Of a DNA stretch of 64,000 nt, positions 1 to 64,000 are shown piece after piece; within the stretch, counting starts at the first letter, position 1; every line of letters begins with the position of its first letter. The notes beneath the pieces are model-generated. The model made no database searches, was not told the origin of the DNA, and saw only the letters and a program-made list of their open reading frames with translations. The position numbers and the translations under genes were made by a program. Source of the stretch: Pseudofrankia inefficax (GTDB lineage Bacteria > Actinomycetota > Actinomycetes > Frankiales > Frankiaceae); NCBI RefSeq assembly GCF_000166135.1, contig NC_014666.1, positions 7,068,001 to 7,132,000 of the forward strand, in the 5' to 3' direction.

Positions 1-221
1 ATGATCATCGGAGCGCCGGCCTCGCTGCCCTCGATCGTGACACCGCCGGTGCTGGAGTAGGTCTCCCAGTCGTTGTGGGCCGCGAGGACGTCCGCGTGCC
101 GGGACAGCGCCCAGAACTTCAGGTCCGGGTTCCAGTAGACCGGCGCCTCGTCCCGCAGGGCCCGGTAGACCGGATAGGGGTCGCGATACGTGGCGAGATC
201 ATATGGATTGAACTCGATCAT
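1..221 (-). CDS. Cytochrome P450, N-terminal part (truncated by window edge)
   Basis: The minus-strand frame from the ATG at 219-221 reads MIEFNPYDLATYRDPYPVYR followed by a stretch with ALRDEAPVYW and FWALSRHADVL, the usual N-terminal pattern of bacterial class I P450s (substrate-side helix A and the first beta strands). Only 73 codons are visible; the I-helix and heme-cysteine motifs lie outside the window, so substrate and completeness cannot be judged. It is downstream of and co-directional with the SDR at 413-1243, separated by 191 bp, so the two may be co-transcribed. Such P450s are soluble monooxygenases fed by ferredoxin and reductase; no ferredoxin gene is seen here. The family call is secure from the N-terminal signature; the specific function is unknown. 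Confidence 0.85.
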   Translation of the reverse strand, partial: MIEFNPYDLATYRDPYPVYRALRDEAPVYWNPDLKFWALSRHADVLAAHNDWETYSSTGGVTIEGSEAGAPMI

Positions 222-412
222 TGGTGCTCCCGATCAGAAGTCGGGCCCCGCGGTTCTGCGACACGCCGCAAGCCCAGATACGAAATGAGAAGGCGCTTCG
301 CGGCAACGGCGTCGCGCCAGGCGCCGAGCAACGGGCGCAAACCAGGAACAGCGTTGTCACCTGCGGCCCAGAGACAAGGGTGAGGCGCGCTCACACGCGG
401 CCTGGGCGACGT

Positions 413-1243
413 TCAGGTATTCAACAGGCCGGCTTCGTCGAGAAGTTCACCGACGGCCGCCTGTTGTCCCAGGCTCGTCATCGCCGTCGCGTCGAGCGGC
501 GCGCTCGCCGGGTTGAACACCACGTCGTCGACCGCGATCTTCGGATGCGCGAGCGCGAAGGCCGTCAGCTCAGCGAGGGCGGTACCGACGTCGTCAACGT
601 GCATGAAGTCGGCGGTGACGATGCCGGTGCCGGCCCACTTGGGCAGCACCTCGCCGAGCACGTCGTCACCGTAGTCGCGGTAGATGTCGGTCGGCGTCGT
701 AGCGCCGATGGTGAGCTTGAGGAAGCGGTGCTCAGGATGCTCCAGCCGCCAGGTGCGCAGCGAATGCTCCAGCGCCGCCTTGGTCGCGCCATAGGCGCCG
801 AGGCCGTGTAACGGTTGCGCGACATTGGCGCTCGACACGTACAGGAACAGGCCCGGTTCGGTGCGAGCCTTCACGGCGGCGGCGGTCATCAGCGCCGGGC
901 CGACGACGTTGGTGGCGAAGGCGTCCGTCCAGGTCTCGGCCGCGAGCCGCGTCATCAGTTGCAGCGGCGAGCAGCCGATCGGGAACAGCACGGCGTCCAG
1001 GCCACCAAGCTGGTCCGTGGCGACCTCGACGACCCGGACGCACTCGTCGGCGTCGCGAAGGTCCGCCGGGATCGCGACCGCGCCGATGGAGCCGGCCAGT
1101 TCTTCGAGCTGGCCGGCGCGCCGGCCGACGACCGCTACTTCGCCGCCCGCGCGCGCCACCGTGATGGCCGTCGACCGGCCGACTCCGGAGGACGCACCCA
1201 CGAGCAGGATCCTGCGTCCCTTGAGGTCAATCTCAAGGCCCAT
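413..1243 (-). CDS. SDR family NAD(P)-dependent oxidoreductase
   Basis: A 276-residue classical-type short-chain dehydrogenase. The Rossmann motif GASSGVG is at residues 16-22, and the catalytic stretch has Ser in YVSSANV followed by YGATK (YxxxK) near residue 150. The usual NNAG is replaced by FPIGCS, so this is a somewhat divergent member. I chose the ATG at 1241-1243 because GGGAG precedes it at good spacing and the protein then begins just before the Rossmann fold; the frame stays open upstream. It sits before the P450 on the same strand and diverges from the TetR gene at 1582. It probably oxidises or reduces an alcohol/ketone in the pathway containing that P450 (inference). Substrate unknown. 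Confidence 0.88.
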   Translation of the reverse strand: MGLEIDLKGRRILLVGASSGVGRSTAITVARAGGEVAVVGRRAGQLEELAGSIGAVAIPADLRDADECVRVVEVATDQLGGLDAVLFPIGCSPLQLMTRLAAETWTDAFATNVVGPALMTAAAVKARTEPGLFLYVSSANVAQPLHGLGAYGATKAALEHSLRTWRLEHPEHRFLKLTIGATTPTDIYRDYGDDVLGEVLPKWAGTGIVTADFMHVDDVGTALAELTAFALAHPKIAVDDVVFNPASAPLDATAMTSLGQQAAVGELLDEAGLLNT

Positions 1244-1384
1244 CGGGCACTCCCGTCGATCAGCGTGCACCGGCCCACAGGCCGGATCTTGGAAAGGGAA
1301 GGTGTCCATCGCCGCCTCGGCGGGCCAGCGCCCGCGGGCGGGTTCGCCACCGGGCGTGGCGAGCTAGGAGCCGATCGTATTTTA

Positions 1385-1396
1385 TATCCAATATTC
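1385..1396. promoter_or_regulatory. AT-rich 12-mer shared with the lipoprotein promoter region
   Basis: TATCCAATATTC occurs here upstream of the SDR and again at 2806-2817 upstream of the binding lipoprotein. An identical AT-rich 12-mer twice within 1.5 kb of very GC-rich DNA is unlikely by chance, so a common activator or repressor site, or a common promoter element, is inferred. Confidence 0.45.
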
Positions 1397-1540
1397 GTTC
1401 TGGCGGCCGGGTCAAGTACCTTCCCCGAGGCGGGGCGTGCCGACGAGGCCGCGGCCGACGCCGGGTCCACGCGCGGGTCCACGCGCGCCCCCGAGAACGG
1501 TGCGCCCGAATCATGCACCCCAGGCGGGTCGATGACTAGA

Positions 1541-1559
1541 GTGTCCAGTCACTGGACAC
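1541..1559. promoter_or_regulatory. Palindromic operator of the adjacent TetR regulator (predicted)
   Basis: GTGTCCAGTCACTGGACAC is a perfect palindrome of two 9 bp arms around one base. It ends 22 bp before the GTG of the TetR gene. Size, symmetry and position fit a TetR autoregulatory operator. The 10-mer TGTCCAGTCA from it recurs on the opposite strand at 2636-2645. Confidence 0.6.
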
Positions 1560-1581
1560 AACGCGATCGGAGGAAGGCCTG

Positions 1582-2202
1582 GTGCCCAGCAACGCGCCGA
1601 AAGGTGGTCTGCGGGCCGCACAGCGGGCGTTCACCCACACCAAGTTCATCGACGCCGCGGTGATCGAGTTCGCCGAGCGGGGGTACGCCCGCACCACGGT
1701 CGACGACATCGTCTCCCGGGCCGGAGCCACCCGAGCCACCTTCTACCTGCACTTTCGTGGCAAGGCGGACATTCTTCGGGAGCTGTACGACCGGCTCATG
1801 GCGACCTTCGAGGGCATCTACGACGAGATGGGCTCGATCGCGCGTCAGCCAACGCTGGAGAGCATCCGGGGCTGGCTCCGCACGGACGTGGCGCGCTGGG
1901 CCTCGATCCGGCAGTATGGCGCGCCGCTGTGGGAGGGCTCCGTCATCGACCCGGAGATCCGGACGCTGGTCGAACAGGGCTACAAGATCCATATCCGCTA
2001 CCTCGCCGAGGCGCTGGTCGCGGCGCGGGAGAACCTCGCACTGGACGACGCCGAGATCACCGCGGCGATCCTGCTGGCACCCCTGCGGCACTTCTTCGAC
2101 CCCTTCGTCCAGGGTCGGTTGGAGGACACCGAGCGCATCATCACGGTGCTCGCTTCCGCCTGGATGGCGGTCATCAAGGAGACGGGCTCGGCTGCCGCCT
2201 AG
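1582..2202 (+). CDS. TetR/AcrR family transcriptional regulator
   Basis: A 206-residue repressor-type protein. The N-terminal DNA-binding domain shows TTVDDIVSRAGATRATFYLH followed by F and the GKADIL helix, the canonical TetR helix-turn-helix at about residues 37-66; the remainder is a helical ligand domain with no recognisable subfamily motif. The GTG at 1582 is preceded by GGAGGA at good spacing. It is divergent from the SDR-P450 pair and lies upstream of the lipoprotein and monooxygenase genes. The palindrome at 1541-1559 suggests autoregulation, and a partial copy near 2640 suggests that it also controls the downstream transport gene. The ligand is probably a substrate or intermediate of this island (inference). 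Confidence 0.93.
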   Translation: MPSNAPKGGLRAAQRAFTHTKFIDAAVIEFAERGYARTTVDDIVSRAGATRATFYLHFRGKADILRELYDRLMATFEGIYDEMGSIARQPTLESIRGWLRTDVARWASIRQYGAPLWEGSVIDPEIRTLVEQGYKIHIRYLAEALVAARENLALDDAEITAAILLAPLRHFFDPFVQGRLEDTERIITVLASAWMAVIKETGSAAA

Positions 2203-2227
2203 GACCACGAAGGTCGGCCCGGCGGAG

Positions 2228-2303
2228 TGATCGCTGTTTTCGCCCTCAGATGGTCGTAAATCGGGCCTGATCGCAACCGTTTGAGGGCCGAAACGGCGAT
2301 CAT
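2228..2303. repeat. Dispersed palindromic repeat, copy 1
   Basis: 76 bp imperfect palindrome beginning TGATCGCTGTTTTCGCCCTC and ending GAGGGCCGAAACGGCGATCA; outer arms match in 18 of 21 positions. The centre includes ATGGTCGTAAATCGGGCCTG, a block shared with copies 4 and 5. It starts 25 bp after the TetR stop codon, so it may also act as a 3' hairpin for that gene. Confidence 0.8.
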
Positions 2304-2628
2304 GTCTGGGGTTCGGAGCGGGCAGACGTTGCCGGAGGCAGCAACAGCCAGGCACGGAGTCGCAGCGAGGCGATGGCCGACTGCCCGCGCGGCGGCCCGA
2401 ACGCGCGAGAGCCGACGCGATTCTCGACGCGCGGCCCCGCCAGGCAGGCCCCGCCGCGGCGCGACGCGCATCGAGAACGGGCACATCCCCTCGCCCATAC
2501 GAGGATCCGCACCCCGCACTTCCCATGGCGCCCCCGACGCGGCCCACGCACGGCCGCCGTGGGGGGCATGCGGGACGGCGGCTTCGCGACGGGAACCGCG
2601 TGCCCGCGGCCCACCTAGCCGGACAGGA

Positions 2629-2650
2629 CTGCCATTGACTGGACAGTCCA
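2629..2650. promoter_or_regulatory. Possible second TetR operator
   Basis: TGACTGGACA at 2636-2645 is the exact reverse complement of the left ten bases of the palindrome at 1542-1551, and TGGACAGTCCA at 2640-2650 is itself palindromic. The overall match to the first operator is 13 of 17. It is about 310 bp upstream of the lipoprotein start; control of that gene by the same TetR is inferred. Confidence 0.4.
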
Positions 2651-2805
2651 TCTTCTCTATCGTCGCGGCACCGGGCTGGTGGTCAGGTGGCGCAGATCGT
2701 TCGCGGTCGCCACGTCGGTGCCCGACCCGGTAGCCGCCCGACCTCGACCGGAGAGCTCCGGGAACAGCCCCCTCCCTTCACCAACATCACGACACTCCGT
2801 CAACG

Positions 2806-2822
2806 TATCCAATATTCAATAT
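2806..2822. promoter_or_regulatory. AT-rich motif with ATATTCAATAT palindrome
   Basis: TATCCAATATTC (2806-2817) repeats the 12-mer at 1385-1396 and overlaps the small palindrome ATATTCAATAT at 2812-2822. It lies about 140 bp upstream of the lipoprotein gene, consistent with a promoter or regulator site shared with the SDR-P450 unit. Confidence 0.45.
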
Positions 2823-2962
2823 GAGGTCATCGCGAGCGATCCCCGCGATGCCGTCCGAGCGGGCCGCCCAGCGCACCCCGGGGAGCTTGAGGCCTCGCAG
2901 TCAGCCGCAGACCGCCGCCGCCACCTCATGCGTGGTGCGGCGCCCGTAAGAAGGAGTGATCC

Positions 2963-4315
2963 ATGCGTGTCTCACGATTAGCGTCCGTCCTGGCCGCCGC
3001 CACGGCGTTGGCGACTGTGGTCGCGGCCTGCGGGAGCGGCGGTTCTTCGGCGCCGTCCAGTGCCCCGACCGTCGGCGCCAACGCGATCAAGGCCGGGCCG
3101 CCGACCGGCTGGAGCGACGGCGGCGTCACGGTCGACGCCAGTTCCCTGAAATGCGGCCTCACGGCCCCCGACCCGAACCGCGGGGTCACGGACACGTCCA
3201 TCAAGGTCGGCGGCCTCGCCTACCTGACCAGCGCCAGCGGCAGCACCATGGCCGGCGCGGACGTCGGCGCCAAGGTGCGATTCCAACGGGCCAACGACGC
3301 CGGCGGGGTCAACGGCCGCAAGATTGACTTCATCGGGGTACTGGACGACGGCAACGACTCGAACCGCAACGTCAGCCAGGCCAAGGTCCTCGCGGACCAG
3401 GAAAAGGTCTTCGCCGTCGTGCCGGAGATGACCGCCTACCCCACCTTCGTGGACACGCTCTGCTCCGCCGGCGTGCCGTTCTTCGGCTGGGGCTTCAACG
3501 GCGGCTACTGCGGAAACACGATCGGCTTCGGCCTCACGGGCTGCCTGACCAACCTCACCAGGAGCACGTCGTCGACGTACGGCGTGATGATCCAGACGTT
3601 GTTCGGCGGCGACGCCAAGGGCAGGACGGTCGCGCTGATCGGCAACGACGACGACTCCGCCCGCACCGGCCTGGCCGACATCAGGTCACAGGTCCAGGCA
3701 GTCGGCGCGAAGGTCGTCTACGCCGAGAACCCGGTCCCGGACGCCGGCCTCACGGACACCACGGCCGTCACCCAGGCGATCATGACGGCCGCGGGCGGGG
3801 CGCCGCCCCAGGTCGTCGTCTACGCCACCGACTTCGCCGCGTCCACCAAGATCACCCAGGCGCTGGCCGCCGCCGGCTTCACCGGCAAGAACATCAACGC
3901 GGTCGGCTACGACCCGAGGCTCGCCGCCGCCAACTTCGCCGGCCTGCAGAAGTCATACACGTTGCTGCAGTGGTCGCCCACCGAGGACGCGTCGTCGCCG
4001 GGCGTGCAGCAGCTCATCGCCGACTTCAGGAAGTATGCCCCGGACGCCGCGATCAGCCTGCCGACAATGGCCGGCTACTGGGCCGCGGACATGTTTCTCG
4101 ACGCCGTGACGAAGACCGGCAAGAACCTCACCGTCAACACGTTCCTGAAGACCCTGAACACCAGCTACAGCTACTACGTCGACGACGCTGTGCCGCAGAC
4201 CCGGTTCCCCCTCAACCACGTCGTCAACGCCCCCTGCGGATCGCTCGTGCAGCTGGACGGGACGAAGTACGACGTCGCCACCAGGCTGTCCTGCGGGCAG
4301 GTCCTCAAGAAGTAG
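2963..4315 (+). CDS. ABC transporter substrate-binding lipoprotein (HAAT / Peripla_BP_6 family)
   Basis: A 450-residue exported solute receptor. Residues 1-23 form a lipoprotein signal with lipobox VAAC and Cys23 as lipidation site. The mature part starts with a disordered Ser/Ala/Gly segment, followed by the two-lobed type I periplasmic-binding fold (VGGLAYLTSASG, KVRFQRANDAGGVNGRKI, later VVYATDFAAS), typical of leucine/isoleucine/valine-type receptors that in actinobacteria often bind aromatic or aliphatic acids. An AAGGAG ribosome site precedes the ATG. No permease or ATPase is adjacent, so it is an orphan receptor; the LivHMG/LivF system at 54.7-58.7 kb is a possible partner but this is speculation. 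It precedes the monooxygenase on the same strand by 156 bp. Confidence 0.92.
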   Translation: MRVSRLASVLAAATALATVVAACGSGGSSAPSSAPTVGANAIKAGPPTGWSDGGVTVDASSLKCGLTAPDPNRGVTDTSIKVGGLAYLTSASGSTMAGADVGAKVRFQRANDAGGVNGRKIDFIGVLDDGNDSNRNVSQAKVLADQEKVFAVVPEMTAYPTFVDTLCSAGVPFFGWGFNGGYCGNTIGFGLTGCLTNLTRSTSSTYGVMIQTLFGGDAKGRTVALIGNDDDSARTGLADIRSQVQAVGAKVVYAENPVPDAGLTDTTAVTQAIMTAAGGAPPQVVVYATDFAASTKITQALAAAGFTGKNINAVGYDPRLAAANFAGLQKSYTLLQWSPTEDASSPGVQQLIADFRKYAPDAAISLPTMAGYWAADMFLDAVTKTGKNLTVNTFLKTLNTSYSYYVDDAVPQTRFPLNHVVNAPCGSLVQLDGTKYDVATRLSCGQVLKK

Positions 4316-4471
4316 GTGCCACTCCACGAGTTCGTCCTCGGATGGCGCGCTCTGACCCGCCGCCATCCGCCTGTCTGGCCGACCTCATGTCCGCGAGAAC
4401 CGCGGCGGGCATCCGCACCGCGACAGACAGAGAACAACGGAACATTCTCCGGCCGGCGAGAGGGATCGACG

Positions 4472-5467
4472 ATGTATGTGATGCGGTTTGACATGCGCGC
4501 GCCCGGGACGGGTGCGCCCGCGCGAGAGTTGTATGCCGCGGCGGCCGACATGGCGCAGTGGGGTGAGAGCCACGGGTGCCTGAGCGTGCTGCTCTGTGAG
4601 CACCACATGTCCGAGGACGGCTATCTTCCGTCCCCGTTGATTCTCGCTGGCGTGATGGCGGCGCGAACCTCGACCATCATGATCAATATCGCCGCGCTCG
4701 TTCTGCCGTTATACGACCCGGTCCGCCTCGCCGAGGAGATGGCGGTGCTCGACATCGTCAGCGGCGGGCGGATCTCCTATGTGGCCGCCATCGGCTACCG
4801 GCCGGCGGAGTACGAGATGTTCGGCGTCGACTTCCACCGCCGGGGGCGGTTGGCTGACGAAAAGCTCCCGCTCCTGCTACGGGCGAAGACCGGCGAGCCG
4901 TTCGAGCACGACGGCAGGAGCATCCACGTCACCCCGGCCCCGTACACGCCCGGCGGACCGATGATCGCCTGGGGCGGCGGAAGCGTCGCCGCCGCCCGCC
5001 GCGCCGGCCGGCATGGCATCGGCTTCCTCGCCCAGGGCAGCGACAAGGCTCTGCAGATCGCCTATGAGGAGGCTGCCCGCGCCGCCGGGCACGAACCCGG
5101 AATGTGCCTCCTGAACTCGCCGGATGAGCCCTCCACCGTCTTCGTGGCCGAGGACCTCGACCGGGCCTGGGACGAGCTCGGCCCCTATCTGATGCACGAC
5201 GCGCGCAGCTACGCCTCCTGGAACGAGGGCAACACCGATACCGCGAGCCTGTCGTTCGCGCAGACCGCCGAAGAACTCCGGGCCGAGGGGCGCAGCCATC
5301 AGATCCTGACCGTCGACGAGGCAGTGAGCTACGTACAGGGTGGCGGGCTGCTGCGGTTGCACCCGCTGGTCGGCGGCCTGCCGCCGGAGATCGGCTGGCG
5401 GTATCTCCAGACCGTGGCGGACAAGGTCCTGCCCAGGTGTTCGGGCGATCAGCCGGCGGCCGGCTGA
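4472..5467 (+). CDS. LLM class flavin-dependent oxidoreductase (luciferase-like)
   Basis: A 331-residue protein with the bacterial-luciferase TIM-barrel pattern: N-terminal MYVMRFDMRAPG, then LLCEHHMSEDGYLPSPLI and the LAEEMAVLDIVSGGRI segment that is highly typical of F420- or FMN-dependent LLM monooxygenases. The ATG at 4472 is preceded by AGAGGG; the frame is open upstream but has no family similarity there. It lies 156 bp after the binding lipoprotein and likely acts on the compound imported or sensed by this island, for example in a Baeyer-Villiger or hydroxylation step (inference). Its stop codon lies inside a 39 bp perfect palindrome. Whether it uses FMNH2 or F420 cannot be decided from the sequence. 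Confidence 0.9.
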   Translation: MYVMRFDMRAPGTGAPARELYAAAADMAQWGESHGCLSVLLCEHHMSEDGYLPSPLILAGVMAARTSTIMINIAALVLPLYDPVRLAEEMAVLDIVSGGRISYVAAIGYRPAEYEMFGVDFHRRGRLADEKLPLLLRAKTGEPFEHDGRSIHVTPAPYTPGGPMIAWGGGSVAAARRAGRHGIGFLAQGSDKALQIAYEEAARAAGHEPGMCLLNSPDEPSTVFVAEDLDRAWDELGPYLMHDARSYASWNEGNTDTASLSFAQTAEELRAEGRSHQILTVDEAVSYVQGGGLLRLHPLVGGLPPEIGWRYLQTVADKVLPRCSGDQPAAG

Positions 5468-5477
5468 TCGCCCGAAC
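5439..5477. terminator. Perfect 19 bp inverted repeat, bidirectional terminator candidate
   Basis: The arms GTTCGGGCGATCAGCCGGC and GCCGGCTGATCGCCCGAAC are perfectly complementary around one central G. The structure overlaps the stop codon (TGA at 5465-5467) of the luciferase-like gene and ends 7 bp before the stop of the convergent hydrolase gene, so it can serve both transcripts. No T-tract follows, as is common in actinobacteria. Confidence 0.65.
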
Positions 5478-5483
5478 GGGGTG

Positions 5484-7046
5484 TCAGCCGGTGACGCGGG
5501 CCGGCTCGGCGTAGGCCAGCAGCGCGGCGCGGTCGGCGGGTAGCACGAAGCCCGCCCTGATCGCGGCGTCCGCGCTCGCGTTGTAGCGCTGCTGGTAGTC
5601 GGCGACGCCGCCCGGGTAGAGCTGGGCGATGCGCGCGGCCGACAGGGGCTTGGTCGAGCCGAGCAGCAGGCAGATCGCCGACAGGTTCGGGCCCGGGTCG
5701 CCCGAGAGCACCTCGACGGGCACGTCCACGGGCGGGGTGCGGACCCCGCCGACGGCGATGCCGTCCGAGTTCCGGCTGACCGAGGGGAACAGACCGTCCG
5801 ACGTGGTGATCCGGGGTGCGGTGACGGGGACCTGGCCCGTGTTCACCCAGGTCGTCAGCGCATGCAGCGCGGCCTTGGCCACCACGTGCATCGGGCCGTT
5901 GTTGATCGGTACGCCGCAGTCGATCGAGGCGGCGGTGGCGCCGAGCAGGTGGGCGTCGGCGTGCGCGGTGCCGGCGACCTCCCACAGCCGAAACTTGTCA
6001 CTGTCGGGCTGCCGCGCCTTCGCCGAGCCGAGGATGCTGGTCAGATCGGACTCGGTCTGGATGTCCATGACCGGCGCGGGCACATCGGTGCGGAAGGTCG
6101 TCGTCGTGCCCCCGATCAGGGCACTGGACAGGTCCGCGCTCTTGCCGGGATCGACCAGCGGGAGGCCCGCCGCACCCCGGCTGTGGACGAAGAAGCCGTC
6201 GAACTCGTCCGTCAGCGGCTGGACGCCGTTGTAGTACGTCACCATCGCGAAGGCCGACTGGGACTCGCCCGCGGCGAGGACGTGGCGCGGCGTCAGCCCG
6301 CCCAGGCCGGCGCCGGCGCGGACCGCGCGGGCGACCTGGGTGAACATGTCGAAGGAGTAGCCGTCGCCGGGGTGGGTCAGTGAGCCGTATCGGGCCGGGT
6401 CGATCGTCTTCAGTCCCTTGCCGGCCTGGTCCGAGCCGGGTCCGGGGGCCTGGACGAGCACCTGTCCGCCGATCACGCCGACCTGCTGGGCCGACACGCC
6501 GACCCAGACGTCGCCGCTACGGGTGATCTCCTCGGACATGTTGTCCCACTCGGGGGCCGCGTCGACGCCGCCGCTGACGTTCAGCCACTCGACGATGACG
6601 TTGCCGCTGAACTTCGAGGCGTCCGCCGGACGGCGCACCAGCACCCGCGTCCGGTAGGCGGCCGTGGTGTTGGGCTGGAACGTCCACAGGCCGTCTCCGC
6701 TGAGCGTTCCGGCGGCCTTGTAGTCGGTCGCGGTCCCGGCCGCGGCGAACTCGTCCTGGGTGTAGCCGACGGCGCCCAGATCCTGTGAGACGGCCGTCCC
6801 GAGGTACACGCCGTTCCCGCCGGTCAGCCGTTGCGAGAGGTCCGCTGCCGGTCCCGGCGGTGGCGTGGTCGCCACCGGCCCGCCGCCGCCCGGCATGGCC
6901 GGGACGCAGGAGGCCACCGCCAGCATGCCCAGACAGGCGAGGATCACGGCCGGTACCAACCGCAGTCGTCGGATCCGAGCGCGGCGGTCGTCGGCCGGTC
7001 CGGCCCGACGGCGGGCCCTTTCTTTGAGGATTCTCAGGCTTGCCAT
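5484..7046 (-). CDS. Alpha/beta hydrolase domain lipoprotein (Abhydrolase_10-like)
   Basis: A 520-residue exported protein. A long basic N-terminus is followed by a hydrophobic segment ending in lipobox VASC with Cys47, so it is probably a cell-surface lipoprotein. The body has NVIVEWLNVSGGVDAAPEW, a stretch characteristic of the Abhydrolase_10 family, and the nucleophile elbow GESQSA with Ser as presumed nucleophile. AGGAGA precedes the ATG. These proteins are poorly characterised; hydrolysis of an ester or amide outside the membrane is the most that can be said. It converges on the luciferase-like gene, sharing a palindromic terminator, and is probably monocistronic. Confidence 0.85.
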   Translation of the reverse strand: MASLRILKERARRRAGPADDRRARIRRLRLVPAVILACLGMLAVASCVPAMPGGGGPVATTPPPGPAADLSQRLTGGNGVYLGTAVSQDLGAVGYTQDEFAAAGTATDYKAAGTLSGDGLWTFQPNTTAAYRTRVLVRRPADASKFSGNVIVEWLNVSGGVDAAPEWDNMSEEITRSGDVWVGVSAQQVGVIGGQVLVQAPGPGSDQAGKGLKTIDPARYGSLTHPGDGYSFDMFTQVARAVRAGAGLGGLTPRHVLAAGESQSAFAMVTYYNGVQPLTDEFDGFFVHSRGAAGLPLVDPGKSADLSSALIGGTTTTFRTDVPAPVMDIQTESDLTSILGSAKARQPDSDKFRLWEVAGTAHADAHLLGATAASIDCGVPINNGPMHVVAKAALHALTTWVNTGQVPVTAPRITTSDGLFPSVSRNSDGIAVGGVRTPPVDVPVEVLSGDPGPNLSAICLLLGSTKPLSAARIAQLYPGGVADYQQRYNASADAAIRAGFVLPADRAALLAYAEPARVTG

Positions 7047-7408
7047 GAGGTTGTCTCCTGTCGACCGCCGCGGGCGCGGCCCGTGGCCATGAAGGGACGG
7101 ATGAATGCGCGGCGGCAGCGTGGCCGACGCGGGGGTGACCCGCCGGCCGACCTTTCCGCGGATTCAGCCGGGCACGCCAAGCCTAGGTCGGCGACACGAA
7201 AAGATCTTTGGCCAATAATCTGGAAATCGACGGGAGCGGCTATGACCGATGACAACCGATCCAGGCGGCGACGAAATCATTTATGGCAGCACTGAACCAG
7301 CCGCACGACGGGCATCGGCGCCGACGCGGCCGGACTCGAAGCGTAGGCAAACAAACCGAGACAGAAAAGGGGCCGTAAATCTCACTTCGGCCGGTTTCTG
7401 GTTAAGTT
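7047..7408. other. Intergenic region upstream of the hydrolase lipoprotein
   Basis: 362 bp without a supported gene; comparatively AT-rich between 7196 and 7225 (AAAAGATCTTTGGCCAATAA), which may hold the promoter for the minus-strand lipoprotein. A short Arg-rich frame at 7242-7295 is not supported. Confidence 0.5.
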
Positions 7409-8092
7409 CTACCGCGTTCCCGCCGGGCTGGCGCCCAGGCGACGAGCGATCTCCGACGGTAGCGCCAGCGGGTGTTCCTCGGGCAGCAGGGCCCGAGCAC
7501 CGTCGAGGTCATCAGCCTGGACCCGGGCGTGGATCTCGCGGGCGAGCGGTGTCACGTCCCGGATCGAGCGGATCCAGGACGAGACGTAGTGCCGGCTGGC
7601 CTCCGGGCCAAGACCGATCTGGATGGCGCGCCGGCCGGTGGGGCGCAGATACAGGTCACGGTCGGGGTCCCACTGGACCCGCACCGGCGCCGCCGCCAGC
7701 GCCGCCCGCCAGGACCGCGGGTCCGCGTGCTGGCCGGGCTCGAACGAGCTCAGGCACGCCCTGGCCAGGGCCCACAGCAGGTCATCCCGACCGATCTCCA
7801 CCGCCAGGACGCGCTCCTGATCCGGCTTCGTGGCCCAGCCACAGCGGTACATCATCCACAGGAACGACGGCTTCACCCACGTCATCCGGCCTACCCGGAA
7901 CGGTTCGACGAAGGTCCCCGCCCGCAGCGCGGGCCCGGCGATCGCCGGTGAGTAGGCCTGATAGACCGTCAGCGTCGCTGCGGTATGACTCGCCAGGACC
8001 TCACGCATCCCGGCGCCATCGGCGGGCCGCCGGTCGACCGAATCACGCCCGCCGTCCGGGTTGGTCCCCGGGTGGTTTGGAACTTCTCTCAT
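7409..8092 (-). CDS. DUF4291 domain-containing protein
   Basis: A 227-residue protein whose central part, TVYQAYSPAIAGPALRAGTF then MTWVKPSFLWMMYRCGWATK and VRVQWDPDRDLYLRP, is the hallmark of DUF4291, a widespread soluble family of unknown function. The conserved core begins only at residue 29 (MREVLASH), so translation may start at the internal ATG at 8006-8008; neither start has a good ribosome site, and the longer form is given. It is isolated from its neighbours in apparent function. No catalytic residues can be assigned. Confidence 0.85.
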   Translation of the reverse strand: MREVPNHPGTNPDGGRDSVDRRPADGAGMREVLASHTAATLTVYQAYSPAIAGPALRAGTFVEPFRVGRMTWVKPSFLWMMYRCGWATKPDQERVLAVEIGRDDLLWALARACLSSFEPGQHADPRSWRAALAAAPVRVQWDPDRDLYLRPTGRRAIQIGLGPEASRHYVSSWIRSIRDVTPLAREIHARVQADDLDGARALLPEEHPLALPSEIARRLGASPAGTR

Positions 8093-8168
8093 CTCGCATT
8101 GCAGGATATCGGTGCGGCCCCGGGCCCGTCATTTCCTTTTCCGTGGGGCGGGCCCGGCGGCCTCGCCC

Positions 8169-9116
8169 TCAGCCGCCGCGTGGCGCGCCAGGAAGCTGGC
8201 CGCCGCCGGGAGACGTGCTGGTGTCGACGCCGACGGCCAGTGAGACCGTGTAGCCGCTGGTGGTGCTGCCGGTCACGGTGCCCAGTTCGTGGACGCCGCC
8301 GTCGTCGCCGAAGACGTTGTCGCTGGTGAGGCTGACTCGGGCCAGGTTCGTGACGGACTCCTGGTAGCCCGGCTGCGCGTAGACCTGGTCGCAGATGTTC
8401 TTGGGGAGCGCGACCTGGGACGTGGCGATGGCCTTGGTGCTGTCGGTGATGCTGGCCTGGTCGGGGTAGACCTCGAAATGGATGTGCGGCCAGCGACCCG
8501 AATAGCAGGCCGGAAAGATGCTGGTGAAACGCACGACGCCGTCCGTGCCGGCGACCTGGACGCCACGCAGGTAGTTCTGGTCGGTAACACCGCTGGAGTA
8601 AAGCGAATAACGGCCTTCACGGTCACAGTGCCACACGTAGACGGCCACTCCTGTGAGGGGAGCGTTGTGCACGAGGTCGGTGATGGCCAGTTCCAGGGTC
8701 ATCGGGACGCCCTGGGCGGAGCCGGTGGCCGTTCCGAAACTGGAACGGATGTCGCCGCGCACGATCCCGCTCTGCTCCAGCACGTCAGGGCCGTTCGACC
8801 CGTCGCCGGGGTAGGGCCCGGCGGTCTCCTCGGGGATCTCGTCGGCTCCGCTCCCGGTCGACGCGGACGCGCTCGCGGTCGCGGACCCGCTCGCGACCGC
8901 GCCGGTCGACCCGCTCGACGACGCCGCGGAGCCGGCCCCGCAGGCCGTGAGGCCGGCCGTGGCAACCCCCAGCCCGAGCAGCGTGAGCAGCCGCCGACGG
9001 CTCGGCACAGTGCCCAGGTCGAGGCCCAGTCCCCGGCCGGCCGCTTCGTGCTCGGGCCGCGAGAAGGAAGGTCTTCCGTCGGCTCGCTCCCGGTGGTCCG
9101 ATGGCTCGTCGGTCAT
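8169..9116 (-). CDS. Exported intradiol ring-cleavage dioxygenase-like protein
   Basis: A 315-residue protein with an N-terminal SRRRLL stretch resembling a Tat motif (residues 39-44), a hydrophobic segment and lipobox LTAC (Cys59), then a Ser/Ala-rich linker and an intradiol dioxygenase fold. The family fingerprint is visible as GVAVYVWHCDREGRYSLYS and ACYSGRWPHIHFEVY, which supplies the candidate Fe(III) ligands (Tyr plus the His-x-His pair). Cytosolic catechol or protocatechuate dioxygenases lack export signals; this exported lipoprotein form is common in actinobacteria and its substrate is largely unknown. GAGGAG lies just upstream of the ATG. It is transcribed alone. Confidence 0.9.
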   Translation of the reverse strand: MTDEPSDHRERADGRPSFSRPEHEAAGRGLGLDLGTVPSRRRLLTLLGLGVATAGLTACGAGSAASSSGSTGAVASGSATASASASTGSGADEIPEETAGPYPGDGSNGPDVLEQSGIVRGDIRSSFGTATGSAQGVPMTLELAITDLVHNAPLTGVAVYVWHCDREGRYSLYSSGVTDQNYLRGVQVAGTDGVVRFTSIFPACYSGRWPHIHFEVYPDQASITDSTKAIATSQVALPKNICDQVYAQPGYQESVTNLARVSLTSDNVFGDDGGVHELGTVTGSTTSGYTVSLAVGVDTSTSPGGGQLPGAPRGG

Positions 9117-9320
9117 GCGCTCTCCTCTGCCGCGTCGGCTTCTGCCGCATTGCAGCCTGGCGGAACGACCTGAGCGTTCTCCCTGAGCATCCTGTGCCCT
9201 GGCTGTACAGGGGTGTCGTTTCGGCTACTTCAACCCGCCCATGGCTCGCGGCGGCTCTGGCGGCGACCGCGGCCCGTCGCGTTGTCCCGGTCCCGCGGCT
9301 CGCCGGCCGCCGGGGTCCGT

Positions 9321-10391
9321 TCAGGTGAGGCTGTCTTCGACGGCGGCGAGGGCATCGCGGGCGCCCTGGGTCGGCGCGATGGTGACGAGGGCTCGGTAGA
9401 GCCGGAGCAGGGCGTCCCGGTCCGTCACGCCGGTCCGGCGGCGGTCGGCGTGTACCGACTGGATCGCGGCCTCGATCTGGAACCGCCCGGCGGGGGACCC
9501 GAGCGCGTGCGCACGACGTAGATAGGCCTCGCCCTCGCGGATGAGGGCCGCGTCCCAGCGCTGCGGATCCTGGTCGGCGAAGGGCACGAATTCGCCCTCC
9601 GGCCAGCGCGCGGGAGCACGGGACGACGACAGGGCGATGAGCGCGGCGAGCCCCCACGCTTCGGGCTCGGTCTTCAGCAGCGCCGCGACGGTGACGGCGA
9701 GGTAGAGCGACTCGGCGGCGAGCGACTCACCCGGTGCGTCCTGGGCGTCCGGCGCGCCGAGCGACTCCCAGTCGATCGTGTAGGCGCCATAGATCGCCTC
9801 GAGGACGAAGCCGAGCCGTTCGGGCAGGTCCGCGCGGGTCGGAACGGCGAACGGGATGCCGGCGGCCCGGATGCGCCGCTTCGCCCGGACCAGGCGCTGC
9901 GCCATCGTGGCCGGCCGCACCCGGAACGCGGCCGCGATGCCGGCCGCGTCGAAACCGAGCACGGTGTGCAGCATGAGCGGGGTCCGCGCCTCGGGCGCGA
10001 TCGCGGGGTGGGCGCAGGCGAACAGCAGTTCCAGCCGCTTGTCGGGGATCGCCTCGGGGTCGACGGCGGCGAACGGATCGACCGCGGCGGCGGAATCCGC
10101 GTCGACGGCCGCGGTCAGCGGCAGAGACGTGCGGTGGGCCGCCGACCTGAGCACGTCGCGCTGCCGGTTGCGGGCCACGGTGAGCAGCCACCCTTCGGGA
10201 TTGTCCGGGATTCCCGAGCCCGACCAGGTGCGCAGCGCCTGCTCGAAGGCGTCGGCGAGCGCGTCCTGCGCGAGCGCGATGTCACGGGTCGGTGCGGCGA
10301 GCAACGCGACCAGCCGCCCGTAGGAGGTCCGCGCCGCGCCCTCGGCGGCGGCGCGGACCTCGTCCGGGAGCCTGACGGCCGGGTCGGTCAC
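9321..10391 (-). CDS. ECF sigma factor with C-terminal extension (ECF42-like)
   Basis: A 356-residue sigma-70 family protein. Region 2 is seen in LAQDALADAFEQALRTW and PEGWLLTVARNRQRDVLR, and region 4 in FDAAGIAAAFRVRPATMAQR; a further 190 residues follow, including a segment with SLYLAVTVAALLKTEPEAWG and an RAHALGSPAGRFQIEAAI stretch, the conserved TPR-like extension of the group-42 ECF factors. The GTG start overlaps the TGA of the DGPF gene (GTGA), so the two are translationally coupled. No anti-sigma factor is adjacent, as expected for this group, where the extension is thought to control activity. The stimulus is unknown. Confidence 0.92.
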   Translation of the reverse strand: MTDPAVRLPDEVRAAAEGAARTSYGRLVALLAAPTRDIALAQDALADAFEQALRTWSGSGIPDNPEGWLLTVARNRQRDVLRSAAHRTSLPLTAAVDADSAAAVDPFAAVDPEAIPDKRLELLFACAHPAIAPEARTPLMLHTVLGFDAAGIAAAFRVRPATMAQRLVRAKRRIRAAGIPFAVPTRADLPERLGFVLEAIYGAYTIDWESLGAPDAQDAPGESLAAESLYLAVTVAALLKTEPEAWGLAALIALSSSRAPARWPEGEFVPFADQDPQRWDAALIREGEAYLRRAHALGSPAGRFQIEAAIQSVHADRRRTGVTDRDALLRLYRALVTIAPTQGARDALAAVEDSLT

Positions 10392-10768
10392 TGCCGCGCC
10401 CGCCACGCACCGTCCTGCCAGTGGGTCATCCCCGGCCGCACCTCGACGGGCCCCCACGCGACCGAGGGCGCCTGCTTCGCCCACCCGAGCGCCGCGTCCA
10501 GGTCAGCGACGTCGATCACGAACGTGCCGGCAAGCTGTTCCTTGGTGTCCGCGAACGGGCCGTCCTGAATCCGGAACTCGCCGTCGACGCTGCGCAGGGT
10601 CGTGGTCGCCGAGGAGTCGGCGAGCACCTCGGCGGAGATCAGGGCACCCGCCGCGTCGAGGTCGGCGGCGTACTTCCGGAACGCCGCCATACCCGCCTGG
10701 ACGGTGGCCTCGTCGAGCTCGCCCGCCGCCATCAGCTCCGGGTAGTGCAGCAAGATCGTGTAGCGCAT
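10388..10768 (-). CDS. YCII/DGPF-domain protein, partner of the ECF sigma factor
   Basis: A 126-residue protein starting MRYTILLHYPE and containing RIQDGPFADTKEQLAG, the DGPF motif of YCII-related dimeric alpha-beta barrels. The ATG at 10766-10768 has GAGAGGA upstream. It is the first gene of a two-gene operon with the ECF sigma factor; this pairing defines ECF42 and DGPF genes are the usual targets of these sigma factors (established for Streptomyces and others). The biochemical function is unproven. Confidence 0.9.
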   Translation of the reverse strand: MRYTILLHYPELMAAGELDEATVQAGMAAFRKYAADLDAAGALISAEVLADSSATTTLRSVDGEFRIQDGPFADTKEQLAGTFVIDVADLDAALGWAKQAPSVAWGPVEVRPGMTHWQDGAWRARQ

Positions 10769-10985
10769 GAGACGTCCTCTCGCTCCGTTCGATGCTGACA
10801 CCTCAGTGACGAGCGGAGCAGCAGCGAATCGACCGGTCGGCGAAAGAATCTCGACCCGTCCGCCGGCCCCGCCAACGAGCCGGCGTCCTGAAGGACGACC
10901 GCGCCGATCGCCGGCTCCCCCGCCGGAACGCGAGCGCGAAGTCGTGGCTGGCCTATCCGCCAGAGCCTGGCCGGGCGTGGCCTTT

Positions 10986-11059
10986 TGATCACGGCTTTGG
11001 CCCTGCGATGGTCGTAACCGGGCCGTTCCCGCAACCGCCCAGGGCCCAAACGGCGATCA
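10986..11059. repeat. Dispersed palindromic repeat, copy 2
   Basis: 74 bp copy, TGATCACGGCTTTGGCCCTG ... CAGGGCCCAAACGGCGATCA, with ATGGTCGTAACCGGGCC and GCAACCG in the centre. It is more diverged than copies 1, 4 and 5 but has the same ends, length and internal blocks. Confidence 0.75.
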
Positions 11060-11252
11060 TGACCGGTACGGTGGCCCGCGATCCAGGGACCGGACGCCGC
11101 GCGTCGACCTCCCGATCACCGGGAGGCCCGGATCAGGCTCCAGTCCTACCTCTCGGTTGATCACCGACGAGATCTACCACCATCGCGCAGGACCGGACTC
11201 CGGCGGCGATCGCGAACGCCACCTAGGCCTCGGTGGCGGCTCGCCAGTCGGT

Positions 11253-11327
11253 TGATCGCCGTTTGGGCCCTCGACTGGTCGTGAACGGAGCGGATTCACG
11301 ACCGCGAGAGGGTCAAAACGACGATCA
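11253..11327. repeat. Dispersed palindromic repeat, copy 3
   Basis: 75 bp copy starting TGATCGCCGTTTGGGCCCTC and ending AGGGTCAAAACGACGATCA. The inner arms GGTCGTGAA and TTCACGACC are perfectly complementary, giving the most symmetrical member. It lies 194 bp from copy 2. Confidence 0.78.
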
Positions 11328-11593
11328 TGGCGCCCGGCGGCCGGGCGCGCCCGGCCACCGCCCGCGTCGGGAACGCCTACCGACAGCCTCGTGACGTCCG
11401 GGTGACGGGCCGGATTGGCGGGCGGGCCGCGCCGGGGACTTCTGGGGCACCCCGCTACGATCACGGCCAATTCACCGACATTCCGCCGGATGGTGGGCGG
11501 AGGTCGGCGGCCAACGTTTCGGGTTGGCTGGGCGTCGGGTAATGGGGGGGTTCGTTGTCGACGGGTACGGAACACGAGCGCGCTGGAGTGGCG

Positions 11594-11881
11594 ATGAGCA
11601 GGGACCCTTGGCTTTCTCGCCTCGCCGGTGGGCGCCTCGTGAGCAGCCGGCCGGCGGGTGGCATCGCGAGGTTCGCCGCCAGGGCCTGGTACGTCGTGGC
11701 GGCGGCGGGTGCGTTGGCGTTGGTGCCGGCGAGCGCCGCCTCGGCCGCGACGCCGCTGGCGGCGGCCAAGAAGCACCACCGGAATGGTGGTCACGTCGCC
11801 ATCGGGCTCATCGTCGTGCTGGCGATCCTCGTCGTGCTGTACCTGCTGTTCCGGGTGGTGCGCAAGCGTCTTCGTGGCTAG
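11594..11881 (+). CDS. Small membrane protein of unknown function
   Basis: A 95-residue protein. The ATG at 11594 follows GGAG at proper distance. It has an N-terminal hydrophobic segment ending in SAASA that looks like a signal peptide, a short KKHHRNGGH hydrophilic stretch and a second hydrophobic segment HVAIGLIVVLAILVVLYLLF followed by basic RVVRKRLRG. This predicts a single-pass protein with a cytoplasmic basic tail after signal cleavage. It lies directly before the SDR at 11895 and may be co-transcribed. I do not recognise a family. Confidence 0.6.
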   Translation: MSRDPWLSRLAGGRLVSSRPAGGIARFAARAWYVVAAAGALALVPASAASAATPLAAAKKHHRNGGHVAIGLIVVLAILVVLYLLFRVVRKRLRG

Positions 11882-11894
11882 CGTTCGGGTCGAG

Positions 11895-12752
11895 ATGACG
11901 AAGACCAGTGAGACGCCGGGTGCCGCCGCCACCAACGCGGTCGCGCCCGGCGCGCTGGTGACCGGGGCGTCCAGCGGGATTGGCCGGGCGACGGCGATCG
12001 CGCTGAGCGTCGCCGGTTACCGGGTCGTGGGCACCTGCCGGGATCCGAATTCGCTCGCCGACCCGGTCGACGGCGTCCACTACGTCAGCCTTGAGCTGGG
12101 CGACCCGTCGAGTATCGAGGCCGCGGCCGCGGCGGCTCTGGACCGGCTCGCGGGCACGATCGACCTGCTCGTCAACAATGCCGGCGAAAGCTGGGTCGGT
12201 TCCTTCGAGGAGACCGACGCCGACACGCTCACCCACGTGTTCGCGGTGAACGTCGTCGGGACGGTCGCGCTCACTCAGCGATTCCTGCCGGCGATGCGGG
12301 CCCGGGGGCGCGGCCACGTCGTGAACGTCGGCTCGCTGCTGGCGGAGTTCCCGGTCGGCTACCGGTCGGCCTACGTCGCGTCGAAGGCGGCGCTGCGGGG
12401 TTTCACACTGGCGGCCCGCCAGGAGCTCGGCCCGCTCGGCATTCGGATGTGCCTGGTGGAGCCGGCCTACTACAGGACCGGCGTACGGATGAACCGAAAG
12501 GGCGGCGGGCCAGGGCCGGGCTCTCCGTACGCGGCCGGGTTCGCGTCCGTGCAGAAGGCCACGGCCAAGGGGGACGACCTGGCCGGCGATCCGGCCGACG
12601 TCGCCGCCCGCATTCTCGCCGTCGCCCGCGACCCCGACCCGGCCCCTATCCAGGCGGTCGGCAGGACCGAGCCCTACCTTCTCCAGGCCCGCCGCCTGTT
12701 GTCGAACCGGGCCGTCGAACGCCTCATGATGCGCCGCTACGGCCTGGGCTAG
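11895..12752 (+). CDS. SDR family oxidoreductase
   Basis: A 285-residue classical short-chain dehydrogenase with all signature elements: TGASSGIG in the N-terminal Rossmann fold, LVNNAGESW (NNAG), catalytic Ser in NVGSLLAEF and YVASK. The C-terminal part is close to the retinol-dehydrogenase/ketoreductase-like SDRs. The ATG at 11895 is used because family similarity starts shortly after; a GTG at 11874 overlapping the previous stop is also possible, and neither has a strong ribosome site. It is followed by a strong bidirectional terminator. Substrate unknown. Confidence 0.9.
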   Translation: MTKTSETPGAAATNAVAPGALVTGASSGIGRATAIALSVAGYRVVGTCRDPNSLADPVDGVHYVSLELGDPSSIEAAAAAALDRLAGTIDLLVNNAGESWVGSFEETDADTLTHVFAVNVVGTVALTQRFLPAMRARGRGHVVNVGSLLAEFPVGYRSAYVASKAALRGFTLAARQELGPLGIRMCLVEPAYYRTGVRMNRKGGGPGPGSPYAAGFASVQKATAKGDDLAGDPADVAARILAVARDPDPAPIQAVGRTEPYLLQARRLLSNRAVERLMMRRYGLG

Positions 12753-12767
12753 AACCGGCCCGTAAGA

Positions 12768-12819
12768 CGCCGGTGGCCGGCCGGGGCGTGTCGCGCGCCC
12801 CGGGCCGGCCACCGGCGTA
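12768..12819. terminator. Strong bidirectional terminator between SDR and kinase genes
   Basis: Arms ACGCCGGTGGCCGGCC and GGCCGGCCACCGGCGT (16 bp, perfect) enclose a second GGGGCG/CGCCCC pairing. It is 15 bp from the SDR stop and 13 bp from the kinase stop, serving the two convergent transcripts. Confidence 0.8.
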
Positions 12820-12832
12820 AGAGAAGGACCGA

Positions 12833-15067
12833 TCAGAGCGCGGACCACCGGGGGAACGCGAAGTCGCCGCGGCCATCGGTGAGCTGGCGGTCGGCGGCGT
12901 CGAGGTTCCGCTGGTCGGTCATGAACAGCTGCCGGTCGTCCGGGTGGCTGGGGTCCCGGTTGGCGGTGAAGAGCAGGAGATCACTTCCGGACGCCGACCA
13001 GCTCGGGCCGTCCTGGGTGCTCTTCTCGCCGGTGACCGCGGTGACGTGCTTGGTGTTCACGTTCACGATCGCGATCTGCTGGTCGTTGGGGTTGCTCGCG
13101 ATCTGACGGACGAACGCGAGGTACTTGCCGTCGGGCGACCAGGTCGGCTCGGAGTCGAGGTTGGGCTTGTCGCCCTCCGAGATGAACTCGTCCTTGTTGA
13201 ACGGCACGGCGGCCTGGCCGGGGATCGTCGAGATGAGCACCAGGAAGCCGCCGCCGCCACCCGCGACGGTGTTCGACCAGTAGGCGATCCGCTCGCCGTC
13301 CGGCGACCAGGACGGGTCGGACGCCTCCGGCTGGGTGTCCAGCCGACGGACCGTCTTGCCGTCGATCGAGCTGATGTACAGGCCCGGATTGGGCTGGCCG
13401 GTCTGGTCCGTCGTCGAGCGCAGCACCAGGAACTTGCCGTCCGGCGACAGCGACGGGCGCCCGTCGGCGGCCGGCGACAGGTTCGCGCCCTGCCCGGTGG
13501 TGAGCAGCTGGACCGGCTTCCCGGAACCGTCGGAGGCGATCGCCCACAGCGTCGTGCTGCCGGTGGAGTTGTCGACATAGACGATCGTCTTGCGGTCCGG
13601 GCTGATCACCGGGAACTGCAGGTTCTGGGTCTTGTCGCTGAAGATCGTCTTGAACTTGGAGATCTTCGGCAGCGAGGCGTCGGCGCTGTTGGGGTTCGGG
13701 ACCGCCGCGGTGACGAGGCTGTACTTCCCACCGCCCGGCGCCTGCTCGTTCCGGCTGAGGACGAGGGTGTCGTCGCCCAGCCCGGCGGCCGCCTTCGGCA
13801 GCGCGAACACGGCCGGCGCGGCGCCGGCCGTGCCGGTGGCGATGGTCGCGCTCGGGGTGTTCTTGGAGTCACTCTTCAGCACCATCGGGATCACCGCGGC
13901 CAGCACCGCGATGACCACCACCGCCGCCGCGATCCCGAGGATCATCGGCGTCCGGCTCTTCTTCGGGGCGGCGCCGGGCGGCTGCGCGTGCCCCGGCTGA
14001 CCGTGGCCGGGACCGGCCGGGGGCGGGGTCACGCGCTGGGTGGCCAGCTGGGTCGAGACGTAGTCCTGGTCGGCCGTGCCGCCCGGCCTGGTCGAGGCGA
14101 GGGTGGCCATGCCGGCCGGGCCGCCGACGGTCGCGGGGCCGGAAGGAGGACCGCCGGCGCCCGGAGAAGGCACATTCCAGTCCGCGAGCACGTTGGTGAC
14201 CGCTTCTTCCTGGTTCACCGTGTCACCCGCCTCGTCGCCGAGAAGCCGGTCCATCAGCTGGCTGGCGGTCGGCCGGTTGGCCGGGCTCTTGCGCATCGCG
14301 TCCCAGACGATCGGCCGCAGCGCCGGGTCGACGCCGTCGAGCTGCGGCTCCTCGTTCATCGCCCGGTAGAGCAGCGCTTGGGCGCTGCCGGTGCCGAACG
14401 GGTACTGGCCGGTCGCCGCGTAGGTCACCAGGCCGCCCCAGGCCCAGATGTCCGCCTTCGAGGTGATCGCGTCGCCACGGATCTGCTCGGGGGACATGAA
14501 GGCGGGCGTGCCGAGCTGCTGAAGGTCGCCGGTGAGGTTGGTCGCGGAGTCCAGCGCCCGGGCGATGCCGAAGTCGATGACCCGCGGGCCGAAGGCGGAG
14601 AGCACGACGTTCGACGGCTTGAGGTCGCGGTGCACGATGCCGGCCGCGTGGATGGCGCGCAGCGCGGCGGCCACGCCGACGGCGAGCTGCTCCAGGTTGG
14701 CCGCCATCAGCGGGCCGCCCTTGGAGACGAAGCTGGACAGCGTCGGGCCCTCGATGAACTCGGTGACCAGGTACGGCTGCACCGCGTCCGGATCGAAGTC
14801 CAGCACCTCCGCCGTGCACACCCGGGCGACCCGGCGCGCCGTCGCCGCCTCCTGGCGGAACCGGCTGCGGAACTGCGGGTCGTCGGCGACGTCGGCGCGG
14901 ACCACCTTGATGGCCACGAGCCGCCCCAGCTCGGACCGGCCCAGGTAGACCGTGCCCATCCCGCCCTGCCCGAGCTTGCCCAGCAGCGTGTACGCGCCGA
15001 GCGTCCGCGGGTCGTTCTCACCCAACGGCGTCGCGCGGCCGCTGACATTCGCCTCTGACGACGTCAC
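12833..15067 (-). CDS. Serine/threonine protein kinase with extracellular TolB/WD40-like propeller
   Basis: A 744-residue membrane kinase. Residues 24-280 form the catalytic domain: GQGGMG loop, VAIK with Lys54, HRDLKPSN (Asp147), DFG (164-166), GTPAFMSPEQ. A Pro/Gly-rich juxtamembrane linker leads to a single transmembrane helix at about 373-396, and the outside part (about 430-744) contains repeated SPDGKFLVL / SWSPDGERIAYW / WSPDGKYLAFV blades of a TolB-type beta-propeller. The GTG at 15065-15067 has GAGGTGG upstream; the longer open frame has no kinase similarity. It is likely a sensor of an extracellular ligand that phosphorylates cytoplasmic FHA partners; the FHA-ABC transporter at 18206-20779 is a candidate (inference). 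Confidence 0.93.
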   Translation of the reverse strand: MTSSEANVSGRATPLGENDPRTLGAYTLLGKLGQGGMGTVYLGRSELGRLVAIKVVRADVADDPQFRSRFRQEAATARRVARVCTAEVLDFDPDAVQPYLVTEFIEGPTLSSFVSKGGPLMAANLEQLAVGVAAALRAIHAAGIVHRDLKPSNVVLSAFGPRVIDFGIARALDSATNLTGDLQQLGTPAFMSPEQIRGDAITSKADIWAWGGLVTYAATGQYPFGTGSAQALLYRAMNEEPQLDGVDPALRPIVWDAMRKSPANRPTASQLMDRLLGDEAGDTVNQEEAVTNVLADWNVPSPGAGGPPSGPATVGGPAGMATLASTRPGGTADQDYVSTQLATQRVTPPPAGPGHGQPGHAQPPGAAPKKSRTPMILGIAAAVVVIAVLAAVIPMVLKSDSKNTPSATIATGTAGAAPAVFALPKAAAGLGDDTLVLSRNEQAPGGGKYSLVTAAVPNPNSADASLPKISKFKTIFSDKTQNLQFPVISPDRKTIVYVDNSTGSTTLWAIASDGSGKPVQLLTTGQGANLSPAADGRPSLSPDGKFLVLRSTTDQTGQPNPGLYISSIDGKTVRRLDTQPEASDPSWSPDGERIAYWSNTVAGGGGGFLVLISTIPGQAAVPFNKDEFISEGDKPNLDSEPTWSPDGKYLAFVRQIASNPNDQQIAIVNVNTKHVTAVTGEKSTQDGPSWSASGSDLLLFTANRDPSHPDDRQLFMTDQRNLDAADRQLTDGRGDFAFPRWSAL

Positions 15068-15822
15068 TGCCCCACCTCTGCTCTTCCCCACCCGACGCAG
15101 GACACGCGACGGTCCCGAATGACGATCCCATGCGGGCAGAATGCTACCGTCTGCCGAATTCCAGGAATGCCTCGGAATCGAAGCGGCAGGGGTCGGCGGC
15201 GCGACACCTCGGGACGCTGAGGCGCAACGCGGGCCGCCGGCCGGACAAGCGGGGTGGCAGTTCGGCCCATCACCCGCACGCACGAAGGCTTTCGGTGCCG
15301 CGTGCCGTGAAGTGGCGCGTGCGGGCACGTTCTTGTGGCGTCGCAGAAGGGCTGGTCAGCCGGCTGACAGCGCGGGCCCGTCGCGTCATCCGCGGCTCTG
15401 ACGGGCGGCCCACCGGCCTGCCACGGCCGGGCCGGCCGTGGGCGGGCGGTGTGAAGTGGGTGGCTGGACCGCCTGCCGCCTGCCCGAACTGACGCCCCCC
15501 GCGTGCCGGTTCTGGGTGGCGGTCCAGCCATACGCATCTCACCCCGCGACCGCGGCGAAGAAACCGTATCTATACGACATTCGGCGAGATTGTTCGAACG
15601 ATCCTCGAACGGGCCCGCGGGCTGCGCCCCTGCGGCCACGTGGCGCGCCGCACCGCCAGCCCCGGCACGCACCGGCTGCCTCAGCCGCTTTCACCCGCCC
15701 GCAGCGAACAATACGTGTTCACGCGGTACACGGAAACCGAACCGCCCAGGTCGCGTCGCCACCCGGCCGTAGCCCGTGGACGGTCTCTTGACGACCCGTC
15801 AGGTCGACCGTACCGTCCGCGC
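15068..15822. other. 755 bp divergent intergenic region
   Basis: Lies between the kinase and the cupin gene. No credible gene in either strand. Noted: a near-palindrome at 15588-15603 and a slightly AT-rich patch CCGTATCTATACGAC near 15565 that may hold the cupin-P450 promoter. Confidence 0.5.
15588..15603. promoter_or_regulatory. Near-palindromic site upstream of the cupin-P450 operon
   Basis: GATTGTTCGAACGATC is symmetrical except for one base pair and is 220 bp before the cupin start. It is a possible regulator site; no cognate regulator is adjacent, so confidence is low. Confidence 0.3.
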
Positions 15823-16296
15823 ATGCTGGACAGCCAGAACACCTCTAGCCGGAACACGCCTCTGGCGACACACATCGGCGCCGACGACTTACCCTTCGTC
15901 GAGATCGGCGGCGGGAACAAGCTCAAGGTGATTCACGTCCGCGCGGCCGAGGGCCTGTGGATCGTGGAGAACATCTTCCAGGCCGGCTACGAGGTGGCGA
16001 CCCACCGGCACACCGGCCCGGTTTTCGGCTACACGGTCGCCGGTGCGTGGAAGTACAAGGAGTACGACTACGTGAACCGCGCCGGCTCGTACCTCCACGA
16101 GCCCGCCGGCTCCGTGCACACCCTGCACTGCGTCGAGGACGACACCCGGGTCTGGTTCCAGATGTACGGCGCGAACCTGAACCTGACCGTCGACGGGCGG
16201 ATCGAGTCGGTCACCGACGGCGCGGCGGCGCTCGACGCGTACCTCGCGCTCTGCCAGGCGCAGGGCTTCGGCCGGCCGAACGTCCTCGTCGGATGA
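15823..16296 (+). CDS. Cupin-domain dioxygenase-like protein (2,4'-dihydroxyacetophenone dioxygenase family)
   Basis: A 157-residue single-domain cupin. The metal-binding pattern appears as THRHTGPVFGYTVAG (His61, His63) and later HEPAGSVHTL (His99). The overall sequence resembles the 2,4'-dihydroxyacetophenone dioxygenase family, which cleaves a carbon-carbon bond with non-heme iron, but many members are uncharacterised. No ribosome site precedes the ATG, so the message may be leaderless. Its TGA overlaps the ATG of the following P450 (ATGA), so the two are translationally coupled and likely act on the same compound. Confidence 0.82.
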   Translation: MLDSQNTSSRNTPLATHIGADDLPFVEIGGGNKLKVIHVRAAEGLWIVENIFQAGYEVATHRHTGPVFGYTVAGAWKYKEYDYVNRAGSYLHEPAGSVHTLHCVEDDTRVWFQMYGANLNLTVDGRIESVTDGAAALDAYLALCQAQGFGRPNVLVG

Positions 16297-17648
16297 CCAC
16301 GGCCGAGCTCGGCACCGCGACGACGGGCGACGCCGTCGACCTCTACGACCCGGACAGCTACGCCGCCGGCCCGCCGCACGCCACGTTCGCCGCGTTGCGG
16401 CGGGCGGCCCCGATCCACTGGCAGCCGGTCGCGGCCGGGCCGGCGGCACCGGGCTACTGGGCGGTGCTCGGCTACGCCGCGGTCGAGGCGGTCCTGTGCG
16501 CGCCTGAGCTGTTCTCCTCCGAGCGCGGCGGGGTCGTGATCGACGACCTGCCGGCCGACCGGCTTGCCCAGATGCGGAACATGCTGCTGGCGATGGACCC
16601 GCCGCGTCATCGCGACTACCGCCGGCCCCTCGCGCACCGGTTCACCCACCGCGCGATCGCCCTGCTGGAGGATCGGGTCCGCGCCGCCACCCGGGCGATC
16701 ATGAGTGAGGCCGCGGAGCGCGGGGCCGCCGCCGGCACGGTCGAGTTCGTCGGCAAGGTCGCCGGCCAGCTGCCGACCCGCGTGGTCGGTGAGCTGATGG
16801 GCCTGCCTCCCGCGGACTGGGACTACGTCCACGGCCTCGCCCAGCTCCTCAACCGCGGCCAGGACGACGACTACGGCGCCACGGCCACCGGCGCCACGGC
16901 CGGCGAGAGCGCCGCCCCGGCGGCGCCAGAACCGGCGGCGCCGGCACCAACGCCGTCAGAACCAACGCCGTCAGAACCAACGGCGCCAGAACCGGTGCCG
17001 CCGACGGTGGAGATGGCGCTGTACGCGGCCGCCTTCGCCGCGCGGCGGCGCGGCGAGCCGCCGCGCGAGGACCTGACCACCCTGCTGCTGGCCGGCGACT
17101 TCGGCGGCAGGACCATGTCCGACCTCGACTACGGCAGTTTCTTCGTCCAGCTGGTCACCGCCGGCAACGACACGACCCAGACGATGCTGTCCGCCGGGTT
17201 GAGCGCCCTGCTGGACCACCCGGACCAGCTGGCGGCGCTGCGCACGGACCCGGCGCTCATTCCCGGGGCGGTCGAGGAGATCCTGCGATGGGCGAACCCG
17301 CTGCACTACTTCCGTCGCACCGCCCTCGCCGACACCGAGCTCGCCGGCCGCCAGATCCGCGCCGGCGACCGGTTGGCCACCTATTTCACGGCGGCGAACC
17401 GGGACGAGTCCGTCTTCGACGACCCGGACTCCTTCGACATCCGACGCTCCCCCAATCGCCATCTCTCCTTCGGCAAGGGTGAGCATTTCTGCCTCGGCGC
17501 CCATCTGGCCCGGTTGGAGGGCCGAGTGTTCTTCGAGGAGCTGCTCACCGCCTTCCGCGACATCGAGCGGGCCGGTGCGGCAGTGCGGGTCCGCTCCAAC
17601 CTGAACAACGCCTTCAAGTCGCTCCCGGTCCGGCTGACCCCGGCCTAG
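16293..17648 (+). CDS. Cytochrome P450 with low-complexity insertion
   Basis: A 451-residue P450. The I-helix oxygen-activation motif AGNDTT is at 290-295, the ExxR at 329-332 and the heme loop FGKGEHFCLG puts the thiolate at Cys400. The start overlaps the cupin stop. The odd feature is residues 196-237, a Gly/Ala/Thr then Pro-Ser-Glu-Thr stretch with tandem PSEPT repeats, coded by near-identical 15 bp units. It falls before the I helix, in the F-G loop area that normally forms the substrate lid; other P450s have no such insert there. All catalytic motifs are intact, so the enzyme is probably active. Electron partners are not encoded nearby. Confidence 0.93.
   Translation: MTTAELGTATTGDAVDLYDPDSYAAGPPHATFAALRRAAPIHWQPVAAGPAAPGYWAVLGYAAVEAVLCAPELFSSERGGVVIDDLPADRLAQMRNMLLAMDPPRHRDYRRPLAHRFTHRAIALLEDRVRAATRAIMSEAAERGAAAGTVEFVGKVAGQLPTRVVGELMGLPPADWDYVHGLAQLLNRGQDDDYGATATGATAGESAAPAAPEPAAPAPTPSEPTPSEPTAPEPVPPTVEMALYAAAFAARRRGEPPREDLTTLLLAGDFGGRTMSDLDYGSFFVQLVTAGNDTTQTMLSAGLSALLDHPDQLAALRTDPALIPGAVEEILRWANPLHYFRRTALADTELAGRQIRAGDRLATYFTAANRDESVFDDPDSFDIRRSPNRHLSFGKGEHFCLGAHLARLEGRVFFEELLTAFRDIERAGAAVRVRSNLNNAFKSLPVRLTPA
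16919..17001 (+). repeat. Coding minisatellite inside the P450 gene
   Basis: GCCGTCAGAACCAAC is repeated in tandem at 16951-16980, flanked by degenerate GCGCCAGAACCGG units. It encodes the PSEPT repeats of the insertion. Units are multiples of 3, so the frame is kept. Confidence 0.75.
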
Positions 17649-17791
17649 GGCCTGCTCCGTCGATCTTCATCTCGCTCGGCGATGCCAGTCCCCATACCCA
17701 ACTGGCGATCTTCGGCAGCTTTCGGCCGCCAGAACCAGCATGATCGCGAACCGCGTATGGATAAATGAGGCATACCGGGCCTAGAAGAACA

Positions 17792-17867
17792 AATTCGATA
17801 CCAAGTCGGCGATCATCATCCCCGCGAGCTCCGCGGGCCGCCGTTGATCGCCAGTTTGGTATCGATT
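17792..17867. repeat. 76 bp palindrome related to the dispersed repeats
   Basis: Arms TTCGATACCAAGTCGGCGATCA and TGATCGCCAGTTTGGTATCGA are complementary with few mismatches and enclose CCCGCGAGCTCCGCGGG. The GGCGATCA/TGATCGCC blocks are those at the ends of the dispersed repeat but here face inwards, as if two half units were joined tail to tail. Confidence 0.65.
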
Positions 17868-18009
17868 CGGCGTGGAGGACCCCCGGGGGGGGCGGCCTTA
17901 GGCCGTCGCGAACAGGGTCGTCACACGGCCGGCGGAGGGCGCACCCGGCGACCGCCCAAGGCCCTGGCCCCAACCCAGCGCTGTGTCCGCGGAGGTCAGC
18001 TCGGCGCGA

Positions 18010-18084
18010 TGATCGCCGTTTTCGCCCTCGGGTGGTCGTGAATCGGGCCTGGCCACAACCATCTGAGGGCCAAACTCGCGATCA
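18010..18084. repeat. Dispersed palindromic repeat, copy 4
   Basis: 75 bp copy, TGATCGCCGTTTTCGCCCTC ... GAGGGCCAAACTCGCGATCA, followed by TGATCA. The centre GGGTGGTCGTGAATCGGGCC is nearly identical to the reverse complement of copy 5 at 24406-24480, so these two are recent relatives in opposite orientation. Confidence 0.82.
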
Positions 18085-18137
18085 TGATCAAGGCGCGGGG
18101 CGGGCCGACCTTGTCGGGAGCGGCACTAGAACGCCGA

Positions 18138-18180
18138 CGGCGGCGGGTAAGCCCTCCGTGGGGAGGGCCACCCGCCGCCG
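18138..18180 (-). terminator. Terminator of the FHA-ABC transporter gene
   Basis: CGGCGGCGGGT and ACCCGCCGCCG (11 bp) with inner CCCTCC/GGAGGG pairing form a strong hairpin 26 bp after the transporter stop codon. Confidence 0.7.
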
Positions 18181-18205
18181 GCGGTCGCGGAGCGGAAGAT
18201 CCGGG

Positions 18206-20779
18206 TCAGGTCGTAGACGGTGCCGCCTTGCGTTTCTTGCCCGTCTTCGGATCGAGCCTGCGTAGCAGCAGCGACGTGATGCCGATGTACGCGAGGCTGA
18301 CGACCAGCCCGGCGGCGACGTCGGTCGCGTACTGCTTGTTCGTGTGCTGGAACAGCGTGTCCTTGATTGGCGCACGCGGGTTGACCGGCACGAACTTGCC
18401 CGGCACTACCTGACCGTTCGAGGTGGCCGGCCGTTGGACGCCCGCCCGGGTGATCGCGTTGAAGTCGGCGTCGGCGGCCATCGCCGCGTAGCCCCACCGG
18501 GCCGGCGAGACGACGGCGACCTGCTCGAGGCCGACCTTGCCGGCGATCGGCACGATGCCCGCGGAGAACACCAGCTGGATCATCGTGACGATGACCAGCA
18601 GCGGCATCGTCTTGTCGGCGTTGTCCACCATCGCCGAGATCACGAGGCCGACCATGCCGGAGGCGAAGCCGACGACGAACACCGCGAGCAGACATTCCAG
18701 CAGCGTGTTACCAAGCGCCAGGTGGCTCGGTGGCTGCCGACCGATCAGGCCGATGACCGTGAACGGGATCGACTGCAGGATCGTGATGATGATCAGAACG
18801 AGAACCTTCGAGCCCACGTAGGCGGCTCTCGACAGGCCGATCGCCCGTTCTCGTTGATAGATCGCCCGTTCCTTGACGATCTCTCTGACCGAGTTCGACA
18901 TGCCCATGAAGCAGGCACACAGAACCATGATCAGGAAGATCGTCGGTGCATCGGAGTTAGGCGTGAACTTGTCGTGGGTGTCGACGAAGTTTCCGCCGAT
19001 CGCCCGCGGGATCACGCCGAGCACGAACGGGAACGCGATGGCCAGCCGTAGATAGCCCTTGTCGGAGGCGATGACCGCGAACGTTCGTCTTGTCAGGGTG
19101 AACAGCTGGGAGAACACCGACTGTTGCCGGATGCTCGGCAGCTCCTCCGGCGCGGGCCTGGCCGACGGCGCGGTGACCGAGGCGGGCACGTAGTGCCGCG
19201 ACTGGCGGAACCGGGCCGCGGACTCGGAGCCCGGGTTCTCCTGCAGGTTGAGGAAGACCCACGGGTAGCCGTCCGCGCCGAAGAACGGCAGCGCGTCCTG
19301 CGGCGGGCCGAAGTAGGCGACGTAACCACCCGGCGCGAGCACCAGGATGTAGTCACACAGGTCGAGCTGCGCCACCGAGTGGGTGACGACGACGACGGTG
19401 CGGCCGTCGTCGGCGAGCTTGCGCAGCGACTGCATGACCTGCAGGTCCATGCCCGGGTCGAGACCGGACGTCGGCTCGTCCAAGTAGAGCAGGGTCGGGC
19501 GGGTCAGCAGCTCCAGCGCCACCGAGGTCCGCTTGCGCTGTCCGCCGGACAGCCGCGAGACGACCGTGTTCGCGTGGCTGGTGAGGTTCAGCTCCTGGAG
19601 CACCTCGTCCACCCGGGCGCTGCGCTCGGCCGAGGTCACGTCCGGCGGGAACCGCAGCTCCGCGCCGAACTCGAGCGCCTTCCGCACGGTCAGCGTGGTG
19701 TGCAGGATGTCGTCCTGCGGCACGTAGCCGATGCGGCGGCGAAGCTCGTCGTACTCGGTGTAGAGGTCTCGGCCCGCGTACCGGACCGTGCCCTGGTCGG
19801 CCGGCCGGAAGCCGGTCAGCGCGTTGAGCAGCGTCGACTTGCCGGCGCCCGAGGGGCCGACGACGCCGAGCAGCGCCCGGCCGGGCAGCCGGAAGGTCAT
19901 GTCGTGCATGAGCTGCTTCTCGCCGGCCCACACGTTGAGGTGCTCGGCCTCGAAGCTGACGTCACCGGAGTCGACGTACTCGACGAGCAGGTTGCCCTCG
20001 AGCTGGAAGACGTGGTGGCCGACGGCGATGACGTCGCCCTGCTTGACCTGCGCGCGCTGGATCCGGCGGCCGTTGTGGAACGTGCCGTTCGCGGAGTCCA
20101 TGTCGATGAGGTCGACGTTCGGGCCGCGGACGGTCAGCGAGGCGTGATGGCGGGACGCGAGCAGGTCGGTGATGACGACGTCGTTGTCGCGGGCGCGACC
20201 GATCGTCATCGTCCCCTGGCGCAGCGGGTAGGTGTTGCTGCGCTCGTGCTCGCGGTCCAGCCGGGTGTGGCCGCTGACCTCGGCCGGGTCGGCGGCGGGA
20301 CTCGCGGCGGGCTGGCCGTTGTAGGTGCCACGGCGGCCGGCGTCGTGGTCCTCGCGGCGCGTCGGGCGGGTGGGCCGGTTCGACGTGCGCGGCGGGCTGT
20401 ACCCGGTCTGGTTGGGCAGCATGGTCTGCATGTCGGCGTCCCCGCTGTACGGGTCGTCGTACGGGGACCGCTGCGACGGAAGCTCGTCGAGGATGATGAC
20501 CTCGGGGCCGGTGGGCGTGCCCAGCCGGAACCGGGTCTCACCCCGGACCTCGACGGTGTTCAGCATCCGGCTGCCGTCGAACCAGGTGCCGTTCGAACTG
20601 ACGTCCCGGACGGCCCAGCCGTAGTCGGTCTCCTCGATCATCAGATGCTGCCGGGAGACCCGGCTGTCCGCGATCACATAGTCTGCGTTGCGGGCTCGGC
20701 CGATGATGAACCGCGGTTGTCCCGTGGGCACGATCACCTGGCCGGCCTCGCTGCTTATCTTCAGAACGGCCGTAGGCAC
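18206..20779 (-). CDS. FHA-domain ABC transporter, ATPase fused to permease (Rv1747-like)
   Basis: An 857-residue half-transporter. Order: FHA domain 1 (about 1-95, FIIGRARNADYVI and SRQHLMI), FHA domain 2 (about 185-270, IGRARDNDVVI and ASRHHASL), ABC ATPase (about 275-510; Walker A GPSGAGKST, signature LSGGQRKR, Walker B LLYLDEPTSGLD), then six predicted transmembrane helices (about 590-840). This is the architecture of mycobacterial Rv1747, an exporter whose FHA domains are bound and phosphorylated by a Ser/Thr kinase. GTG start with AAGGGGG upstream. Between the FHA domains is a disordered linker that could hold phospho-Thr sites. The kinase at 12833-15067 is the obvious local candidate. 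Substrate unknown; cell-envelope lipids are likely by analogy. Confidence 0.94.
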   Translation of the reverse strand: MPTAVLKISSEAGQVIVPTGQPRFIIGRARNADYVIADSRVSRQHLMIEETDYGWAVRDVSSNGTWFDGSRMLNTVEVRGETRFRLGTPTGPEVIILDELPSQRSPYDDPYSGDADMQTMLPNQTGYSPPRTSNRPTRPTRREDHDAGRRGTYNGQPAASPAADPAEVSGHTRLDREHERSNTYPLRQGTMTIGRARDNDVVITDLLASRHHASLTVRGPNVDLIDMDSANGTFHNGRRIQRAQVKQGDVIAVGHHVFQLEGNLLVEYVDSGDVSFEAEHLNVWAGEKQLMHDMTFRLPGRALLGVVGPSGAGKSTLLNALTGFRPADQGTVRYAGRDLYTEYDELRRRIGYVPQDDILHTTLTVRKALEFGAELRFPPDVTSAERSARVDEVLQELNLTSHANTVVSRLSGGQRKRTSVALELLTRPTLLYLDEPTSGLDPGMDLQVMQSLRKLADDGRTVVVVTHSVAQLDLCDYILVLAPGGYVAYFGPPQDALPFFGADGYPWVFLNLQENPGSESAARFRQSRHYVPASVTAPSARPAPEELPSIRQQSVFSQLFTLTRRTFAVIASDKGYLRLAIAFPFVLGVIPRAIGGNFVDTHDKFTPNSDAPTIFLIMVLCACFMGMSNSVREIVKERAIYQRERAIGLSRAAYVGSKVLVLIIITILQSIPFTVIGLIGRQPPSHLALGNTLLECLLAVFVVGFASGMVGLVISAMVDNADKTMPLLVIVTMIQLVFSAGIVPIAGKVGLEQVAVVSPARWGYAAMAADADFNAITRAGVQRPATSNGQVVPGKFVPVNPRAPIKDTLFQHTNKQYATDVAAGLVVSLAYIGITSLLLRRLDPKTGKKRKAAPSTT

Positions 20780-21387
20780 GTGTTTCCCCCTTCAGGACGG
20801 GACGCTGGCCGGACTGCCCCGCCAAACTCGCACTGTCCGACTGCCACCGGTCCTGCCAGGACCGATACGCTCCCGCCCCGGGACGCTCCCGAAGCGCGGA
20901 ACGTGTAGTGCCGCGGTGTCACTACCGAACCAACCTCGTCTCTCGAACTGCGACAGTCTCTCGAACTGCCCGGGTCCCGAAACGACCGATCTTGCGGGAT
21001 GTCCGGATCGTAGCGTCGCGTGGCCCGCTGCGAACCGGCCGGGTGACGGCGTCGACGGCCCGGGAGCTCACCAGCCTCCGGTTTCTCAGCGTGTCCGGCC
21101 CCGCCCGTACGCACGGGCCATAACCGAGCACGTACCGTAAGGTTCACGGCGCCTCGGGTTCGCCCCGTCGCCGTGTCCACGGCACCACCCTCAACCATCC
21201 AGACTCCCGCTCCGCTTCGGAGACGACCAGGCAGGGACGGCAGCGCGGACGCGCCACCACCCCGTCGCGACGAAGGTACCGATCCCGGCCGTACTCAGCC
21301 GGGCCGGACGGGTTCGAGCATCCTCTTCGGTGACCCCGAACCTGCTGCCCTGTCGGGCAACCGACCGAGGTCACGGCACCTGAGGCG
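20780..21387. other. 608 bp intergenic region upstream of the FHA-ABC gene
   Basis: No gene found. At 20938-20951 and 20956-20969 the 14-mer GTCTCTCGAACTGC occurs twice with an 18 bp period, 160-190 bp upstream of the transporter start, a possible direct-repeat regulator site. Confidence 0.45.
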
Positions 21388-22989
21388 CTACTTCTTCGCC
21401 GCGGGTGCGGCGGGCAGGACGACGTTCTTGGCGGTCGCGCTCACCGAGAGGCCCGTCGCCGTCGATCCGGCGCTGACGATCGTCAGGCTGAACGGCAGGT
21501 TGTCCGGCAGCGGGATCGGGATCGCGGCGCCGAGCTGCTTCGGAATCGGGACATTGGCGCCGATCCCGCCGACGTCGAACGACAGGCCGGTCGGGTTGAT
21601 GAACAGCTTGTTGTTCTGGACGTTGAAGGCCCCGGTGCCGCTGAAGGTGCCGCTCTGGCCGCCGAGCAGGCTGCCGATCACGGGCACGTCCAGGGTGGTC
21701 TTGCCGGTGACCTTCACCTGCTTGCCGCCGTCGACCGGCGTCAGGCGCAGGTGGAAGGTCTTGTCGGTGTCCAGGAACTTGTTGAGATCGTCATAGTTGA
21801 TCATGACCGTCGCCGCGACGTTGTCGACCGGGACCTTGCCGACCTTGTTCGAGATCGCGTCGGTGAACGGCACGTGCACGCCCCGCAGATGCGCGTCCAC
21901 CGCGGCGATCTTCGGGCCGTCCGGCGTCGTCGGGATGTCCTCCAGGGAGACGCCGATGTCCTTGAACTTGCCGAACAGCACCTGGGTGAGGAACGGGAAC
22001 CCGCCGATGCTGACCTTGCGGATGATCGGCGGCTGCTGGCCCGGCTTGAGGTTCGCGGCGACGGCGGTGTCGACCTGCTTGCGCATCTGGCCGACGGCGA
22101 CGTGCGCGGCCAGCCGGTCCACCGGGATCGCCAGGACCAACAGCACCAGCACGACGATCAGCGCGATCTTGCGGCCGCGCCTGCGCCGCCGCTTCGGCGG
22201 TGGCTGGTCACCGAGCGCGACGCCGCCGGTCGAGGGCCCGACCGGCGTGCCACCGGTGCCCGGGCCGGCCTGCGCGTAGCCGTCCCGCGCCTGGCCCCCA
22301 GCGGCCCAGCCGTCGGAGCCGTCGGCGGACCAGGCCGCCGTGACCGGGTCCGGACCGCCTCGGCCGCCGAGGTCCTTGCCGCCGGACGGCTGGCCGTATG
22401 TGTACTCGGTGGTCTCGGCCGGCCGGTTGCCGCGGGCGCCGTAGCCGAGGTACTCGGTCGACTCGCCGGGCCGGGCCGGCGGCGTCCCGGAGTCGGAGCC
22501 CGGGCGGTCGAACCGCGCGGCTGGCCGGTCCTGCCCGGATCTGCCGCCGGACCGGTCGGCACCGCCAGACCGGTCGGACCGGGACGTCGCCGGCGGGGAC
22601 GATCGGCGGGTCGGCGGGACCGGCGGCGGGAACTCGCCGGGGCGCGGGGTCGGGTATCGCTCGGCCGGGATGCCTGGCTGCGAGGTGTAGCCGGCCCGGC
22701 CCGGGCCCGCGTCGCGGCGCGGGCGGGAGGTCTGCTCGCCACCGCCGGAGCCCGCGGGGGCACCACGGCCGGCCGATCCGCCGGACTTCCCGTCCCGGCC
22801 GGGCGCGGGCTTGAACCAGTCGACCGGCGGGGGCGGGCCAGCCGGGCGGAACGAGTCAGCGGGCGGCGGCGGCGCGCTCGGCGCACCCGGGCGCGCCGGC
22901 GTCGGGCGCGCGGGCTCACCGGGCCGCGGGCGCCGGACACTGGTCGCCTCGCCCGGCTCGTACCCGTCGTCGTCTGCTGGGTTGTTCAC
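21388..22989 (-). CDS. DUF2993 / LmeA-like phospholipid-binding protein with disordered N-terminus
   Basis: A 533-residue protein in three parts: a long Pro/Arg/Gly-rich, disordered cytoplasmic N-terminus (about 1-265), a transmembrane helix (KIALIVVLVLLVLAIPVD) preceded by PPKRRRRRGR, and a C-terminal DUF2993 domain (about 295-533; DTAVAANLKP, ISIGGFPFLTQ-type pattern, LGAAIPIPLPDNLPF). Mycobacterial LmeA of this family is a periplasmic lipid-binding protein needed for lipomannan elongation. I chose the GTG at 22987-22989 because GGGAG lies 8 bp before it; an ATG at 23004 is possible. The long N-terminal part is not usual for LmeA and may be a phosphorylation target. Minus strand like the FHA-ABC gene but separated from it. 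Confidence 0.83.
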   Translation of the reverse strand: MNNPADDDGYEPGEATSVRRPRPGEPARPTPARPGAPSAPPPPADSFRPAGPPPPVDWFKPAPGRDGKSGGSAGRGAPAGSGGGEQTSRPRRDAGPGRAGYTSQPGIPAERYPTPRPGEFPPPVPPTRRSSPPATSRSDRSGGADRSGGRSGQDRPAARFDRPGSDSGTPPARPGESTEYLGYGARGNRPAETTEYTYGQPSGGKDLGGRGGPDPVTAAWSADGSDGWAAGGQARDGYAQAGPGTGGTPVGPSTGGVALGDQPPPKRRRRRGRKIALIVVLVLLVLAIPVDRLAAHVAVGQMRKQVDTAVAANLKPGQQPPIIRKVSIGGFPFLTQVLFGKFKDIGVSLEDIPTTPDGPKIAAVDAHLRGVHVPFTDAISNKVGKVPVDNVAATVMINYDDLNKFLDTDKTFHLRLTPVDGGKQVKVTGKTTLDVPVIGSLLGGQSGTFSGTGAFNVQNNKLFINPTGLSFDVGGIGANVPIPKQLGAAIPIPLPDNLPFSLTIVSAGSTATGLSVSATAKNVVLPAAPAAKK

Positions 22990-23176
22990 GGGGTCATCTC
23001 CCATCAGGGGCACGCCGACCCACGCGCGCGAGGACGTCCCCACCCCGTCGGCTCATCCACCGGATGGTCGCACGTCCAGCACCTCTTGGGAGCGTCGAGG
23101 GTCCGATCGCCCACCGCGATCCGCTGTCCGCTTTCCGACGTTTCCCCGGGCCGCCCCGCCGACGGCGGCGCAAGCG

Positions 23177-23935
23177 TCAGACCTCCAGCGGAAGCGTCGC
23201 GGCGGGGCGGCGCGGGCCGGCGGGTGCCAGCCGGAAGACGGCGCCGCGGGGCGCCGCGTAGGCCTGCCAGAAATGGTCCGCGACCGCGGCCGGGCGCAGC
23301 GGGCCGGCCGGGCCGACCCGGCCGTCGAGCACCACCGTCCGCATCCGGATGCCCTGGTCGGCGAGCGTCGGGCCGACGGCGCCGGCGAGCGCGGCCAGCC
23401 CGGCCTTGCCCGCGGCGAGCGCGAACCGCCCACCGGCCGGCTCGGTACGGTTCCCCGCGACCGTGACCAGGATCGTCGCGCCCACCCGGTCCACCAGCAG
23501 CGGCGTGGCCGCCTGCACGGCGGTGAGCGCGCCGGTCACGTTCACGGCGAGCGTCTGGTTCAGGGCGTCGGCCGGCACGGAGAACGCGCTGCCGCGGATG
23601 GACAGCTTCGCGTTGTAGACCAGCACCGTCAGGCCGCCGAGGTCCGCGGCGAGGCCCGCGAGGGTCGTCGCGAAGCCGGCGGCGTCGGTGACGTCGGCGA
23701 CGGCGCCGCGCATCGTCAGCCCGGCGCTGGCCAGCTCCTCGGTCAGCCGGCCGAGGGTGTCCGTCGACCGGGCCACGACGCCGAGCCGGAAGCCCTCCAG
23801 CCCGAACCGGATCAGCAGCTCGGCACCGAACGCGGACCCGGGCCCGACGAGCACCAGACCACGGCTCGCCGGGGGCCGCGGTGACTCGGGCTCCGGGCCG
23901 GCCGGTGACGGCGGTTCCGGTGGCATAGCGCCCAT
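23177..23935 (-). CDS. Degenerate SDR-like protein
   Basis: A 252-residue protein with SDR-like Rossmann fold (GLVLVGPGSAFGAELLIRF, LAVNVTGALTAVQ) but altered motifs: the glycine-rich loop is GPGSAFG, NNAG is VYNAK, and the YxxxK position reads LAAGK, so the catalytic Tyr is missing. The Lys remains. It likely binds a nucleotide but is not a standard dehydrogenase; a regulatory or structural role is possible. Translation may begin at the first or the second Met (MGAMPPEP). Its neighbours give no clear context. Confidence 0.7.
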   Translation of the reverse strand: MGAMPPEPPSPAGPEPESPRPPASRGLVLVGPGSAFGAELLIRFGLEGFRLGVVARSTDTLGRLTEELASAGLTMRGAVADVTDAAGFATTLAGLAADLGGLTVLVYNAKLSIRGSAFSVPADALNQTLAVNVTGALTAVQAATPLLVDRVGATILVTVAGNRTEPAGGRFALAAGKAGLAALAGAVGPTLADQGIRMRTVVLDGRVGPAGPLRPAAVADHFWQAYAAPRGAVFRLAPAGPRRPAATLPLEV

Positions 23936-24013
23936 CTTGGCCTGCCTACCGGCCGGCGCGCTGCCGGGTTACCGAAAACGCGTTCGAATGGGTGCGGGAG
24001 CCGGCGGGCCGCG

Positions 24014-24199
24014 TCAGCGGCGGGCGAGCTCGCGCGCGCGGCGGGTGCGGTCGAGCTCGGCCTGGGCCCGCAGCGGCGCGCACTTCCGGTAGTAGTACAC
24101 GATCGGCGGGAAGACGATCAGCGGCGGGATCAGCATCAACAGCGCGAAGATCACCACGGCACCAATGACCACTGCGAATCCCTCCAGCCCCCACCGCAT
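24014..24199 (-). CDS. Small single-pass membrane protein
   Basis: A 61-residue frame with a long hydrophobic N-terminal half (FAVVIGAVVIFALLMLIPPL followed by IVFPPIVYYY) and a basic, helical tail rich in Arg. It has the look of a real small membrane protein, but there is no good ribosome site and no recognisable family. It is on the same strand as the degenerate SDR, 78 bp upstream of it. Confidence 0.45.
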   Translation of the reverse strand: MRWGLEGFAVVIGAVVIFALLMLIPPLIVFPPIVYYYRKCAPLRAQAELDRTRRARELARR

Positions 24200-24584
24200 G
24201 GGGGGAAGATCGAAGACCTGCCGCCCGGGCGGGCCAGCCCAGTTCTACTGGATGTCGTAGGCGACCTGTTCAGCGTATCGATCCTGGGCGCGCGACGCCG
24301 CACCCAGGGTGCCCGCGGCCGCCTCCCGGCCTGATCATCGCCGAACTCGCCGGCCGGTGATCGCCGCCTGGGCCCTCCGGCGGCCCCCGCTCCACCCCCT
24401 GATCATGATCGCGAGTGTGGCCCTCGAATGGTTGCGACCAGGCTCGATTCACGACCACCCGAGGGCGAAACCGGCGATCATCTACACCGAGGCGCTAGAT
24501 CGCCGGGTGGCCGAGCTCGGCGGGGAGTGCCGTTTCGATGTGGAGTACCTCCGGGTACGGACTGTGCCTCCGGGCGCGGAGTGC
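24200..24584. other. 385 bp intergenic region with repeat copy 5 and a half-copy
   Basis: No gene. A half-copy TGATCGCCGCCTGGGCCCTC at 24358-24377 precedes the complete repeat at 24406-24480. Confidence 0.55.
24406..24480. repeat. Dispersed palindromic repeat, copy 5 (inverted orientation)
   Basis: 75 bp copy, TGATCGCGAGTGTGGCCCTC ... GAGGGCGAAACCGGCGATCA. Its reverse complement matches copy 4 at about nine of ten positions, including GGGTGGTCGTGAATCG and the trailing ATGATC. Confidence 0.82.
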
Positions 24585-26291
24585 TTACGGGATCAGGACG
24601 CCGGGGTTCAGGATGCCGGTCGGGTCGAGGGCCCGCTTGACGGCGCGCAGCACGGTGACGCCCACGTCGCCGATCTCCGCGCCGAGCCACGGCCGGTGGT
24701 CGGTGCCGACGGCGTGGTGGTGGGTGATCGTCCCGCCGGCCGCCACGATCGCGTCGCTCGCCGCCGCCTTCGCCACCGCCCAGAGCGCGGCCCGGTCCTC
24801 GCTGTGGCCCGCGACGACCGTGAAGTACAGCGAGGCGCCGGTCGGGTAGAGGTGCGAGACGTGGCACAGCACCACCGCCGGCACCCCGGCCGCGGCGTAG
24901 GACTTGGCGAGCGCGTCTCGGACACCTTCGTAGAGGCCGTCCACGCCTGACCAGAAGGTGGCGGTCTCCAGCGTCTCGGCGAACATCCCGGCGTCCAGGA
25001 GCGCGTCCCGCAGCCGGGGCCCGTTGAACCGGCCGCGCACCCACTCCCACCCGGCCTCGGAGCCCAGCGGGCGACCGTCGTGAGCCCGCAGCACCGCCGC
25101 CACGTCGTCGGCCTGCCGGCTCACCCGTTCGGAGGTGCCCTCGTAGCCGAGCACGACCTGACACCCGCCGGCCGGCACCTCGTCGGCAGCGCTCGGTGGG
25201 CTGGGTGGGCCGGCGGCACCGGGAGGGCCGGGTGGGCTGGGAGGGCCGGGAGGGCTGGGAGGGCTGGCGGCACTCGGTGGGCTGGCGGCGCCGGCCGCGG
25301 TCTCGAACTCGTCGGAGAGGCGGGCGACGGCCGGCAGCAGGTCGCGCTGGGCCAGCGCGCGCAGCGCCGCGAGCCCGGTCGCGAAGTCGTCGACCCGCCA
25401 GCTCTCGTACCGCCGGAGCTCCGGGATCGGCCGGACCCGGACCCGGACGGCGGTGATCACGCCGAAGGCACCCTCCGAGCCGAGCACGAGCTGGCGCAGG
25501 TCGGGCCCCGCTGCGGAGGCCGGCGCCCGGCCGAGCTCCCAGCCGCCGATCGGCGTGGCCACCCGCAGCCCGACCACGACCGCGTCGAACCGGCCGTACC
25601 CGCTGGACGCCTGCCCGCTGGAACGGGTCGCGGCGAACCCGCCGATCGTCGCGTACTCCCACGACTGGGGGACGTGCCCGAGGGTCAGGCCGTGCTCAGC
25701 GAGCAGCGCCTCGGCCGCCGGTCCGGACAGGCCCGGCTCCAGCGTGGCGGTCAGCGAGACGGTGTCGACGTCCAGCAGGCGGTTCAGCCGGCGCAGGTCG
25801 AGCGCGACGACGGCCTCGTAGCCGGTGTGCGGCGGGGCCAGGCCACCGACGACGGACGTACCGCCCCCGTAGGGCACGACGGCGACCCGGTGCCCGGCGC
25901 AGACCGCCAGAACGGCGGCGACCTGGTCATGGTCGGCCGGGGTGAGCACGGCGTCCGGCGCGGCGGCCGCGTCGCCGGCGCGCAGCGCGAGCAGGTCCGT
26001 GCTGGACCGGCCGCCGCAGTGCCGAATCCGGATGTCCCGGTCGAGCAGGACGTGCTCCGGGCCGATGGCCGCGGCGAGATCGGCGCGCGCCGGCTCGGGC
26101 AGCCGCGACGGTGGCAGCCGGACGTCGGCCAGGTCGACCGGCGGGCTCGGCCGTTCGCCGAAGCCCAGCCCGTCGACCAACAGCGCCCGTATCGCCGCCG
26201 GCAGCTCCGCGTGCTCGTCCGCCCGTCGCCACCCCCACCACACCGGCTCCGCGTCGGCCAGGGCCCGGGCATCCAGCGACGGCTCGCTCAC
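24585..26291 (-). CDS. FAD-binding oxidase, alkyldihydroxyacetonephosphate synthase-like
   Basis: A 568-residue flavoprotein of the FAD-binding type 4 (VAO/PCMH) family. The FAD-binding PYGGGTSVVGGL is at about residues 160-171, and near the C-terminus is TITHHHAVGTDH, the His cluster typical of alkyl-DHAP synthases and their bacterial relatives. Residues of about 335-370 form a Ser-Pro-Pro-Gly repeat absent from usual homologues. It is divergent from glpD, an arrangement also known around mycobacterial glpD1 and its flavoprotein neighbour. A role in ether-lipid or glycerol-3-phosphate-related redox chemistry is plausible; bacterial members are not well characterised, and a D-lactate/2-hydroxyacid oxidase activity is an alternative. 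Confidence 0.85.
   Translation of the reverse strand: MSEPSLDARALADAEPVWWGWRRADEHAELPAAIRALLVDGLGFGERPSPPVDLADVRLPPSRLPEPARADLAAAIGPEHVLLDRDIRIRHCGGRSSTDLLALRAGDAAAAPDAVLTPADHDQVAAVLAVCAGHRVAVVPYGGGTSVVGGLAPPHTGYEAVVALDLRRLNRLLDVDTVSLTATLEPGLSGPAAEALLAEHGLTLGHVPQSWEYATIGGFAATRSSGQASSGYGRFDAVVVGLRVATPIGGWELGRAPASAAGPDLRQLVLGSEGAFGVITAVRVRVRPIPELRRYESWRVDDFATGLAALRALAQRDLLPAVARLSDEFETAAGAASPPSAASPPSPPGPPSPPGPPGAAGPPSPPSAADEVPAGGCQVVLGYEGTSERVSRQADDVAAVLRAHDGRPLGSEAGWEWVRGRFNGPRLRDALLDAGMFAETLETATFWSGVDGLYEGVRDALAKSYAAAGVPAVVLCHVSHLYPTGASLYFTVVAGHSEDRAALWAVAKAAASDAIVAAGGTITHHHAVGTDHRPWLGAEIGDVGVTVLRAVKRALDPTGILNPGVLIP
25187..25282 (-). repeat. Coding repeat in the AGPS-like gene
   Basis: Consecutive GGGAGGGCT/GGGTGGGCT-like 9 bp units (seen on the plus strand) encode the SPPSPPGPP-type linker on the minus strand. 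Frame is preserved because units are multiples of 3. Confidence 0.7.
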
Positions 26292-26369
26292 CCGACCACT
26301 GTGCCACTCCGGCCGCCGGATGACCCCGACGAGCTGTGGCCAGCCTCACCGACGTTCGACCGGCCAGCG

Positions 26370-26389
26370 GGCCCCGAACGGGGCCTTTC
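26370..26389. terminator. Orphan hairpin in the AGPS/glpD divergent promoter
   Basis: GGCCCC-GAAC-GGGGCC followed by TTTC looks like a rho-independent terminator, yet no upstream plus-strand gene ends here. It could be a leader attenuator or the end of a small RNA. Confidence 0.4.
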
Positions 26390-26503
26390 GGTCGTTGAAA
26401 AGGTCCGGTGGACGAGGGTGGCACCCAGCACGCACGCTGGGCGCGAGGCTGTGCCCGACGTGCACCGGCTCGCCCTGGCCGCCAGTCAGCAGAGGGGGAC
26501 CTG

Positions 26504-28144
26504 ATGACCGATGCCGGCGCAGGCGTGTCACCTCACCCGGGGGCCTCGCTGTCCGCGGCCCGGCGTGAGCGGGAGCTCGCCGGGCTGGCCGCCGGTGAGG
26601 TCGTCGACCTGCTGGTGATCGGCGGCGGGGTGACCGGCGCCGGCGTGGCCCTGGACGCGGCCAGCCGAGGGCTCAGCGTCGCGCTCGCCGAGGCCCGCGA
26701 CCTCGCCTGGGGCACCAGCCGGTGGAGCTCGAAGCTGGTGCACGGCGGACTGCGGTACCTGGCCAGTGGTGACCTGAGACTGGCCATGGAGAGCGCGCAG
26801 GAACGCGACGTCCTGCTGCGCCGGACCGCCGGGCACCTGGTCCACCCGCTGCCGATCCTGATTCCGCTGACCCCGGAGATCAGCCGGCGCTCGACCGCGC
26901 TGATGACCGCCGGCCTGCACGTCGCCGACCTGATGCGTCGCGGCGCGCGGACCCCCAGCAGCACCCTGCCGCCGCCACGCCGGCTCACCGCCGTCGAGAC
27001 CCGCCAGCACGCCCCGACCCTGCGCGAGACCGGTCTGCGCGGCGGCCTGCTCTACTGGGACGGCCAGCTCGTCGACGACGCCCGCCTCGTCGTCACGCTG
27101 GCCCGCACCGCGGCGGCCCACGGGGCGCGGGTGCTCACCCGGCTGCGCGCGCGCACGCTCACCGGCACCGAGGCGCTCGTCGAGGACACCGTCACTGGCA
27201 CGACGTTCGGCCTGCGGGCGCGGACCGTCATCAACGCGACCGGGGTGTGGGCGCCGACCCTGGCGCCCGAGATCCGGCTACGGCCCAGCCGGGGCACCCA
27301 TCTGGTGCTGGCCGCCGATGTCTTCGGCGGGCTGCGCGCCGCGGTCACGGTGCCGATGCCCGGCGAGCACAACAGCTACGTCACGATCGTGCCGCAGGCC
27401 GACGGACGGGTCTACGTGGGGCTGACCGATGTGCCCGCGGAGGGCGTCGAGGACGTGCCCCAGCCGACGGCCGCCGAGATCGAGGCGCTGCTGCGCGTCG
27501 TGTCCGCGGCGTTGGACGCTCCGCTGGACCGGGCCGACGTGCTCGGCGCGTTCGCCGGGCTGCGGCCGCTGCTCGACGCGCCGGCCCACCCGGGGGCGCC
27601 GACGCGCAGCGCGGACCTGTCGCGTCGGCACGCGGTCCGGGTCGGTCCCGACGGGGTGATCACCGTGGTCGGCGGCAAGCTGACCACCTACCGGCGGATG
27701 GCGCGGGACGCGGTCGACACCGCGGTCGCGCACGGCGAGCTCACCGCCGGGCCGTGCCGGACGGCCCGGCTGCCGCTGGTCGGCGCGGCGCCACGGGCCC
27801 AGCTCGCCGACGTGCCGGCCCCCCGGCGGCTGGTCGAGCGGTATGGCACGGAGGCGCCCGCGGTGCTCGCCGCGGCCGGCGACGACCCGGACCTGCTGAC
27901 ACCGATCGCGGCCGGCACGTCTGTCACCGGAGCCGAGCTGCTGTTCGCGCTGCGGCACGAGGGCGCGCTCGACGTCGACGACCTGCTCGACCGGCGGACC
28001 CGGATCGGGCTCGTCGCCGCCGACCGCGCCGCCGCCCTGCCACGCGCCATCAAGCTCACCGAACGGTTCCTCACCCCGGCGGAGCCCACGCCGCCGCGAC
28101 CCGCGCGACCCGCGGACGACCGCCGACCCACACAGCCTCGTTAA
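26504..28144 (+). CDS. glpD: Glycerol-3-phosphate dehydrogenase, aerobic type
   Basis: A 546-residue FAD enzyme that oxidises sn-glycerol-3-phosphate to dihydroxyacetone phosphate at the membrane, passing electrons to quinone. The FAD motif IGGGVTGAG is near residue 35, followed by WGTSRWSSKLVHGGLRYL, the strongly conserved GlpD segment; VGGKLTTYRRMA and the C-terminal all-helical domain are intact. The ATG at 26504 has AGAGGGGG upstream. It is divergent from the AGPS-like flavoprotein, and its TAA overlaps the stop codon of the convergent sensor kinase, so no terminator separates the two. Confidence 0.95.
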   Translation: MTDAGAGVSPHPGASLSAARRERELAGLAAGEVVDLLVIGGGVTGAGVALDAASRGLSVALAEARDLAWGTSRWSSKLVHGGLRYLASGDLRLAMESAQERDVLLRRTAGHLVHPLPILIPLTPEISRRSTALMTAGLHVADLMRRGARTPSSTLPPPRRLTAVETRQHAPTLRETGLRGGLLYWDGQLVDDARLVVTLARTAAAHGARVLTRLRARTLTGTEALVEDTVTGTTFGLRARTVINATGVWAPTLAPEIRLRPSRGTHLVLAADVFGGLRAAVTVPMPGEHNSYVTIVPQADGRVYVGLTDVPAEGVEDVPQPTAAEIEALLRVVSAALDAPLDRADVLGAFAGLRPLLDAPAHPGAPTRSADLSRRHAVRVGPDGVITVVGGKLTTYRRMARDAVDTAVAHGELTAGPCRTARLPLVGAAPRAQLADVPAPRRLVERYGTEAPAVLAAAGDDPDLLTPIAAGTSVTGAELLFALRHEGALDVDDLLDRRTRIGLVAADRAAALPRAIKLTERFLTPAEPTPPRPARPADDRRPTQPR

Positions 28145-30660
28145 GCGGCCGTGGCGCTGACCGGCCAGCGTAGTTCGACGACGGTGTTGTCCTCGTCCAG
28201 CTCGGTGCGGGTCACCAGCGCGCTCAGCGCCGCCAGCCGTGGCTCCGGCCCGGCCTCGGCCACGACGCCCGGCGCCGCGGGGTAGGAGATGAAGCCCTCG
28301 CCGCCGTCGCACAGCAGCGTCACCGTCACGCGGCCGGGCGGTGCCACCCGCAGGGTCTCGCTGAGCAGGTCGACGAGCTCCTCACGGACGTCCGTGGCGA
28401 CGGCGGCCAGCTCCCCGGCGACCTGGAGCACCACCATCGCGCCGCGCGCCTCGGCCGCGTCGATCGCGGTCTCCAGCTCGGTCAGCGGGCCCGCGGGCCC
28501 GCCCCCGCCGGACAGCATCCGGCGCAGCGCCCTCGCCCGACTCGCGCACAGCCGGCGGACGGTCTCCTCGCGCGGGTCGGCGCCGCCCGCCCCGACGGAG
28601 CGCAGCAGCGGCAGCACGTCCCGGTTGAGGCGGGCGAGCCGGCGGGCCCGGTCGCGGCGGATCGCGGCGGCGGCGTCCTGGCTCGCGCCAAGCTCGGCGT
28701 CCATCGCGGCCGCGGCCGTCGTCGTCTCCGCGGTCGCGCGCAGCACCGGCCCGGCGACCGTCACCAGCAGCTGGATCGTCGACACCCCGTACAGCAGCCC
28801 CAGCAGCCGGACGACGTCCAGCGGCTGCGAACCCAGCCGCATCAGGCCGACCGCCAGCTCGACGCCGACGATCACCGCGACGGCCAGCGCCCACTGCCGG
28901 GTCGGCCGGGAGACGGTGATCGGGAGCAGCAGGACCGTCGGGGCCACCGTCCCGGCCCAGTCGTAGATCCTGATCACCTCGTCGCCGGGGGCCAGCGTCG
29001 CGCCGGTCAGGATGACCAGGGCGACGAAGGCGAGCACCACCAGTGCCTCACGGCCGTCGAGCGGGCGACGCCTGATGATCACGACCGTGCTGAGCGCCCC
29101 GGCGGCGACCACCGCCCACAGCAGCAACGACGCGACCGGCGCGATCGGATGCAGCGGCCCGGCCGGCAGGCGGGCATGGCCGCGGTAGCCGATCGCAGGC
29201 AGCGAGAGCACGGCCACGCCCGTCAGCACCGCGATGCCGACGCCGCGGCGGATCGCCTGTTCGTAGTCGCGCCGCAGGTCGGCCCCGTGCTCCGACCGGG
29301 CGACCGCCGGCTGCGCGGCCTGCCAGTGCAGCTCGACCCGGGTGCCGATGCCCGGCCGCGAGAGGATCCGCGCCCACCCGCCCACGTCGACCATCCGCCC
29401 GTGCACGGACCCCCGCAGCCCGAGCCGGGCCCGCCCTGCGTCGTCACCCGCGCCGCCCCCGCCGGCCGGTGGTCCGGCGCCTTCGGCGGGGGTCGGGTCG
29501 ACGTGGGCCGCGTCGAAGCGGGCCGCGTCGAAGCCGACCCCGGCGTCGTCGATCCGGACGCGCACGCCATCCAGCCAGCGGACCACGGTGACCCGGGCGG
29601 CCGCGACGCCGGCGTGCCGGCGGACGTTGGTCAGCGCCTCGCGGACCGCGGCGGCGAGCGCGGCGGCGACGTCGACCGGCAGGGGCTCCTCGGCCAGCGT
29701 CTTCGGGCAGTCGGCGGTCCCGCCGCGCGCCGGGCGCCGCCAGCGCGGCCGCTGGACCCGGACGAACCGGTACGCCACGGTCAGCCCGTCGTCGAGCGCC
29801 TCGTCGACGACGCCGGCGACCAGCCCGTCGAGGTTCGCGTCCGGGTCGGCCTGCGGTCCCGCGGCGGCGTCGCCGGAGCCGGCCAGCAGGCTCTCCACCT
29901 GGTCGACGATCCGCCGGCAGCGCGACCGGACCGCCTCCAGCGCCGGCGCCGGCTGGGCCGCGACGGCCGGCGCGGCCGCCGGGGGACACGCGCGGCCGGC
30001 GCCGCCCAGACCGATGCCGGCCAGCATGTTCAGCACCGTGTCGTGCAGGAACCGCTCGTGCGCCCGGTCCGCGCGGGCTCGGGCCGCGGCGACCGCCTCG
30101 GCGCGGGCGCGGGCACCGACGGCCTCCAGCCAGGCGTCCGCCTGCGTCGCCACCCGCACCAGCAGCACGATCGACTGCCGCAGCGCGACGCAGATGAACA
30201 GCAACAGGCCGGTCGACGTCAGGATCGGCGGCCGGTGGTCATAGGCCGGCACGGCGTGCGCGGCCGCGAGGACGAGCATCACCGCCAGCGACCAGCGGGT
30301 ACGCAACGCGCAGACCGCGCCCATGCCGGAGAGCAGGACGGAGAAGAAGACCCAGGAGCTCGGGTCGCCGAGCGACGGGTCCGGAACCGTCCAGGGCGCG
30401 GTCAGCCCGATCGTCGCGCCGACCGCGACGTCGGCCAGGACGATCCAGCGCGGCAGCGCCCGCCGGGCGGCGACGGCGACCCACGCGATGGACCAGCCGA
30501 GCACGAGCGCCGGGCCGACCAGCCGCCAGGGATGGGGGCCGTACCAGTCGTGCCACCAGACCGCCACGTAGGCCACCGCGTACAGCACGACCAGCGCGCG
30601 CAGTACCGCCAGCCCCCGAAAGATGACGGAGGCGAACGCGTCCAAGGCCCGGGCCGTCAT
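28141..30660 (-). CDS. Orphan sensor histidine kinase with a second, decayed kinase half
   Basis: About 839 residues. First half: roughly five membrane helices, a dimerisation helix with RFLHDTVLNMLAGI (presumed phospho-His of the HisKA_3/NarL type), and an HATPase domain with EALTNVRRHAG (N box), DDAGVGFD (G1) and GLRGSVHGRM (G2). Second half: about six further helices, then RLARLNRDVLPLLRS where the His is absent, and an ATPase-like C-terminus with ELVDLLSETLRVAPPGRVTV lacking the N-box Asn. The protein looks like an internal duplication in which the second catalytic unit has degenerated. No response regulator lies nearby. The ATG at 30660 has GGTGGGGGA upstream; an ATG at 30705 would add 15 residues. 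Signal unknown. Confidence 0.85.
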   Translation of the reverse strand: MTARALDAFASVIFRGLAVLRALVVLYAVAYVAVWWHDWYGPHPWRLVGPALVLGWSIAWVAVAARRALPRWIVLADVAVGATIGLTAPWTVPDPSLGDPSSWVFFSVLLSGMGAVCALRTRWSLAVMLVLAAAHAVPAYDHRPPILTSTGLLLFICVALRQSIVLLVRVATQADAWLEAVGARARAEAVAAARARADRAHERFLHDTVLNMLAGIGLGGAGRACPPAAAPAVAAQPAPALEAVRSRCRRIVDQVESLLAGSGDAAAGPQADPDANLDGLVAGVVDEALDDGLTVAYRFVRVQRPRWRRPARGGTADCPKTLAEEPLPVDVAAALAAAVREALTNVRRHAGVAAARVTVVRWLDGVRVRIDDAGVGFDAARFDAAHVDPTPAEGAGPPAGGGGAGDDAGRARLGLRGSVHGRMVDVGGWARILSRPGIGTRVELHWQAAQPAVARSEHGADLRRDYEQAIRRGVGIAVLTGVAVLSLPAIGYRGHARLPAGPLHPIAPVASLLLWAVVAAGALSTVVIIRRRPLDGREALVVLAFVALVILTGATLAPGDEVIRIYDWAGTVAPTVLLLPITVSRPTRQWALAVAVIVGVELAVGLMRLGSQPLDVVRLLGLLYGVSTIQLLVTVAGPVLRATAETTTAAAAMDAELGASQDAAAAIRRDRARRLARLNRDVLPLLRSVGAGGADPREETVRRLCASRARALRRMLSGGGGPAGPLTELETAIDAAEARGAMVVLQVAGELAAVATDVREELVDLLSETLRVAPPGRVTVTLLCDGGEGFISYPAAPGVVAEAGPEPRLAALSALVTRTELDEDNTVVELRWPVSATAA

Positions 30661-30757
30661 CCAGTCCCCCACCGAATACGCCGCCTGCGCGGTCCCGTAG
30701 GACATCTACGATCGCGCATCCGGTGAACGGGCGGGCGGGTACCCCCGGATCCGGGAG

Positions 30758-30787
30758 CCGCCGGGCCGGTCCCGCCCGGCCCGGCGG
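30758..30787 (-). terminator. Terminator of the SMP-30 gene
   Basis: CCGCCGGGCCG and CGGCCCGGCGG (11 bp, perfect) form a hairpin 7 bp after the stop codon of the SMP-30 gene on the minus strand. Confidence 0.6.
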
Positions 30788-30793
30788 TGGAGG

Positions 30794-31732
30794 TCAGGCG
30801 GCTGGGACGTCGACCCGGCTGGTCAGGACGCGGGCCTCGCGGGTGGCCGCGCGCTCCGAGTCCAGGAACGACCGGGCCGTGCAGATGAACAGGGTGCGGC
30901 CGTCGGCGCCACCGAGCGCGCAAGCGTAGGTGCCCTCGTCGCCGGTCGACACCTCGTCGACGACCTCGCCGCCCTCGCGGACCCGCAGCACCCGGTTGTG
31001 GTACGCGTCGGCGACCCAGACGGCGCCCTCGGCGTCGACGCAGATCCCGTCGGTGGCGGCCGGACGGTCGTCGGCGGGCAGCGCGGCCACCCGGCCCGCG
31101 CCGCCCGACAGGTCCGCCCACAGGCGGGGGCGCAGCAGGGTGCCGTCGCCGGTGACGTCGAACGCGGTCAGCCGGCTGTCGAACGTCTCGGCGAGCACCA
31201 GCGTGGCCACGACGTCGGAGGGACCGCCGGCGGCCAGGGCCGACCCGGCCTCGCCGCGGGGGATGATGACCGTGCCGTTCGGGAAGGTCAGGTCCTTCGC
31301 GGCGACGCTCGTGGTTCCGTCCGGGTCGATCCGGACCAGGACGGTCGGCTTGCTGGCCTCGCCGGACATCAGGTCGAACCCGAAGTTGCCCGCGTACGCA
31401 CGCCCCTGGGCGTCGACCACCAGCTCGTTCAGGCTGCCGCCGCAGTAGCCGGACAGGTCGGCGTGCACCACGAGCTCGCCGCCCGGCTCCTGGCGCAGCA
31501 GATGCCGGTCGATCATCGAGACGACCAGCAGGCGGCCGTCGGGCAGCCAGCCGAGCCCGGCCGGGTGGCCGCCGTCCAGCCTGGCCATCACCTCGGCGTC
31601 CCCGGTCTCCGGGTCGACGGCGAGGACCTCCCCCAGGTACTGGTCCGAGACCCAGAGCCGGCCCTCGTGCCAACGCGGAGCCTCCAGGAAGCTTCGGCCG
31701 TCGAGCAGCACTGAGACAGGGGAAGGCGACAC
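30794..31732 (-). CDS. SMP-30/gluconolactonase/LRE family protein
   Basis: A 312-residue six-bladed beta-propeller. Typical blocks are LLDGRSFLEAPRWHEGRLWV at the start (with the metal-binding Glu), GWLPDGRLLVV, LNELVVDAQGRAYAGNFGF and DGICVDAEGAVWVADAYHN, the last giving the conserved Asp. Such enzymes are Ca2+/Zn2+-dependent lactonases. I chose the GTG at 31730-31732 because GGAG is just upstream and the family similarity begins there; the open frame to 31951 is made of minisatellite DNA and is unlikely to be translated. No sugar-acid genes are nearby, so the lactone substrate is unknown. Confidence 0.9.
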   Translation of the reverse strand: MSPSPVSVLLDGRSFLEAPRWHEGRLWVSDQYLGEVLAVDPETGDAEVMARLDGGHPAGLGWLPDGRLLVVSMIDRHLLRQEPGGELVVHADLSGYCGGSLNELVVDAQGRAYAGNFGFDLMSGEASKPTVLVRIDPDGTTSVAAKDLTFPNGTVIIPRGEAGSALAAGGPSDVVATLVLAETFDSRLTAFDVTGDGTLLRPRLWADLSGGAGRVAALPADDRPAATDGICVDAEGAVWVADAYHNRVLRVREGGEVVDEVSTGDEGTYACALGGADGRTLFICTARSFLDSERAATREARVLTSRVDVPAA

Positions 31733-31788
31733 GGAATCTCCATCCGTCGGCAGGGGGCACCGCGCCGACGAGGCGAGGCGCCGGGAAG

Positions 31789-31878
31789 CGGCAGGGGTTG
31801 CGAGGCGGCAGGGTCCAGTACGGCGGGTTGCGGAGCGGCAGGGGTGTGAGAACGGCAGGGGTGTGAGAACGGCAGAGG
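31789..31878. repeat. CGGCAGGG minisatellite upstream of SMP-30
   Basis: Tandem 15-17 bp units each beginning CGGCAGG or CGGCGGG; two successive copies of CGGCAGGGGTGTGAGAA (31836-31852, 31853-31869) are identical. The array covers what should be the promoter or 5' leader of the lactonase gene. Confidence 0.8.
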
Positions 31879-32026
31879 GTCGTGCGCGACGACGGCCCCC
31901 GTCGCCAACGCCGACCGACGGAATCCGAGCCCACACCGTAACGGCGGGCACCGGGCCGGCAGCACCGCCCTGTCGGAATCGGGATAGTCAGAGCACCTGG
32001 TCTGGCGGCTCACCCTGGCCGGATGA

Positions 32027-32044
32027 GGTTAGCGGCTGCTAACC
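32027..32044. promoter_or_regulatory. Palindromic operator for TetR (predicted)
   Basis: GGTTAGCGGCTGCTAACC: 7 bp arms around a 4 bp spacer, 41 bp upstream of the TetR start. Typical shape and location for an autoregulatory TetR operator. Confidence 0.55.
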
Positions 32045-32085
32045 CGAGCGGCCGGGACCGCCGGCACAGGCGGTAATGTGCCTGC

Positions 32086-32799
32086 ATGCCCGGGCGCGCC
32101 GATCCGACCCGCGCCGAGGCCGCCCCACCGGGGCCACAGCCCGGCGGCGACCCGGAACCGGTCGATGCGCAACGGTCCACGGCGCCGGGGCCACCCGCCG
32201 CTCTCCCGGTGACCACACCGTCCGCGCCCGCGGGTGCGCGGCGCGAGCAGCTGCTCGGCGCGGCTGCCCGGCTGATGGCCGACCGGGGCTACCACGGGGT
32301 CAGCATCAACGACATCGGGGCGGCGGCCGGCGTCTCCGGACCGGCGGTCTACAAGCATTTCCCGAGCAAGCAGGCCATCCTGACCGAGCTGCTGGTCGGG
32401 ATCAGCGAGCGCCTGCTCGCCGAGGGCACGGTCCGGGCGACCGCCGCGGCGGACCCGGACGAGGCCCTGGACGCGCTGGTGCGCTGGCACGTGTCGTTCG
32501 CGCTCGGCTCCCCCGAGCTGATCCGCATCCAGGACCGGGACCTCGCCAGCATGGACGAGACGGCGGCCCGCCTGGTGCGCCGGCTGCAGCGCAGGTATGT
32601 GGAGCTCTGGGTCGCGCAGCTGCGCGCCCGCGACCCGGAGCTTGCCGAGGACGCGGCCCGGGCCACCGTCCACGCGACCTTCGGCCTGCTCAACTCCACC
32701 CCGTACAGCGCCACCGGCGGCGCGGCCCGCCTCGGCCGCGCCCGGATGGCCGACCTCCTGCACCGCCTGGGCCTGGCCGCCCTGCGCGCCGCCACCTGA
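32086..32799 (+). CDS. TetR/AcrR family transcriptional regulator
   Basis: A 237-residue protein with a Pro/Ala-rich N-terminal extension (about 45 residues) before the DNA-binding domain (GVSINDIGAAAGVSGPAVYK, then HFPSKQAIL). The C-terminal domain with ELIRIQDRDLASMDE resembles regulators of fatty-acid or acyl-CoA genes, but this is weak. The ATG at 32086 has no ribosome site; a GTG at 32209 just ahead of the domain is an alternative that would remove the extension. It diverges from the SMP-30 gene and converges with pntB. Confidence 0.9.
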   Translation: MPGRADPTRAEAAPPGPQPGGDPEPVDAQRSTAPGPPAALPVTTPSAPAGARREQLLGAAARLMADRGYHGVSINDIGAAAGVSGPAVYKHFPSKQAILTELLVGISERLLAEGTVRATAAADPDEALDALVRWHVSFALGSPELIRIQDRDLASMDETAARLVRRLQRRYVELWVAQLRARDPELAEDAARATVHATFGLLNSTPYSATGGAARLGRARMADLLHRLGLAALRAAT

Positions 32800-32814
32800 C
32801 GGCGCCGGCCTGAC

Positions 32815-32854
32815 CCCCTGGAAGCCAGCCCGCACCCCTGGAAGCCAGCCCGCG
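32815..32854. repeat. Two-unit 20 bp tandem repeat
   Basis: CCCCTGGAAGCCAGCCCGC followed by A or G, repeated twice directly after the TetR gene. Small, non-coding. Confidence 0.8.
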
Positions 32855-32863
32855 CGGCCACGA

Positions 32864-32904
32864 GCCGGGTGGCATCAGGGCGACGTTGCCCGATGCCACC
32901 CGGC
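32864..32904. terminator. Bidirectional terminator TetR / pnt operon
   Basis: GCCGGGTGGCATC and GATGCCACCCGGC (13 bp, perfect) with inner GGGC/GCCC pairing, 14 bp from the pntB stop codon; serves the convergent TetR and pnt transcripts. Confidence 0.75.
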
Positions 32905-32918
32905 CGGCAGCGCGGGGG

Positions 32919-34310
32919 TCAGGCGCTGACTGTTGCCTCGAGGTCGTGCACGAGGCCTTCGGCGACCTTCTTGGCGTCACCGAAGATCATGAGGGTCTTG
33001 TCCTGGTAGTAGAGCTCGTTCTCGACGCCGGCGAATCCGGCCTTCATGCCGCGTTTGACGACCATGACGGTGCGGGCGGACTCGACGTCGAGGATCGGCA
33101 TGCCGTAGATGGGGCTGTCCTTGTTCGTGCGGGCGGCGGGGTTGGTCACGTCGTTCGCCCCGACGACCAGCGCGATGTCGGTCTGGGCGAAATCCGCGTT
33201 GATCTCGTCCATGTCGAGGATCTGGTCGTAGGGGACGTCCGCCTCGGCGAGCAGCACGTTCATGTGGCCGGGCATCCGGCCCGCGACCGGGTGGATGGCG
33301 AAGCGGACCTCGGCGCCGTTGCGGGTCAGCGCGTCGGCGAGCTCCCGGATCCGGTGCTGCGCCTGGGCGACGGCGAGGCCGTAGCCGGGGACGATGATGA
33401 CCGAGCGGGCCGTCTCCAGCAGCATCGCCGCCTCCTCGGTGGTGGCGCTGCGGACCGGCCGTTCCTCGATGACACCGCCGGCGGCCGCCGAGGTGTCCGC
33501 CTGGCCGAACGCGCCGAAGAGCACGTTCGTGAAGGAGCGGTTCATCGCCCGGCACATGATGATCGACAGCAGCAGGCCGGCCGAGCCGTCGAGGGCACCG
33601 GCGATGATGAGCGCCTTGTTGTCCAGGGCGAATCCCATCGCGACCGACGAGAGGCCCGCGTAGGAGTTCAGCAGCGAGATGACGGTCGGCATGTCAGCGC
33701 CGCCGATCGGGACGATCAGCATGACGCCGAACGCCGCCGCGAGCACCGCGACCACCGGGAACAGGAAGGTCTTCGACGGGTCGGTGATGAGCCAGACGCC
33801 CGCCGCGACGGCCAGTGCCAGCGTCCCGAGGTTCACGACGTTCTGCCCGCGGTAGACCTGCGGTCGGCCGGGCAGGATCTCGTGCAGTTTGCCGAAAGCC
33901 ATGAGGCTGCCGGTGAAGGTCAGGAAGCCGAGCAGCACCTCCAGCGTGATCGCGGTCATCGTGAACGCGCCGATCTCGGGCTGGTGGTTGTAGTACTCGG
34001 CGGTACCGACCAGGCCGGCCGCCAGCGCGCCGAACGCGTGGGAGAGCGCGATCCGCTGCGGCATCGCCGTCATCGGGACGAAGACCGCCATGAGCGCGCC
34101 GATCGTGGACCCGACGACGAACGCCAGGATGATCCACTTGAAGTCGACGATCTCCTTGTGCAGCAGCGTGCCGACGACCGCCAGCAGCATGCCGGCCTCG
34201 GCGGCGCGCAGGCCGCGCCGGGCTGTCTTCGGCTGGGTGATCCCCTTCAGGCCGACGATGAACAGCCCTCCGGCCGCGACGTAGCACAGCGGGATGATGT
34301 AGTCGTTCAT
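32919..34310 (-). CDS. pntB: NAD(P)(+) transhydrogenase subunit beta
   Basis: A 463-residue membrane subunit of proton-translocating transhydrogenase, which drives hydride transfer from NADH to NADP+ using the proton gradient. The N-terminal 260 residues contain about eight to nine helices; the C-terminal NADP(H)-binding domain III has VPGYGLAVAQAQ, GRMPGHMNVLLAEA, GANDVTNPAA and GFAGVENELYY, all diagnostic. Its ATG overlaps the stop of the middle subunit (ATGA). Last gene of the three-gene pnt operon, followed by a terminator. Confidence 0.97.
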   Translation of the reverse strand: MNDYIIPLCYVAAGGLFIVGLKGITQPKTARRGLRAAEAGMLLAVVGTLLHKEIVDFKWIILAFVVGSTIGALMAVFVPMTAMPQRIALSHAFGALAAGLVGTAEYYNHQPEIGAFTMTAITLEVLLGFLTFTGSLMAFGKLHEILPGRPQVYRGQNVVNLGTLALAVAAGVWLITDPSKTFLFPVVAVLAAAFGVMLIVPIGGADMPTVISLLNSYAGLSSVAMGFALDNKALIIAGALDGSAGLLLSIIMCRAMNRSFTNVLFGAFGQADTSAAAGGVIEERPVRSATTEEAAMLLETARSVIIVPGYGLAVAQAQHRIRELADALTRNGAEVRFAIHPVAGRMPGHMNVLLAEADVPYDQILDMDEINADFAQTDIALVVGANDVTNPAARTNKDSPIYGMPILDVESARTVMVVKRGMKAGFAGVENELYYQDKTLMIFGDAKKVAEGLVHDLEATVSA

Positions 34311-34699
34311 CGGCCGACCTCCGGCGTCGCGGCGGAAGCCGTCGAGGTACGCGTAACCCTGGAGCGCAGCCAGTCCCAGGCGCTCGGGCCAGCGGCGGGC
34401 GCGTCCTTGGGCGCCGCCCCACGCGGGCGGAACATCTTCAGCATCCGGTCAGTGATCAGGAAGCCACCGACGACGTTGATCGTCGACGCGGTGACGGCGA
34501 TCGTGCCGAGCAGCGTCGACACGACGCCCTTGTCGGAGCCGGCGATCACCAGCGAGCCGACCAGGGAGATGCCGGCGACCGCGTTGGTCAGCGACATCAA
34601 CGGGGTGTGGAACAGCGGCGGGACCCGCCGGATCACCTCGAAGCCGACGAAGCTCGCCAGCAGGAAAACGTAGAGACCGCTCTCGATCGCGGTGGACAT
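34307..34699 (-). CDS. pntAB: NAD(P) transhydrogenase subunit alpha part 2 (PntAB)
   Basis: A 130-residue membrane protein with three to four helices (SGLYVFLLASFVGFEVIRRV, PLMSLTNAVAGISLVGSL, TASTINVVGGFLITDRML), the small alpha-2 subunit of split transhydrogenases. The C-terminal 30 residues are a Pro/Ala/Ser-rich tail. It sits between pntAA (3 bp gap) and pntB (ATGA overlap) and completes proton channel domain II. Confidence 0.96.
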   Translation of the reverse strand: MSTAIESGLYVFLLASFVGFEVIRRVPPLFHTPLMSLTNAVAGISLVGSLVIAGSDKGVVSTLLGTIAVTASTINVVGGFLITDRMLKMFRPRGAAPKDAPAAGPSAWDWLRSRVTRTSTASAATPEVGR

Positions 34700-34702
34700 G
34701 GC

Positions 34703-35977
34703 TCAGCTCCCAGCCGTGGTCGGGACGTCGGTTGCCTGGCCCGCCGCGGGCCCTGCCGGCTCGGCCGGCGTGGCCGCCTCGGATGGCGTGGCTGGCCCAG
34801 CCGGCGTGGCTGGCGGCGCGGGTGAGACGGCGGCGAGGCCGAGACGTTCACGCACCCGGGGAGCAACGACCTCGCCGTCATGGGTGACGAGCGTGTCGGC
34901 GATGATCGGGTCGTCGAGGTCGAGGCGGACCGCGCCGTCGACGATCAGCAGCTTCAGGAAGTTCGTGAGGTTCTTCGCGTACAGCCGGCTGGCGTGCGCG
35001 GGAACCGTCGCGGGCAGGTTGGTCGGCGCGAGCAGCGTCACGCCGTCGACGTCGACCTCGGTGTCCGGCTCGGACAGCTCGCAGTTGCCGCCCTGCGCGG
35101 CGGCCAGGTCGACGACGACCGAGCCCGGGGCCATCGCGTGGACCATCTCGGCGGTGACCAGGATCGGCGCCCGCACGCCCTGTACCTGCGCGGTTGTGAT
35201 CACGATGTCGCTGGCGGCGACCACCTTGCCGAGCGCCTCGCGCTGGCGGCGGTAGAAGTCCTCGCCCAGGGCGGCGGCGTAGCCGCCCGTGGTCTCGGCG
35301 TCCGCGGCGTCCAGCCCGAGGTCCACGAAGGTCGCACCGACGCTCTCGGCCTGTTCCCGGGCGGCCGGGCGGACGTCGTACGCGGAGACGACCGCGCCGA
35401 GCCGCTTGCAGGTCGCGATCGCCTGCAGCCCGGCGACGCCGGCGCCGATCACCAGTGCCCGCGCGGGCGGCAGCGTGCCGGCGGCCGTCGTCAGCATCGG
35501 GAAGATCTTGTTCAGTCTGCTGGCGGCCAGCAGCGCGGCCTTGTAGCCAGCCAGCGTGGCCTGTGAGCTCAGCACATCCATGGCCTGCGCCCGGGTGATC
35601 CGTGGCAGCAGATCGAGCGCGAAGCTCGTGATCCCGGCGGTCGCGAGCGCCGCCGCGGCCGCGGGAGCGCCCAGCGGGTCGGCGAGGCCGACGGTCACCT
35701 GCCCCGGCCGCAGCCAGGCGAGCAGCGCGTCCGCGAGGGTCGGGTCCGACCCCGGCGCGCGAACGAAGAGCACGACCTCGGCGCCGAGGACGTCCGTGGC
35801 CGAGGCGATCACGGCGCCGCGCTCGGCGTAGGCGGCGTCCGGGAAACCGGCCGCCACGCCGGCGCCCGTCTCGACGAGCACCTCGTGGCCGGCCTTGCGC
35901 AGCCCGTCGACCTCCTGCGGGATCAACGCGACCCGGCGTTCCCCCGCGGCGGTCTCGTGTACGACACCAATTCTCAT
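34703..35977 (-). CDS. pntAA: NAD(P) transhydrogenase subunit alpha part 1 (PntAA)
   Basis: A 424-residue soluble NAD(H)-binding subunit (domain I). It starts MRIGVVHETAAGERRVALIP, a typical alanine dehydrogenase/PNT N-terminus, with the dinucleotide fold VIGAGVAGLQAI near residue 170. The last 40 residues are a Pro-Ala-Thr-Glu low-complexity tail not needed for the fold. AAGGAG is upstream of the ATG at somewhat long spacing. First gene of the pntAA-pntAB-pntB operon. Confidence 0.96.
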   Translation of the reverse strand: MRIGVVHETAAGERRVALIPQEVDGLRKAGHEVLVETGAGVAAGFPDAAYAERGAVIASATDVLGAEVVLFVRAPGSDPTLADALLAWLRPGQVTVGLADPLGAPAAAAALATAGITSFALDLLPRITRAQAMDVLSSQATLAGYKAALLAASRLNKIFPMLTTAAGTLPPARALVIGAGVAGLQAIATCKRLGAVVSAYDVRPAAREQAESVGATFVDLGLDAADAETTGGYAAALGEDFYRRQREALGKVVAASDIVITTAQVQGVRAPILVTAEMVHAMAPGSVVVDLAAAQGGNCELSEPDTEVDVDGVTLLAPTNLPATVPAHASRLYAKNLTNFLKLLIVDGAVRLDLDDPIIADTLVTHDGEVVAPRVRERLGLAAVSPAPPATPAGPATPSEAATPAEPAGPAAGQATDVPTTAGS

Positions 35978-36211
35978 CGGGCGAGGTGCTCCTTCCGTAC
36001 ACGCGGGGCCGAACCGAGAAGTCCGCCGCCGCCACCGAGCCGGCCGGAGCTTCGCCGAACCTGCCTGGTCATTCCGCGCGCGGCTACGCCGAGGCGGGTG
36101 AAGTCGTGATCGATGGGCGCTGGGCCGGCGCCTGGCGCCGGTGGTGGTGCCGCTGGTCGTGGGTACACGGTGACCTCTCAGGGCTGGTGGAACGCGGGAA
36201 ACGCAGGTCGT

Positions 36212-36238
36212 CCCGCCGGCGGTGTTCCGGCGGGCCTT
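36212..36238 (+). terminator. Orphan terminator-like hairpin
   Basis: CCCGCCGG and CCGGCGGG (8 bp, perfect) around CGGTGTT, followed by CCTTTG. No annotated plus-strand gene ends here, so a small RNA divergent from pntAA could terminate at it, or it may be incidental. Confidence 0.35.
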
Positions 36239-36327
36239 TGACGCAGAGCAAACGAATGTGAATTGCGCTCGGGACTCAGGACGCGGGTGCGAATGAGTCG
36301 GCTGGGGGAAGTGAGAAGAGCGGGCAG

Positions 36328-36391
36328 GTCGTCTGGGCAGGCGGGCTGTCTGGTCAGGCGCTGGTCTGGTCAGGAGTCGTCTGGGCAGGCG
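36328..36391. repeat. Direct repeats upstream of pnt
   Basis: GTCGTCTGGGCAGGCG occurs at 36328-36343 and 36376-36391; between them TCTGGTCAGG also occurs twice. Remnant minisatellite. Confidence 0.65.
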
Positions 36392-36803
36392 CGTGCTCGA
36401 ATCGCCGGCGGCCGCGGGCCGAGTTCATCCCGCTCGCCGACACCAATGCGGTGGAATATTTGGTACCGATACGGCGGTTCCCGGTCAATCACTTGTGTCT
36501 GCGTCAGCAATGTGGTCCGCCAGGGCGGCCCGTCCGGCGCCGCGGGCACCGGCACGCGCGGGCACGCACCCGCCAGTCAGGGCGGCCCGCTACCTGCGGG
36601 AACCTGGGGCGTGCGGCGCGGCAATCTGTTGTTCACAACGCCCCCGCAGGTTGGGAACGTCACAACAAGGAGCATCCGCGCTCACCGAGCGGAACGTGAC
36701 CCGGCTACACTCGATCCGGCGCCGAAAGACTGGCTACCCGTAGCCCGGCCGACACCCAGCCGGCTTTCGGAAAACGATTTCCAGATTTCATACAGTATTC
36801 AAT

Positions 36804-36818
36804 CCGAAACGGCGATCA
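36804..36818. repeat. Solo half of the dispersed palindrome at a stop codon
   Basis: CCGAAACGGCGATCA equals the right end of repeat copy 1. Read on the minus strand its TGATC end supplies the TGA stop codon (36816-36818) of the TetR gene. Confidence 0.6.
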
Positions 36819-37445
36819 AGAAGCGGTGGCCGCGACGGTCGGGGCGGGAACACCGAGCAGGGTGTGCATCGCGCGCAGCGCCCAGGTGTCGGCCTCGGTG
36901 TCGCCATGGAGCTGCCGCGCGGGATTGATACCGGCGGCGAGCGACTCCAGGCTGAACACCAGCGCGTCCGGGTTCAGGTCCGCGGCGAGGTCTCCCGCGG
37001 CGATGGCCCTCTTGATCTCGCCGGCGAGGGTGCGCCGCCACCGGTCCGTGACGGCGGCCAGCGCGTCATGGACCGAGCCGGGCCGACCGTCCCACTCGTA
37101 GCTGGTCGCCGCGATGAAGCAGCCGCCGACGAACTCGGGCGCGGCGGCATGGGCTGTCCAGGAGGCGCAGACGCCGAGCAGCCGCTCGAGGCCCGGTCGC
37201 AGATGGTGAACCGGCTCCCAGACCCGTACCCGGAACCGCTCGGCGGCGTAGTCGAGCGCGGCGAGCTGGAGCTGCTCCTTGGTGCCGAAGTGACCGATCA
37301 CGCCCGACTTGCTCATCTGCAGGTCAGCGGCCAGCCGGCCGATCGTCACGCCATCCAGGCCCTCGACGGACGCGACGTCCGCGGCACGGCGCAGGATCGC
37401 CGCGCGGGTCTCCAGCGCGTCGGCGGCAGAGCGGCGGCCGGTCAC
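36816..37445 (-). CDS. TetR/AcrR family regulator, divergent from MFS exporter
   Basis: A 209-residue regulator. The helix-turn-helix VTIGRLAADLQMSKSGVIGH followed by FGTKEQL is at about residues 29-58; the C-terminal domain (CASWTAHAAAPEFVGGCFI) matches TetR_C_6-like members near drug exporters. GTG start at 37443-37445. It is divergent from the MFS gene with a 66 bp gap filled by a clear inverted repeat, so it probably represses itself and the exporter. Its stop codon is part of a half-copy of the dispersed palindrome. Confidence 0.92.
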   Translation of the reverse strand: MTGRRSAADALETRAAILRRAADVASVEGLDGVTIGRLAADLQMSKSGVIGHFGTKEQLQLAALDYAAERFRVRVWEPVHHLRPGLERLLGVCASWTAHAAAPEFVGGCFIAATSYEWDGRPGSVHDALAAVTDRWRRTLAGEIKRAIAAGDLAADLNPDALVFSLESLAAGINPARQLHGDTEADTWALRAMHTLLGVPAPTVAATAS

Positions 37446-37459
37446 GCAGCGAGCATACC

Positions 37460-37496
37460 GACCGATCGTTCGCTCTTGAAGTACGAACGTTCGGTC
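37460..37496. promoter_or_regulatory. TetR operator in the TetR/MFS divergent promoter
   Basis: GACCGATCGTTCG (37460-37472) and CGAACGTTCGGTC (37484-37496) are inverted with one mismatch, spaced by 11 bp. The position between both start codons supports dual repression by the adjacent TetR. Confidence 0.65.
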
Positions 37497-37511
37497 GCTA
37501 AGTTGCGGTCC

Positions 37512-39068
37512 ATGAGCTCGCCGACCCCCTCCACGCCGCCCGCCGCGACGTCGTCGCCGCGGCCGGCCCCGCCGGACTCGCCGGCCCCGCCAGCTCGGCA
37601 GGCACCCCCGACGGCCCGGCCGCGGGCACGGACGTCGCTGCTGATCGCCTGCGGCGGCTCGTTCCTCGCCTTCCTGGACGCGACGATCACCAACCTGGCC
37701 GTCCCCAGCCTCAGCAGCCATTTCCACGTCGGCGTGACCTCGGTGTCCTGGGTCGTCACGCTGTACGGGGTTCCGTTCGCGGCACTGCTCGCGCCCGCCG
37801 GGCGGCTGGCCGACCTGTTCGGCCGCCGCCGGCTGTTCGTGGCTGGCGCGGTGCTGTTCACGCTGGCCTCGCTGCTCGCGGCCGTGGCGCCGACGCTCTC
37901 GGTGCTACTGGTGGCCCGCGCCGTCCAGGGCGTCGGCGCGGCACTCCTGATCCCGGCGTCGTTCGCGATCGTGCTCGCCGACACGGCGCCGGAGCGGCGG
38001 GCCGCCGCCATCGGGCTGTGGAGCGCGTCGGCCGGGCTCGCGGCAGTGGCCGGCCCGGCCCTGGGTGGCGTGCTCGTCGACGTGGTCGGTTGGCGGGCCC
38101 TGTTCTGTGTGAACCTGCCGATCGGGCTGTGGCTGCTCGAACGCGCCGCCCGGCTGCCGGCCGCGCCACCGGCAGCCGCCGGTCAGGCCGGCGAGCGCCG
38201 CGTTCCGGATCCGGTCGCGACCGTCCTGTTGGCCGCCGGCATCGGGGCCGTCGTGCTCGGGCTGACCGAGGCCGAGCGCTGGGGCTGGGCGAGCCCGGCC
38301 ACCCTCGGCTGCCTGCTCGGCGGCGCGCTCGCCGTCGCCGCCGCGACGGGCCGGTCGGCGCGCCAGCCGGCTCCGGCCATCGAGGTCGACCTGTGGCGCA
38401 GCCCGGTCTACGCGGCAGCCAACGTCATCTCGGCGCTGTTCGGCGCGGCGCTGTACGCGTCGCTGCTGCTCGGCGTGCTGGTCCTGGTGAACGTCTGGCA
38501 CTACTCGGTGCTGACGGCGGGCTTCGCGATGACGCCGGCGGCCGGCTGGGCCGCACTGGTCGGCATCGGCGTCAACCGGTCGCGACGGCAGCCGCCCCCG
38601 TGGGCGCTGGTCGTCGGCGGCGGCTCGGCCATCGCGCTCACCGCGGGCGCGCTCGCGCTGTGGCTGCCGGCGGGCGCGCATTTCGCGACCGTCTGGCTGC
38701 CGGCCGGGTTCGGCCTCGGCGCCGGGATCGGCGCGGCCAGCGTAGGAGTGTCCAGCGCGGCCGCGCTCGCCGTCGAACCTCGCCGGTTCGCAGCGGCGGT
38801 CGGCCTGAACGTCGCCGCCCGTCAGGTCGGCGGCTCGCTCGGCGTCGCCGCGACGGCGCTGCTGCTGGACCGGCCGGCGGGCGGTCTCGCCCCGTTCCGG
38901 GACGTCTACTGGCTGATGGCCGCGCTGTGCGCCGCCGTGGCCGTCGTGGGCCTGCGGCTGCGCGGCCCCCGGCCCGGTTCGGCCAGCCCCGGCCGGATCC
39001 CGCCCGCGCCGCGCGTGGCCGTCGATGAAACCGCCGCCGCCCCGGCCACCCCTGGGGCCGCTGTATGA
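37512..39068 (+). CDS. MFS transporter, DHA2-type drug exporter
   Basis: A 518-residue permease. A 45-residue Pro-rich N-terminus precedes the helices. Visible motifs: FLDATITNLAVPSL (helix 1 of EmrB/QacA relatives), GRLADLFGRRRLF (motif A), RAVQGVGAALLIPAS (motif B area) and WSASAGLAAVAGPALGGVLV (motif C of antiporters). About 13-14 helices are expected. It exports drugs or metabolites using the proton gradient. No ribosome site is obvious, so the message may be leaderless. The stop overlaps the start of the SGNH hydrolase (ATGA). Confidence 0.93.
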   Translation: MSSPTPSTPPAATSSPRPAPPDSPAPPARQAPPTARPRARTSLLIACGGSFLAFLDATITNLAVPSLSSHFHVGVTSVSWVVTLYGVPFAALLAPAGRLADLFGRRRLFVAGAVLFTLASLLAAVAPTLSVLLVARAVQGVGAALLIPASFAIVLADTAPERRAAAIGLWSASAGLAAVAGPALGGVLVDVVGWRALFCVNLPIGLWLLERAARLPAAPPAAAGQAGERRVPDPVATVLLAAGIGAVVLGLTEAERWGWASPATLGCLLGGALAVAAATGRSARQPAPAIEVDLWRSPVYAAANVISALFGAALYASLLLGVLVLVNVWHYSVLTAGFAMTPAAGWAALVGIGVNRSRRQPPPWALVVGGGSAIALTAGALALWLPAGAHFATVWLPAGFGLGAGIGAASVGVSSAAALAVEPRRFAAAVGLNVAARQVGGSLGVAATALLLDRPAGGLAPFRDVYWLMAALCAAVAVVGLRLRGPRPGSASPGRIPPAPRVAVDETAAAPATPGAAV

Positions 39069-39769
39069 CCGTCCTCGACGACACCCTGGAACGCGCGGAT
39101 CCCGACTGCCTCTCCCCCGCGGCCGAGGCACGGCTGTTGCGCGGCGCGCCGTGGCGGCGGCTGGCCGTGCTGGGCGACAGCGTCGCCGCGGGCGTGCGCG
39201 AGCCGCGGCCCGGCTACCGGGACCAGTGCTTCGCCGACCGGGTGGCCGCCGCGCTGGAACGGCCCGGCTTCCGGTACCGCAACCTGGGCGCCCCCTGGGC
39301 CAGCCTGCGGGACGTGCGCGACGGCCAGCTGCCGGCGGCGCTGAGCTTCCGGCCCGACCTCGTGCTGCTGGTCGCCGGCGGGAACGACGCGCTGCGGCCC
39401 GACTACACCCCCGACCGGGCCTGGCAGGGACTGCTGGAGATCGCCGGGCCGCTCGCGGATCACGGGGTCCTGGTGGTGACCGTCGGCATGTTCGACCTGG
39501 CCCGGTCCGGGGTCGCGTCGCCGCGTTTCGCGGCCACGATGACCGACCGGTTCGACGAGCTCGACCGGATCACCGCGGCCGTGGCGGCTCAGGTCGGCGG
39601 GCTGCATGTCGACACCCACCACCATCCGCGGACGTCCGATCCGGAGATCTTCGCCAGTGACCGGGTGCACGCGAACGCCGCCGGTCACGCGATCGCCTCG
39701 GCCGCGGTCGTGCGCCGGCTCGCGGGCCATCCGCGTCTGGACGCCCGATCCGGGGATCCGGGTGGGTAG
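39065..39769 (+). CDS. SGNH/GDSL hydrolase family protein
   Basis: A 234-residue esterase-like protein. Block I GDSV has Ser39, block III GGND has Asn107, and block V DRVHAN has the catalytic Asp-x-x-His pair, so the triad is complete. No signal peptide is seen, so it is cytoplasmic. Its ATG overlaps the MFS stop, indicating coupled translation; it may hydrolyse an ester in the compound exported by the MFS protein (inference). Confidence 0.92.
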   Translation: MTVLDDTLERADPDCLSPAAEARLLRGAPWRRLAVLGDSVAAGVREPRPGYRDQCFADRVAAALERPGFRYRNLGAPWASLRDVRDGQLPAALSFRPDLVLLVAGGNDALRPDYTPDRAWQGLLEIAGPLADHGVLVVTVGMFDLARSGVASPRFAATMTDRFDELDRITAAVAAQVGGLHVDTHHHPRTSDPEIFASDRVHANAAGHAIASAAVVRRLAGHPRLDARSGDPGG

Positions 39770-39957
39770 GGGCAGGGCAAGCTAGAGGTCAGGCTGGTGG
39801 GTCGCGGAAGCGGCCGCCGGGCACGGCGGCGGGCGTGGCGTTGGTCGCGAGATGTGGTTACCGTCCGGTAGAGCCGCTCGACGCGGCCGGCGCGCCCGTC
39901 GCTTCTGCCCGGAGGCGCACCCGTCGCCCCACCCGGGCCGGCCTGTCTGGAGGAGCA

Positions 39958-41568
39958 ATGACCGCCACGACGCCAGCGAGCACCGCCTCGGCGCAGGGCG
40001 ACGAGAGGACGCTCGCCGCCACCGGGCCGGCACGCCGGCTCGACCCGGTACTGCTCAAGCAACTGGTCGACGGCATCACCGCCACCGGCGAGGCGGTCGA
40101 CGTGCCGGCCCCGTTCACCGGCGAGCCGCTGGTCTCGCTGCCGCAGGCGACCACCGGCGACGTGGCCGCGGCCTACGCCGCGGCGCGGACCGCGCAGCCG
40201 ATCTGGGCCGCGACTCCGGTCCGGGACCGGGCCGCCGTGCTGATCCGGCTGCACGACCTGGTGCTGAGCCGGCAGGACGAGGTGCTCGACATCCTGCAGT
40301 GGGAGACCGGCAAGGCCCGTGCGCACGCCTTCGAGGAGGTGCTGGAGACCGCGGTCTGTGCCCTGTACTTCGGCCGGCGCGCGCCCCGGCTGCTCGCGCC
40401 GAAGCGTCGAGCCGGTGCGTTCCCGGTCCTTACCCGGGCCATCGAGGCGAGACGCCCCAAGGGCGTCGTCTGCGTGATCACGCCGTGGAACTACCCGCTC
40501 GCGCTGTCGGACGACGTGCTGCCCGCGCTGGTGGCGGGCAACGCGGTCGTCCAGAAGCCGGACACGCAGACGGCGCTCTCGGCGCTGTGGCTGCGCTCGC
40601 TCGCGATCGAGGCCGGCCTGCCGCCGAGTGTCTGGCAGATCGTGGTGGGCAGCCGCGACGTCGTCGGCGACCCGCTCATCGACTGCGCGGACTTCGTCGC
40701 GTTCACCGGCTCCACCGCCGCCGGCCGGGCGATCGCCGCGCGGGCCGGGGCACGGCTGGTCGGCTGCTCGTTGGAGCTCGGCGGGAAGAACCCCATGGTC
40801 GTGCTCGCCGACGCGGACGTCACGAAGGCGGCGAAGGGCGCTATCCGGGCCTGCTTCAGCAACGCCGGTCAGCTGTGCGTCTCGATCGAGCGGATCTACG
40901 TGGACCGGCCGGTCCACGACGCGTTCGTCAAAGCCTTCGTCACCGAGGTCGAGGGCCTGCGGCTCGGCGCCGCGCTCGACTACACCGCGGACGTCGGCTC
41001 ACTGACCTACCGGCGCCAGCTCGACGCGGTGCGCGCGCACCTGGACGACGCCGTCAGCAAGGGCGCGACCGTCCTCGTCGGCGGGAAGGCTCGGCCGGAC
41101 CTCGGCCCGCTGTTCCACGAGCCGACCGTGGTCACCGACGTGACCCCGGGCATGGCGCTCTACCGGGACGAGACGTTCGGGCCCGTCGTCGCGGTCTATC
41201 CGGTGGACGGTGACGAAGCGGCCGTCGCCGCGGCCAACGACACCGAGTACGGCCTGAACGCCAGCGTCTGGAGCCGCGACGTCGGGCGGGCCCGCGCGGT
41301 CGCGGCCCGGATCGAGGCGGGCACCGTCAACGTCAACGAGGGGTACGCGGCGACCTACGGCTCGCAGGGCGCGCCCATGGGCGGGATGAAGTCATCCGGT
41401 CTCGGCCGCCGGCACGGCGCGGACGGCCTGCTCAAGCTCACCGAGCCGCAGACCGTCGCCAGCCAGCGTCTGCTCGGCTTCGACCCGCCGAGCTACCTGA
41501 GCCAGGAACGCTATGCCACGGTGCTCACCCACACCCTGGGCGTGCTGAAGCGGCTGCACGTGCGCTGA
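39958..41568 (+). CDS. gabD2: Succinate-semialdehyde dehydrogenase (NADP+)
   Basis: A 536-residue aldehyde dehydrogenase close to the actinobacterial GabD2 type. Catalytic Cys307 is in FSNAGQLC, Glu273 in LELGGKNP and the oxyanion Asn178 in TPWNYP; ETFGPVVAVYPV and the cofactor loop GSTAAGR are intact. ATG with GGAGGAG upstream. It would convert succinate semialdehyde to succinate in the GABA shunt or in aromatic catabolism. Alone in its transcription unit, converging with an alpha/beta hydrolase. The exact substrate is inferred from family similarity. Confidence 0.9.
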   Translation: MTATTPASTASAQGDERTLAATGPARRLDPVLLKQLVDGITATGEAVDVPAPFTGEPLVSLPQATTGDVAAAYAAARTAQPIWAATPVRDRAAVLIRLHDLVLSRQDEVLDILQWETGKARAHAFEEVLETAVCALYFGRRAPRLLAPKRRAGAFPVLTRAIEARRPKGVVCVITPWNYPLALSDDVLPALVAGNAVVQKPDTQTALSALWLRSLAIEAGLPPSVWQIVVGSRDVVGDPLIDCADFVAFTGSTAAGRAIAARAGARLVGCSLELGGKNPMVVLADADVTKAAKGAIRACFSNAGQLCVSIERIYVDRPVHDAFVKAFVTEVEGLRLGAALDYTADVGSLTYRRQLDAVRAHLDDAVSKGATVLVGGKARPDLGPLFHEPTVVTDVTPGMALYRDETFGPVVAVYPVDGDEAAVAAANDTEYGLNASVWSRDVGRARAVAARIEAGTVNVNEGYAATYGSQGAPMGGMKSSGLGRRHGADGLLKLTEPQTVASQRLLGFDPPSYLSQERYATVLTHTLGVLKRLHVR

Positions 41569-41602
41569 CCGCCGAGGCCTCCCGGATCGGCGCGCCGCCC
41601 CT

Positions 41603-41616
41603 GAAACGGCGATCAT
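41603..41616. repeat. Solo half of the dispersed palindrome at a stop codon
   Basis: GAAACGGCGATCAT equals the right end of the repeat. On the minus strand the element ends in TGATC and provides the TGA stop (41613-41615) of the alpha/beta hydrolase. Confidence 0.55.
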
Positions 41617-42434
41617 CCTGTTGCGCCGGCGGCCTGGTCGCCGTCCAGGAACGCGAGCACCTCCGGGAGGGCCGCCGGGTCCTGGGCGAAGAAGGCGTGG
41701 CCGCCGTCATAGACGCGCAGCTCGGCGCCCGGGATGGCGGCGACGATCGCCTCGCTGTTGGAGACGGGCGCGATGCCGTCGTAGCGGCCGGCCGCGACCA
41801 GGGTGGGGCAGGTGATCCGGTCGAGCCGGTCGAAGACGTCGTGAAAGCGGCGGGCGTCCAGCTGCGCGGCCGCGCCCCGACGCTGCTCCTCGCTCAGCCC
41901 GGCCGTCATCCCGCCGCCGGCGAAGCCCTCGACCATCATCCGGTCGCCCGGATGCTCGGCGAGCCATTCGGGCGTGAACCGGCTGTCGAGCAGCTGGGTG
42001 GCCCGGGCGGCGCGTTCCGCCGGGTCGAGGCGCTCCAGCTCGTGCAGCGGGTAGGACGAACGGCTAACCCCGCCGGGCGACGTGCACAGCAGCGCGAGCC
42101 GCTCGACCCGCTTCGGCCAGGTCACCGCGTACTCCTGCGCGACCATCCCGCCGAAGCTGACGCCCATCACCCGACAGCTGTCCCAGCCGACATGGTCGAG
42201 CAGGCCGGCGATGTCGGCCGCGTAGTCAGCCATCGAGTAGGGGTCTGGCGGAATCTCCGTCTTCCCGAGGCCCCGCTGGTCATGGGCCAGCAGGTCGAAC
42301 TGGGCCGCCAGGATGTCCAACAGCGGGCCCAACCGTTCCAGGGTCGCCCCTGACCCGTTGACGAACAGCAGGCGCGGCCCCTCGCCATGTCGCTCGAAGT
42401 AGATCTCGATCCCGTTCACGGCCGCCGTCGGCAC
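41613..42434 (-). CDS. Alpha/beta fold hydrolase
   Basis: A 273-residue enzyme of the 3-oxoadipate enol-lactonase/haloperoxidase-like group. HDQRGLGKTEIP and MGVSFGGMVAQEYA give the oxyanion strand and the nucleophile elbow (GVSFGG, Ser); Asp in AAGRYDGIAP and His in YDGGHAFF complete the triad. The GTG at 42432-42434 has GGGAGG upstream, favoured over the longer frame. It converges with gabD2. The stop codon lies in a repeat half-copy. Confidence 0.92.
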   Translation of the reverse strand: MPTAAVNGIEIYFERHGEGPRLLFVNGSGATLERLGPLLDILAAQFDLLAHDQRGLGKTEIPPDPYSMADYAADIAGLLDHVGWDSCRVMGVSFGGMVAQEYAVTWPKRVERLALLCTSPGGVSRSSYPLHELERLDPAERAARATQLLDSRFTPEWLAEHPGDRMMVEGFAGGGMTAGLSEEQRRGAAAQLDARRFHDVFDRLDRITCPTLVAAGRYDGIAPVSNSEAIVAAIPGAELRVYDGGHAFFAQDPAALPEVLAFLDGDQAAGATG

Positions 42435-42535
42435 CAGTACCTCCCGGGTAGACCCCGATCGGGACGCTACCGACCGCCAAGGCCGGCGGCACGAGTTCCG
42501 CGCCATGATCTAGTCGGCGCCCCTGATCAGGTTGA

Positions 42536-45500
42536 TCAGGGGGCGAGTTCGTCCATGGACCGGTAGAGGCGCTCCTCCGAGACGGGGTACGGGGTGCGGA
42601 GGGTCTGCGCGAAGAGGCTGATCCGCAGTTCCTCGATCATCCAGCGGAGCCGGGTCAGGTCGGGGCCGGGCGCGGTCCCGGGCGGGAGAAGATCGGCCGC
42701 CAGCTCGTCGTAGGCGGTCCGAACCCGGGTGACCTTGGCGAGCTTCGGCTGTTCGGCGGTGGCATCGGCCGGGAGCCGGTCGAGCCGGCGCAGGGCGCCC
42801 GTCAGGTACCGGGCCAGATCGTCGAGGCGGTCGGCACCGGCGCCGGCGAGAAAACCGGGATAGATCAGCTCGGCGAGCTGGCGGCGCAGGTCCTCGATGC
42901 TCGCCGTGAGCGCGGGGCTCAGGTTCGCGGCGCCCTGGGCCCTTCCGTTCTGGGCCTTCGCGCTCTGAGCCTTACCGCCCTGCGCCTTGCCGCCCTGAGC
43001 GGCGGCGAACGCCGAGCCGAGCGACCGCAGGTCGGTCAGCTGCACCGGACGCGCCGACGCCCGACCGGCGGTCGGACGACCTGTCAGGGCGTCGATCCGG
43101 GTCTCGACGTCGTGCGCCAACGTCAGCACCCGTTCGGCGGCCCGGACGACGGCGAGGGAGCGCTCGGGCAGCTCGGCGCGCACCTCGTCGCGAAGGCGCT
43201 CGAAGCCGGCCTCGTCCCAGACCGGGCCGCCTGCCTCGGCGATCAGCGCGTCGGCCGCCGCCGCGATGGCGTCGTCGAGCAGCGCGCCGACGCTGTCATG
43301 CGGGTGGTGGCGCAGCGCCAGCTTGGTCGCGTTGGACAGCTGGGTGTTGATGTACCGGATCGGGGACGCGACGGAGGCGAGCAGCAGCGCGCGGGTGCCG
43401 AGCGGGTGGGCGCGGGCCGCGTCCGCCTCGGTCGCCAGCACCCGCAGCGCCACCCCGCCGGGCTCGGCCACCAGCGCCGGGAAGCCGCGGACCTGGTGGC
43501 GGCCCGCTCTGCGCTCGACGGTGCGCGGGATGGTGCCGAGGTCGCCCCAGCCGGTCAGGCCGGTGCGTTCCAGGTTGCCGCCGGCCGCCGACACCGCCGC
43601 GGTGAGCTTGGGCGCCAGTGTGCGCTTCAGCTCGTCGAGGTCCTTGCCCTCGGCAAGGGTCCGCCGCGCCGACTCGGCCGACTTCTGGCGACGATCTCCG
43701 CCGCCGTCCCGGCCAGCCTGTCCGTCGTCGTCGGCCTGTCCGCCGCCGGTCCGCCGGCCGCCGGTCCCGTCATAGACCCGGAAGGTGATCCGCAGGTGCG
43801 GCGGCAGCCGGTCGAGGTCCAGGTCGGCGCGGGACACGGTGGTGCCACCGCCGATCCGGTTGAGCTCGCGTTCGAGGACAGCCAGCAGCGGGCCGTCGGC
43901 GGGACCGACCCGCCCCAGCACCGCGCGGGCGTAGTTCGGAGCGGGCACGTAGCTGCGCCGCAGGGCCTTCGGCAGCGACCGGATCAGCTCGGTGACCAGG
44001 TCCTCGCGCAGTCCGGGCACCTGCCAGGTGAAGCCGTCCGGCTCGACCTGGTTGAGGATGGCGAGCGGAATGTGCGCGGTCACGCCGTCGGCCGCCGAGC
44101 CGGGCTCGAACTGGTAGGTCAGCGAGACCCGGTGCTCGCCGTCGCGGCCGGCCGGCCAGGAGTCCGGAAAATCGTCCGCCCGCACTCCCTTGGCGGTCTC
44201 CGAGACCAACATCGCCGGGTCGAACGTGAGCAGGCCGGGCGTGCGCGGACGAGTCTTCTTCCACCAGGCGTCGAAATGCCGCCCCGAGACGACGTCCACC
44301 GGAATCCGCGCGTCATAGAAATCGAAGATCGTCTGATCGTCCACGACGATGTCGCGGCGGCGGGCACGGTGCTCCAGATCCGCCGCGTCCGAAAGCAGCC
44401 GGCTGTTCTCGGCGAAGAACGCGTGCTTCGTCTCCCAGTCACCCTCGACGAGGGCGTGCCGGATGAACAGTTCCCGGCACAGCGCCGGGTCGATCCCGCT
44501 GTAGTTCACCGACCGGGCGGCGACGATCGGCACGCCGTACAGCGTCACCTTCTCGGTGGCGAGCACGGCAGCGGACCGGCGCGACCAGTGCGGCTCGCTG
44601 TAGGACCGGCGGATCAGATGCCCGGCCAGCGGCTCGACCCACTCCGGCTCGATCTTCGCCGCGACGCGGCCCCACAGCCGGGAGGTCTCGACCAGCTCGG
44701 CGGCGACGACCCAGCGCGGCGGCTTCTTGAACAACGCGGAGCCGGGAAACACCGCGAACCGGGCGCCGCGGGCCCCCGCGTAGTCACGCTTCTCCGGGTC
44801 GAACAGGCCGATGTGCGAGAGCAGCCCGGTGAGCAGCGCGGAGTGCACCTGCTGCGGGCTGGCCGGAGCCGAGTTGGTGGACAGGCCGAGAGACCGGGCC
44901 GCCTGGCGCAGCTGGCTGTGGACGTCCTGCCACTCCCGGACCCGCAGGTAATGCAGGTACTCGGCGCGGCACAGCCGGCGGAACTGGTTCGAGCTCAGTT
45001 CGGCGGCCTTTTCCCGCAGGTAGTTCCACAGGTTCAGGTAGCCGAGGAAGTCCGAGGTCGGCTCGGTGAACCGTGCGTGTTTCTCGGTCGCGGCCTGCTG
45101 GGCGTCCGCGGGCCGTTCCCGGACGTCGCCGACCGCGAGCGCCGCCGTGATGATCAGGACCTCGGCCAGCGCGCCCTGCTCGTCGGCGGCCAGGATCATC
45201 CGGGCGAGCCGCGGGTCGATCGGCAGCCGGGCAAGCCGCCGCCCGAGTGGCGTCAGGCGCGGCGTCCGGCCCTCGCCGGCTCTCTCCGCCGGGTCCACCG
45301 ACCCTGCCGAGCCGGCGGGTGCCGCCGGGCCGGCGGGCGCGGCCGGGGTGACGGGTGCGACCGGAGCCGAGGCCCGGCTGGGGCGGACCGCCTCGAAGGC
45401 GCCGAGCTCGTGCAGCAGGGCCAGGCCGTCGGTGACCTGGCGCGGGTCGGGCGGGTCGAGGAACGGGTAGTCGGCCACCTCGCCGAGCCCGAGCGACGCC

Positions 45501-47086
45501 ATCGAGAGGATCACCGACGCGAGGTTCGTGCGCAGGATCTCCGGATCGGTGTACTCGGGCCTGGCGTCGAAGTCGTCCTCGGCATAGAGCCGGACGCAGA
45601 TGCCGTCGGACGTCCGTCCGCATCGGCCGGCTCGCTGGTTCGCCGACGCCTGCGACACCGGCTCGATCGGCAACCGCTGGACCTTGAGGCGGTGGCTGTA
45701 CCGGGAGACCCGCGCGGTGCCCGCGTCGACCACGTACTTGATGCCAGGAACGGTCAGCGAGGTCTCGGCGACGTTCGTCGCGAGCACGATGCGGCGGCCC
45801 GGATGCGGCTGGAAGACCCGGTGCTGCTCGGCCGTGGACAGCCGCGCGTACAACGGGAGGATCTCGCGCGGCAGCAGCTCTTTGCTCGGCCTGCGCGCGA
45901 GGGCGTCCGCGGTGTCCCGGATTTCCCGCTCACCGGACAGGAACACCAGGACGTCGCCCAGCCCCTCGGCCGACAGCTCGTCGACGGCGTCGCAGATCGC
46001 GGTGATGACATCCCGGTCCGGGTCCGCCTCCGGGTCGTCGGGGTCGACCACCGGCCGGTAGCGGACCTCGACCGGGTAGGTACGCCCGGACACCTCGATG
46101 ATCGGTGCGTCGCCGAAATGCCGGGAGAACCGCTCTGTCTCGATCGTCGCCGACGTGATGACGACCTTCAGGTCCGGCCGGCGCGGCAGGATCCGGCGCA
46201 GGTAGCCGAGAATGAAGTCGATGTTGAGGCTGCGCTCGTGCGCCTCGTCGATGATCAGAGTGTCGTACTGCCGCAACAACCGGTCGGTACCAAGCTCGGC
46301 GAGCAGGATGCCGTCCGTCATCAGCTTGACCAGGGTGTCGTCGCCGACCTGGTCGGTGAACCGCACCTGGTAGCCGATGATCCCGCCCAGGCTCCCGGCG
46401 CCGGTCTCCTCGGCGATGCGGTCGGCGACCGTCCGGGCGGCCAGCCGGCGGGGTTGTGTGTGCCCGATCAGGCCGGTGACGCCGCGGCCGAGCTCCAGGC
46501 AGATCTTCGGGATCTGGGTCGTCTTTCCCGATCCGGTCTCGCCAGCGACGATGACGACCTGGTTATCCCGGATAGCCGCGAGGATCTCGTCTTTGCGCTG
46601 GCTGACGGGCAGTTCGGCCGGGTACTTCAGCGCTGGCACCGCGTCCCGGCGTAGCGCGACCCTGATCTCGGCTGTCTCGACCTCATCGGTGATCGCGGGG
46701 ATCGTGCGCGCCCGCGACTCGGCGTCCGGATCGTGGCGGACCGCGTCGAGCCGGCGCGCCAGCCGATGCCCATCGCGCAGCATGAGCGCCGGCAGCCGGG
46801 CCGACAGGCCAGCGAGCTCCGTGCGTTCGGCGGCGCCCAACTCGACGGGCCGCCCACCATCCCGCTCCCGCCGGGCCGCTGGCCCGCGGCCCGCCCCGGT
46901 CTCGCCGCCGGAGTGCCCAGGCCGGCGCTTCCGGTCCGGCCGCCCGGAGCGCTCGGACGGCTTGAGGCCGCTGGCAGCCGGCCGATTCGGGGCGTCCATC
47001 GGGTCAACCGCGTCGGCGGACGCGGCCGACTCGCCGGAGCCGACGGCCGGCGAAGCGGCCGGCTGCACGGCTGGCGACGATGTCAC
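42536..47086 (-). CDS. hrpA: ATP-dependent RNA helicase HrpA
   Basis: A 1516-residue DEAH-box helicase, longer than the usual 1300. Motif I GETGSGKTTQIPK, motif II DEAH, motif III SAT and motif VI QRAGRCGR are all present, followed by HA2/OB-fold and a C-terminal DUF3418 domain. Two inserts are unusual: an Ala-Pro-Gly segment in the HA2 area and a KAQ repeat (QGGKAQGGKAQSAKAQ) near residue 1370. The GTG at 47084-47086 is preceded by GGAGAG. HrpA-type proteins unwind RNA and rescue collided ribosomes in E. coli; an equivalent role in actinobacteria is inferred. Monocistronic. Confidence 0.96.
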   Translation of the reverse strand: MTSSPAVQPAASPAVGSGESAASADAVDPMDAPNRPAASGLKPSERSGRPDRKRRPGHSGGETGAGRGPAARRERDGGRPVELGAAERTELAGLSARLPALMLRDGHRLARRLDAVRHDPDAESRARTIPAITDEVETAEIRVALRRDAVPALKYPAELPVSQRKDEILAAIRDNQVVIVAGETGSGKTTQIPKICLELGRGVTGLIGHTQPRRLAARTVADRIAEETGAGSLGGIIGYQVRFTDQVGDDTLVKLMTDGILLAELGTDRLLRQYDTLIIDEAHERSLNIDFILGYLRRILPRRPDLKVVITSATIETERFSRHFGDAPIIEVSGRTYPVEVRYRPVVDPDDPEADPDRDVITAICDAVDELSAEGLGDVLVFLSGEREIRDTADALARRPSKELLPREILPLYARLSTAEQHRVFQPHPGRRIVLATNVAETSLTVPGIKYVVDAGTARVSRYSHRLKVQRLPIEPVSQASANQRAGRCGRTSDGICVRLYAEDDFDARPEYTDPEILRTNLASVILSMASLGLGEVADYPFLDPPDPRQVTDGLALLHELGAFEAVRPSRASAPVAPVTPAAPAGPAAPAGSAGSVDPAERAGEGRTPRLTPLGRRLARLPIDPRLARMILAADEQGALAEVLIITAALAVGDVRERPADAQQAATEKHARFTEPTSDFLGYLNLWNYLREKAAELSSNQFRRLCRAEYLHYLRVREWQDVHSQLRQAARSLGLSTNSAPASPQQVHSALLTGLLSHIGLFDPEKRDYAGARGARFAVFPGSALFKKPPRWVVAAELVETSRLWGRVAAKIEPEWVEPLAGHLIRRSYSEPHWSRRSAAVLATEKVTLYGVPIVAARSVNYSGIDPALCRELFIRHALVEGDWETKHAFFAENSRLLSDAADLEHRARRRDIVVDDQTIFDFYDARIPVDVVSGRHFDAWWKKTRPRTPGLLTFDPAMLVSETAKGVRADDFPDSWPAGRDGEHRVSLTYQFEPGSAADGVTAHIPLAILNQVEPDGFTWQVPGLREDLVTELIRSLPKALRRSYVPAPNYARAVLGRVGPADGPLLAVLERELNRIGGGTTVSRADLDLDRLPPHLRITFRVYDGTGGRRTGGGQADDDGQAGRDGGGDRRQKSAESARRTLAEGKDLDELKRTLAPKLTAAVSAAGGNLERTGLTGWGDLGTIPRTVERRAGRHQVRGFPALVAEPGGVALRVLATEADAARAHPLGTRALLLASVASPIRYINTQLSNATKLALRHHPHDSVGALLDDAIAAAADALIAEAGGPVWDEAGFERLRDEVRAELPERSLAVVRAAERVLTLAHDVETRIDALTGRPTAGRASARPVQLTDLRSLGSAFAAAQGGKAQGGKAQSAKAQNGRAQGAANLSPALTASIEDLRRQLAELIYPGFLAGAGADRLDDLARYLTGALRRLDRLPADATAEQPKLAKVTRVRTAYDELAADLLPPGTAPGPDLTRLRWMIEELRISLFAQTLRTPYPVSEERLYRSMDELAP
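42928..43006 (-). repeat. KAQ-coding repeat within hrpA
   Basis: Degenerate 15 bp units (GCCTTGCCGCCCTGC-like on the plus strand) encode GGKAQ/SAKAQ/NGRAQ repeats in the C-terminal DUF3418 region. Confidence 0.7.
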
Positions 47087-47495
47087 GGCGACGAGACTCT
47101 CCGATTCGAGGGCGAGGCGGTCCGGGGTCGGGTCTCTCCGCCTACAGACGGTCTCACACACCAACCGGTCCACGGCCGACACCGACCGCGGCCTGGGCAC
47201 CGAATTCCCTAGAGCGCAGCGAACGGCCTCTGCCGGGTATTCCCGTGCTGGCGAGCGTCGCGCCCCGGCCGAAAGGCGTCAAGGCAATATCTGGTCCCGG
47301 CGGAACCCGCGTCAGCACGGGCGTCGGGAGGCCACTGCCGTCTCCGGCGCGGTCGGCCCTTGGTGTGCACCAGGCCGCTCCCCTGGTCCTCAGACAACAC
47401 CCGCGAGCCACCGCGAGGTGGGACGACGAGACCAGGTCCCACCACCCAGGCTCGCGGGGCTCGAGAGCCCCGCGAGCCCTGGGTCGAGAAGACGA
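47087..47495. other. Intergenic region hrpA / ndh
   Basis: 409 bp; the ndh terminator occupies the distal part. The hrpA promoter is expected between about 47090 and 47300 but no clear boxes are visible. No gene. Confidence 0.5.
47445..47483 (-). terminator. Terminator of ndh
   Basis: GGCTCGCGGGGCTC and GAGCCCCGCGAGCC (14 bp, perfect, 2 bp apart) with flanking CCCA/TGGG; 13 bp past the ndh stop. Confidence 0.75.
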
Positions 47496-48980
47496 TCAGA
47501 CTGCGCTGGAGGCCGCTGGTTCAGGCTCCTTGGCGTCCGCGGGCTCCGACGGCCCGGGAACGAGGGCGCTGACGTTCCCGCGCCAGGACGGACGTCCATC
47601 GGGGCTCGGCGGCAACGTCGGCGCGAAATCCTCACCGAGGCGGCTGATCGCCGTCCGGGCGAAGATCTGCTGGTGGGTGACCGTCCGCTCCGAACGGCCC
47701 CGCCCGACGAAGCTGACCGCCCAGTGCAGCAGCGTCGTGACCCGGTGCTTGAACCCGATGATGTAGACGAGGTGCACGGCGAGCCACATCAGCCAGGCGA
47801 CGAAGCCGGTCAGCTTCAGCCGGCCGATGCTGGCGACCGCGCTGAACCGCGAGATCGTCGCCATGCTGCCCTTGTCGTGGTACTTGAACTTCTTTCCGGT
47901 CTGCCGGCCGTTGATCCGGGCCCGGATGTCGCGCGCGGCGTGCCGACCACCCTGAATGGCCACCTGGGCGACCCCGGGCAGCCTGTTCAGCGAGATCATG
48001 TCGCCGACGACGTACACCTCGGGGTAGCCGGGCAGCGTCAGGTCCGGCTCGACCTCGACCCGGCCGGCCCGGTCGAGCTTGGCGCCCGACTGGTCGGCCA
48101 GCTGCCTGCCGAGCGGGTTGGCCTGCACACCGGCGGCCCATACCTTGCAGACCGACTCGATCCGCCGCTTGCCGCCGCCCGCGTCCTTGACCTCGATGCC
48201 GGTCGCGTCGACGTCGGTGACCATCGCGCCGAGCTGTACGTCGACGCCCAGCTTCTCCAGCCGCTTCACGGCGTAGTCACCGAGCTTGTCGCCGAACGCG
48301 GGGAGCACGGCGGGCGCGGCGTCCAACAGGACAATGCGCGCCTTATGGGGATCAATGTTCCGGAAATCCCGGCGCAGCGTCCGGTGGGCGAGCTCGGCGA
48401 TCTGGCCGGCCATCTCCACACCGGTGGGGCCCGCACCGACGACGACGAAGGTGAGCAGCCGCTCGATATCGGCCGGGTCGGTCGACGCCTCGGCCAGCTC
48501 GAACATCCCGAGAATCCGGCCGCGCAGCTCGAGAGCGTCGTCGATGCTCTTCATGCCTGGCGCATGCTCAGCAAACTGATCGTTGCCGAAATAGGACTGT
48601 CCGGCGCCGGCGGCCACGATCAGGCTGTCGTAGTGGTGCACCGTCGTGCGGCCGATCAGCTCGGACGTGACGGTCCGCTCGGCCAGGTCGATGTTGGTGA
48701 CCTCGCCGAGCACGACCCGGGCATTGCGCTGACGACGCAGCACCTCGCGGGTCGGCGGAGCGATCTCGCCCTCTGACAGGATGCCCGTCGCCACCTGGTA
48801 AAGCAGCGGCTGGAACAGATGGTGGGAGGTCTTCGCGACCAGGGTGACGTCGGCCCAGGCACTTCGCAGTGCCTGCGCGGCGAACAGCCCACCGAACCCG
48901 GAGCCGATGACCAGGACGCGGTGCCGGTAGACGCCGCCCTCCGCCGGGCTGTCAGTGGTGGCGAAAGTGTTCGCGGTCAC
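47496..48980 (-). CDS. ndh: Type II NADH dehydrogenase (NDH-2)
   Basis: A 494-residue FAD enzyme that oxidises NADH and reduces quinone without proton pumping. VLVIGSGFGGLFAA binds FAD; FVVVGAGPTGVEMAGQIAEL binds NADH; the quinone-side segment AQVAIQGGRHAARDI is the conserved AQxAxQ motif. A C-terminal hydrophobic pair (FVAWLMWLAVHLVYIIGF) anchors it to the membrane. The GTG at 48978-48980 follows AGAGG; the upstream extension is not conserved-looking. It stands alone. Confidence 0.95.
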   Translation of the reverse strand: MTANTFATTDSPAEGGVYRHRVLVIGSGFGGLFAAQALRSAWADVTLVAKTSHHLFQPLLYQVATGILSEGEIAPPTREVLRRQRNARVVLGEVTNIDLAERTVTSELIGRTTVHHYDSLIVAAGAGQSYFGNDQFAEHAPGMKSIDDALELRGRILGMFELAEASTDPADIERLLTFVVVGAGPTGVEMAGQIAELAHRTLRRDFRNIDPHKARIVLLDAAPAVLPAFGDKLGDYAVKRLEKLGVDVQLGAMVTDVDATGIEVKDAGGGKRRIESVCKVWAAGVQANPLGRQLADQSGAKLDRAGRVEVEPDLTLPGYPEVYVVGDMISLNRLPGVAQVAIQGGRHAARDIRARINGRQTGKKFKYHDKGSMATISRFSAVASIGRLKLTGFVAWLMWLAVHLVYIIGFKHRVTTLLHWAVSFVGRGRSERTVTHQQIFARTAISRLGEDFAPTLPPSPDGRPSWRGNVSALVPGPSEPADAKEPEPAASSAV

Positions 48981-49380
48981 AATTCCTCTCCACATATGTA
49001 CCAAGGCTTCCAGCGGCCCCGCCGGGACAGGTGCGCTCCGCCGTCTGCCAGAGTGTGCGCTCGTTTCCGCGTCGTTCTCCTCGACCATCCCACAGGAACG
49101 GCCGGCTGTGGTGGGAGCACCGACGTGAGTTTCGACCCGTGCACCGCTCGCATACGCTCGGTGGCGCTGTCACCGAAATCACACGCCGCCGCAATGTAGG
49201 CAACGTCACGCGACTCGGCCACCCGAAGCGCCGGTGATAGGGCCGGCCGGCAAGGCGTCCTATCGTCGCTCTGGAAATCGGTTGCATTACGCCCTCTTTA
49301 AGTAGGCGCCGTTCGCGCGCATTCCCAGCGGGCCACGGCCCGGCGGAGCGCCCGGCCCGAACATGGGAGCCTTGGTCCAG
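48981..49380. other. Intergenic region ndh / mtnC
   Basis: 400 bp, no gene seen. Slight AT enrichment at 49270-49305 (GTTGCATTACGCCCTCTTTA). No palindromic operator of a known redox regulator could be recognised. Confidence 0.45.
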
Positions 49381-50145
49381 TCAGGCCGCGGTTAGTGCCA
49401 GGTCCGCGAAGGACGAGACCCGCGGGTAGCCGGCGAGCGCCGCGGCATAGGGCTCGCCGGGCCGGGCGACCCCGACCACCCGCCAGCCGGCGGCGCGCGC
49501 GGCATCGAGCTCGGCCGGCCGGTCCGTCAGGAACAGCAGCCGGCCGGGCTGGGCATTCAACACGGCGGCGATCCGCGCGTACGAGCGCTCCGCTGTCTTC
49601 GGCCCCGCGTTGTCCAGGTCGAAATGCGCGGTCAGCAACGGGCCCAGATCATCGGGCCGCTCCGGACTCGGCCGGCCGGCCGAGTCGAGGGCGGCGGCGC
49701 GGCCGAACCAGGCCCGCTGGGCGACGGCCGAGCCGGACGAGTAGACGGCCAGCCGGATGCCGGCAGCGTGCCAGCGGCGCAGCGCGGGCGCGACGTCGCC
49801 GAACAGCACGCCGGTCAGCTCGCCGGCGGCGAAGCCGGCCGCCCAGATCTGGCCCTGGAGCGTTTTCAGCGGAGCGGCCTTCACGTCACGCGCGAGCCAG
49901 TCGTCGAGTGCGGCGGTGACGCGGGCGAGATCCGCGGCCGGCTCACCGAGCAGCTCACGTACCTGGGCGACGGCCCGGCAGGTCCGCGGGTCGTCCGGGT
50001 GGCCGGCCAGCCAGCCGGCCAGCCGGGCCCGGGCATACGGGTACAGCGTCCCGACCACCGCCGCGGTCGGGCTGGTCGTTCCCTCGATGTCGACGACCAC
50101 CGCCGTGACGCCGTCGGCACGCTCAGGACCGGCCGGGGCCGTCAC
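49381..50145 (-). CDS. mtnC: Acireductone synthase (enolase-phosphatase E1)
   Basis: A 254-residue HAD-superfamily enzyme converting 2,3-diketo-5-methylthiopentyl-1-phosphate into acireductone. The nucleophile motif VVDIEGTTSP (residues 17-26), AVYSSGSAVAQ and HFDLDNAGPKTAERSY are the E1 signatures. The GTG overlaps the TGA of mtnD (GTGA), so the enzymes of consecutive steps are translationally coupled. Confidence 0.95.
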   Translation of the reverse strand: MTAPAGPERADGVTAVVVDIEGTTSPTAAVVGTLYPYARARLAGWLAGHPDDPRTCRAVAQVRELLGEPAADLARVTAALDDWLARDVKAAPLKTLQGQIWAAGFAAGELTGVLFGDVAPALRRWHAAGIRLAVYSSGSAVAQRAWFGRAAALDSAGRPSPERPDDLGPLLTAHFDLDNAGPKTAERSYARIAAVLNAQPGRLLFLTDRPAELDAARAAGWRVVGVARPGEPYAAALAGYPRVSSFADLALTAA

Positions 50146-50753
50146 GCCCCCGCCGTGACCGCGTCCGCCTGGGCCGCGAGCGCGTCGAAGTCGGGGAATT
50201 GGGTGGCGAGGTCGCTGCCGGTGAAGTCGCCGACCCAGCCCTCGGGGTCACGGAAGAACCGGACCGCGGTGAAGGAGGGCTCCGTGCCCATGTCGAACCA
50301 GTGGGTGGTGCCGGCGGGGACGAAGAGCAGGTCGCCGGCCTCGCACAGCACGGCGTGCACCTCCTCGCCGCGGGCCTCGTCCCGGGTGTGCAGGTAGAAG
50401 ACGCCCCGCCCGGCGGCAAAGAACCGGACCTCGTCGTCGGCATGGGTGTGCTCGGCCAGGAACTTCGCCCGGGCGGCCGCCGCCGTCGCCGCGAAGGCCG
50501 GCTGCCCGGTCGGGTGCAGCGCGGCGACGTCGACCTCGACGAAGCCCTCCGCGGACACCAGTCCCTCGATCAGGTCGCGGTACGCGGCCAGCACGTCCTC
50601 GGCCGGCGCGTCGGGCGCGAGCCCGGGCGCCAGCGGCCAGCGCTCCAGCCGAAAGCCGAGCGCGCGCAGCACCGACTCGATCTCGGGCCGGTCGACGGTC
50701 GAGCCCGTGGTCGTCGTCGGGTCGCTCGCCGACCAGGTCGTCAGGGCGGTCAT
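50142..50753 (-). CDS. mtnD: Acireductone dioxygenase
   Basis: A 203-residue cupin. EHTHADDEVRFF gives the metal-binding His-x-His and Glu, with the fourth ligand His in GTTHWFDMG. With Fe2+ it makes the methionine precursor KMTB; with Ni2+ the off-pathway product. The ATG at 50753 has GAGGAGG just upstream. First gene of the mtnD-mtnC pair, divergent from mtnA with 177 bp in between. Confidence 0.95.
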   Translation of the reverse strand: MTALTTWSASDPTTTTGSTVDRPEIESVLRALGFRLERWPLAPGLAPDAPAEDVLAAYRDLIEGLVSAEGFVEVDVAALHPTGQPAFAATAAAARAKFLAEHTHADDEVRFFAAGRGVFYLHTRDEARGEEVHAVLCEAGDLLFVPAGTTHWFDMGTEPSFTAVRFFRDPEGWVGDFTGSDLATQFPDFDALAAQADAVTAGA

Positions 50754-50930
50754 CGTGCCTCCTCGGTCCGCGGCACCGGCCGGCCGTTCGGGCCGGCCCA
50801 CCGCACCGATCGTCCGGCCCGCGCGAAACGGTCGTCAAGGCACCCCCAAACGGCGCACCCACGCTACCCACGAGGAGGGCGCGGACCGCGCACCTTGACC
50901 CGTCCAGGGCCCGGTCCGCATAGTGCCGCC

Positions 50931-52145
50931 ATGCCGCAGCCGTCGATCCCGGAACCGGAGGACGGTCCGCCGCCGCCTCGGGCGGCCCGTCCGAGCGCCC
51001 GGCCGCCGCACCGGTGGCCTCCGCCGCCCCCGCCCGCGCAGCCGCCACGCAACGCCACACCGGACGTCCCGGTGTCGGTGCCCCGGCCGGGCGGCCCGTC
51101 GGCCACGCGCCGGTCTCGCGCCGCGGACCGGACGGCCCCGGCGCTCCGGCCGGTCGCGTGGGCGGGCGGCTCGATCCGGTTGCTGGACCAGACGCTGCTT
51201 CCGGACCGGCTCGCCGACCTTGAGATCCATCGGGTCGACGACCTGATCGCCGCGATTCGCCGGCTCGCGGTGCGGGGGGCGCCGGCGCTGGGGATCGCCG
51301 GGGCGTACGGCGTCGCGCTCGCGATCGTGCAAGCCGCCCGGGAGGGCTGGGACGGCTCCACGTTCACCGCGGCGGTCGGCCGGCTGCGCGCGGCCAGGCC
51401 AACCGCCGTGGCGCTCGCGCAGGGCGTCGACGCGGCGTACGCCAGGATCGACGACGGTCTCGACGCCGTCGTCGCCGTCGGCGGCGCGCTCGCCGACGCC
51501 GACGAGCGGGCGAACCGGGCGATCGGCCGGCACGGCGCCGACTGGATCCTCGCCCGGCTCGGCGACCGGCCGCTGCGGGTGCTGACCCACTGCAACACCG
51601 GGGCGCTGGCCACCGCCGCCTGGGGCACCGCCCTCGGCATCATCCGCGAGCTGCACGCCCGCGGCCGGGTCGAGCTGGTCTACGTGGACGAGACCCGCCC
51701 GCTGCTGCAGGGCAGCCGTCTCACCGCCTGGGAGCTGGCCCAGGCGGGCATCGACTACCGCGTCCAGGTCGACGGTGCCGCGGCCAGCGCCATCGTCGGC
51801 GGGCTGGTCGACGTCGCGATCGTCGGGGCCGACCGGATCGCCGCCAACGGCGACGTCGCCAACAAGATCGGCACCCTCGGGGTGGCACTCGCCTGCGCGC
51901 ACGCCGGCGTCCCGTTCGTCGTCGCCGCCAGCGCCTCGACCATCGACGAGGAGTCGGCGGGCAGCGCGGCCATGACCATCGAGCAGCGCCCGGATGACGA
52001 GGTCCTTCTCGTCGCCGGCCGCCGCGTCGCCCCACCGGGCGCCCGCGCGCACAACCCGGCGTTCGACGTCACCCCGGCGGGCCTGGTCGACGCCCTGATC
52101 ACCGAACAGGGCGCGCGGCTGCCGGCCTCGCCGTTCACCCGCTGA
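50931..52145 (+). CDS. mtnA: Methylthioribose-1-phosphate isomerase
   Basis: A 404-residue aldose-ketose isomerase of the eIF2B-like family. RLAVRGAPALGIAGAYG, the catalytic Cys in THCNTGALAT and Asp in GADRIAANGD are intact. The N-terminal 75 residues are a Pro/Arg-rich, disordered extension not found in ordinary MtnA. The ATG at 50931 has no ribosome site, so the true start could be an internal GTG near 51070 (for example VSVPRPGG), which would shorten the extension. Divergent from mtnD and convergent with mtnB. Confidence 0.94.
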   Translation: MPQPSIPEPEDGPPPPRAARPSARPPHRWPPPPPPAQPPRNATPDVPVSVPRPGGPSATRRSRAADRTAPALRPVAWAGGSIRLLDQTLLPDRLADLEIHRVDDLIAAIRRLAVRGAPALGIAGAYGVALAIVQAAREGWDGSTFTAAVGRLRAARPTAVALAQGVDAAYARIDDGLDAVVAVGGALADADERANRAIGRHGADWILARLGDRPLRVLTHCNTGALATAAWGTALGIIRELHARGRVELVYVDETRPLLQGSRLTAWELAQAGIDYRVQVDGAAASAIVGGLVDVAIVGADRIAANGDVANKIGTLGVALACAHAGVPFVVAASASTIDEESAGSAAMTIEQRPDDEVLLVAGRRVAPPGARAHNPAFDVTPAGLVDALITEQGARLPASPFTR

Positions 52146-52237
52146 CGGCGGCGTCCCGGGCAACGGCAGCGTCTCGGGTAACGGCAGGGTCCCCGGGTAA
52201 CGGCAGCGTCTCGGGTAACGGCAGCGTCCCCGGGTAC
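52146..52237. repeat. Five-unit minisatellite between mtnA and mtnB
   Basis: Five tandem 18-19 bp units of the type CGGCAGCGTCTCGGGTAA begin right after the mtnA stop (52146, 52164, 52182, 52201, 52219). Units alternate between TCTCGGGTAA and TCCCCGGGTAA endings. Non-coding; shares the CGGCAG core with the array at 31789-31878. Confidence 0.88.
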
Positions 52238-52251
52238 TGGGGCGAGCTGGG

Positions 52252-52914
52252 CTAGCCGTCGGTCACCAGGGCGCACAGCCAGTCGGCCGCCTCCGCGTGC
52301 CGGCGGGCGGACCGCAGGTCCTCGCCCCAGGCATAGAGGCCGTGGCCGGCCACGAGCAGCGCCGGCACGGCCGGCTCCAGCGCGGCGAGGGCCGCGTCGC
52401 CGAGCACGGTCATGTCCTGGCTGTTCTGGATGACGGGCAGCCGGGTGGCCGGTCCGTCGGCCGGCCGGCCCAGCGCCTTGAGCATCTCCAGGCCCGCGAG
52501 CTCCAGCCCGCCTGGGTGACGGCCCGCGGCCCGGACGCTGGCGAGGGTGTGCAGGTGAACGACCGCCCCTGCCCCGGTCGCCGCCGCCAGCCGCGCGTGC
52601 AGCGCCGCCTCCGCGGACGGCCGCGGGCCGGGGCGGGCCGCGGCCGGGCGGGACGGGCTCGCGGCGGCCGTCGCCGAACCGGCGCCAGGTGACGGGAGCA
52701 GCCGGCCGACGGCGTCGACCAGGACGATGTCCCCGGCGGTCAGCTCGCCCTTGTCGCCCCCGGAGGCGGTCACGGCCAGCCGCAGCGGGTCGCGCCCGAG
52801 TACGACCGAGAGGTTCCCCGAGGTCGCCCGCATCCAGCCGAACCCGGCGAACCGGGCCGCCTCGGTGACCAGTTCCCGCGCCGCCGCCGCGAGGTCCACG
52901 CCGCCGTCCGCCAT
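52252..52914 (-). CDS. mtnB: Methylthioribulose-1-phosphate dehydratase
   Basis: A 220-residue class II aldolase/adducin-type enzyme. RATSGNLSV, TASGGDKGEL, the Zn-binding His-x-His in VVHLHTLASV and GHGLYAWGED are diagnostic. An Ala/Pro/Ser-rich insertion (GAGSATAAASPSRPAAARPG) sits before the HLHT stretch. ATG at 52914 preceded by GGGAGGG. With mtnA, mtnC and mtnD it covers the pathway from MTR-1-P to KMTB; no mtnP/mtnN or mtnK is in the window. Confidence 0.94.
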   Translation of the reverse strand: MADGGVDLAAAARELVTEAARFAGFGWMRATSGNLSVVLGRDPLRLAVTASGGDKGELTAGDIVLVDAVGRLLPSPGAGSATAAASPSRPAAARPGPRPSAEAALHARLAAATGAGAVVHLHTLASVRAAGRHPGGLELAGLEMLKALGRPADGPATRLPVIQNSQDMTVLGDAALAALEPAVPALLVAGHGLYAWGEDLRSARRHAEAADWLCALVTDG

Positions 52915-53495
52915 GCCCCGACCCTCCCACAACGGCGGCGGGGAACGTGGCCAGCCAGCCACCGCGCCTGACCGCGCCACGGCAGGGACGCCCGGCACGC
53001 GGAAAGGTGTGGACACCTACGACGCCAGGGGCGCCAAGGGTTGTGTCGCGCACGATCATTTCACGAAAGATATAAATGTATGCGGCCCTGCCAAGGTGCC
53101 CCCAGCGTGCGGGTCGCGGGCCAGGGCGGTGGCGTCCCGACGCCAGATCTCCTTAGCCGCAGGTCAAAGGCCTACCCCGACCGCACCGAAACCCATCGTT
53201 GACATGACGCTGGGTCACTTCTATCGTCCCATCGTCAGCTCTATACCTATAAATATTTAGATCGGCCGTGTGGTGGCATCCATTGTGCCGCCGCGCTCTC
53301 AACCGGTCAGCGCGGCCCAGCCGCGCGGACCGTCGTCCCGGTGGTACGGCCGGCCCCGGGCGCCCACCGCTGCCCGCTCGCGATGACGCGCGGGCACGGA
53401 CATCCCCATGAGCCTCGGCGGCCCGTCAGGTCCGCCGACGGGCGCGCGGCATTCGCCGCGCGCCGCCACCGCGCGCACCGAGAGAGGGCACAACC
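52915..53495. other. 581 bp intergenic region with AT-rich patches
   Basis: No gene. Three AT-rich patches stand out (ACGAAAGATATAAATG near 53065; TTGACA at 53199; CTATACCTATAAATATTTAG near 53241). A short palindrome AGGTGTGGACACCT is at 53005-53018 near the mtnB start. A promoter for the exported lipocalin-like protein is likely here. Confidence 0.55.
53199..53227 (+). promoter_or_regulatory. Sigma-70-type promoter (predicted)
   Basis: TTGACA at 53199-53204, 17 bp spacer, TATCGT at 53222-53227. It precedes the CrtC/AttH-like gene by about 270 bp, implying a long 5' leader, unless the AT-rich site near 53250 is used instead. Confidence 0.4.
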
Positions 53496-54629
53496 ATGTC
53501 CAGATCCGCCCGCCCGAACCAGCGAAGAACGCGATTCCGGAAACTGGCCGTGCTGTTACTCGGTTCGCTGACGAGCCTGTTGCTCGTGGGCACCGGCGGG
53601 CCGGCGCACGCGGCCGCGGGCGTTTCACTGCCGGGCGACGAGTCCCCGCACGTGAGCGCCGGGATGGAATGGTGGTACATCACCGGCCATCTCAGCGGGA
53701 AGGACCTCCTCGGAAAGACGCACTCGTACGGCTTCGAGACCCTGATCAACCGCGTCGACGGCCTCTCGACCGCGCCGGTCGCCACCATCTACAACGGCAA
53801 CTTCGCGATCGCGGACCTGACCCGGGGCACCTACTCGTCGACGAAGAGCCTTTACAGCATCAGCCCCGACAACGTCCCGGCCGGCGGCGGCTTCAGCGTC
53901 AGCGCGGGCCCCATTCACATCGACGGCAAGAACCTGGTCAACCACTTCTCCGGTGGTTTCTCCGACCTGAGCTACGTCTTCGGCACCATGACCGCGAGCC
54001 AGACCCAGCCGGCCGCGCTGCACGGCAACGCCGGCACCATCGGCTACGGGCCGTTCGGCACGTCGGGCTACTACTCCGAGACGAACCTGCACGTCACCGG
54101 GACCCTGTTCGACCACGGCAGCCCGGTGAACGTGACCGGCACCGCCTGGCTGGACCACCAGTGGGGTAACTGGACGCCGGGCCAGGGCGGCTGGGAGTGG
54201 TACAGCCTGCAGCTGTCGAACAACACCCAGTACATGCTCTACTTCATCCGCGACGCGAACGGCAACTACGTCCAGACGATCGGCACCCGGGTCAACGCGG
54301 ACGGCACGACCACCAACCTGCCGACCGCCCAGCTCAGCCGCGCGACGACGGGCACCTGGACGAGTCCGGACACCGGAATCACCTATCCGGTGGCCTCGAC
54401 GGTGAACGTTCCTGGCGGGACGCTCGCCGTCACGCCACAGCTGGTGAACCAGGAGGTCTGGAGCAGCCTCATTCCCCAGGGCAACTACTGGGAGGGCACC
54501 TCGACGGTGGCGGGCACGATCAACGGCCAGGCCGTGACCGGTCAGGCCTACGCCGAGGTCATTCCCTTCATCGACATGCCAGGCCATGGCTACGTCTGGA
54601 CGTCCGTGAAGAACCTGCTCGGGATCTGA
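53496..54629 (+). CDS. Exported CrtC/AttH-like lipocalin-fold protein
   Basis: A 377-residue protein with a clear signal peptide (basic N-terminus, LAVLLLGSLTSLLLVG, cleavage near AHAAA). The mature part has GMEWWYITGHLSG near its start and GTAWLDHQWGNW around residue 220, the two signatures of the hydroxyneurosporene synthase (CrtC)/AttH superfamily, where Asp and His are thought to be catalytic in CrtC. There are no carotenoid genes here, and the secreted location argues for a different substrate, perhaps a lipid. GAGAGGG precedes the ATG. Single-gene unit followed by a terminator. Confidence 0.85.
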   Translation: MSRSARPNQRRTRFRKLAVLLLGSLTSLLLVGTGGPAHAAAGVSLPGDESPHVSAGMEWWYITGHLSGKDLLGKTHSYGFETLINRVDGLSTAPVATIYNGNFAIADLTRGTYSSTKSLYSISPDNVPAGGGFSVSAGPIHIDGKNLVNHFSGGFSDLSYVFGTMTASQTQPAALHGNAGTIGYGPFGTSGYYSETNLHVTGTLFDHGSPVNVTGTAWLDHQWGNWTPGQGGWEWYSLQLSNNTQYMLYFIRDANGNYVQTIGTRVNADGTTTNLPTAQLSRATTGTWTSPDTGITYPVASTVNVPGGTLAVTPQLVNQEVWSSLIPQGNYWEGTSTVAGTINGQAVTGQAYAEVIPFIDMPGHGYVWTSVKNLLGI

Positions 54630-54640
54630 CGAGCCGAACC

Positions 54641-54672
54641 CTCACGGCCCCGGGGCGACCCGGGGCCGTGAG
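54641..54672. terminator. Bidirectional terminator AttH-like / livF
   Basis: CTCACGGCCCCGGG and CCCGGGGCCGTGAG (14 bp, perfect) around GCGA. 11 bp after one stop and 29 bp from the livF stop. Confidence 0.78.
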
Positions 54673-54701
54673 GCCGTCCGTAGTGCCGCTCCGCGAGCGC
54701 C

Positions 54702-55472
54702 TCAGGCGAGCGGGAGATAGGCGCTGGCGACGGCCTCGCGGTTGGCCTCGGCCTCGGCGGCGGTGCCGGACCAGGCGACCCGGCCGTGCCGCAGGACGTG
54801 GACCCGGTCGGCGATCGTCAGCGCGCTGCGGACGTGCTGCTCGACGAGCAGGACGGCCAGGCCGTCGTCGGCGGCGGCTCGCACCGCCATCAGGAGCCGG
54901 GTGACAAGCTGCGGCGCGAGGCCGAGCGACAGCTCGTCCGCGAGCAGCGCGGTCGGCCGGCGGGCCAGCGCCCTGGCGAGGGTCACCATCTGCTGCTGCC
55001 CGCCAGAGAGCAGCCCGGCCTTGCGGTCCAGGTGCTCGGCCAGCTCCGGGAAGGCGGCCAGCGCGAGGGCCGGGTCGCAGCGCCCGACGCGCAGGTTCTC
55101 CCGCACGGTCAGGCTCATGATCACCGAGCGGTCCTCGGGGACCAGGCTCAGGCCGGCCCGGGCCCGCCGGTGCAGCGGTGCCGTCGTGGCGGCGCCGGCC
55201 CAGTGCACCTCGCCCGAGTGCGGCGCGAGCGCACCGGCCAGCGTCAGCAGGGTCGTCGTCTTGCCGGCACCGTTCGGGCCCAGCAGCACGACGACCTCGC
55301 CGGCCCGTACCGGCAGGTCGAGGTCGCGCACGACCGGCGCGCCGCCGTAGCCGGCGGACAGCCCACAGGCGGCAAGCACGGGCGGCGCGGCCGGCGCCGA
55401 CCTGGCGCGGCGGAGCCGGCCAGCCGGCCGGTCGCGCTCGCCCCGCCGGACGCTCGGCAGCCGGGGACTCAT
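54702..55472 (-). CDS. livF: Branched-chain amino acid-type ABC transporter ATPase LivF
   Basis: A 256-residue ATPase. Walker A GPNGAGKTT, signature LLSGGQQQMVTLARAL, Walker B ALLADELSLGLAPQ and the switch His in LVEQHV are intact; the SLGLAP form is typical of LivF. A 25-residue Arg-rich N-terminus precedes the domain. The ATG overlaps the stop of the LivHMG fusion (ATGA), so both are from one operon and form the heterodimeric ATPase pair. Confidence 0.94.
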   Translation of the reverse strand: MSPRLPSVRRGERDRPAGRLRRARSAPAAPPVLAACGLSAGYGGAPVVRDLDLPVRAGEVVVLLGPNGAGKTTTLLTLAGALAPHSGEVHWAGAATTAPLHRRARAGLSLVPEDRSVIMSLTVRENLRVGRCDPALALAAFPELAEHLDRKAGLLSGGQQQMVTLARALARRPTALLADELSLGLAPQLVTRLLMAVRAAADDGLAVLLVEQHVRSALTIADRVHVLRHGRVAWSGTAAEAEANREAVASAYLPLA

Positions 55473-58400
55473 CGGCCGGCTCCCGGCGCGACCGGAGCGT
55501 CGGCGCCGGCGGTCCGAGCGGCCCGCTGCCGAGTGCTGGTGCCCCGGCGGCGCCCGTCCCCGCTGACCTGCTCGCCGAGGTACGCGAGCTGCACGTTCGG
55601 ATCGTCGCGCACCGCCGCGGGCGTGCCCTCGGCGATCATCCGGCCGGCGTCGAGCACGACGATCCGGTCGCAGACCGACATGACGACGTCCATGTCGTGC
55701 TCGTTGAGCAGGATGCCCAGCCCCCACTCGTCGGCGAGCCGGCGCAGCAGCCGGGCGACCTCGCGGCTCTCGTTCTCGTCCAGGCCCGCGCACGGCTCGT
55801 CGAGCAGCAGGACGGACGGCCGGGCGGCGACCGCGCGGGCGATCGCGAGCAGCCGGCGCCGGCCGTAGGGCAGCTCGGTGACGGCCCGGGTCAGGTCGTC
55901 GCGCAGGCCGAAGGCCTCGATGGCGGCCCGCGCCGCCGGCGGGAGCACCCGGGTCCGTGGCCAGAACAGGTTGGTCAGGTAGGCCCTCAGGTCGCGCGGG
56001 TCGCTGGCCGCCTCGATGTTCTCCAGGACGGTGAGGTCCTCGAACAGCTCGAGGTTCTGGAAGGAGCGCTGGACGCCACGGCGGGCCCGGCGGTGCGCGG
56101 GCAGCCGGTCGAGCCGGTGCTCCCCGAGGGTCAGCTGGCGCGACCTGGCCGGGGTGTAACCGGTGATCGCGTCGACCACGGTGGTCTTGCCCGCGCCGTT
56201 CGGGCCGATCAGGCCGACGATCTGGCCGGGTGTCACCCGGAGGTTCACGTCGTCGACGGCGGTCACGGCCCCGAACCGGACGGTCAGCCCCCAGACGGAC
56301 AGCGTCGCAGGCCGGATCACGCCGGCACCGCGGCCAAGCGCGGCCAGCCGCCTGGCCGCCCCCGGCTCACCCGCCGGGATCGCTCCACCGTTCGGGTCGC
56401 CGCCCACCGGCTCGGGGCCGCCCGCGGCGAGCAGCTGGTCGGCCCGGCGCCGCTCGCGGGACGCGTAACGGCCGCGCCGCGACGGGGGCGTCAGCTGAGT
56501 CGCGATCCCTCGGGCCGCCGCCGCGTTGCCCGGGGCCATCCCGCCCCCGGACGTCGCCAGGATCGTGACGAGCACGATCCCGCCGAGCAGCGGGACGTAG
56601 CGGTCCAGCTGGGTCAGCCAGTCGAGTACCCGGCCGCTGGCCGCGACGGCCACCGCGGTGAGCACCGCCGCGCCCACCCACGGCCCCGGCCGGCGCCACA
56701 CCGGCCGCCGCGCCGACGCCGCCATCGGCACGTCGTCCCGCGCCCCTGCCTCGGCGCCGTCGTCGACCGCTGGCGCGGCTTCGCCACCCGGCGCCGGGAC
56801 CGGGCCACCCGGAGCCGGCGCGGCGGCGGACCGACCCGCTGACGAGCCCAGGCGAGCGCCGAGGCTGAAACCGACGACGGTCCCGAGCAGGGCGATCACG
56901 GTCCTGGCGAACGCGGCCACGCCGGTCAGCAGGTCGCCGATCCAGGCTCCCAGCCGGGTGCCGAGAGCGCCGGTCGCCCAGGTCGCGCCGGCGAACGCAC
57001 CGCTGACCCAGCCGACGCCACCCAGTACCGCGAAGGCGATCAGCAGGATCGAGGTGAACGGCGAGAACAGCCCGCCGCCGTAGTCGATGTTGCCGCGGGC
57101 GCCGTAGGTGTAGAAGGCGAACAGGACGCCGCCATAGCCCGCGATCGCGGCCGAGAGCGCGAACGCGTACAGCTTCGCGCCGACGACGCTGATCCCGAGC
57201 GCGGCGGCCGCCCGCTCGTTGGTCCGGACGGCGATCAGCCGGCGCCCGACCCGGCCTCGGCGCAGGTTCGCGACGGCCACCGCGAGGACGCCGAAGGACA
57301 GCAACGACAGCGTCGCGAAGGCCCGCGGCGCCTCGACCGTGTCGAGCCGGACGCCGAACAGCGTCTGGTGCCCGACGATGGTGCCCTCCGGATCGCCGAG
57401 CACGCCGAACGCCGCGGCGGCCGAGCCCGGTGGCGGCGGGGTGTGGTAGCCGCGCTGGAAGAGGATGGAGTCGGCCGCGGCGCCCAGCCCGAGGGTGACG
57501 ACGGCCAGTTGGAGGCCACGGGTGCGCAGCGCCGGCAGCGCGAACAGCACGCCGAGCGCCGCCGTTCCGAGCACGCCGAGCGCGAGCGCCGCCTCCAGCG
57601 GCCAGCCCCGCACGGCCACCAGCCGACCCGCGATCAGCGCGGCCACCCCGGAGAACGCGAGCTGCGCCAGGGAGAGCTGACCGGTCAGGCCGACCAGCAC
57701 CACCACCGAGAGGATGAGCATCGCCCACTGGGCGTTGACGTCCAGCGCGTTCACCCAGTCGACCGGCAGCGCGTACCAGATCAGGCAGATCGCCACGGTC
57801 ATGGCCACGATGAGCGCTGGCCAGTGGATTCGGCCGCTTCCGAGCGCGGGCAGCTTCTCGTTGACGTGCCCTCTGTCGGGGATGTGCCGGCCGCGGATCG
57901 CCAGGTAGAAGACGATGACCAGCAGCGGGATGGCCCGGTCGACCCCGCGCCAGGCCGGGTGCTTGCTGACCAGCTGGACCTGGGTCTCCACCTCGACGAT
58001 GGCGAGCACCACCGAGGCGACGAACACCGCAGGGAACGAGCGGAACCCGGCGACCAGCCCGATCGCCAGCGCCGGCACGATCAGCAGCATCAGGTTGGGC
58101 GCGCCCAGCGGCTGCTGGAGCGGGGCGAGCAGCACCCCGGCGAGACCGGCCAGCGCGGCCCCGAGCGTCCACGCCCCGGCGGCCACCAGGTCGGGCGACC
58201 AGCCGAACGTCGCCGCAGCCCGCGGGTTCTCGGTGACGGCCGTCGCCGCCAGGCCGATCGTCGTGTGCCGGAACAGCGCCCACAGCCCGGCCAGTACCGC
58301 GCCGACGACGCCGAGCCGGACGAAGACGCCCCAGTCGACCGGCATCCCGAACAGCGTCACGTTGCCGGTCGGCAGCACGGTCGGCGAGGAGCGCACGGCC

Positions 58401-58747
58401 GTGCTGTAGATCAGGGTGAGCATCGCCTGGAGGATGATCAGCAGCCCGAGCGTGGCCATGACCCTGGTCAGGGCCGAGCCGTCGCGCATCGGGCGCATCA
58501 CGAGGAGGTGGAACAGCAGGCCGATCAGCGCGGTCGAGCCGACGGCGAGCACCGCCGCGAACCAGGTGGGCAGCGACCAGACCACGGCCGCCCCGTGAAA
58601 GGAGTAGGCGGCCCAGGCCAGCAGCGCGCCGTGCGCCAGGTTCAGCACGCCGGATCCACGCTGGACGATCACGATCCCGGCCGACATCAGCGCGTACAGG
58701 CCGGCCGTGCCCAGACCTAGCAGGGCGTAGCCGATCACGTCGTTCAC
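55469..58747 (-). CDS. LivH-LivM-LivG fusion: two permeases and an ATPase in one polypeptide
   Basis: A 1092-residue protein that combines three components usually coded separately. Residues 1-295 are LivH-like (LNLAHGALLAWAAY, RPMRDGSALTRVMATLG), 300-640 LivM-like (LTGQLSLAQLAFSGVAALIA, RTNERAAAALGI), about 640-800 a Pro/Gly-rich linker with two to three extra helices, and about 820-1060 a LivG-like ATPase (GPNGAGKTTVVDAITG, signature ELPYGRRRLLAIARAV, LLLDEPCAGLDENE, NEHDMDVV). One frame is open throughout, with no stop or frameshift. The signature has LPYGR rather than LSYGQ. With LivF it gives a complete HAAT importer, and the receptor is presumably the lipoprotein at 60165-61427. Confidence 0.93.
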   Translation of the reverse strand: MNDVIGYALLGLGTAGLYALMSAGIVIVQRGSGVLNLAHGALLAWAAYSFHGAAVVWSLPTWFAAVLAVGSTALIGLLFHLLVMRPMRDGSALTRVMATLGLLIILQAMLTLIYSTAVRSSPTVLPTGNVTLFGMPVDWGVFVRLGVVGAVLAGLWALFRHTTIGLAATAVTENPRAAATFGWSPDLVAAGAWTLGAALAGLAGVLLAPLQQPLGAPNLMLLIVPALAIGLVAGFRSFPAVFVASVVLAIVEVETQVQLVSKHPAWRGVDRAIPLLVIVFYLAIRGRHIPDRGHVNEKLPALGSGRIHWPALIVAMTVAICLIWYALPVDWVNALDVNAQWAMLILSVVVLVGLTGQLSLAQLAFSGVAALIAGRLVAVRGWPLEAALALGVLGTAALGVLFALPALRTRGLQLAVVTLGLGAAADSILFQRGYHTPPPPGSAAAAFGVLGDPEGTIVGHQTLFGVRLDTVEAPRAFATLSLLSFGVLAVAVANLRRGRVGRRLIAVRTNERAAAALGISVVGAKLYAFALSAAIAGYGGVLFAFYTYGARGNIDYGGGLFSPFTSILLIAFAVLGGVGWVSGAFAGATWATGALGTRLGAWIGDLLTGVAAFARTVIALLGTVVGFSLGARLGSSAGRSAAAPAPGGPVPAPGGEAAPAVDDGAEAGARDDVPMAASARRPVWRRPGPWVGAAVLTAVAVAASGRVLDWLTQLDRYVPLLGGIVLVTILATSGGGMAPGNAAAARGIATQLTPPSRRGRYASRERRRADQLLAAGGPEPVGGDPNGGAIPAGEPGAARRLAALGRGAGVIRPATLSVWGLTVRFGAVTAVDDVNLRVTPGQIVGLIGPNGAGKTTVVDAITGYTPARSRQLTLGEHRLDRLPAHRRARRGVQRSFQNLELFEDLTVLENIEAASDPRDLRAYLTNLFWPRTRVLPPAARAAIEAFGLRDDLTRAVTELPYGRRRLLAIARAVAARPSVLLLDEPCAGLDENESREVARLLRRLADEWGLGILLNEHDMDVVMSVCDRIVVLDAGRMIAEGTPAAVRDDPNVQLAYLGEQVSGDGRRRGTSTRQRAARTAGADAPVAPGAGR

Positions 58748-58889
58748 CGTGGCCTACCCCTTGCACCCGTCGAGCCGAAACCCCCGGCTTCCGGGGAAAC
58801 GCGGCATTCTGACCAAGGGGCATGGTCGCACAGCGCTTACCCGGAACCGGGGCCGGCGTCGTTCGTTGAACGAGGGAGGGGAGTTACGG

Positions 58890-60086
58890 ATGCTCGAGCT
58901 GGTCGCGGGAGCGAACGGACCGTTACCGCACGGCGTGGTCCAGGTGCGGCTGCCCGGGCCGTTCGACCTGTCAGCGCTGGTCATCGGGGCCGACGACCGG
59001 GTCGGTGGCGACGCCGATTTCGTCTTCTACAACCAGCCGTCGACCCGCGGCGTCCGGCTCACCTCGGCCCGGCCCGCCGGTCCCGGCCGCGCCGTCCTGA
59101 TCGGCGCGGACGAGGTGACGCTCGAGCCGGGCCGGCTGCGGGCCGGTGCCGAGCGGGTGATGCTGGTCGCGAGCCCCGCCGACGGGAGCACCCCGTTCGG
59201 CCGGCTGCCGGCACCGACGGCGACGGTGTATGACAGCGCTGGCGCCGCCGCGGTCCGGCTCGTCCCGCCGCGGCTCGGCCCGGAGACGGCGCTGCTGGTC
59301 GGCGAGATCTACCGGCGCGCGGGCGGGTGGCGGGTCCGGACGATCGGCCAGGGCTACGCGGACGGCCTGGCCGGGCTGGCCCGCGATTTCGGCGTCGACG
59401 TGGACGACTCCCCCGGCCCCGCGCCGGCCGTCCCCCCGGTCCCGGCTGGCCGGCGCCCGAGCGACGCCCCGGTACCAACGGGCCCGCCGTGGTCAGGCCC
59501 TGGGCCCGACCCGTCGGTCCCCGGCTCGATTCCCACCGCCGTCCCGGTGCCGCCACCGCTCATGACGCCGCCACCGCTGGTTCCCGAGTCGCCCTCCGAC
59601 CATTCGCCCTGGTCGGGGCAGGGGCGCGCCCGGGTGTTCGGGGTCTACGGCCCGTCTCCCGAGCCGGGCCAGTGGGCGCAGCCGCTCGGCCGCGACCCGC
59701 TCGCGGAGGTGGTCATGCTGACCAACCAGCAGCGCCAGCTGAACGGGCTGCCGCCGCTGGCTCCGGAACCGCTGCTGGCCAGGGCTGCCGCCGCGCACAG
59801 CGCGGACATGGCAGCCCGCCGGTTCTTCGACCACCGCAACCCGGACGGCCTGCAGGTCGCCGACCGGGTCACCGCGCTCGGCTACCGGTTCGGAACCGTC
59901 GCCGAGAACATCGCCGCCGGCCAGCGGACCCCGGCCGAGGTGGTCACCGGCTGGATGAACAGCCCCGGCCACCGGCGCAACATCTTGTTGCCCGAGATCA
60001 CCCAGATCGGCGTCGGCTACTCGCCCAGCGCCGACGTCTACGGCTGCTACTGGACCCAGGTGTTCGGCACGCCGCGGGCCTGGTGA
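58890..60086 (+). CDS. TerD-like domain fused to CAP/SCP domain
   Basis: A 398-residue two-domain protein. Residues 1-175 match the TerD tellurium-resistance/stress family (DFVFYNQPSTRGVRLTSA, GRLRAGAERVMLVASPADG, LLVGEIYRRAGGWRVRTIGQ), a Ca2+-binding cytoplasmic fold. After a Pro-rich linker (176-265) comes a CAP domain (272-398): AAAHSADMAARRFFDHRNPDG, GTVAENIAAGQ and WMNSPGHRRNILLPE, with the cavity His and Glu residues intact. No signal peptide exists, although CAP proteins are usually exported. GAGGGAGGGG precedes the ATG. It is plus strand, wedged between the minus-strand LivHMG fusion and its probable binding protein. Confidence 0.88.
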   Translation: MLELVAGANGPLPHGVVQVRLPGPFDLSALVIGADDRVGGDADFVFYNQPSTRGVRLTSARPAGPGRAVLIGADEVTLEPGRLRAGAERVMLVASPADGSTPFGRLPAPTATVYDSAGAAAVRLVPPRLGPETALLVGEIYRRAGGWRVRTIGQGYADGLAGLARDFGVDVDDSPGPAPAVPPVPAGRRPSDAPVPTGPPWSGPGPDPSVPGSIPTAVPVPPPLMTPPPLVPESPSDHSPWSGQGRARVFGVYGPSPEPGQWAQPLGRDPLAEVVMLTNQQRQLNGLPPLAPEPLLARAAAAHSADMAARRFFDHRNPDGLQVADRVTALGYRFGTVAENIAAGQRTPAEVVTGWMNSPGHRRNILLPEITQIGVGYSPSADVYGCYWTQVFGTPRAW

Positions 60087-60119
60087 GGCCGCCAGCGTGA
60101 GTTCGCCGCCGCTGGCGGC

Positions 60120-60150
60120 GAGCCGCGGCGGCGGATCACCGCCGCGGCTC
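60120..60150. terminator. Bidirectional terminator TerD-CAP / binding lipoprotein
   Basis: GAGCCGCGGCGG and CCGCCGCGGCTC (12 bp, perfect) around a 7 bp loop, between the two convergent stops. Confidence 0.72.
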
Positions 60151-60164
60151 GGGAGGCCGGTCGA

Positions 60165-61427
60165 TCAGGCTCCGGCCTGCTCCAGGATCTTCAGCGCGTC
60201 GTAGCTCTGGGTGCCGAGCGGGACGTAGGTCTTGGTCGCCGCGTCCCAGCGGACACCGCGCATCGTCGTGTTGAACAGCCGCTGCGCGCCGGGGATCGGC
60301 GACGGCTTGGTGAAGTTCAACGCCGGGGTGATACCGCCGAGGTCCAGGTTCGAGGTCTTGTTCAGCTGGTCGAGCAGCGCGGTCGACGTCAGCGCGTCGC
60401 CGGGGATGGCGTCGGCGACCTTCTCGACGATCTGCACCGACAGCCAGGCACCGATCGTGTTCGTCGAGCTGGTCCGCAGCGCCGCGTCCGGGTCACCGGC
60501 CTTGACCTCGGCGTCGAGCTCCTTGACCGCCCGGGCGATCTCCGGGTACTGGGTGGCCTGGCTCAGCTCGGGGAAGGCGCTCGCGAAGACCAGCGCGTTG
60601 GCCGCGGTTCCCTCCTGCGTCAGCCAGTCGCGGGACAGGACGCCCATCGCGTGGCAGTACTTCTGGCCGGTCGAGCCGCCGGCCTTGACCTCCGCGTAGG
60701 CGCCCTGGTCGACGACGACCAGCACGGTCCCGTCGACGCCGGCCCGCTTGACCTGGGTCGCCGTCGGGGTGAAGTCGCTGGTGTCGATCGGGACCCGCGG
60801 CTCGATGACGAGCGGGGACCCGGCCTGCTTGGCGCCGAGCTCGGCCATCTTCATCAGCCGGTCGACCTGCGGCAGGCTGTAGCCGACCGCGCCGAGCTTC
60901 GTCGCGCCGGCCGCCTTGAGCAGCGCGGGGCAGACCGCCGGGTAGTAGGTCAGCGGGCTGAGCATGAAGCTGACCGAGGAGGACAGCTCCGAGCCGTCGA
61001 TCGAGATGCCGGCCGAGCCGATCGACGGGATGTGCGCGGCCTCCAGGATCGGCATGATGCCGCCGCTGGCGCTGACCTCGTTGACGACGGCGAGGACGTG
61101 GTCGCTGACCGCCTGGTTCGCGCAGGACTTGGCCGTCTCCGCGTCGTTCTTCTCGTTGCAGTAGACGAGCTCGACCGGGTGGCCCTTGATCCCGCCGCGG
61201 GAGTTCAGGCCACGCACCGCGGCCTTGGTCGCGCCGACGATGTCCGGGTAGTTCGAGCCGGCCGTCCCGGTCGGCGCGATGACCATGAGCTTGACCGCTG
61301 CGCCCGCTGCGACCGCGGTCGCGCCGCTCCCGGTGCCGTCGCCGCTCCCGGACTCGCTGCACGCGGCCAGAGCCAGCGCGGCGCCGAGCGCCGCGGCTGC
61401 CAGGCGCAGCGTGTGCCGTCGTCCCAC
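60165..61427 (-). CDS. ABC transporter substrate-binding lipoprotein (HAAT family)
   Basis: A 420-residue receptor. Signal residues 1-23 end in lipobox LAAC (Cys23), then a Ser/Gly linker and the type I binding fold (VKLMVIAPTGTAGSNYPDIV, AAVRGLNSRGGIKGHPVELVYC, PSIGSAGISIDGSE). The GTG at 61425-61427 has GAGGAGG upstream. It is on the same strand as, and upstream of, the LivHMG-LivF genes but separated by the opposite-strand TerD-CAP gene; functional pairing with that transporter is likely. Confidence 0.93.
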   Translation of the reverse strand: MGRRHTLRLAAAALGAALALAACSESGSGDGTGSGATAVAAGAAVKLMVIAPTGTAGSNYPDIVGATKAAVRGLNSRGGIKGHPVELVYCNEKNDAETAKSCANQAVSDHVLAVVNEVSASGGIMPILEAAHIPSIGSAGISIDGSELSSSVSFMLSPLTYYPAVCPALLKAAGATKLGAVGYSLPQVDRLMKMAELGAKQAGSPLVIEPRVPIDTSDFTPTATQVKRAGVDGTVLVVVDQGAYAEVKAGGSTGQKYCHAMGVLSRDWLTQEGTAANALVFASAFPELSQATQYPEIARAVKELDAEVKAGDPDAALRTSSTNTIGAWLSVQIVEKVADAIPGDALTSTALLDQLNKTSNLDLGGITPALNFTKPSPIPGAQRLFNTTMRGVRWDAATKTYVPLGTQSYDALKILEQAGA

Positions 61428-61634
61428 CTGGGACCTCCTCGTCGTTCCCGCGGAACCCGTTGGGCCGCCGGAGTCCTTGGCCCGCTGGGCCGAGCAACGA
61501 CACCGTAGCCGGGCCGGATCCGCCACCGGGGTGTGGGTGGTCGACATCGCCCGCGCCCGCGTACCGCGCGCACCGCGCCGTAGTGGCCTGGTCGCGGTCG
61601 GCGCCAGGCTGGGTCGGTCCGACGCGGCCTCGCG

Positions 61635-62366
61635 TCAGATCAGGTGCGACCACGCGTAGGCGAAGCCCATGACCTGGTCGGTCAGCGTCTCGAAGCGGTC
61701 GGCCACGGACGGGTTCGCGATCGCGCCGTACGGGTCGATCGCCGCGCTTTCGTGCTTGCTCAGGCTGATCCCGAGCGGGGTGGGCCAGCCGCCGAGCGCG
61801 TGCACGCGGGCACGCAGCGCCGGCAGCGCACCGCCGGCACCAGGGCCCTCGTCGCAGGCCAGCAGCCCGACCGGCCGAGCCTCCAGGCACGGCCTCGGCG
61901 CGTCCCGCAGGTCCCACAGGTAGTCGAGCGCGTTCGTGACCAGGCTCGACGTGCCGCCGAGGTAGTCCGGGGCGGCGATGAGCAGGCCATCGGCGCGCCC
62001 GATCTCGCCGATGAGGCGGCGGGCTCCCGCGGAGCGCTCGCCGCTGTCCGGCTGGTAGGGCGGCAGCTCCAGCTCGGCGAGGCTCAGGATGACCGTCTCG
62101 GCACCGGCCTGCGCCACCATCTTGATCGCCGCGCCCAGCGCCCGCATCGTCGGCGCGTCGGCCCGCGGCGAGCCGCCAAGGCCGACGATCAGTGGCCGAC
62201 GCCGCCCGGACTGGCCCGGCCCGACGCCCGGATTGCGGCGCTCCAGCCCCGGCCCCATCCCGCGGTCACCGCCAAGCTCGCTCGGTGCGCCCGTGGGGCG
62301 TCGGACCGCCAACGGAGAGCCGTCGCGTACCGAGGCCGGAATGGTCCCGAAGCCGTCCACCCGCAC
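61635..62366 (-). CDS. NADPH-dependent FMN reductase-like flavoprotein
   Basis: A protein of up to 243 residues with a flavodoxin-like fold: PLIVGLGGSPRADAPTMRAL (FMN phosphate loop), then ADGLLIAAPDYLGGTSSLVTNALDYL, typical of the FMN_red family. The first 55 residues are poorly conserved-looking, and translation may start at GTG 62360 (better ribosome spacing from GAGGGAG) or ATG 62258. It might supply reduced flavin to an LLM monooxygenase such as the one at 4.5 kb, but there is no genomic link. Confidence 0.85.
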   Translation of the reverse strand: MRVDGFGTIPASVRDGSPLAVRRPTGAPSELGGDRGMGPGLERRNPGVGPGQSGRRRPLIVGLGGSPRADAPTMRALGAAIKMVAQAGAETVILSLAELELPPYQPDSGERSAGARRLIGEIGRADGLLIAAPDYLGGTSSLVTNALDYLWDLRDAPRPCLEARPVGLLACDEGPGAGGALPALRARVHALGGWPTPLGISLSKHESAAIDPYGAIANPSVADRFETLTDQVMGFAYAWSHLI

Positions 62367-62743
62367 GCTCCCTCACGACCGGCTGTTGGCAGATATTGAC
62401 AGATTGAGCGTATGGCGGCGCTGAGCACGGAGAATGCGCGGGTCATGGGCATGTCTGTCCGATGGTGTTCCGGTGGCCGTCGCATGCCCCGTTCTCGCTC
62501 GGTTCGCGCTTGGTGTTGGTCCGGCGACCCTGCGCTCCACAAAGGACCGCCCGTGGACACAGGTTCGGCACCCCGGTCGGACGCAGACGGACAACGTGTT
62601 CTAAGTCGCAACGCGGCCGGGCGCGCAACCTCTTTCGGTCGCCGCCCGTTCTCGGTCGCAATCGGTTCTAGCCGGCAATGAGCGTAACGAACGGCCAACC
62701 GGTCGTCTTGTGGCCGTAACAGGGCGGTCTTACGTTGCTCGGC
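62367..62743. other. Divergent intergenic region FMN reductase / adenine deaminase
   Basis: 377 bp with no gene found. No purine riboswitch-like conserved elements were recognised. Confidence 0.45.
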
Positions 62744-64000
62744 ATGAACGATCCTGTCGACCCGGCCATCCGCCAGCGCGCCGTCGACGCCGCTCGGGGC
62801 GCCGGCCCGTTCGACCTGCTGATCACCGGGGGCAGCGTCGTGGACGTCGGCACCTGCGAGGTGCGCCCCGCCGACGTCGGGCTGGTCGGGCCGCTGATCG
62901 CGTCGGTGCACCCCACCGGCAGCCGGACGGACGCCCTGGACGTGTTCGACGCGACCGGCCGGTTCGTCGCCCCCGGCCTGGTCGACATGCACGTCCACTT
63001 CGAGAGCTCGATGCTGACGCCCGGCGCCTACGCCAGCGCCGTCTGCCCGCGCGGCACAACGACGATCTTCGGCGACCCGCACGAGCTGGCGAACGTCGCC
63101 GGCCTCGCCGGGGTGCGCTACGCCGTCGAGGCGAGCCGCGGCCTGCCGGTCCGGTTCATCGTGCAGGCGCCGTCGTGCGTGCCGCCGATGCCGGGTCTCG
63201 AGCTGTCCGGCGCGGACCTGCACGGCCCGGACGTCGCCGAGATGCTCGCCTGGCCCGAGGTCGGCGGCCTCGCCGAGGTGATGGACCTGCTCGGCGTGCT
63301 GACCAGCGACGGCCGGATGGTCGACGTCGTCGCCGCCGGGCTGGCCAGCGGAAAGATCGTCAGTGGCCACGCCGCCGGCCTGAGCGGCCCCGAGCTGCAG
63401 GCGTACCTGTCCGCCGGGATCACCTCGGACCACGAGATCGTCGCCGAGCCGGACGCGATGGAGAAGCTGCGCAGCGGGATGACCGTCGAGCTGCGCGGCG
63501 CGTTCGAGCACCTGCTGCCCGGCCTGGTCGCCGAGCTGAACGCGCTGCCGGAGCTGCCGACCCACCTGTGCGCGGCGACCGACGACCTGTTCGCGCTCAC
63601 TCTGCTCACCGACGGCGGCGTCGACCATTTGTTGCGCCGCCTGGTCGGCTTCGGCCTCGACCCGGTGCGGGCGCTGCGGATCGCGACCTACCACGCGGCC
63701 TACCGCCTGCAGCGCACCGACCTCGGCCTGGTCGCCGCCGGCCGGCAGGCCGACCTGATCGTGCTCTCCGACCTGGCGACGGTGACGGTCGACGACGTCT
63801 TCACCGCCGGGCGTCATGTCGCCTCCGGCGGGCTGATGCTGGTCGACGTCGTGGAGGGCCCCAGCGAGCCGCCACTGGACACCATGAAGATCGGCCCAGT
63901 GACGCCGGCCGACATGGTCCTGCGCGTCGGCGACCTGCCAGGTGGTACCGAGAACGGCACCGCCCGGCTGCGGGTGCTCGCCGGGCCGATCTTCACCCAG
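62744..64000 (+). CDS. ade: Adenine deaminase, N-terminal part (truncated by window edge)
   Basis: The first 419 codons of an amidohydrolase that converts adenine to hypoxanthine. Metal ligands His83 and His85 are in VDMHVHFESS, followed by RGTTTIFGDPHELANVAG, SGHAAGLSG and LTLLTDGGVDHLLR, all typical of adenine deaminase. GRQADLIVLSDL is the usual C-terminal part of the barrel. The family is about 550-600 residues long, so roughly 150 residues lie outside. The ATG at 62744 lacks a ribosome site and may be leaderless. Confidence 0.9.
   Translation, partial: MNDPVDPAIRQRAVDAARGAGPFDLLITGGSVVDVGTCEVRPADVGLVGPLIASVHPTGSRTDALDVFDATGRFVAPGLVDMHVHFESSMLTPGAYASAVCPRGTTTIFGDPHELANVAGLAGVRYAVEASRGLPVRFIVQAPSCVPPMPGLELSGADLHGPDVAEMLAWPEVGGLAEVMDLLGVLTSDGRMVDVVAAGLASGKIVSGHAAGLSGPELQAYLSAGITSDHEIVAEPDAMEKLRSGMTVELRGAFEHLLPGLVAELNALPELPTHLCAATDDLFALTLLTDGGVDHLLRRLVGFGLDPVRALRIATYHAAYRLQRTDLGLVAAGRQADLIVLSDLATVTVDDVFTAGRHVASGGLMLVDVVEGPSEPPLDTMKIGPVTPADMVLRVGDLPGGTENGTARLRVLAGPIFTQ

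What the first reader, a model, noticed from the sequence alone, without database searches (positions are those of the whole stretch)
58890..60086. TerD-CAP fusion inserted into a transporter locus
A cytoplasmic calcium-binding TerD stress domain is fused by a Pro-rich linker to a CAP/SCP domain with intact cavity residues, without signal peptide. CAP proteins are normally secreted, so a cytoplasmic, or non-classically exported, CAP activity linked to TerD is unusual. The gene is opposite in strand and splits the receptor from its permease, suggesting insertion. Function unknown; stress- or membrane-related protease or lipid-binding role is conceivable.
Basis: partly seen in the sequence, partly recalled or inferred. 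Interest (0 to 1): 0.62.

Follow-up and report, generated by a model that had tools for sequence, protein, structure and literature searches.

The report
Old TerD–CAP fusion, not inserted
A gene in a Frankia-type soil bacterium joins a stress-response module (TerD) to a module mostly known from exported proteins (CAP); the join is real, old, shared with other actinomycetes and not a recent insertion, and it may put a CAP domain to work inside the cell, but what it does remains untested here.

Summary
The fusion is real: ATG 58890 to stop 60086 encodes 398 aa, with TerD (Pfam 2e-20), a disordered Pro-rich linker and CAP (7e-24). Both folds are recovered by modelling. No signal segment was seen, and the start is conserved.

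Two parts of the interpretation fail. (1) It is not an insertion. The gene is a single ORF in 25 of 35 Frankiaceae genomes and also occurs in Streptomyces and Pseudonocardia. The 45 fused TerD domains tested form one clade. In other Frankiaceae genera the receptor gene lies at the transporter's far end, so it is the receptor's position that changed. (2) Calcium binding is unlikely: the acidic loop of canonical TerDs is absent from 69 of 69 proteins.

Best explanation: one of several TerD fusions in this genome (with vWA, AIM24, Mrr nuclease). TerD may hold a ligand-binding CAP domain in the cytosol, in a Ter/AIM24 membrane-stress complex; AIM24 follows it in 20 of 45 Streptomyces loci. Location, ligand and complex are inferred. 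New variant of a known kind.

The parts
58890..60086 (+). TerD-CAP fusion gene, 398 aa plus stop
   Evidence: orthologues
58875..58883 (+). GGAGGGGAG, ribosome-binding-like site ending 6 nt before the ATG
58890..59402 (+). TerD module, residues 1-171 (Pfam hit 25-167); acidic loop of canonical TerDs absent
59403..59672 (+). Pro-rich linker, residues 172-261, modelled as disordered; dN/dS above that of CAP in 6 of 6 pairs and above that of TerD in 5 of 6
59718..60065 (+). CAP/SCP domain, Pfam residues 277-392; H315, E339, H361 in 69 of 69, H303 in 60 of 69; no cysteine pair at columns 287/368
55469..58747 (-). divergent neighbour: one ORF with two LIV-type permease domains and an ABC ATPase
   Evidence: next to TerD-CAP in 17 of 20 Frankiaceae loci fetched
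60165..61547 (-). convergent neighbour: substrate-binding protein (Peripla_BP_6); at the far end of the transporter genes in 10 loci of other genera
61635..62366 (-). FMN-reductase-like gene that travels with the binding protein

Best explanation
An old two-domain protein of actinomycetes. Shown: a TerD domain at the N-terminus, without the acidic loop of canonical TerDs, is tied by a flexible linker to a CAP domain; no export segment was seen; both domains are under purifying selection; the TerD parts of the fusions form one clade, so the fusion most likely arose once. Inferred: the protein stays in the cytosol or at the inner face of the membrane, TerD acts as the adaptor that docks it into a Ter-type stress complex with AIM24-type partners, and the CAP domain binds a lipid or other small ligand, as a sensor or sequestering part rather than as a protease. 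The LIV transporter beside it is a neighbour, not a partner.
For: Domains and fold. No signal segment seen: 3 of 69 TerD-CAPs against 49 of 50 TerD-less actinomycete CAP ORFs reach the hydropathy threshold. TerD is the N-terminal module of several fusions in the same genome: TerD-vWA (TerF type), TerD-AIM24, TerD-Mrr nuclease and TerD-TerD; a nuclease partner would be expected to work in the cytosol (inference). In Streptomyces an AIM24 gene lies downstream on the same strand in 20 of 45 loci, about 60-90 nt away in 18 of the 20 and about 1 kb in two. PMC5822837 (passages read) says AIM24 is frequent beside TerD, calls TerD paralogues cytoplasmic, and cites a Ter complex at the inner membrane surface. 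One TerD clade, 100/99. dN/dS over six pairs: TerD 0.11-0.43, CAP 0.05-0.23, linker 0.14-0.90. CAP domains as lipid binders: PMC10189770 (section 5 and passages read).
Against: Nothing here tests localisation, ligand or partner. The AIM24 link was seen only in Streptomyces (0 of 6 other loci; some loci are short) and not beside the gene in the Frankiaceae loci, where in 17 of 20 the neighbour is a transporter. Lack of a signal segment does not prove cytosolic location: four cyanobacterial CAP ORFs (L129, L132, L138, L156) also show none upstream, and L132 has RTX-like repeats that suggest another export route (the reading of the repeats is recalled). The missing cysteine pair is not diagnostic either: CAPs with signal-like segments in Halobacillus, Clostridium and an Anaerolineales bacterium lack it, and the CAP tree puts TerD-CAPs with that type at weak support, 91/76. 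TerD-type proteins have been found in Streptomyces vesicles and culture supernatant. TerD has also been proposed to bind nucleotide derivatives (PMC7159879, passage), which would make it a sensor itself and not just an adaptor.
Confidence: 0.47

Rival explanations
1. TerD is a non-classical export or vesicle handle: the fusion leaves the cell without a signal peptide and the CAP domain works outside, as other CAPs do.
For: TerD protein reported in vesicle-containing exudates of S. lividans and in vesicles of S. coelicolor (PMC4476819, passages) and a TerD-like protein in the S. scabiei secretome at low abundance (PMC4098958, passage). Some CAPs of the nearest type carry signal-like segments, and four cyanobacterial ones lack them but may be exported in another way.
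Against: Vesicle and supernatant lists can also hold cytosolic proteins. It is not known whether the reported proteins are TerD-CAPs. TerD partners in this genome include a nuclease domain. No export element was seen in the sequence.
Confidence: 0.17
2. The protein is tied to the neighbouring LIV transporter: a cytosolic sensor or regulator of that transport system.
For: LIV permease next to the gene in 17 of 20 Frankiaceae loci fetched, from three genera; co-directional and upstream of it in the five loci of genus g6.
Against: Orientation differs between genera. Three Frankiaceae loci (L053, L055, L057) lack that transporter, and none of 45 Streptomyces and 3 Pseudonocardia loci holds the permease. 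In one genus-mate the transporter is kept while only ends of the fusion remain.
Confidence: 0.1
3. The CAP domain is a cytosolic metal-dependent peptidase or other enzyme delivered by TerD, comparable with the TerD-Mrr nuclease fusion.
For: H315, E339, H361 in 69 of 69; TerD-Mrr fusion in the same genome.
Against: The cavity residues are nearly as conserved in the 50 TerD-less CAPs (49, 50 and 48 of 50), and in reviewed CAPs they bind metal ions (PMC10189770, section 5). PADLOC gave no hit for the fusion.
Confidence: 0.12
4. One reading: a recent insertion of an accessory gene into a transporter locus.
For: In the window the gene lies between permease and binding protein on the other strand.
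Against: Single ORF in 25 of 35 Frankiaceae genomes, from five of seven genera; one TerD clade; the binding protein lies at the far end of the transporter genes in 10 loci of other genera; decayed remnant, not an empty site, in G034.
Confidence: 0.02

Closest known systems
TerF-type TerD-vWA proteins (PF02342 + PF10138)
   Same: N-terminal TerD followed by a second domain; present in this genome
   Different: The second domain is vWA, not CAP
TerD-AIM24 fusions and AIM24 genes beside TerD
   Same: TerD-AIM24 fusion in this genome at about C1:2942227-2943669; AIM24 follows TerD-CAP in 20 of 45 Streptomyces loci
   Different: AIM24 is described as a double beta-helix fold (PMC5822837, passage), not CAP
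Solved TerDs: 3ibz (Streptomyces coelicolor) and 2kxt (Klebsiella, calcium-binding by its title)
   Same: Same fold: 3ibz Z 17.4, 2kxt Z 13.1
   Different: The acidic loop of the canonical proteins is absent here
YkwD-type bacterial CAP proteins (4ifa, 4d53; NCBIfam TIGR02909)
   Same: CAP fold: 4ifa Z 21.2, 4d53 Z 18.5; TIGR02909 E 4.7e-31, but 107.3 bits against a cut-off of 171
   Different: 4ifa is titled extracellular and 4d53 an outer surface protein; here no signal segment was seen
GAPR-1 (1smb, 4aiw)
   Same: CAP domain, Z 14.5 and 13.9; a CAP without signal peptide (recalled)
   Different: Eukaryotic single-domain protein held to membranes by a lipid anchor (recalled)

Membership tests
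TerD domain family (PF02342) | Profile score above the gathering cut-off and TerD fold | tested here: met
   73.5 bits against 25.3; 13 of 13 members of A1 match; 3ibz Z 17.4
Calcium-binding TerDs | Acidic loop of the GDNxxGxGxGDDE type (its role in Ca binding is recalled) | tested here: not met
   0 of 69 TerD-CAPs by pattern (one of them, L114, was read with a wrong start); seen in L217, L215 and one L214 protein of the same genome
CAP/SCP superfamily (PF00188) | Profile score above the gathering cut-off and CAP fold | tested here: met
   85.4 bits against 21.1; 4ifa Z 21.2, 4d53 Z 18.5
CAP/SCP superfamily (PF00188) | Cavity tetrad of two His and two Glu | tested here: inconclusive
   H315, E339, H361 in 69 of 69 and H303 in 60 of 69; the second Glu appears to be Ser358, by recalled GAPR-1 numbering
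Exported actinomycete CAP proteins | Signal or membrane segment before the CAP domain | tested here: not met
   hydropathy only
Exported actinomycete CAP proteins | Cysteine pair at columns 287 and 368 | tested here: not met
   0 of 69 against 48 of 50; not diagnostic for location,
Ter stress-response system | Gene or fusion link to Ter partners (TerB, TerC, vWA, AIM24) | tested here: inconclusive
   AIM24 beside it in 20 of 45 Streptomyces loci, 0 of 6 others; no other Ter-type domain in the six window proteins scanned
Ter stress-response system | Response to tellurite or redox stress | not testable with these tools
   needs expression or deletion data

The most novel reading that the evidence does not exclude
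TerD-CAP is a bacterial CAP protein that works inside the cell: TerD acts as a general cytosolic adaptor that carries interchangeable effector domains (vWA, AIM24, Mrr nuclease, CAP), and the CAP version senses or sequesters a membrane lipid or lipid breakdown product within a Ter-AIM24 stress complex. That would be the first such CAP that I know of.
Probability: 0.28. Interest if true: 0.6.

Novelty: new variant of a known kind. Interest (0 to 1): 0.42.

Why it matters
CAP domains are widespread, their biochemical activity is still argued over, and the known ones mostly work outside the cell. A conserved bacterial CAP tied to a stress adaptor and without a signal peptide would let their basic biochemistry be tested in genetically tractable Streptomyces. 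It would also support a role for the poorly understood TerD module as an adaptor that carries different effector domains.

Tried and rejected
Insertion: rejected. A partner role for the transporter: unlikely. Missing cysteine pair as proof of cytosolic location: looked decisive (0 of 69 against 48 of 50), then weakened by non-actinobacterial CAPs with signal-like segments that also lack it and by the CAP tree. Missing signal segment as proof: weakened by four cyanobacterial CAP ORFs that lack one too. On re-reading that result for this final version I lowered the best explanation from 0.5 to 0.47 and the novel case from 0.3 to 0.28, and raised the export rival from 0.15 to 0.17. Defence-system membership: no PADLOC hit for the fusion. 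Promoter and terminator scan: nothing found, but it covers sigma-70 consensus and simple hairpins only. An order-level search returned the same 35 genomes as the family search. Literature: 10 searches. Searches found no paper with 'TerD' and 'CAP domain'; the key review of Ter systems (Anantharaman 2012, recalled) is not held and may show this fusion. The search for a GlpD-SCP2 paper gave nothing that I could use in its listing.

Rows dropped before counts: L078, L080, L093 (same contigs, by length, as L009, L023, L025) from the 69; L116, L124 and L133 are not among the 69 because my pattern did not extract them; L151 (itself a TerD-CAP) from the 50 TerD-less CAPs, of which 40 were chosen by me from the longer list. 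Of 43 Streptomyces TerD-CAPs extracted, 17 went into the two trees. Seven of 73 loci had no anchor and are not printed there. L114 was mis-started by my pattern and gave no hairpin.

Full report
What is there. The window lies in a single-contig genome of 8,815,781 bases. By size (recalled) and by its nearest named match (Frankia sp. AgB1.9, 92% in the best segment) I take it for Pseudofrankia (Frankia) inefficax; that name is inferred. The ORF at 58890-60086 encodes 398 aa with TerD at residues 25-167 and CAP at 277-392. A purine-rich GGAGGGGAG ends 6 nt before the ATG, and most residues after it are conserved in the relatives aligned. An AlphaFold2 model on 43 sequences has mean pLDDT 77.3 and pTM 0.63. 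Most blocks of both domains are at 85 or above; residues 1-10 and 61-70 of the TerD part are at 56 and 51, and the linker is disordered. Foldseek and VIA-align match the N-terminal part to solved TerDs (3ibz, 2kxt, 9a6r_B) and the C-terminal part to CAP proteins (4ifa, 4d53, GAPR-1, Pry1).

How widespread. Of 35 Frankiaceae genomes searched, in seven genera, 25 from five genera gave a single intact ORF that I extracted. Of the other ten, G025 shows both halves with open frames of one length but was not extracted; in G006, G015 and G029 halves lie at contig ends; in G013 only a CAP half is listed; in G002, G016 and G024 the halves lie in different frames or with stops; in G034 only ends remain; in G010 no orthologue-like match is listed. 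Outside the family, five genomes of the Streptomyces family carry both halves in a class-wide sample of 148, in which ten genomes of that family are listed with any match. In a sample of 61 genomes of that family, 13 carry both halves, those five among them. In the scan of 84,980 genomes, 51 of the 80 best loci match both halves: 45 Streptomyces, 3 Pseudonocardia and 3 Frankiaceae. The five Streptomyces-family proteins that I read (L058-L062) are TerD-CAP-CAP with a degenerate first CAP, and two were confirmed by two CAP stretches in Pfam. In the 43 Streptomyces proteins extracted, 148-417 aa lie between TerD and the last CAP, as room for a second CAP requires.

One origin. In a tree of 45 TerD domains from fusions and 37 TerD rows from 32 loci in which no CAP was found, the fused ones lie on one side of a branch at 100/99. 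The CAP tree is weakly resolved: it puts the fused CAPs with cysteine-less CAPs of Firmicutes, cyanobacteria and others, apart from 48 actinomycete CAPs with a cysteine pair, at 91/76. Over six pairs of close orthologues dN/dS is 0.11-0.43 for TerD, 0.05-0.23 for CAP and 0.14-0.90 for the linker, so both domains are maintained.

Not an insertion. In 20 Frankiaceae loci fetched, a LIV-type permease sits next to the gene in 17. In the five loci of the window's genus, as in the window, the binding protein follows the fusion. In 10 loci of other genera the binding protein and the FMN reductase lie at the far end of the transporter genes. Two loci end before this can be seen (L049, L054), and three lack the transporter (L053, L055, L057). 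One inversion of the transporter-plus-fusion block converts the order of genus g2 into the window's order (my inference). In the five loci of genus g6 the fusion points the same way as the transporter. In G034, a relative in the same genus with a smaller genome (5.4 Mb against 6.9-11.2 Mb, a draft of 850 contigs), the same gene order is kept but the fusion is reduced to matches of residues 1-24 and 361-398 lying next to each other: a loss, or an assembly fault, but not an empty site. None of 45 Streptomyces and 3 Pseudonocardia loci holds the permease. The adjacency is thus a shared Frankiaceae neighbourhood, and the split of receptor from permease is a side effect of rearrangement.

Calcium. 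The acidic loop seen in canonical TerDs of the same genome and in 3ibz and 2kxt is absent from 69 of 69 TerD-CAPs by pattern. That this loop binds calcium in 2kxt is recalled; the PDB title and a citing paper (PMC8123226, passages) say only that this TerD binds calcium.

Where it works. By a crude hydropathy test, 3 of 69 TerD-CAPs reach a 17-residue mean of 1.7, within the TerD domain, against 49 of 50 TerD-less actinomycete CAP ORFs upstream of the CAP domain. The TerD-less CAPs carry a cysteine pair in 48 of 50 cases and TerD-CAPs in 0 of 69. That looked like a compartment mark, but CAPs with signal-like segments in Halobacillus, Clostridium and an Anaerolineales bacterium also lack the pair, and four cyanobacterial CAP ORFs lack both the pair and a signal segment. 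So I count both signs as compatible with the cytosol, not as proof. Against cytosolic location stand reports of TerD protein in Streptomyces vesicles and supernatant (PMC4476819, PMC4098958; passages). TerD proteins of S. rimosus are phosphorylated (PMC9600765, passages), which fits a cytosolic life but is not about this fusion.

What it may do. In this genome TerD is the N-terminal module of several fusions: TerD-Mrr nuclease (L211), TerD-AIM24 (L212), TerD-vWA of TerF type (L214), TerD-TerD (L216), and the window's TerD-CAP. In 20 of 45 Streptomyces loci an AIM24 gene follows TerD-CAP, about 60-90 nt downstream in 18 and about 1 kb in two; none of the six other loci shows it. A kinase-like gene is found in 21 of the 51 loci, a PALP-family gene in 18, a beta-lactamase-like gene in 18 and a TPR gene in 13. 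These loci are related and some are short, so the counts are neither independent nor complete. AIM24 as a frequent TerD neighbour, the cytoplasmic nature of TerD paralogues and a Ter complex at the inner membrane are stated in PMC5822837 (passages). TerD has been proposed to recognise nucleotide derivatives (PMC7159879, passage). CAP domains bind lipids and metal ions (PMC10189770, section 5 and passages). From this I infer a TerD adaptor holding a lipid- or ligand-binding CAP domain in a membrane-stress complex. The steps from anatomy to ligand and complex are inference.

Novelty. The fusion is common in actinomycetes. The library searched holds no paper with 'TerD' and 'CAP domain', but the main Ter review is not held, so prior notice cannot be excluded. 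I class it as a new variant of a known kind, the TerD fusions.

Noticed in passing
window 55469-58747 (-): One 1092-aa ORF carries two LIV-type permease domains and an ABC ATPase, that is three usual subunits in one chain; long ORFs of this cluster occur in other Frankiaceae loci.
   Followed up: partly
L211:1394-2785 (own genome): TerD fused to an Mrr-type restriction endonuclease domain, with PADLOC hits to type IV restriction and PDC-S02 models.
   Followed up: partly
L212:1728-3170 and the genes after it (own genome, about C1:2942227-2945404): TerD-AIM24 fusion followed by two further AIM24 matches.
   Followed up: partly
L229:4133-4320 (G034): Only the two ends of the fusion remain in a relative with a smaller genome that keeps the neighbouring transporter.
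   Followed up: yes
CAP columns 287 and 368 in TerD-less actinomycete CAPs: A conserved cysteine pair in 48 of 50 TerD-less actinomycete CAP domains, possibly a disulfide.
   Followed up: partly
L058, L059, L060, L061, L062: Streptomyces-family TerD-CAP-CAP proteins whose first CAP domain has lost the PGHRxNIL motif.
   Followed up: no
L129, L132, L138, L156: Cyanobacterial CAP ORFs without a clear signal segment upstream of the CAP domain.
   Followed up: no
window 53496-54629 (+): CrtC-type lipocalin protein (CrtC and Lipocalin_9 Pfam hits) with an N-terminus that looks like a signal peptide by eye.
   Followed up: no
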